A stretch of DNA of 16,866 bases. It comes from Candidatus Poribacteria bacterium (GTDB taxonomy: Bacteria; Poribacteria; DTPJ01; WJIO01). Location: positions 1 through 16,866 of the forward strand of contig WJIO01000059.1 in the NCBI GenBank assembly GCA_014730235.1, in the 5' to 3' direction. A program made the position numbers and the translations under genes. The notes under the pieces were generated by a model. That model was given only the letters and a program-made list of their open reading frames with translations. It was not told where the DNA came from and made no database searches. Below, one piece after another: positions 1 to 16,866 of the stretch; positions within the stretch are counted from its first letter, which is position 1; each line of letters begins with the position of its first letter.

Positions 1-29
1 GGTTTGATTATGGCCAAAGTTCTTTCCAT
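1..29 (-). CDS. ndk: Nucleoside diphosphate kinase, N-terminal start only (partial)
   Basis: A minus-strand ATG at 27-29 opens a reading frame that runs off the left edge. The nine visible codons read MERTLAIIK, and the next codon starts with CC, which encodes proline. This matches the conserved N-terminus of nucleoside diphosphate kinase (M-E-R-T-L-x-I-I-K-P), which moves phosphate between nucleoside triphosphates and diphosphates in the cytoplasm. A strong SD, GGGAGGAG, lies at 40-47 with a 10-nt spacer, which supports a real start. The gene is transcribed away from the window. The identification rests on nine residues plus the SD, so it is probable, not proven. Confidence 0.6.
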
Positions 30-292
30 AGTTTTTTAGCTCCTCCCATTACTAAATTAATGCAAAATTAAGGCAGAAAGCGCACTTAAATCTTTTTCTA
101 TCAAAAGATATAAAAGCAAAAGTGAAAAATATTCGGTGGAATTTTATGTATACTAAATATTGAGGTGAGATATAATGGAATAGTGTTTTATAAATTGATT
201 TCAGAACAGAAAAATATATGATAAAAAACAAATTTTTATCTATTTCCAACACCTTCCTAATTTATTTTTTTACAACAAAAACACCAGCGTTA
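30..292. other. AT-rich intergenic region between ndk and the fumarase-like gene
   Basis: Apart from the ndk SD at 40-47, I see no gene here. A 66-codon minus-strand frame (52-252) is rich in F, I, Y and K, as expected from AT-rich noncoding DNA, and has no recognisable domain. The region should hold the ndk promoter, but no convincing -35/-10 pair stands out. Confidence 0.5.
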
Positions 293-314
293 ATTTAGCA
301 TAGGAATGCTAAAT
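293..314 (-). terminator. Short hairpin overlapping the fumarase-like stop codon
   Basis: Arms ATTTAGCAT (293-301) and ATGCTAAAT (306-314) pair perfectly around AGGA. They overlap the last codons and the stop of the gene ending at 295. On the minus strand a T-rich stretch (GTTTTTGTTG) follows about ten bases later. It is a plausible weak terminator or 3'-end stabiliser for the three-gene operon, but the stem is AT-rich and the T-run is not adjacent. Confidence 0.35.
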
Positions 315-861
315 TGTCAACTTCTTTTTTTTCTTTATATATATCTCCATCGTAAATATCAATGGCTACAAAAGCCGGGAAATTTTGCACTGTCATTCGC
401 CTTATAGCTTCAGGTCCCAGATCAGGATAAGCTATTACTTTTACTTCTTTTACTGTTTTAGCCAAAAGCGCGCCTAAGCCACCTACAGCAGCAAAATATA
501 TGGACTTATATTTTTTAATTGCCTCTTTAACTTCAACCGACCGGGTACCTTTTCCGATCATCCCTTTTAATCCATGTTGAATGAGTTTTGGTGCATATGG
601 ATCCATCCTGTAGCTTGTGGTGGGACCGCATGATCCGATAACTTGACCGGGTTTTGCAGGAGCTGGCCCTGCATAATATATAACCTGTCCTTTAATATCA
701 AACGGCAGTTGCTGATTATTGTCCAGCAGTTCTACCATACGCTTATGGGCGGCATCTCTGGCTGTATAAATGATACCGTTTATTAATACCCTTTGGCCAA
801 CTCTCAGGTCTTCTATCACATTATCAGTCAAGGGTGTATTTAATATCACAGGTTCTGGCAT
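295..861 (-). CDS. Class I fumarase / L-tartrate dehydratase family, beta subunit
   Basis: This 188-residue protein has the length and signatures of the separate beta (C-terminal) subunit of Fe-S hydro-lyases of the fumarate/tartrate type: a GPTTSYRMD block near residue 80, MIGKGTRS near 102, an AAVGGLGAL segment near 125, and a C-terminal FPAFVAIDIYDGD block. In the known family this subunit works with an alpha subunit that carries the [4Fe-4S] cluster, and the complex hydrates or dehydrates a 2-hydroxy dicarboxylate in the cytoplasm. No alpha gene is next to it. The ATG at 859-861 lies 3 bp past the upstream larA-like stop, with SD GGAGG inside the end of that gene, so translation is probably coupled. 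Substrate is unknown: fumarate, tartrate or a sugar-acid relative are possible. Confidence 0.88.
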   Translation of the reverse strand: MPEPVILNTPLTDNVIEDLRVGQRVLINGIIYTARDAAHKRMVELLDNNQQLPFDIKGQVIYYAGPAPAKPGQVIGSCGPTTSYRMDPYAPKLIQHGLKGMIGKGTRSVEVKEAIKKYKSIYFAAVGGLGALLAKTVKEVKVIAYPDLGPEAIRRMTVQNFPAFVAIDIYDGDIYKEKKEVDNLAFLC

Positions 862-864
862 ATC

Positions 865-2124
865 TTATTCCTCCAGTTCCTGGGCAGTCCATAAACCCAA
901 TGCTGGATTACTTATGTAATAGAAGTCATCGTTCATTCCATCTTTGAGTTTTTCAGGATTATATTTTTCCATTAGCTGATTTACATCTGCCCATTGATAT
1001 CCGACGTTTTCTGTTTCTTCTTTGCTGAGATGTCCTGGCGCATAAGTTACTTTGAATCGTCCTTCTGTAGATCCATGAATTAAATGGGCTGCTGCTACCA
1101 GATTATTTCGTAAATCCTCGTTATCATTAACTTCCTGTAGTATCTCCTCAGTTCCATGATACCCATATTTTCTTATTAACCTGTCAACTTCCGGGTCTTC
1201 CCCATACTCCCTGAGTCCAGGTGCAATAACTATAAGTTCGCCGTCATCGGCAATGGCCATTCGACTCCTGTATATGGATTTATTTCCCAGCCAGTGGCTT
1301 TGATATTCCTTTGGATCGAGATAGGCTATTACTTTTTTCAATGGATATTTCACTCTTGTGATGTTTAATCTCTGGCTGAGTTTTGCTGCTTGCTCAAAGG
1401 GTTTACGTTCATCACCTATATATAACCCCCTGGTTACAAGTTCGCCTGATTCATCTCTATCCCTTACAGTCATGACATACAATATATCTATATCTTTCAG
1501 GTATTTTTCCTCAGCATAATCGAACACCTTACGAAGGGGTGTATCAATGCGTCCCATGATGTCTTCCATGCCGTAAACACCTGCCAGGTAATGTCCTCTA
1601 TTAATTGTATTTTGTCCGCCTATTCCCACCAGTATGTTCTTGGTATAATTGGCAAAACCAGTGTTTTCATGGGGAACAACCTGCCCAACAGAGATAATCA
1701 GGTCATAGTCATTCTCCAGCAGGATTTTATTAACCTGTATAGGAATGTCCATACTCAGTCTATCATCAGACACATCTGAAACAAAATCCCTTTCCACTAA
1801 CCCGATTTCCACGACATCGTTGCGCCAATCATGAATTTTGAATAATTCCCAGGGAATATCACCATACATTAATTCTTTTTGTTCTTTCGACAGGGGTTCG
1901 TGAGTTCCAATGGCCGTCATAATATGAAAAACGTCGTTTTTTCCCAGCATCTGATAAAGAAGTTGGGTTATCTCACCGGCACCAGAATGTAAACGGGTAA
2001 TATCCGGTGGTATAATTAACACTTTTGAACACTTGCCACCCTTTATGTAAAATGCCGATTCCAGCAGTTTTTGTGTTTCAGCAATGTCAATTTTAATATC
2101 AGGTGAACCTTTACCTATCCACAT
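865..2124 (-). CDS. LarA-family nickel-pincer-dependent racemase/epimerase (DUF2088)
   Basis: This 419-residue protein belongs to the lactate racemase LarA family. Seen in the sequence: a PPDITR block (39-44), an AIGTHEPL block (71-78), HDWRND at 98-103, and a long block with H152, K162 and H178. Counting from H152, the spacing to the Lys (+10) and the next His (+16) equals that of H174, K184 and H200 in Lactobacillus LarA, where the Lys holds the pyridinium-thioamide/thioacid nickel-pincer nucleotide and the His residues bind Ni or catalyse. H98 fits LarA H108. The family inverts an alpha-hydroxy carbon by hydride transfer, and members act on lactate, malate, hydroxyglutarate or aldonates. 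Between an oxidoreductase and a hydro-lyase subunit, a sugar-acid epimerase role is my inference. The cofactor genes larB, larC and larE are not in the window. The SD is AAAGG. Confidence 0.85.
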   Translation of the reverse strand: MWIGKGSPDIKIDIAETQKLLESAFYIKGGKCSKVLIIPPDITRLHSGAGEITQLLYQMLGKNDVFHIMTAIGTHEPLSKEQKELMYGDIPWELFKIHDWRNDVVEIGLVERDFVSDVSDDRLSMDIPIQVNKILLENDYDLIISVGQVVPHENTGFANYTKNILVGIGGQNTINRGHYLAGVYGMEDIMGRIDTPLRKVFDYAEEKYLKDIDILYVMTVRDRDESGELVTRGLYIGDERKPFEQAAKLSQRLNITRVKYPLKKVIAYLDPKEYQSHWLGNKSIYRSRMAIADDGELIVIAPGLREYGEDPEVDRLIRKYGYHGTEEILQEVNDNEDLRNNLVAAAHLIHGSTEGRFKVTYAPGHLSKEETENVGYQWADVNQLMEKYNPEKLKDGMNDDFYYISNPALGLWTAQELEE

Positions 2125-2142
2125 ATTTAGACCTTTCGTTTT

Positions 2143-3759
2143 TTATGATAATTGTTTATTTAATGTTTTCCTTACCGAGCCAGTTCCTTTTATCATTTCT
2201 CTGAAATAATATTCTATTTTATCACCTAAACCCACTGTATATAAGTCTACACCAAAAAGCTCTGAATCAGCAAGTATAGGTTTTAGTTTATCACCGGCAC
2301 TTTCGGGAACGCCCAGTTTTATACCGGAGACAAAGCCAGTCAATTTTTCAAGGAGATGGTCCGGACTCCAGCGATTTAAAGGCGGGGGTGCGGCTGGATT
2401 GTAATTCATAAGATTTCCATCGTCATCAATACCCATCAAATATCTGCACCATCCAGCTATTGCCAGTGGTATGCAGATGAGTTTTTTTGCATTCTCCCCA
2501 TGAGCAATAATTGTGTCACCATATCTTACGCCTACTTTCTGGGATGTATCGGTAATAATTCTGGCCGGGGTATCTGGTATGTTAGGATTCGGCAGACGTT
2601 CCTCCAGCACTTCCCTGAGAAATTCCTCTGGTTCTATTCCACCAGGATGCACAACTACTGGCAGGGATTCATCATAACTTTGACGATATACAAGTTTTTT
2701 CAATAACGGGTCTGCGATAGTATTATAAATATGTTCTTGGTTAAAAAGACAACCAAATATACACAGTGTGGTCTGGATGGGATTCAGACATGCACCGACT
2801 TTCATCTTCTCATATCTGGCCACATCTTCGGGACTATGGCAAAAGACAACCCCGGCTTTTTCCAGGGGAGGCCTGCCGTTGGGAAAGTCGTCCTGTATAA
2901 CTAAATAAGATATATGTTCTGTATTCACAAATGGAGCAATAACTGTTCCTTTAGCTGTAGTTATTATATCCATCCCCTCTATATCTTTGTCTTCCAGCAT
3001 TTCTTTTACATTTTCCGCAGGTCTTGGGGTTATTCGATCTATCATCGTCCAGGGAAAAGAGACTTCACTATTTAAGTAATACATGAATCCTGGATCCATA
3101 ACCCCGTCATCTACCCATCTTCGACAAAAAGTCATAACGGCATTGGAAAATTTTAATCCATTTTCTGAAACGTTATCCATGCTTACAAATGCAATGGGAT
3201 ATCGACCATTTTTATAACGATGGTAGGCAAAAGCGGCGGCTTTGGCCATTATATGTTCTGGGCATTCATAACCATTTTTTAGATCCCATTTTGCCTGATC
3301 ATTTTGAATATCATATCCCTTTTCAGTACAGGTGATACTTACCATTTGAAGTTCCGGACATGCGAAATAATTTAGCGCGCGTTCCCATTCGCTATGGTTT
3401 GATCCAGCATCGGCGAATACTGAATCAGCTATGTTTGAGACTACCATCAAATCCTTTCTTCTGTCGGGATACATAACAACCTGAAGACTCAGGTTATCGT
3501 GAGGTTTATATATTTGTTCTATTACTTCCTGATCGTAAGTTTCAACAGCTATCATGCCATAATCAACCGCGCCTATTTCCAGAAGCTGCTGCTGTATTGG
3601 TGCAACCATAGCCCGGAACAGGTTACTTGGGGCCAGATGTATCCAGCGAGGTGATGCTTTTGTCCTTTTTTTCATGGATGCAATATTAAAACCGGGGATT
3701 TTAATTCCTATTTTTTGCCAGTATGAATCTGTAAGTCCTTTTTCCGTTAGAACAGCCAT
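2143..3759 (-). CDS. Mannitol dehydrogenase / fructuronate reductase-like long-chain oxidoreductase
   Basis: This is a 538-residue member of the polyol-specific long-chain dehydrogenase family (UxuB, UxaB, MtlK). Support: a DNVSENG motif matching the family DNxxxNG block, SFPWTMIDRITP matching the FPxxMVDRIxP block, and a C-terminal domain opening with YEKMK that holds the catalytic Lys (residue 320 from the start used here). The family interconverts ketoses or keto-acids and alcohols with NAD(P). The usual LNxxH after the Lys reads LNPIQ, so the normal active-site His is Gln. The start is set at ATG 3757-3759 because AAAGGT lies 8 nt upstream; the longer frame from TTG at 3774 would put the SD inside the coding region. 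It is the first gene of the operon, 18 bp before the larA-like gene. Confidence 0.85.
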   Translation of the reverse strand: MAVLTEKGLTDSYWQKIGIKIPGFNIASMKKRTKASPRWIHLAPSNLFRAMVAPIQQQLLEIGAVDYGMIAVETYDQEVIEQIYKPHDNLSLQVVMYPDRRKDLMVVSNIADSVFADAGSNHSEWERALNYFACPELQMVSITCTEKGYDIQNDQAKWDLKNGYECPEHIMAKAAAFAYHRYKNGRYPIAFVSMDNVSENGLKFSNAVMTFCRRWVDDGVMDPGFMYYLNSEVSFPWTMIDRITPRPAENVKEMLEDKDIEGMDIITTAKGTVIAPFVNTEHISYLVIQDDFPNGRPPLEKAGVVFCHSPEDVARYEKMKVGACLNPIQTTLCIFGCLFNQEHIYNTIADPLLKKLVYRQSYDESLPVVVHPGGIEPEEFLREVLEERLPNPNIPDTPARIITDTSQKVGVRYGDTIIAHGENAKKLICIPLAIAGWCRYLMGIDDDGNLMNYNPAAPPPLNRWSPDHLLEKLTGFVSGIKLGVPESAGDKLKPILADSELFGVDLYTVGLGDKIEYYFREMIKGTGSVRKTLNKQLS

Positions 3760-3803
3760 ATATGTACCTTTCAAAATAGCTTTTGTTTTTATATGAAATA
3801 GTC

Positions 3804-3809
3804 ATTATA
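3804..3809 (-). promoter_or_regulatory. Candidate -10 box for the 3-gene minus-strand operon
   Basis: A perfect TATAAT on the minus strand lies about 45 bp upstream of the ATG at 3759. No good -35 sits at the normal spacing; TTTACA is about 25 bp upstream. This is a position-based guess in AT-rich DNA. Confidence 0.3.
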
Positions 3810-4033
3810 CAATATTACCTCTTTTTATTTTGCATGTAAATAAGCATTTGAAGAAACATTAATCCAAAATGGTGCTGACTCAAGGAAATTACGAGAAAAG
3901 GTTTGTTGATTAAAATCCTACAAAATCCCTTATTAAGGAGGAAAAGGCTTCATCTATTAAGTGAAGGATTGAATAGATTTTCTTGAAATTGCTTAAATCA
4001 TTATTGAAAATTGCTTAGAAGTCTATTAAAATA
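3810..4033. other. Intergenic region between the minus-strand operon and MITE-2 copy 1
   Basis: There is no gene. A strong SD-like AAGGAGG near 3935 is not followed by a usable reading frame: nearby GTG and TTG codons meet stops within a few codons. A short imperfect direct repeat (GAAATTGCTTA, then GAAAATTGCTTA) occurs around 3985-4018. I see nothing else. Confidence 0.4.
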
Positions 4034-4041
4034 AAATGTTT

Positions 4042-4182
4042 GGTTCTTCCGGCTTTAGTGTGGCTATAATTGAAAATTCTCTCAGCCTGTCATTCCTGCC
4101 TCAAGCTTTTTCAAAAAGCTTGAGGCAGGAATGACAGAATAAAGAAGTTTCTTATCTTTATCACACTGAATCAGGAAGAGTC
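4042..4182 (+). repeat. MITE-2 copy 1 (miniature inverted-repeat element)
   Basis: The ends read TTCTTCCGG at 4044 and GGAAGAG ending at 4180, forming imperfect terminal inverted repeats. The element is flanked by the 8-bp direct repeat AAATGTTT (4034-4041 and 4183-4190), which looks like a target-site duplication. Its centre is a perfect 25-bp inverted repeat with a 1-nt loop (4087-4111 and 4113-4137) carrying GTCATTCCTGC. Copies 2 (4606-4710) and 3 (6900-7094) share both ends. It encodes nothing. Confidence 0.75.
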
Positions 4183-4231
4183 AAATGTTTTTAAGAATAA
4201 ATATTAATCCTAAAATACACCTGAATAAACG

Positions 4232-4597
4232 ATGAAAAGGTATTTTTTAATAATTTTCGGTATACTATCCCTGGGTTTGGGTATCCTGGGTATATTTCTT
4301 CCCCTGCTGCCAACTACACCCTTTTTATTGCTCTCTGCCTACTGTTTTTATAGAAGTTCCCGACGTCTTTATTTATGGTTAATGAATCACAGGATATTTG
4401 GCAAAATTATAAAAAATTACAGTGAAAAACGGGCTGTTGACTTGAAAACAAAACTAATTGCACTTATTACACTCTGGGTTACAATATTCATATCTATATA
4501 TATTTTCTTGGATACTATATATATACCGATCTTACTTTTCATTATCGCCAGTATGGTTTCCTTGCATATTCTGAGTTTAAATACCATTCGAGAGTAA
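4232..4597 (+). CDS. YbaN/DUF454-family inner-membrane protein
   Basis: This 121-residue protein is highly hydrophobic. A paired segment (about residues 4-40) carries the LPLLPTTPF motif typical of the DUF454/YbaN family, a basic loop follows (about 42-72, RSSRRLYLW to KRAVDLKTK), and two more membrane spans lie at about 73-95 and 97-115. Length fits the family (about 120-130). Its biochemical role is not established. It stands alone between two opposite-facing metabolic blocks and is bracketed by two same-orientation MITE-2 copies, one 49 bp upstream and one 8 bp downstream. No clear SD precedes the ATG, so the start is chosen because it leaves the first membrane span complete. Confidence 0.85.
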   Translation: MKRYFLIIFGILSLGLGILGIFLPLLPTTPFLLLSAYCFYRSSRRLYLWLMNHRIFGKIIKNYSEKRAVDLKTKLIALITLWVTIFISIYIFLDTIYIPILLFIIASMVSLHILSLNTIRE

Positions 4598-4605
4598 AAT
4601 ATAGA

Positions 4606-4710
4606 TTCTTCCGGGTTCAGTGTAGTAATAATTTGAAAATTCTCTCAGCTTGTCGTTCCTGCGAAAGCATAAAGAAATTTCTTATCTTTACCAAAATGAA
4701 TCCGGAAGAA
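4606..4710 (+). repeat. MITE-2 copy 2
   Basis: This 105-bp element starts TTCTTCCGGGTTCAGTGTAGT and ends with ATGAATCCGGAAGAA, its imperfect inverse. Internal sequence (GAAAATTCTCTCAGC, GTCGTTCCTGC, TTTCTTATCTTTA) aligns with copy 1 in the same orientation, but the long central palindrome is shortened. It begins 8 bp after the DUF454 stop, so it may also act as that gene's 3' end. A target duplication is not clear; both flanks are AT-rich. Confidence 0.7.
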
Positions 4711-4821
4711 CCTAAATTTATAAGAAGATGTTGAAATGATTTATAATTTCTGCTAATCTTATCCAATGTTTTTGATTTTATAATCTATATCTCAAGTTAA
4801 GCATGAAAGGATTTTAAAGTA

Positions 4822-5820
4822 ATGTCCAAAGACAAGAAAATAAGGATAGCTTTTATCGGATGTGGTGGAAATGCAAGAGGTCATGGTCGTCGAGTATCGG
4901 ACCAACCAGATGCAGAGATCGTGGGACTTAATGATGTTAATAAGGACGCCATTAAGCGATTTCGTGAGGATGCAAAACTGGATGCCAGCGTTCCTGGTTT
5001 CTCTAATTACAAGGAGATGCTGAAGGAAGTAAAACCTGATGCAGTTGTAATTAGCACACCTCATACACTACATTTTGACCAGATTATGGATTCACTGGAT
5101 GCCGGTTGTCATGTCCACACTGAAAAACCTATGGTCTGCACAGTGGAACATGCCCTGAAAGTGGCAGAAAAAGTAAAAGAGACAGGAAAGCACCTGATGA
5201 TAAGTTATCAGCGGCATTTCCAACCGGCTTATATGTATTGTCGTGAAGTTGTGCAAAGCGGCAAATATGGTAAAGTGAATTTTGTAACAGCCCATCAATG
5301 CCAGAACTGGTATAAAAGCCAGCAGGGAAAATGGCGTCAGGTTATGTCCTTGAGCGGAGGCGGACAGCTTAATGATTCCGGGAGTCATCTTCTGGATATT
5401 CTTCTCTGGATACTGGAAGCGACACCTAAAGAAGTATATGCAATGATGGAATATTACGACGCAGAGGTTGATATTCTCAGCGCTCTTACCATTAAATTTG
5501 ACAATGAAGCACTTTGCAATATAAGCGTTGTGGGGCATGCTGTAGGTGGTATGCACGAAGATTTTACTATATGGATGGAAGAAGGTACTCTATTCGTCAG
5601 GGATGGAAAAATCTATATCGAAACAAAAGACGAAAGAATGCGCCCTGTTACCGCTGATGAACTTCCAGAAGGTGGTGAAAAAGACAGGGCATTTCTTGAT
5701 CTTATCCAGGGTAAGGGAGAAAACAAGGTTGACATAAGTAACGGTATAAGGGTAATTCAACTTTCAGAAGCGGCGTGGAAGTCAGCCGATACTGGTAAAC
5801 CTGTAAAGGTTGAAAGTTAA
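4822..5820 (+). CDS. Gfo/Idh/MocA-family NAD(P)-dependent oxidoreductase (copy 1)
   Basis: This 332-residue cytoplasmic oxidoreductase has an N-terminal Rossmann fold beginning IRIAFIGCGGNARGH (glycine-rich dinucleotide loop, about 8-21) and an acidic strand end near residue 38. The EKP motif (101-103) carries the family catalytic or substrate-orienting Lys102. The C-terminal domain carries GGGQLNDSGSHLLD (179-192), whose D185 and H189 match the usual catalytic pair. The family oxidises or reduces sugars, inositols and their derivatives; the substrate cannot be read from sequence. AAAGGAT about 10 nt before the ATG is a usable SD. It precedes a second family member by 86 bp, and the pair reads away from the sugar-acid operon on the left, suggesting carbohydrate use. 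Confidence 0.9.
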   Translation: MSKDKKIRIAFIGCGGNARGHGRRVSDQPDAEIVGLNDVNKDAIKRFREDAKLDASVPGFSNYKEMLKEVKPDAVVISTPHTLHFDQIMDSLDAGCHVHTEKPMVCTVEHALKVAEKVKETGKHLMISYQRHFQPAYMYCREVVQSGKYGKVNFVTAHQCQNWYKSQQGKWRQVMSLSGGGQLNDSGSHLLDILLWILEATPKEVYAMMEYYDAEVDILSALTIKFDNEALCNISVVGHAVGGMHEDFTIWMEEGTLFVRDGKIYIETKDERMRPVTADELPEGGEKDRAFLDLIQGKGENKVDISNGIRVIQLSEAAWKSADTGKPVKVES

Positions 5821-5850
5821 AATTCAATATAAAAATACTGCGTTTTATTT

Positions 5851-5883
5851 AGTGATATGATAATAAAGAATTATCATATCACT
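5851..5883. other. Intercistronic stem-loop between the two oxidoreductase genes
   Basis: Perfect 13-bp arms AGTGATATGATAA (5851-5863) and TTATCATATCACT (5871-5883) enclose a 7-nt loop. No T-run follows on the plus strand, so a terminator is unlikely. It may be an mRNA-stabilising or processing hairpin, or a palindromic regulator site 24 bp before the next ATG. Confidence 0.5.
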
Positions 5884-5906
5884 ATAAATATAGAAAGATA
5901 AAGAAA

Positions 5907-6890
5907 ATGGATATACTTAAGATCGGTTTTATTGGATGTGGTAATCATGCCAGTGGAAATCTCTACCCCCATATAAGCAAAATACCAGAGATAGAGCTTT
6001 TGGGGTGCTGTGATCTGGTGGAAGAAAAAGCAAAGAATAATGCAGAAAAATTTGGCGCGAAGGCATGGTATACGGATTATGAAAAAATGCTGGATAATGA
6101 GGACATAAGTGCTGTTTTTGTAGTTGGTCAACCTCACATGCACACAGAATTAGGTATAGCATGTCTTGAAAAAGGTTTTCATGTATATACAGAAAAGCCT
6201 ACTGCAACAAATTTGGCTGATGCAAAAAAAATGGCAGATGTAGCAGAAAAAACCGGTAAGCAAACCCAAGTTGGTCACATGCTTCGTCATGGCCCGGCAA
6301 CAAAGCTGGCAAAGGAAATTATGGCATCAGATGAATTTGGTAATCCCATATTTCTGGAAAGCAAATATTTTGTTCCTGGCCCCAGATCTGCAAAACCTGA
6401 TTGGGATGCCCCAACCCTTGATTGGGCTTATATGCTGGTTCAGGCTGTGCATCCTGTGGACTGGGCAAGACATATAATGGGTGATGTTATAAGCCTGTCA
6501 TGCAAAAAAGGTCTGGGAAAAAATGGTGCTGTTTCGTATGTGGTTGCAGTGGATTTCGCCAGCGGCGCTGCGGGATTGATTAACATGACATCATCTGCTC
6601 CTTTTGTTGTAGCTGAACTGGAAGCTGTAGGTGATGCTGAGACATTTCTGCATATTGATAATATGATAAGAATCAGTTACCAAAGGGAACGGAGAAAAGC
6701 CCCCAAAGTAACTGATTATGGTCGTCGGGAAGCCGGGTATTACCATGAAGTGCAGGATTTTGCCCGATGTATCCTGAATAATGAACCAACTTATCCTACT
6801 TTCCTGGATGAATACAAAGCCCTCTTAATCTGTCAGGCTATAGTAGATAGTATTGAAAGTGCTCAGGTTGTTTCAGTTCCCCAAGCATAA
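5907..6890 (+). CDS. Gfo/Idh/MocA-family NAD(P)-dependent oxidoreductase (copy 2)
   Basis: This 327-residue protein has the same fold as its upstream neighbour but is clearly divergent. The Rossmann loop is GFIGCGNHASG (7-17), with D36 at the end of the second strand and EKP at 96-98 (Lys97). The catalytic helix reads QAVHPVDWARH: H182 and D185 are present, but the GGGxxxDxGxH block of copy 1 is missing, which points to a different substrate class. Family members act on sugars, polyols or their amino and acid derivatives. Two such enzymes in tandem often catalyse linked oxidation and reduction steps on one sugar, which is inference here. The SD is weak (AAAGA-like). MITE-2 copy 3 begins 9 bp after the stop. 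Confidence 0.88.
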   Translation: MDILKIGFIGCGNHASGNLYPHISKIPEIELLGCCDLVEEKAKNNAEKFGAKAWYTDYEKMLDNEDISAVFVVGQPHMHTELGIACLEKGFHVYTEKPTATNLADAKKMADVAEKTGKQTQVGHMLRHGPATKLAKEIMASDEFGNPIFLESKYFVPGPRSAKPDWDAPTLDWAYMLVQAVHPVDWARHIMGDVISLSCKKGLGKNGAVSYVVAVDFASGAAGLINMTSSAPFVVAELEAVGDAETFLHIDNMIRISYQRERRKAPKVTDYGRREAGYYHEVQDFARCILNNEPTYPTFLDEYKALLICQAIVDSIESAQVVSVPQA

Positions 6891-6899
6891 AAGATTTGG

Positions 6900-7094
6900 C
6901 TTTTCCGGGTTCAGTTTGGTAAAGATAAGGAACTTCTTTATTATAATCGTTAAAAAATGAAAATGTGTTTAGAAAATACCTTTATAATCATAGTAAATTA
7001 CAAAAGTTGTCATTCCTGCAAAAGCAGTAATGACAAATAAGTTATATCCATTTTTTAACGATTACTTATTCTGTCATTACTGAACCCGGAAGAA
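6900..7094 (-). repeat. MITE-2 copy 3, interrupted by MITE-1 copy A
   Basis: The left end CTTTTCCGGGTTCAGTTTGGT and right end ACTGAACCCGGAAGAA are MITE-2 termini. The left half, through AAAGATAAGGAACTTCTTTATT, matches the reverse complement of copy 1's right half, so this copy is inverted. It is split at 6943-7065 by MITE-1 copy A. Without the insertion it would be about 67 bp, with its central palindrome mostly deleted. Confidence 0.7.
6943..7065 (+). mobile_element. MITE-1 copy A (123 bp, 5-bp target duplication)
   Basis: The ends ATAATCGTTAAAAAATG and CATTTTTTAACGATTAC are inverse except for the outermost base. Immediately outside are identical TTATT pentamers (6938-6942 and 7066-7070). 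The same locus without insertion is seen in MITE-2 copy 1, where the matching sequence runs CTTCTTTATTCTGTCATT on the minus strand. The interior carries TTGTCATTCCTGC and its inverse GTAATGACAA, as in MITE-1 copy B. There is no coding capacity, so movement would need a transposase in trans. Confidence 0.8.
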
Positions 7095-7161
7095 TAAAAT
7101 TTGGAATATAAAAGATAAAATTTGCATTTCTGGAATATATATCTTCTTTCCGACGTTTATT

Positions 7162-7186
7162 AATAGTAATGATTACTTTTACTATT
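7162..7186. promoter_or_regulatory. Fur/PerR-type operator candidate upstream of perR
   Basis: A 6-1-6 palindrome AGTAAT-G-ATTACT (7165-7177) is nested in a wider inverted repeat AATAGTAA (7162-7169) / TTACTATT (7179-7186). AT-rich inverted repeats with a one-base centre resemble PerR and Fur boxes (the PerR consensus is a 7-1-7 TTATAAT-N-ATTATAA palindrome). Its position just before the SD of the regulator gene suggests autoregulation of the whole perR-rbr-dfx-sodN unit. Confidence 0.55.
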
Positions 7187-7199
7187 CAGGATGATTATT

Positions 7200-7604
7200 T
7201 TGACAGAAAAGGCAAAAACCAGAACAACTCGTCAGCAAAGGGCTATATTAGAAGAGCTTAGAAATTCTGATAGTCACCCTACTGCTGATGAGATATATGA
7301 TAAGGTTAGACAGCAAATACCTCGTATTAGTTTGGGTACTGTATATAGAAATCTGGATTCTATGTCTGAATCCGGGATTATACAAAAACTTGAATTAGGA
7401 GGTGGACAGAAGCGTTTTGATGGTAGAAACGATAAACATTATCATTTCCGCTGCTGTTCATGTGGTCGGGTATTTGATCTACAAATAGACCAGAAAAATA
7501 TTACAGATATGATCAAAAACATTTGTGATAAATGCGAACATATGGTGGAAGATCATTATTTACTGTTTACGGGAATTTGTTCTGATTGCAAGAAAAACGA
7601 GTAA
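7200..7604 (+). CDS. perR: Fur-family metal-dependent repressor, PerR-like
   Basis: This repressor, 134 residues from the start used, has an N-terminal winged helix (TTRQQRAILEEL to ISLGTVYRNLDSM) and a C-terminal metal-binding dimerisation domain. Counted from the ATG at 7191, Cys88/Cys91 and Cys130/Cys133 form the structural zinc site. H29, D77, H83, H85 and D96 fit the regulatory metal ligands of Bacillus PerR (H37, D85, H91, H93, D104). The Asp at the last site is the PerR-type choice. PerR senses peroxide by metal-catalysed His oxidation and then releases DNA. It heads an operon of rubrerythrin, desulfoferrodoxin and NiSOD, the expected targets. Start: AGGATG (7188-7193) has proper spacing to TTG at 7200, whereas the ATG at 7191 lies inside that SD. 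Confidence 0.9.
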   Translation: MTEKAKTRTTRQQRAILEELRNSDSHPTADEIYDKVRQQIPRISLGTVYRNLDSMSESGIIQKLELGGGQKRFDGRNDKHYHFRCCSCGRVFDLQIDQKNITDMIKNICDKCEHMVEDHYLLFTGICSDCKKNE

Positions 7605-7622
7605 TAAGAAAGGAGATTTATA

Positions 7623-8195
7623 TTGGATTTCAAAGGGTCAAAAACTGAAAAGAACTTGCTAACAGCTTTTGCGGGTGAATCCCAGGCCAGGAATCGCTAT
7701 ACATACTTTGCTTCAAAAGCAAAAAAAGATGGTTATGTTCAGATTTCTAAAATTTTTGAAGAAACAGCTAACCAGGAAAAAGAACATGCCGAAAGAATCT
7801 TTAAGCAGCTTAAAGGTGGAGAAGTTGAAATACAAGCAGCTTTTCCTGCCGGTGTTATAGGTAATACTGTGGATAATCTTAAGGCTGGGGCTGCTGGTGA
7901 GAATTACGAATGGTCGGAGATGTATCCCGGATTTGCTGAAACAGCAAGGGAAGAGGGATTTAAGACTGTAGCCAAGGTATTTGATTCTATCGCAGTTGCT
8001 GAAAAACAGCACGAAAAGCGATACCTTGAGCTGGCGGCTAATATTGAAGCTGATAAAGTTTTCAAGCGGGATGAAAAGGTTGTTTGGAGATGTATTAACT
8101 GTGGTTACCTACATGAAGATACTGAAGCACCGAAAGTTTGTCCAGCTTGTGCCCATCTTCAAGAATATTTTGAAATATTAGGGGAGAATTGGTAG
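7623..8195 (+). CDS. rbr: Rubrerythrin (non-haem diiron peroxidase with rubredoxin domain)
   Basis: This 190-residue protein has a ferritin-like four-helix bundle (about 1-145) with diiron ligands E19, E52, H55, E93, E96, E127 and H130 in the rubrerythrin spacing, followed by a rubredoxin-like domain with C157-x2-C160 and C173-x2-C176. Rubrerythrin reduces hydrogen peroxide to water in the anaerobe cytoplasm, with electrons passing from a rubredoxin partner through its own FeS4 site. Translation starts at TTG (7623-7625), 7 nt after a strong AAGGAG (7610-7615). It lies 18 bp after the PerR-like gene and before the superoxide reductase gene, whose peroxide product it can remove. The length is typical and nothing is missing. 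Confidence 0.97.
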
Positions 8196-8211
8196 TTTAA
8201 ATAGAAGATAA

Positions 8212-8235
8212 CATAGCAAATCCGGATTTGCTATG
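8212..8235. other. 24-bp perfect palindrome between rbr and dfx
   Basis: CATAGCAAATCC and GGATTTGCTATG are exact inverse halves with no spacer. No T-run follows, so a terminator is unlikely. It lies about 50 bp before the dfx start and could be an intercistronic mRNA hairpin or a protein-binding site. Confidence 0.5.
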
Positions 8236-8286
8236 AAGTCCAATAACAATAAAACAATTCCACTAGCTGTAAAAAAGGAGATATGA

Positions 8287-8661
8287 ATGGCCGAGAAAAT
8301 GGAAATTTACGTCTGCGAAATATGCGGAAATATAGTTGAGGTTCTTCATGGTGGTGTTGGAGAACTAGTATGCTGTGATGAACCAATGGAACTAATGGAA
8401 GAGAATACTGTAGATGCTGCCAAAGAAAAGCATGTTCCAGTAGTCGAAAAGGCAGATCATGGTATAAGTGTTAAAGTTGGAAGTGTGGCTCATCCAATGC
8501 TGGATGAACATTACATTGAATGGATCGAAATTATTGCTGATGGAAAATCTTATAAGTCTTTCCTTGAACCTGGTGAAAAACCGGAAGCTACCTTCTGCAT
8601 AGACGCAGACGAAGTTACGGCCCGGGCATACTGCAACCTTCACGGTCTGTGGAAAAGCTAA
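8287..8661 (+). CDS. dfx: Desulfoferrodoxin (class I superoxide reductase)
   Basis: This 124-residue protein is a two-domain superoxide reductase, which turns superoxide into hydrogen peroxide without releasing oxygen. The N-terminal desulforedoxin domain binds centre I iron through C10, C13, C29 and C30. The C-terminal domain carries the Fe(His)4Cys reactive centre II: H49, H69, H75, C116 and H119, matching the Desulfovibrio residue numbers. The EKHVP motif holds K48, known to steer superoxide. The start at 8287 is preceded by AAGGAG; another ATG at 8283 is out of frame. Its peroxide product can go to rubrerythrin, encoded just upstream. It is unusual that a superoxide dismutase follows directly in the same direction. 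Confidence 0.97.
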
Positions 8662-8666
8662 ATTAT

Positions 8667-8705
8667 AATTCAACTGCCCTATGTTAAACATAGGGCAGTT
8701 GAATT
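8667..8705 (+). terminator. Strong 19-bp stem-loop after dfx
   Basis: Perfect arms at 8667-8685 and 8687-8705 enclose a 1-nt loop, with CTGCCC / GGGCAG in the stem. There is no T-run, and only 8 nt separate it from the SD of sodN, leaving no room for a promoter. It may be an intercistronic stabiliser or partial attenuator more than a full terminator. Confidence 0.5.
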
Positions 8706-8727
8706 CACCTAATAGGAGGGGATTACT

Positions 8728-9228
8728 TTGTTACGCAATCGAAAACTTCAAATTGCTTTATCTCTAGTTATTCTATCAATCTTTGCTGTATTTGCCTTTC
8801 GTGTATTTTCCCATTGTGAAATTCCATGTGGTATATATGATGACGAAATGCGCATAGAAATGATGGCAGAACATATTACCACTATCGAAAAATCAATGAA
8901 CCAAATTATGGAACTGTCATCTATGGAGGAAGAAAATTACAACCAGATTGTAAGATGGGTTACCAATAAAGACAACCACGCTGATAAATTAAGTTATATT
9001 ATAACCCAGTATTTCATGACCCAGAGGATTGAACCCAAGGAAATAAGTCATGATGAAGAATATATGGGATATGTAGAAAAGATTACTACACTTCATAAAA
9101 TGATGTATCATTCTATGAAATCAAAGCAAACTACAGACTTAGAACATGTGAAGAGTCTGCGAAAGCTTCTGGAAGATTTTGAAGTGGCCTATTTTGGTCA
9201 TGAACTTGGTGAAACGCACCAACATTAA
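8728..9228 (+). CDS. sodN: Nickel superoxide dismutase with N-terminal export/leader segment
   Basis: This 166-residue protein carries the nickel hook HCEIPCGIYD at 29-38, equal to mature HCxxPCGxY of Streptomyces NiSOD, where His1, Cys2 and Cys6 bind Ni and the enzyme dismutes superoxide. The remainder is helical, as expected for the four-helix-bundle subunit, with a His-rich tail (HELGETHQH). Residues 1-28 read as a signal peptide: basic RNRK, a hydrophobic stretch LQIALSLVILSIFAVFAF, then RVFS directly before His29. V at -3 and S at -1 suit signal peptidase I, which would expose His1. That differs from the short propeptide removed by SodX, and no sodX is present. Start TTG 8728-8730 has AGGAGGGG 6 nt upstream. 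Periplasmic or membrane-outer placement is inferred. Confidence 0.93.
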   Translation: MLRNRKLQIALSLVILSIFAVFAFRVFSHCEIPCGIYDDEMRIEMMAEHITTIEKSMNQIMELSSMEEENYNQIVRWVTNKDNHADKLSYIITQYFMTQRIEPKEISHDEEYMGYVEKITTLHKMMYHSMKSKQTTDLEHVKSLRKLLEDFEVAYFGHELGETHQH

Positions 9229-9249
9229 ATAATCAAAACCACCCTGAAT

Positions 9250-9289
9250 AACCATTAAACCGACGTTCCCCCCGGTCGGTTTAATGGTT
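9250..9289. terminator. Bidirectional terminator between sodN and the formyltransferase gene
   Basis: Perfect 15-bp arms AACCATTAAACCGAC (9250-9264) and GTCGGTTTAATGGTT (9275-9289) enclose a 10-nt loop, and TTTATA follows on the plus strand. It sits between two converging genes, 21 bp after the sodN stop and directly abutting the minus-strand stop at 9290, so it probably ends both transcripts. Confidence 0.85.
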
Positions 9290-10132
9290 TTATAAAGCCT
9301 TTTCAATTTCCTCTGTAAGGTTAAATCCTTTTTCAAGTTTTACACCATTCACAATAACTTTACCGGATTCAATATAAAAATCTTTATCAGCAGCGGCTTT
9401 AAGAGTTGCCACGATTAAAGGAAATTCTCGCATTAATCCTCGCCTGCGAATCTCTTTAAATAACGGTTCGCTTTCACCTTCAGATTCCCGTATTTCCTCT
9501 AAGGATTTGCTTTTGCGTTTTTCATCCCATTGATTCCATAAAGGTTGAATCTTCAGGTCTGAAATACTGAACTGGCAGTAAGTTACAGGTGGACCTGCAT
9601 CAAGCTCAGGTGTGATAAGGTGCATCATAACCCCCGTTATATTTGCATGTTCCTCCATTAATTCCCAGATTACTTCCTGCCATGTTCCTTTGGGGCCTCC
9701 CGGTAAAGCTGGATGAAGATTTATCATATTATATTTAAGACACATTTCAGGGCTGGCAATTAACATGTATCCAGCAAGAACAATTATATCAGGATCATAG
9801 TCAGACAGAAGTGATATAACCTTCATATCGTATTCTTTTCGCCATTGTAAAAGGGATGGGGAATCATGATCCAGTTTTTTCGATTCCTTAAGAGCATACT
9901 TTCTTAACTCAGGTTTAAAATTCCTGTGGGAAAGACACAATACATCCAATCCAAGAGACCTGGCAAAATTTATGAATTTGTCGCTTTCCTTTTTTTCACC
10001 AATGTTTCTTGTGACAAAGACAAAGGGAATTTGACCTTTTATAGTATCTTTTTTTATTTCATCAAATACAACACGAAGGAGTTCTATTGCTGCGTCATCT
10101 CTACCAGAAGAAAACCATCCTATTTTAAACAT
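9290..10132 (-). CDS. PurN/Fmt-fold formyltransferase, last gene of the radical-SAM operon
   Basis: This 280-residue protein has the formyl-transfer fold: a Rossmann-like N-terminus (FKIGWFSSGRDDAA), the PDIIVLAGYMLIAS strand-turn (114-127) seen in PurN, and the catalytic triad N138, H140 and D178 in MINLHPALPGG and LDAGPPV. In known enzymes this triad moves formyl from 10-formyl-tetrahydrofolate to an amine (GAR, Met-tRNA or amino-sugars). It is about 80 residues longer than PurN, and the substrate loop HPALPGGPKGTWQ differs, so purine synthesis is unlikely. The ATG lies 3 bp after the upstream radical-SAM stop, implying translational coupling and shared function. N-formylation of a peptide or amine product is my inference; automated tools may call it GAR transformylase. 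Confidence 0.8.
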   Translation of the reverse strand: MFKIGWFSSGRDDAAIELLRVVFDEIKKDTIKGQIPFVFVTRNIGEKKESDKFINFARSLGLDVLCLSHRNFKPELRKYALKESKKLDHDSPSLLQWRKEYDMKVISLLSDYDPDIIVLAGYMLIASPEMCLKYNMINLHPALPGGPKGTWQEVIWELMEEHANITGVMMHLITPELDAGPPVTYCQFSISDLKIQPLWNQWDEKRKSKSLEEIRESEGESEPLFKEIRRRGLMREFPLIVATLKAAADKDFYIESGKVIVNGVKLEKGFNLTEEIEKAL

Positions 10133-10135
10133 AAA

Positions 10136-11320
10136 TTATTTCCCAGATTTTGTAAAATTATCAATTCTTTTTTTCCAGTTCTCCACTTCCCAGCCCATTT
10201 CATCCTCACCTAAAAGTCCAAGATATCTGGCCTGAGCATGAGCTATGCTGCACAAATACTCAACAGGAGAATCCAGAGAAACGTTTTCTACCCATGAATT
10301 ACCCGGACACTGTTCACATAGTCCTTTAAGAAAGCATTTTGCGCATCTGTCAAGGTATTCCTGGTTAGCTGCTTTCATCTTGCGGATTTTCGGGAAAAAT
10401 TCCGACATGGCCTCTTTAAGAGAACCTTTTCTCAGATCATAAACCGTATCGGGATGTCTTAACATCATGCACATTTGTAGTTTGCCATAAGCGTCCAGAG
10501 TAGCGCTGTTTACGCCTGCCCCGCAGGAAAACAGTTTGTCTCCACAAGGGCGCATAAACCTTGCGCAGAAGCTCTTTTTGCTCTGGATATATTCTTCCTC
10601 ATTTTCTGTGAGTAAAGTCATTCCTTCATCAACAGTAGGTCTAAGTCCTTTTATTAGACGATCTTTCTTCTCTAAATCATGCCTGTAACGAAGGTCAAAA
10701 AATATAGAATATGTTGGTATTGTATCCATCCAGGGAATAGTAGATGCCCATTTTTCAAATTCCTTTTTTTCGTTTTTATTTGGCGGCAGAAGGACAGATT
10801 TAACAATAAAAGGAATATTATTATCCAGGAGTAAATTTACCCCTGACCAGAAAGCATCAAAAGAACCGGGAATACGACTTACAGCTTCATAAGATTTTTT
10901 ACTCATACCATATACAGTAATCTCGATCTTATTAAGGGGTGGTATTCGTTTAAATAAATCTATAATATTTTCGTCAATTAACGTTGCGTTGGTAAAAAAC
11001 GTGACCTTAATCCCCAGTTTCCGTGTATAGATGTAAATATCTTCAAAATCCTCCCTCAGTAAGGGTTCGCCTCCGGTATAGCGAACCTGCAAACAACCCA
11101 GGGATGCGGCTTCATCCAGAATATCTTTTATTTCCTGAGTTGTTAGCTCTTTTTCCTTTGCGTTTATATCATCAGCCGGCAGGTTAATACAGCAGTGGAT
11201 ACAATTATTATTGCAGCGTTCGGTAATTTCAAAATCAAGTTTGCTTAACCGGGTGCCACTGCTTTTCCATATCTGATATTTGCTTGAGATAACTTCACTT
11301 GAGTAACTGTCTTTACTCAT
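10136..11320 (-). CDS. Radical SAM/SPASM-domain protein
   Basis: This 394-residue maturase-type enzyme has a radical-SAM core starting near residue 28, with cluster cysteines C36, C40 and C43 (CNNNCIHC) and SAM-contact GGEP at 83-86. The C-terminal SPASM region holds C252, C259, C266, C284, C326, C329, C335, C338 and C357, enough for two auxiliary Fe-S clusters. SPASM enzymes such as PqqE, AlbA and anSME oxidise or cross-link peptide side chains. The CxxC, LCEQC and VEYLC pattern resembles the SPASM of the neighbouring fusion protein, suggesting shared ancestry. It may be related to the SynChlorMet proteins ScmE/ScmF. Start: ATG with AGGGG upstream, 22 bp after the previous gene. Substrate unknown. 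Confidence 0.9.
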   Translation of the reverse strand: MSKDSYSSEVISSKYQIWKSSGTRLSKLDFEITERCNNNCIHCCINLPADDINAKEKELTTQEIKDILDEAASLGCLQVRYTGGEPLLREDFEDIYIYTRKLGIKVTFFTNATLIDENIIDLFKRIPPLNKIEITVYGMSKKSYEAVSRIPGSFDAFWSGVNLLLDNNIPFIVKSVLLPPNKNEKKEFEKWASTIPWMDTIPTYSIFFDLRYRHDLEKKDRLIKGLRPTVDEGMTLLTENEEEYIQSKKSFCARFMRPCGDKLFSCGAGVNSATLDAYGKLQMCMMLRHPDTVYDLRKGSLKEAMSEFFPKIRKMKAANQEYLDRCAKCFLKGLCEQCPGNSWVENVSLDSPVEYLCSIAHAQARYLGLLGEDEMGWEVENWKKRIDNFTKSGK

Positions 11321-11342
11321 AACCTATATCCCCTGTTGTGTT

Positions 11343-13301
11343 TTATAGCTCTTTTAACACCTGTAGAATATCGCCGCTTTTATCAAAACGAACAATATAA
11401 ATAGGAACTTCATTTATAATATCTTCGACCAAGTTTAATACTTTTTCCCACCATTGGGCTGTTGCTACAGGTTTTGCAACCCTGGGAAGTAATCGGCTTA
11501 ATATCTCCCTCTTATTATCAAGGGGAACCAGAGTATTTTCTCTGGCCTGTTCAAGGAACATTATAGCTTTTAGCGGTGCGGAATCCGGATAAACATCGGG
11601 TATCTCACCATGATTCCATGTTCCGTGAATTTTAAATCCGTCGGGCCACTTCCTTATAATCATTCTGTCATCGCATAGCACTTTACCCTCTTTGCTTAGT
11701 AATCTGGCCATGGTAGATTTTCCGGCATTTGATTGTCCCAGGAATATAAAACCATTTCCATTATCCAGCTTTACGCCGCTGGAATGAACTATACATCCCT
11801 GCCGGTCAGCCAGTAACAAAGATATAAGAATCTGATCGTTAGTATAGAGGGTTATATTATTTAATCCACCAGTTTTGAATTTATTGCCATCAGGACTGAA
11901 TATTCTACCCCTTCGGTAATCTTCACTGAATACAGCCAGTTGGTAAGTTCTATCATCACCAGGAACGCCGGATATACATTCATAAATCCAGGATTTACCT
12001 TTTTTGTATACGACCCAGGGTAGAAGTCTGTAAACTTCTTTCCCCAGGTTTTTATCCTTATATGGTGGGATAGAAAACTGATGATACATAGTTATATTAT
12101 CATCCAGAGGACCATCAATTCTGAAATTTTTAAACTTAGGTGAGTAAGTATATTCATCAAAAGGTATTTCACTGTCAATTTGTAAACTCATACCACCGAT
12201 TTGGTAATAACGACGATGGAGTTTTTTCCATTCCTCCCGGTATTTCAAGCTTTCTTTGGTAACTTCACATAAGTATTCTACTTTAGATGAATAATTACCA
12301 TGCTCAAGATATGAATAAACAGAGCACCATTTACACTGGGTTTTATGTTCACAGCTTCCACAATTTTCCAGATATTCCTGTCCAGCTCTGGCTTTATCGG
12401 ATATGGAGGGTATAAATTCATCCCATCCTTCCTGAACGCTTCCTTCTCTAATATCATAACGCAATTCAGGGTCTTTTATGAAGCTGCAAAAACTCATCTG
12501 ACCGTAGGGATCAATATGAAAATCACGTCTGGCCGAAACGCATTTTGCAAAAACCCGGTCATCGCCTTCATGATATCCGCATCCGGAGATACCTTCCTCC
12601 TTCATCCATTCTTCATAATTGACATCGGGTTTACTTAATTCTATTACAGTTTTTGGATCAAGACGTTCATTTTTTATATCCTCATTTCTTTCAGGATGAA
12701 CGCCTGTTGATAAATAAAGCCATGGTGCACCAATCCGCCATTTATTGCTTAAAGATTTGGCAAGCTCCACCATTTCATCAAATTGATGATAATTGCTTTT
12801 TAACGGAATAACCTGAACGGTGAAATCTGCACCGGCTTCTTTCATGTAGGCAAATCCCTGCATGGTAGATTCAAAAGAACCGTGGTTCCTTGTAATCTTG
12901 TCGCATATTTCGGGAGTAGCGCCGTAAAGGGCGATCATCCTGGTTCCCTTGATATTCTTTAGCAATTCAGCGTATTTGGGAGAAATTAAAGTGCCGTTGG
13001 TATTCAGGCCGACACTTATGGACTTGCTTGCCATGTATTCCATAATATCAGCAAAGTCAGGTCTTAGCATGGGTTCCCCCCCGGAAATGCTCCATGTGCG
13101 AGCCCCGAGACCTCTGCAATCATCAACCAGATTCTTTATTTCTTCCAACGTGAGTTCTTCTCGTCTTTTGGGATCTCCCGGTGGTATTCTTAACCAGCAG
13201 TGACGGCAGTTATTATTACAACGGTATGTTATATCAATATCCACTCTCGTGGGAATACGCGGCATATCCTCCTGCTTTACAACCTTTAAGTAGTCTATCA
13301 T
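11343..13301 (-). CDS. Radical SAM/SPASM protein fused to an HPr-kinase-like P-loop domain
   Basis: This 652-residue fusion has three parts. Residues 15-230: radical-SAM core with C28, C32 and C35 (CNNNCRHC) and GGEP at 74-77. Residues 240-350: SPASM with C241, C254, C272, C314, C317, C323, C326 and C345. Residues 364-652: a domain homologous to the whole of the next upstream gene, with Walker A GQSNAGKST (522-530), CDD at 543-545, TWNHGEIPDVYP at 561-572 and a C-terminal FDKSGDI. The P-loop part resembles HPr kinase and ScmC-like proteins, which phosphorylate or bind NTP. Joining a peptide-modifying radical enzyme to a kinase-like domain suggests both act on one carrier. The SD GGAG precedes ATG 13301; 22 bp separate it from its neighbour. 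It is intact, with no frameshift at the fusion point. Confidence 0.9.
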   Translation of the reverse strand: MIDYLKVVKQEDMPRIPTRVDIDITYRCNNNCRHCWLRIPPGDPKRREELTLEEIKNLVDDCRGLGARTWSISGGEPMLRPDFADIMEYMASKSISVGLNTNGTLISPKYAELLKNIKGTRMIALYGATPEICDKITRNHGSFESTMQGFAYMKEAGADFTVQVIPLKSNYHQFDEMVELAKSLSNKWRIGAPWLYLSTGVHPERNEDIKNERLDPKTVIELSKPDVNYEEWMKEEGISGCGYHEGDDRVFAKCVSARRDFHIDPYGQMSFCSFIKDPELRYDIREGSVQEGWDEFIPSISDKARAGQEYLENCGSCEHKTQCKWCSVYSYLEHGNYSSKVEYLCEVTKESLKYREEWKKLHRRYYQIGGMSLQIDSEIPFDEYTYSPKFKNFRIDGPLDDNITMYHQFSIPPYKDKNLGKEVYRLLPWVVYKKGKSWIYECISGVPGDDRTYQLAVFSEDYRRGRIFSPDGNKFKTGGLNNITLYTNDQILISLLLADRQGCIVHSSGVKLDNGNGFIFLGQSNAGKSTMARLLSKEGKVLCDDRMIIRKWPDGFKIHGTWNHGEIPDVYPDSAPLKAIMFLEQARENTLVPLDNKREILSRLLPRVAKPVATAQWWEKVLNLVEDIINEVPIYIVRFDKSGDILQVLKEL

Positions 13302-13323
13302 GACGGTAAACTCCAGTTATTAT

Positions 13324-14235
13324 TTATAAGCTTTTTAAAGTCTTTTTAATATGATCAACAATCTGACCGCTTTTATCAAAATGCAGAACAAAGCACGGAA
13401 CTTCACTGGATATGTTTTCCAGCAGATCAAGGGTGTTGTTCCACCAGTTGGCCGTTACAAAAGGTCTTACCAGACAACCAAGAAGCCTTTTAATTATTTC
13501 TTTTTTATCCTTAACCTCTACTATATAATTATCTTTGGCCTGTTCCAGGAAAAAGATGGCTTTTAATGGGACATAACCGGGATATACGTCAGGAAATTCG
13601 CTGTAATTCCATGTGCCGTAAATCCTGTATTCATGTGGATAGCGTCTGAGGATTATCATTTCGTCACAAATAACCCTGGATTGATCCTCCACCATTTTGG
13701 TAATGGTAGATTTGCCAACTCCAGACCTTCCAATAAAAAGGATTCCCTTACCATCCATACTTACTCCACTGGAGTGCATGTAGCATCCGTTCCTGTGGGC
13801 CAACAACTGGGCGATCAATATCTGGTCGTTGGTATACAAACCGAATGAAGTCATTCCACCTTTTTGGAATCTTTGGTCGCTTCTGTTGTATATACGGGCG
13901 GATTTATGATCATGACTAAAGACTGACATCTGGTATATCTGCTTCTGGTTTCCCACATTTGACGCGCATAGATACATCCAAGAATCATCTTTCCTGTATA
14001 TCTTCCAGGGGAGATTGTTATATACTTCTTTTCCCATATCTGATTCATCAATATCCGGCAGGGAAAAGTGATGTCTTATAACTACGTTATCATCTCCGGG
14101 CCCATTAACTGCAAAAGCTTTAAACCTGGGAATAAAGGTTTCATCACTAATGGGTATTTCTGACTCAACCTGAATTGTTATATCACCTATTTTATAATAA
14201 AGACGATAAATATCTTTCTCGGTCTTTTCGACCAT
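13324..14235 (-). CDS. HPr-kinase-like P-loop protein (ScmC-like)
   Basis: This 303-residue stand-alone relative of the fusion's C-terminal domain begins with a beta-rich N-terminal part (YYKIGDITIQVESEIP, 13-28), followed by the P-loop domain: HSSGVSMDGKGILFIGRSGVGKST (154-177) with Walker A residues G169, G174, K175 and S176, then CDE at 190-192, TWNYSEFPDVYP at 208-219 and HFDKSGQI near the end. HPr kinase relatives in peptide pathways phosphorylate hydroxyl groups, and the closest named family I know is SynChlorMet ScmC, function unknown. CDE here replaces CDD in the fused paralogue. Start: MVEKT, because AAAAAGGAG lies 6 nt upstream; an earlier ATG is out of frame. It is tightly packed between the AmrS-like gene (24 bp) and the fusion gene (22 bp). 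Confidence 0.85.
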   Translation of the reverse strand: MVEKTEKDIYRLYYKIGDITIQVESEIPISDETFIPRFKAFAVNGPGDDNVVIRHHFSLPDIDESDMGKEVYNNLPWKIYRKDDSWMYLCASNVGNQKQIYQMSVFSHDHKSARIYNRSDQRFQKGGMTSFGLYTNDQILIAQLLAHRNGCYMHSSGVSMDGKGILFIGRSGVGKSTITKMVEDQSRVICDEMIILRRYPHEYRIYGTWNYSEFPDVYPGYVPLKAIFFLEQAKDNYIVEVKDKKEIIKRLLGCLVRPFVTANWWNNTLDLLENISSEVPCFVLHFDKSGQIVDHIKKTLKSL

Positions 14236-14259
14236 CCATGTCTCCTTTTTGAGAGGAAA

Positions 14260-15420
14260 TCAATACCATATACCAGTGATACTATAGCTGCATTTGCTGC
14301 ATTTGCCTTTCATATCAAGATTATATCTCGTTACCTCTGAATTGCTACGGTCTATAAGCATGGTACCGCAGTTGGGGCAATAGGTGGATGAATATTTATG
14401 TCCAGGTATATTTCCAAGATACACAAAGTTAAGACCGTTGGAGAGGGCAATATCCCTTGCTTTTTCCAGGGTTTCCAGGGGGGTGGCTAAAATATCCATC
14501 AGCTGGTAGTTAGGGAAGAATCGGGAGAAATGGAGTGGAATATCTGCACCTAAGTTTTCTCTTATCCATGCAGTCATTCTGGATAATTCTTCTGGTGAAT
14601 CGTTTTTCCCGGGAACCACCAGGTTTGTTATTTCCAATTGGAGGGGTTTTTCTCTTTCCGCGCTTAAGCGATTTATTAATTTTAGAGATTCCAGAACCTG
14701 AGACATCTCGATCCCGCATATCTCCTCATAATAGTCTTCGGAGAAACCTTTCAGATCAACGTTTACAGCATCCATATTTTCCATCAAGGCCTTTAACGGT
14801 TCAGGATAAATATATCCGGCTGTGTGGCATATAGTCTTAATGCCAGCTTTTCTGGCAAGTTTTGCTATTTCAAGGGTATATTCGTAGCATATAACCGGCT
14901 CATTGTAAGTAAAGGCTATAATACGACAGTCTTTCTCCCTGGACAGATTTATTGCATCTTCAGGAGTAAGATTTTGAGTTTCTGTCTCTTCAGGTCTGAC
15001 CTGAGAGATATGCCATGTTTCGCAGAACTTACATTCAAGATTACATCCGGCTGTGCCAATACCAAGAAACTGCTGACCTGGAAGTATATGATAAAAATTC
15101 TCCCGCTCTATGGGTTCAACGTATACTGTGCATGGATTTGAATATACCAGGGAGTAGTATTTTCCATCCCGGTTTTCCTTTGCCCCGCAGTATCCCCGCT
15201 CCCAGTTATTTACAATACATCCCCGGGGTTCCAGCATACATTCTATCATTACCCCCCCATCAAGGGTTTGATAGAACATGGCTTCCTTTAAACCTTCGGT
15301 GGATGGAATCGCATGTTCAGCCTTTGTAACAGAAGAAAATATTCCTGGAACTATGGCAATTGCCGTACCTTTTTTAACTGCATCTTTTATGAATTCTCTT
15401 CTTGTGAATTTTTTTGTCAT
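14260..15420 (-). CDS. AmrS-like radical SAM enzyme with twin-arginine signal
   Basis: This 386-residue protein begins with a Tat motif, TRREFIK (residues 6-12), and a weakly hydrophobic stretch to about residue 32, then an alanine-containing possible cleavage zone near VTKAEHA. The radical-SAM cluster motif is C126-x3-C130-x2-C133 (GCNLECKFCETW). Conserved N-terminal cysteines C61, C68 and C78 and a C-terminal zinc-ribbon (C348, C351, C374, C377) match the AmmeMemoRadiSam radical-SAM family, whose reaction is unknown. No AMMECR1 or Memo gene is in view. A Tat signal on an oxygen-sensitive radical enzyme is odd and may be a relic or mean export after cluster insertion. The ATG at 15420 has no clear SD, and MITE-1 copy B begins 12 bp upstream. 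Confidence 0.87.
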   Translation of the reverse strand: MTKKFTRREFIKDAVKKGTAIAIVPGIFSSVTKAEHAIPSTEGLKEAMFYQTLDGGVMIECMLEPRGCIVNNWERGYCGAKENRDGKYYSLVYSNPCTVYVEPIERENFYHILPGQQFLGIGTAGCNLECKFCETWHISQVRPEETETQNLTPEDAINLSREKDCRIIAFTYNEPVICYEYTLEIAKLARKAGIKTICHTAGYIYPEPLKALMENMDAVNVDLKGFSEDYYEEICGIEMSQVLESLKLINRLSAEREKPLQLEITNLVVPGKNDSPEELSRMTAWIRENLGADIPLHFSRFFPNYQLMDILATPLETLEKARDIALSNGLNFVYLGNIPGHKYSSTYCPNCGTMLIDRSNSEVTRYNLDMKGKCSKCSYSITGIWY

Positions 15421-15432
15421 TTTTTATCTATT

Positions 15433-15605
15433 GTAATCGTTAAAAAATGGATATAATTTAGTTGTCATTCCTGCGAAAGCAGGAATCCAGTCTCCCAAGA
15501 TAGTGTTTTTTCTGGATTCCTGCTTTCGCAGGAATGACAAATTTTGTAATTTACCATAATTATAAAGGTATTCTCTAAACACATTTTTCATTTTTTAACG
15601 ATTAC
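15433..15605 (-). mobile_element. MITE-1 copy B (173 bp, 5-bp target duplication)
   Basis: The ends GTAATCGTTAAAAAATG (15433-15449) and CATTTTTTAACGATTAC (15589-15605) are perfect 17-bp inverted repeats. CTATT flanks both sides (15428-15432 and 15606-15610). The element is inverted relative to copy A and shares with it the TACCTTTATAAT-like and GTGTTTAGA-like segments. It holds a 29-bp perfect inverted repeat (15462-15490 / 15512-15540) around a 21-nt loop; each arm also folds alone as ATTCCTGC-GAAA-GCAGGAAT. The methyltransferase stop codon lies inside its right end. Confidence 0.85.
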
Positions 15606-16222
15606 CTATTGAAATCTTCCATGTAATAATCATTTTTTTGCTTTAATCCCTTTATCGCCATTGCAACTGCATAGGATCTACCCTGTTTCACTTTTTTATA
15701 ATTTCCAAATACTGATCTGAAATTTTTTTTAATGAAATCCCTTAAACCGGAAATTGTTACAACATAAAACCTGCCGGAATCTTTCAGGTATTCCTTAGCA
15801 TCTGATAATATAATACTAAGCATTTCCCGACCTACATTGGCTGGTATATTGGAGGCTATAACATCAAACTTAACATCTTCGGGTATGTGACTGAAAGCAT
15901 TGCTTAAAATTGCTTTGCAGTTATCAAGGCTGTTGATCTGGGCGTTTTTTTGAGCATATTCCACCGCGACGAAATTTGTATCCACCATGTAAACCTGACC
16001 TGTTGTAGCCAGTTTTGCCATTGTAAGACCTATAGGGCCATATCCGCACCCTAAATCCAGGCATATATCATCTTCCTTTACTTCCATATACTCTATAAGA
16101 AGCCTTGAGCCAGCATCCACGTCCCGGGGTGAAAATATACCCCAGGTGGAATGGAAGGTAAATTCCATACCTCTGAGATATTTCTGGAATATTATATCAT
16201 CTTTTAGTTCGCTTGTGTCCAA
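15602..16222 (-). CDS. RsmC-like class I SAM-dependent methyltransferase
   Basis: This 206-residue protein carries the methyltransferase-small-domain lead FHSTWGIFSPRDVDAG (23-38), the SAM-binding motif DLGCGYG (56-62), an acidic strand end near D81, and motif IV SNIPANVG (124-131). In RsmC-type rRNA guanine methyltransferases motif IV is normally NPPF/Y, so NIP is a variant and the substrate may not be rRNA. TTG start at 16222 has GAGGT 6 nt upstream and lies 15 bp past the DUF362 stop. The last codon and stop (AGG TAA) include bases supplied by MITE-1; without the insertion the frame would read AGA TAA, giving the same C-terminal Asn-Arg. Co-direction with the radical-SAM genes suggests one operon. 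Confidence 0.85.
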   Translation of the reverse strand: MDTSELKDDIIFQKYLRGMEFTFHSTWGIFSPRDVDAGSRLLIEYMEVKEDDICLDLGCGYGPIGLTMAKLATTGQVYMVDTNFVAVEYAQKNAQINSLDNCKAILSNAFSHIPEDVKFDVIASNIPANVGREMLSIILSDAKEYLKDSGRFYVVTISGLRDFIKKNFRSVFGNYKKVKQGRSYAVAMAIKGLKQKNDYYMEDFNR

Positions 16223-16237
16223 TGTTTTACCTCTACT

Positions 16238-16866
16238 TTACACTATATTGTCAATCTCAATTACATGTATTCTTTCAGGATCATTGACTCCCAGGGAGTG
16301 TTCTGGATCTGCCGCTATGGGAATATATTTCACATCCCGACCCAATTCTGCTAATGTTGGAAGGCCTTCGGCAGTTCGCTTTTCTTCCAGAAGCATCAAG
16401 CCTATCTGGTCTACAGCCACCGGATCAGTTCCGATTATAAGACCATTGTAGTTCCACATATATCTTTCCCTGCAATTAGTAGGACCGCCTTCATATAATA
16501 TAGTTATGGCATCGGAAATTATCAGCTTGTTTTTGTCTTTGATATGAGGAGAAAGATAAAGATCAGCCACATACGGACTGCAATTATTTCCATGAAATTT
16601 ATTGGGATTTTCTATGGCACCAAAGTAATTTTTTAAGCTCAGACTTAATCCGGCTATGTTATGGTCTTTTAAGACAGGAACATTTACAGTGGCGGTACAC
16701 TGACGGGAAATAATGTTGCTGAGTCTTGATCCCACAGAACCACTTATTGTAAGGTCTTTGCTGTAGCCAATACCCGGTTTTGTTCCATAACACCTGACAC
16801 CTGGATTATCTTTATTCAGCATATAACCGGCCAGGCGAAGCTCTCTGTCCTCTCGATCCCATATTA
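16238..16866 (-). CDS. DUF362 domain protein, C-terminal part (5' end outside window)
   Basis: The open frame continues without a stop to the right edge: upstream of Met at 16820-16822 the codons read IWDREDRELRLAGY, matching the IxWDRxxxxLxxAGY pattern of DUF362 proteins, so the ATG is not the real start. The visible 209 residues include NVPVLKDHNIAGLSLSLKNYFGAI, a typical KxHxxxGxTxxxKN-like block, and GTDPVAVDQIGLMLLEE near the C-terminus. DUF362 members are often Tat-exported, sometimes with ferredoxin domains, and are of unknown function. Whether an N-terminal signal exists cannot be seen. The gene heads the visible operon, 15 bp before the methyltransferase. Confidence 0.85.
   Translation of the reverse strand, partial: IWDREDRELRLAGYMLNKDNPGVRCYGTKPGIGYSKDLTISGSVGSRLSNIISRQCTATVNVPVLKDHNIAGLSLSLKNYFGAIENPNKFHGNNCSPYVADLYLSPHIKDKNKLIISDAITILYEGGPTNCRERYMWNYNGLIIGTDPVAVDQIGLMLLEEKRTAEGLPTLAELGRDVKYIPIAADPEHSLGVNDPERIHVIEIDNIV

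Follow-up and report, generated by a model that had tools for sequence, protein, structure and literature searches.

The nearest described system to the one reported here is that of the linear polyphosphorylated peptides (LPP, Nat Commun 2026), in which an RRE, an HprK kinase, a SipW-like peptidase, an NTP transferase and an MsbA-like exporter go together with a YxxP leader (PMC13381572). The same paper gives the RRE-binding motif as [Y/W]xxPx[L/V/I/A/F/Y] and mentions no radical-SAM enzyme (PMC13381572). Among phosphorylated lasso peptides, the HprK-like kinases PadeK, ThcoK, SyanK and PsmK attach phosphate to the Ser that ends the precursor (PMC9266682), and the variant kinase BsfK, which shares the H, G, G, GKS, DD motif, phosphorylates core Ser3 (PMC10368454). 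A further point of comparison is SynChlorMet (ScmC/D/E/F), with an HprK-like protein, a PqqD-like protein and several radical-SAM/SPASM proteins.

The family described here shares with LPP a discrete RRE, an HprK-like kinase, a leader peptidase of the signal-peptidase type and a [Y/W]xxP leader, and in part of the relatives also an NTP_transf_5 protein and an ABC exporter. It differs in having three radical-SAM enzymes, one of them fused to the kinase, and in its leader, KxWxKP...EExVLxxCK, which is followed by a Cys-rich core and a C-terminal Ser, whereas the LPP leader reads YxxPxVLxHQxIxFETxxS. With the paeninodin-type phosphorylated lasso peptides (PadeK, ThcoK, PsmK) it has in common a WxxP leader, a PqqD-like RRE, an HprK-like kinase and the C-terminal Ser of the precursor, but it has radical-SAM enzymes instead, and Cys-rich cores; visual inspection of the ORF lists from the loci read revealed neither a lasso macrolactam cyclase nor a B2 protease. 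The HprK-like, PqqD-like and multiple radical-SAM/SPASM proteins recall SynChlorMet, but the two are separate families under every Scm cut-off tested, and the present family joins its HprK domain to a radical-SAM domain in one protein. We read it as a RiPP family, apparently still without a name, that combines radical-SAM enzymes with a kinase. It is akin to the LPP, lasso and SynChlorMet systems yet belongs to none of them, and we file it with the radical-SAM RiPPs that have an accessory kinase and not as a separate kind. A search for radical SAM with HPr kinase among open-licence papers returned no matching system.

Results

The window analysed is an entire contig, C423, of 16,866 bp, and its ends are therefore the ends of the assembly. 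An earlier note on this DNA had described four adjacent minus-strand genes with gaps of 22, 22 and 3 bp, and ORFs, coordinates and gaps were all confirmed. The radical-SAM, HPr-kinase-like and formyltransferase families that it had named were also right, but it had overlooked a fifth gene on the same strand, which sits 24 bp upstream of the gene for the 303-aa HprK-like protein. The genes are as follows.

14260-15420, minus strand: AmmeMemoRadiSam-type radical-SAM protein (TIGR04337, 353.7 bits, cut-off 220)
13324-14235, minus strand: stand-alone HprK-like protein, 303 aa
11343-13301, minus strand: radical-SAM-HprK fusion, 652 aa, motif CNNNCRHC; core enzyme of the system
10136-11320, minus strand: second radical-SAM protein (rSAM2), 394 aa, motif CNNNCIHC, SPASM-like cysteines
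9290-10132, minus strand: PurN-like formyltransferase, 280 aa; perhaps co-transcribed, not judged part of the system

Pfam detects Radical_SAM (2e-24 and 1e-23) and Formyl_trans_N (3e-13) in the four genes, together with Hpr_kinase_C at 1e-5, under the Pfam cut-off. The NCBIfam models ScmC (3e-10) and hpr-ser (1e-7) also match under their cut-offs, and no NCBIfam equivalog scored above cut-off for any of the four. Promoter and terminator scans remained at chance level. The AmmeMemoRadiSam-type protein has a twin-arginine-like N-terminus and its gene is a possible member of the operon, though not a conserved partner, a relative being near the cluster in only one homologous locus.

Some 20 loci from several phyla encode full-length homologues of the fusion, 41-54% identical. 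The kinase His, Walker A and Asp-Asp motifs are intact in the fusion of the window, and all fusions retain the catalytic kinase motifs, with H...G..G.GKS...DD nearly complete. Orthologues of rSAM2 (43-64% identical) lie near the fusion in 17 of the 18 relatives with readable flanks; L029 is the sole fusion locus with readable downstream sequence that has no rSAM2 nearby. Both proteins carry the radical-SAM CX3CX2C motif. They had been assigned to the SPASM enzymes, which the Pfam model does not bear out (14.4 bits against a cut-off of 21.5 for the 394-aa protein, and no SPASM match listed by Pfam for the fusion), but both retain the SPASM-like cysteine set C-x2-C-x5-C-x2-C...C. The maturases SkfB (2.5e-18) and PqqE (4.5e-13) are among the nearest solved radical-SAM sequences, but the likeness is remote, no NCBIfam equivalog fits, and SkfB and PqqE have no kinase fusion. 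A predicted structure of the entire fusion had a pLDDT of 76, poorer than that of the stand-alone protein described below, and was left out of the structure search.

The stand-alone HprK-like protein is 46% identical to the C-terminal half of the fusion, in agreement with the earlier reading of the two as the same P-loop domain. In a tree of HprK domains it joins the fusion of its own genome with a support of 0.98, and duplication of the fusion's C-terminal half in this lineage is therefore its most likely origin; the stand-alone HprKs of L082, L083 and L085 group apart from it. Two family-conserved motifs have changed in this copy (GTW[S/N]HG to GTWNYS, and WWE to WWN), and its second Asp is replaced by Glu, as it is in two fusions elsewhere. 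The AlphaFold2 model (pLDDT 87) predicts an HprK/PEPCK fold, which superimposes on L. casei HprK with Z 11.9 and rmsd 2.8 over 119 aligned residues, and on PEPCK with Z 14.4 and rmsd 5.0 over 246 aligned residues, nearly the whole chain. The earlier note had proposed to look for an RRE fold in the N-terminal part of this protein. Taking a winged helix of three strands and three helices as the RRE criterion, we find no support for it: residues 9-117 are predicted to form eight strands and one six-residue helix, and this beta-rich region aligns within the HprK/PEPCK fold.

A scan of contigs from about 85,000 species genomes with a two-sequence HprK alignment gave six loci, two labelled Omnitrophota and one each labelled WOR-1, Saganbacteria, Calditrichaeota and Pseudomonadota. 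All six contain a full-length fusion, 42-54% identical; the same scan with a single protein gave no match. In profile searches the fusion turned up in 13 of the 384 genomes sampled from the Omnitrophota phylum (E below 1e-100). The phylum of the WOR-1 genome gave 4 of 74, one of them split by a frame break, that of the 'Pseudomonadota' MAG gave 1 of 398, and the window's own phylum gave 1 of 84, its 83 other genomes containing no HprK-domain relative. This wide but thin distribution suggests that the fusion has spread horizontally.

Most fusion loci add a PqqD, an S26/S24-type peptidase and a third radical-SAM gene (rSAM3), and the order precursor-fusion-rSAM2-PqqD-S26-rSAM3 recurs in many of them. 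A nucleotidyltransferase of the PF14907 type is present in about half of the loci and an ABC exporter in about a third; neither was recognised on C423 or on the second contig described below (C191). The idea that the four genes are kept together across genomes thus holds for the fusion and rSAM2, which are conserved along with PqqD and precursors, but the formyltransferase is in none of the homologous clusters.

The conserved small ORF that the earlier note had proposed to look for was found at the relatives' loci as a family of precursor peptides, 31 of which were counted. These short ORFs share the leader K-x-W-x-K-P-x-L-x-V-L-x-R-x3-E-E-x-V-L-x2-C-K, which fits the RRE-binding motif, and their cores are hypervariable and Cys-rich, usually with three core Cys. 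The family has no Pfam match and no significant NCBIfam match. Because VLxxC resembles a lipobox (LAGC/LSGC), a lipoprotein signal was also considered, but it was rejected on inspection, as a hydrophobic segment is missing and residues such as K, N and Y come immediately before the Cys.

A profile built from nine of the precursors, none of them from the present genome, was run on this genome (5.5 Mb). It gave exactly two matches, with E-values of 1.6e-15 and 2.3e-15, which lie together on contig C191, and no further precursor in the genome even at an E of 10; within the window neither the profile nor a regular expression finds one. The earlier statement that PqqD and precursor are missing is true of the window's contig, but both are present on C191 of the same genome, in the following cassette (coordinates in L026).

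L026 7869-8039 and 8202-8372, minus strand: two precursors, by the precursor profile
L026 7259-7591, minus strand: PqqD (PF05402, 3e-16)
L026 6763-7281, minus strand: S26/S24-type peptidase
L026 5634-6761, minus strand: third radical-SAM gene

The precursors are tandem ORFs of 56 aa that differ in one residue, each with a Shine-Dalgarno-like AGGAAGG, and they lie directly upstream of the PqqD-S26-rSAM3 genes. Their leader is MRKTWLKPKLIVLVKGTPDERVLVGCK and their core GEGPYDMGPDD[E/Q]YATCQINGDFCGNCETV. The neighbours of the cassette are unrelated genes. What is one locus in the relatives is two loci in this genome, and the window carries half of it. As the halves are on separate contigs, their link rests on homology to the linked clusters.

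The last residue of the precursors is conserved although the cores around it are hypervariable. In a set of 28 different precursors of full length, Ser is the last residue of 24, Thr that of two and Val that of two, those of this genome; three more, outside the model and fetched later, also end in Ser (27/31), as do all six precursors of a sister family whose HprK stands alone. With a Ser rate of 8.5% within the cores, the excess of terminal Ser amounts to 3e-22 under independence of rows, a value that is a guide only, as the sequences are related to one another and the model was itself built from part of them. Taken together, the kinase motif, the fold and the terminal Ser lead us to propose that the fused kinase phosphorylates the conserved C-terminal Ser in most relatives. 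The precursors of this genome end in Val, and C-terminal Ser phosphorylation is therefore impossible for them; their penultimate Thr or other hydroxyls remain candidate sites.

Discussion

We consider it probable that the window is the modification half of a RiPP system that is split over two contigs, with PqqD, peptidase, rSAM3 and precursors on C191. The marks of a RiPP system are present, namely a linked short precursor with a conserved leader and a variable core, the CX3CX2C motif and a PqqD-family chaperone. Judging from the leader motif and from known RREs, PqqD would bind the leader via W-x-x-P-x-L and present the peptide. The radical-SAM enzymes, of which the window supplies the HprK fusion and rSAM2 along with an extra HprK, would then modify the Cys-rich core, most likely through thioether or C-C cross-links. 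The HprK domain, being part of the same chain as the first radical-SAM domain, would phosphorylate a hydroxyl side chain, in most relatives that of the conserved C-terminal Ser. By analogy with LPP, the S26/S24-type peptidase could cut the leader off near VLxxCK, and in some relatives the PF14907 nucleotidyltransferase and the ABC exporter may complete and export the product. The LPP combination of RRE, HprK and signal-peptidase-like peptidase is spread over two contigs here and gathered in one locus in relatives; the LPP leader motif is absent from this genome's leader, WLKPKLIVLVKGTPDERVLVGCK. We have counted against the split arrangement as a RiPP system that the genome's own precursors end in Val, that the halves are on separate contigs, that SPASM stays below cut-off and that exporter and NTP transferase accompany only part of the relatives.

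More tentatively, and with slightly more doubt than confidence, we suggest that the relatives represent an undescribed RiPP class in which maturase and HprK-type kinase are one polypeptide, such that a precursor presented by PqqD would have its core cross-linked and its terminal Ser phosphorylated in physically coupled steps; in this genome the class would have been split, the kinase duplicated and the terminal Ser of the substrate lost. Whether or not a class of its own, the family now has a concrete substrate and list of machinery, thinly spread over little-known, mostly uncultured phyla, and no curated model used in the analysis names it. From the precursor's C-terminal Ser the site of phosphorylation can be predicted, and the arrangement found here illustrates that reading a single contig can miss split RiPP systems.

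The earlier note had proposed an undescribed modification pathway with three chemistries, radical, phosphoryl and formyl. A pathway outside existing family models, with radical and putative phosphoryl chemistry, is supported by the co-conserved PqqD and precursors, but the formyl part is not, and we regard it as very improbable that all three act on one peptide, with the formyltransferase acting at the N-terminus or on Lys. The formyltransferase gene is on the same strand as rSAM2 at a gap of 3 bp, and beyond its Formyl_trans_N match the protein preserves the active-site residues N-x-H...D of PurN. However, no formyltransferase is found in any of the about 20 homologous clusters, and in the only order-mate genome, which has no HprK family, a full-length orthologue (65% identical) stands outside any such cluster and overlaps a QueE-like gene. 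A partial orthologue in another genome of the phylum adjoins a MiaB-like gene. The PurN model TIGR00639 gives the protein 61 bits against a cut-off of 150; in this genome and the order-mate, both incomplete drafts, its matches are only a protein of Fmt length (about 325-330 aa) and the formyltransferase gene, and neither genome has a PurN or PurT above cut-off, whereas another genome of the phylum has an ordinary PurN. The formyltransferase is thus probably unrelated to the peptide system. The economical reading is that of a divergent purine-pathway enzyme and chance downstream neighbour, which may substitute for PurN, although the latter is a guess.

That the HprK domain is a nucleotide-driven regulator or a small-molecule kinase and not a peptide kinase would fit the weak sequence similarity to HPr kinase and the loss of family-conserved residues in the stand-alone copy. 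We think this unlikely, as all fusions keep the catalytic motifs and the precursors conserve a substrate-like C-terminal Ser. It is somewhat less likely still that the two cassettes are independent, C191 making its own single-radical-SAM peptide and the window's enzymes acting on another substrate: the contigs are separate and each cassette is flanked by unrelated genes, but relatives have the two sets together at a single locus, where they share precursors, and the profile search left no additional precursor in this genome for the window's enzymes. Least of all do we credit that the window's cassette is SynChlorMet or a direct variant of it. Its proteins do match the ScmC, ScmE and ScmF models in part, but at 39.7/125, 61/400 and 82.6/400 all scores are far below the curated cut-offs. 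In L033 a genuine SynChlorMet set (502/400 and 432/400) adjoins the present family, and the two, which coexist there, are therefore distinct. The fusion of kinase and radical-SAM domain makes the role of HprK in cassettes such as SynChlorMet directly testable.

Related cassettes and their precursors

Positions 1989-8170 of L033, a locus of a relative carrying the present family, hold a genuine SynChlorMet set in which ScmE and ScmF, both scoring above cut-off, are found together with HprK-like, PqqD and additional radical-SAM genes. The set is preceded by a small Cys-rich ORF (L033:1989-2276; KKWQTPELTGIIGTKTGSDCSYGNG...), which may be its precursor. Elsewhere in this locus, two copies of the present cassette flank a YcaO protein gene (13423-14961; PF02624, 7e-64).

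Four Omnitrophota loci (L097, L098, L099 and L100) carry a sister cassette to the present family, comprising PqqD, radical-SAM, precursor, stand-alone HprK, S26-type peptidase and NTP_transf_5, the last of which is either fused to the peptidase or comes after it. The precursor pattern is YxKPxV...EAVLAxCK...S, as observed in L097, and Ser is the final residue of precursors of this type. In L082, from another relative with the present family, a frame change directly past the leader motif interrupts two precursor ORFs (4677-6548), reflecting either sequencing error or decay.

Other genes of the window

Neither an ordinary PurN nor any PurT over cut-off was found in the window genome or in the order-mate genome G001, and we suggest that the 280-aa formyltransferase (window 9290-10132; G001 contig C17, L095) may substitute for PurN in this order. 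Two further genes were annotated:

8728-9228, protein resembling nickel superoxide dismutase (Sod_Ni, 2e-28), with the NCBIfam sodN model scoring under its cut-off
14260-15420, AmmeMemoRadiSam-type radical-SAM protein whose signal is twin-arginine-like (TRREFIKDAVKKG); its gene lies upstream of the one for HprK, at a distance of 24 bp

Rubrerythrin-like and desulfoferrodoxin-like genes adjoin the Sod_Ni-type gene.
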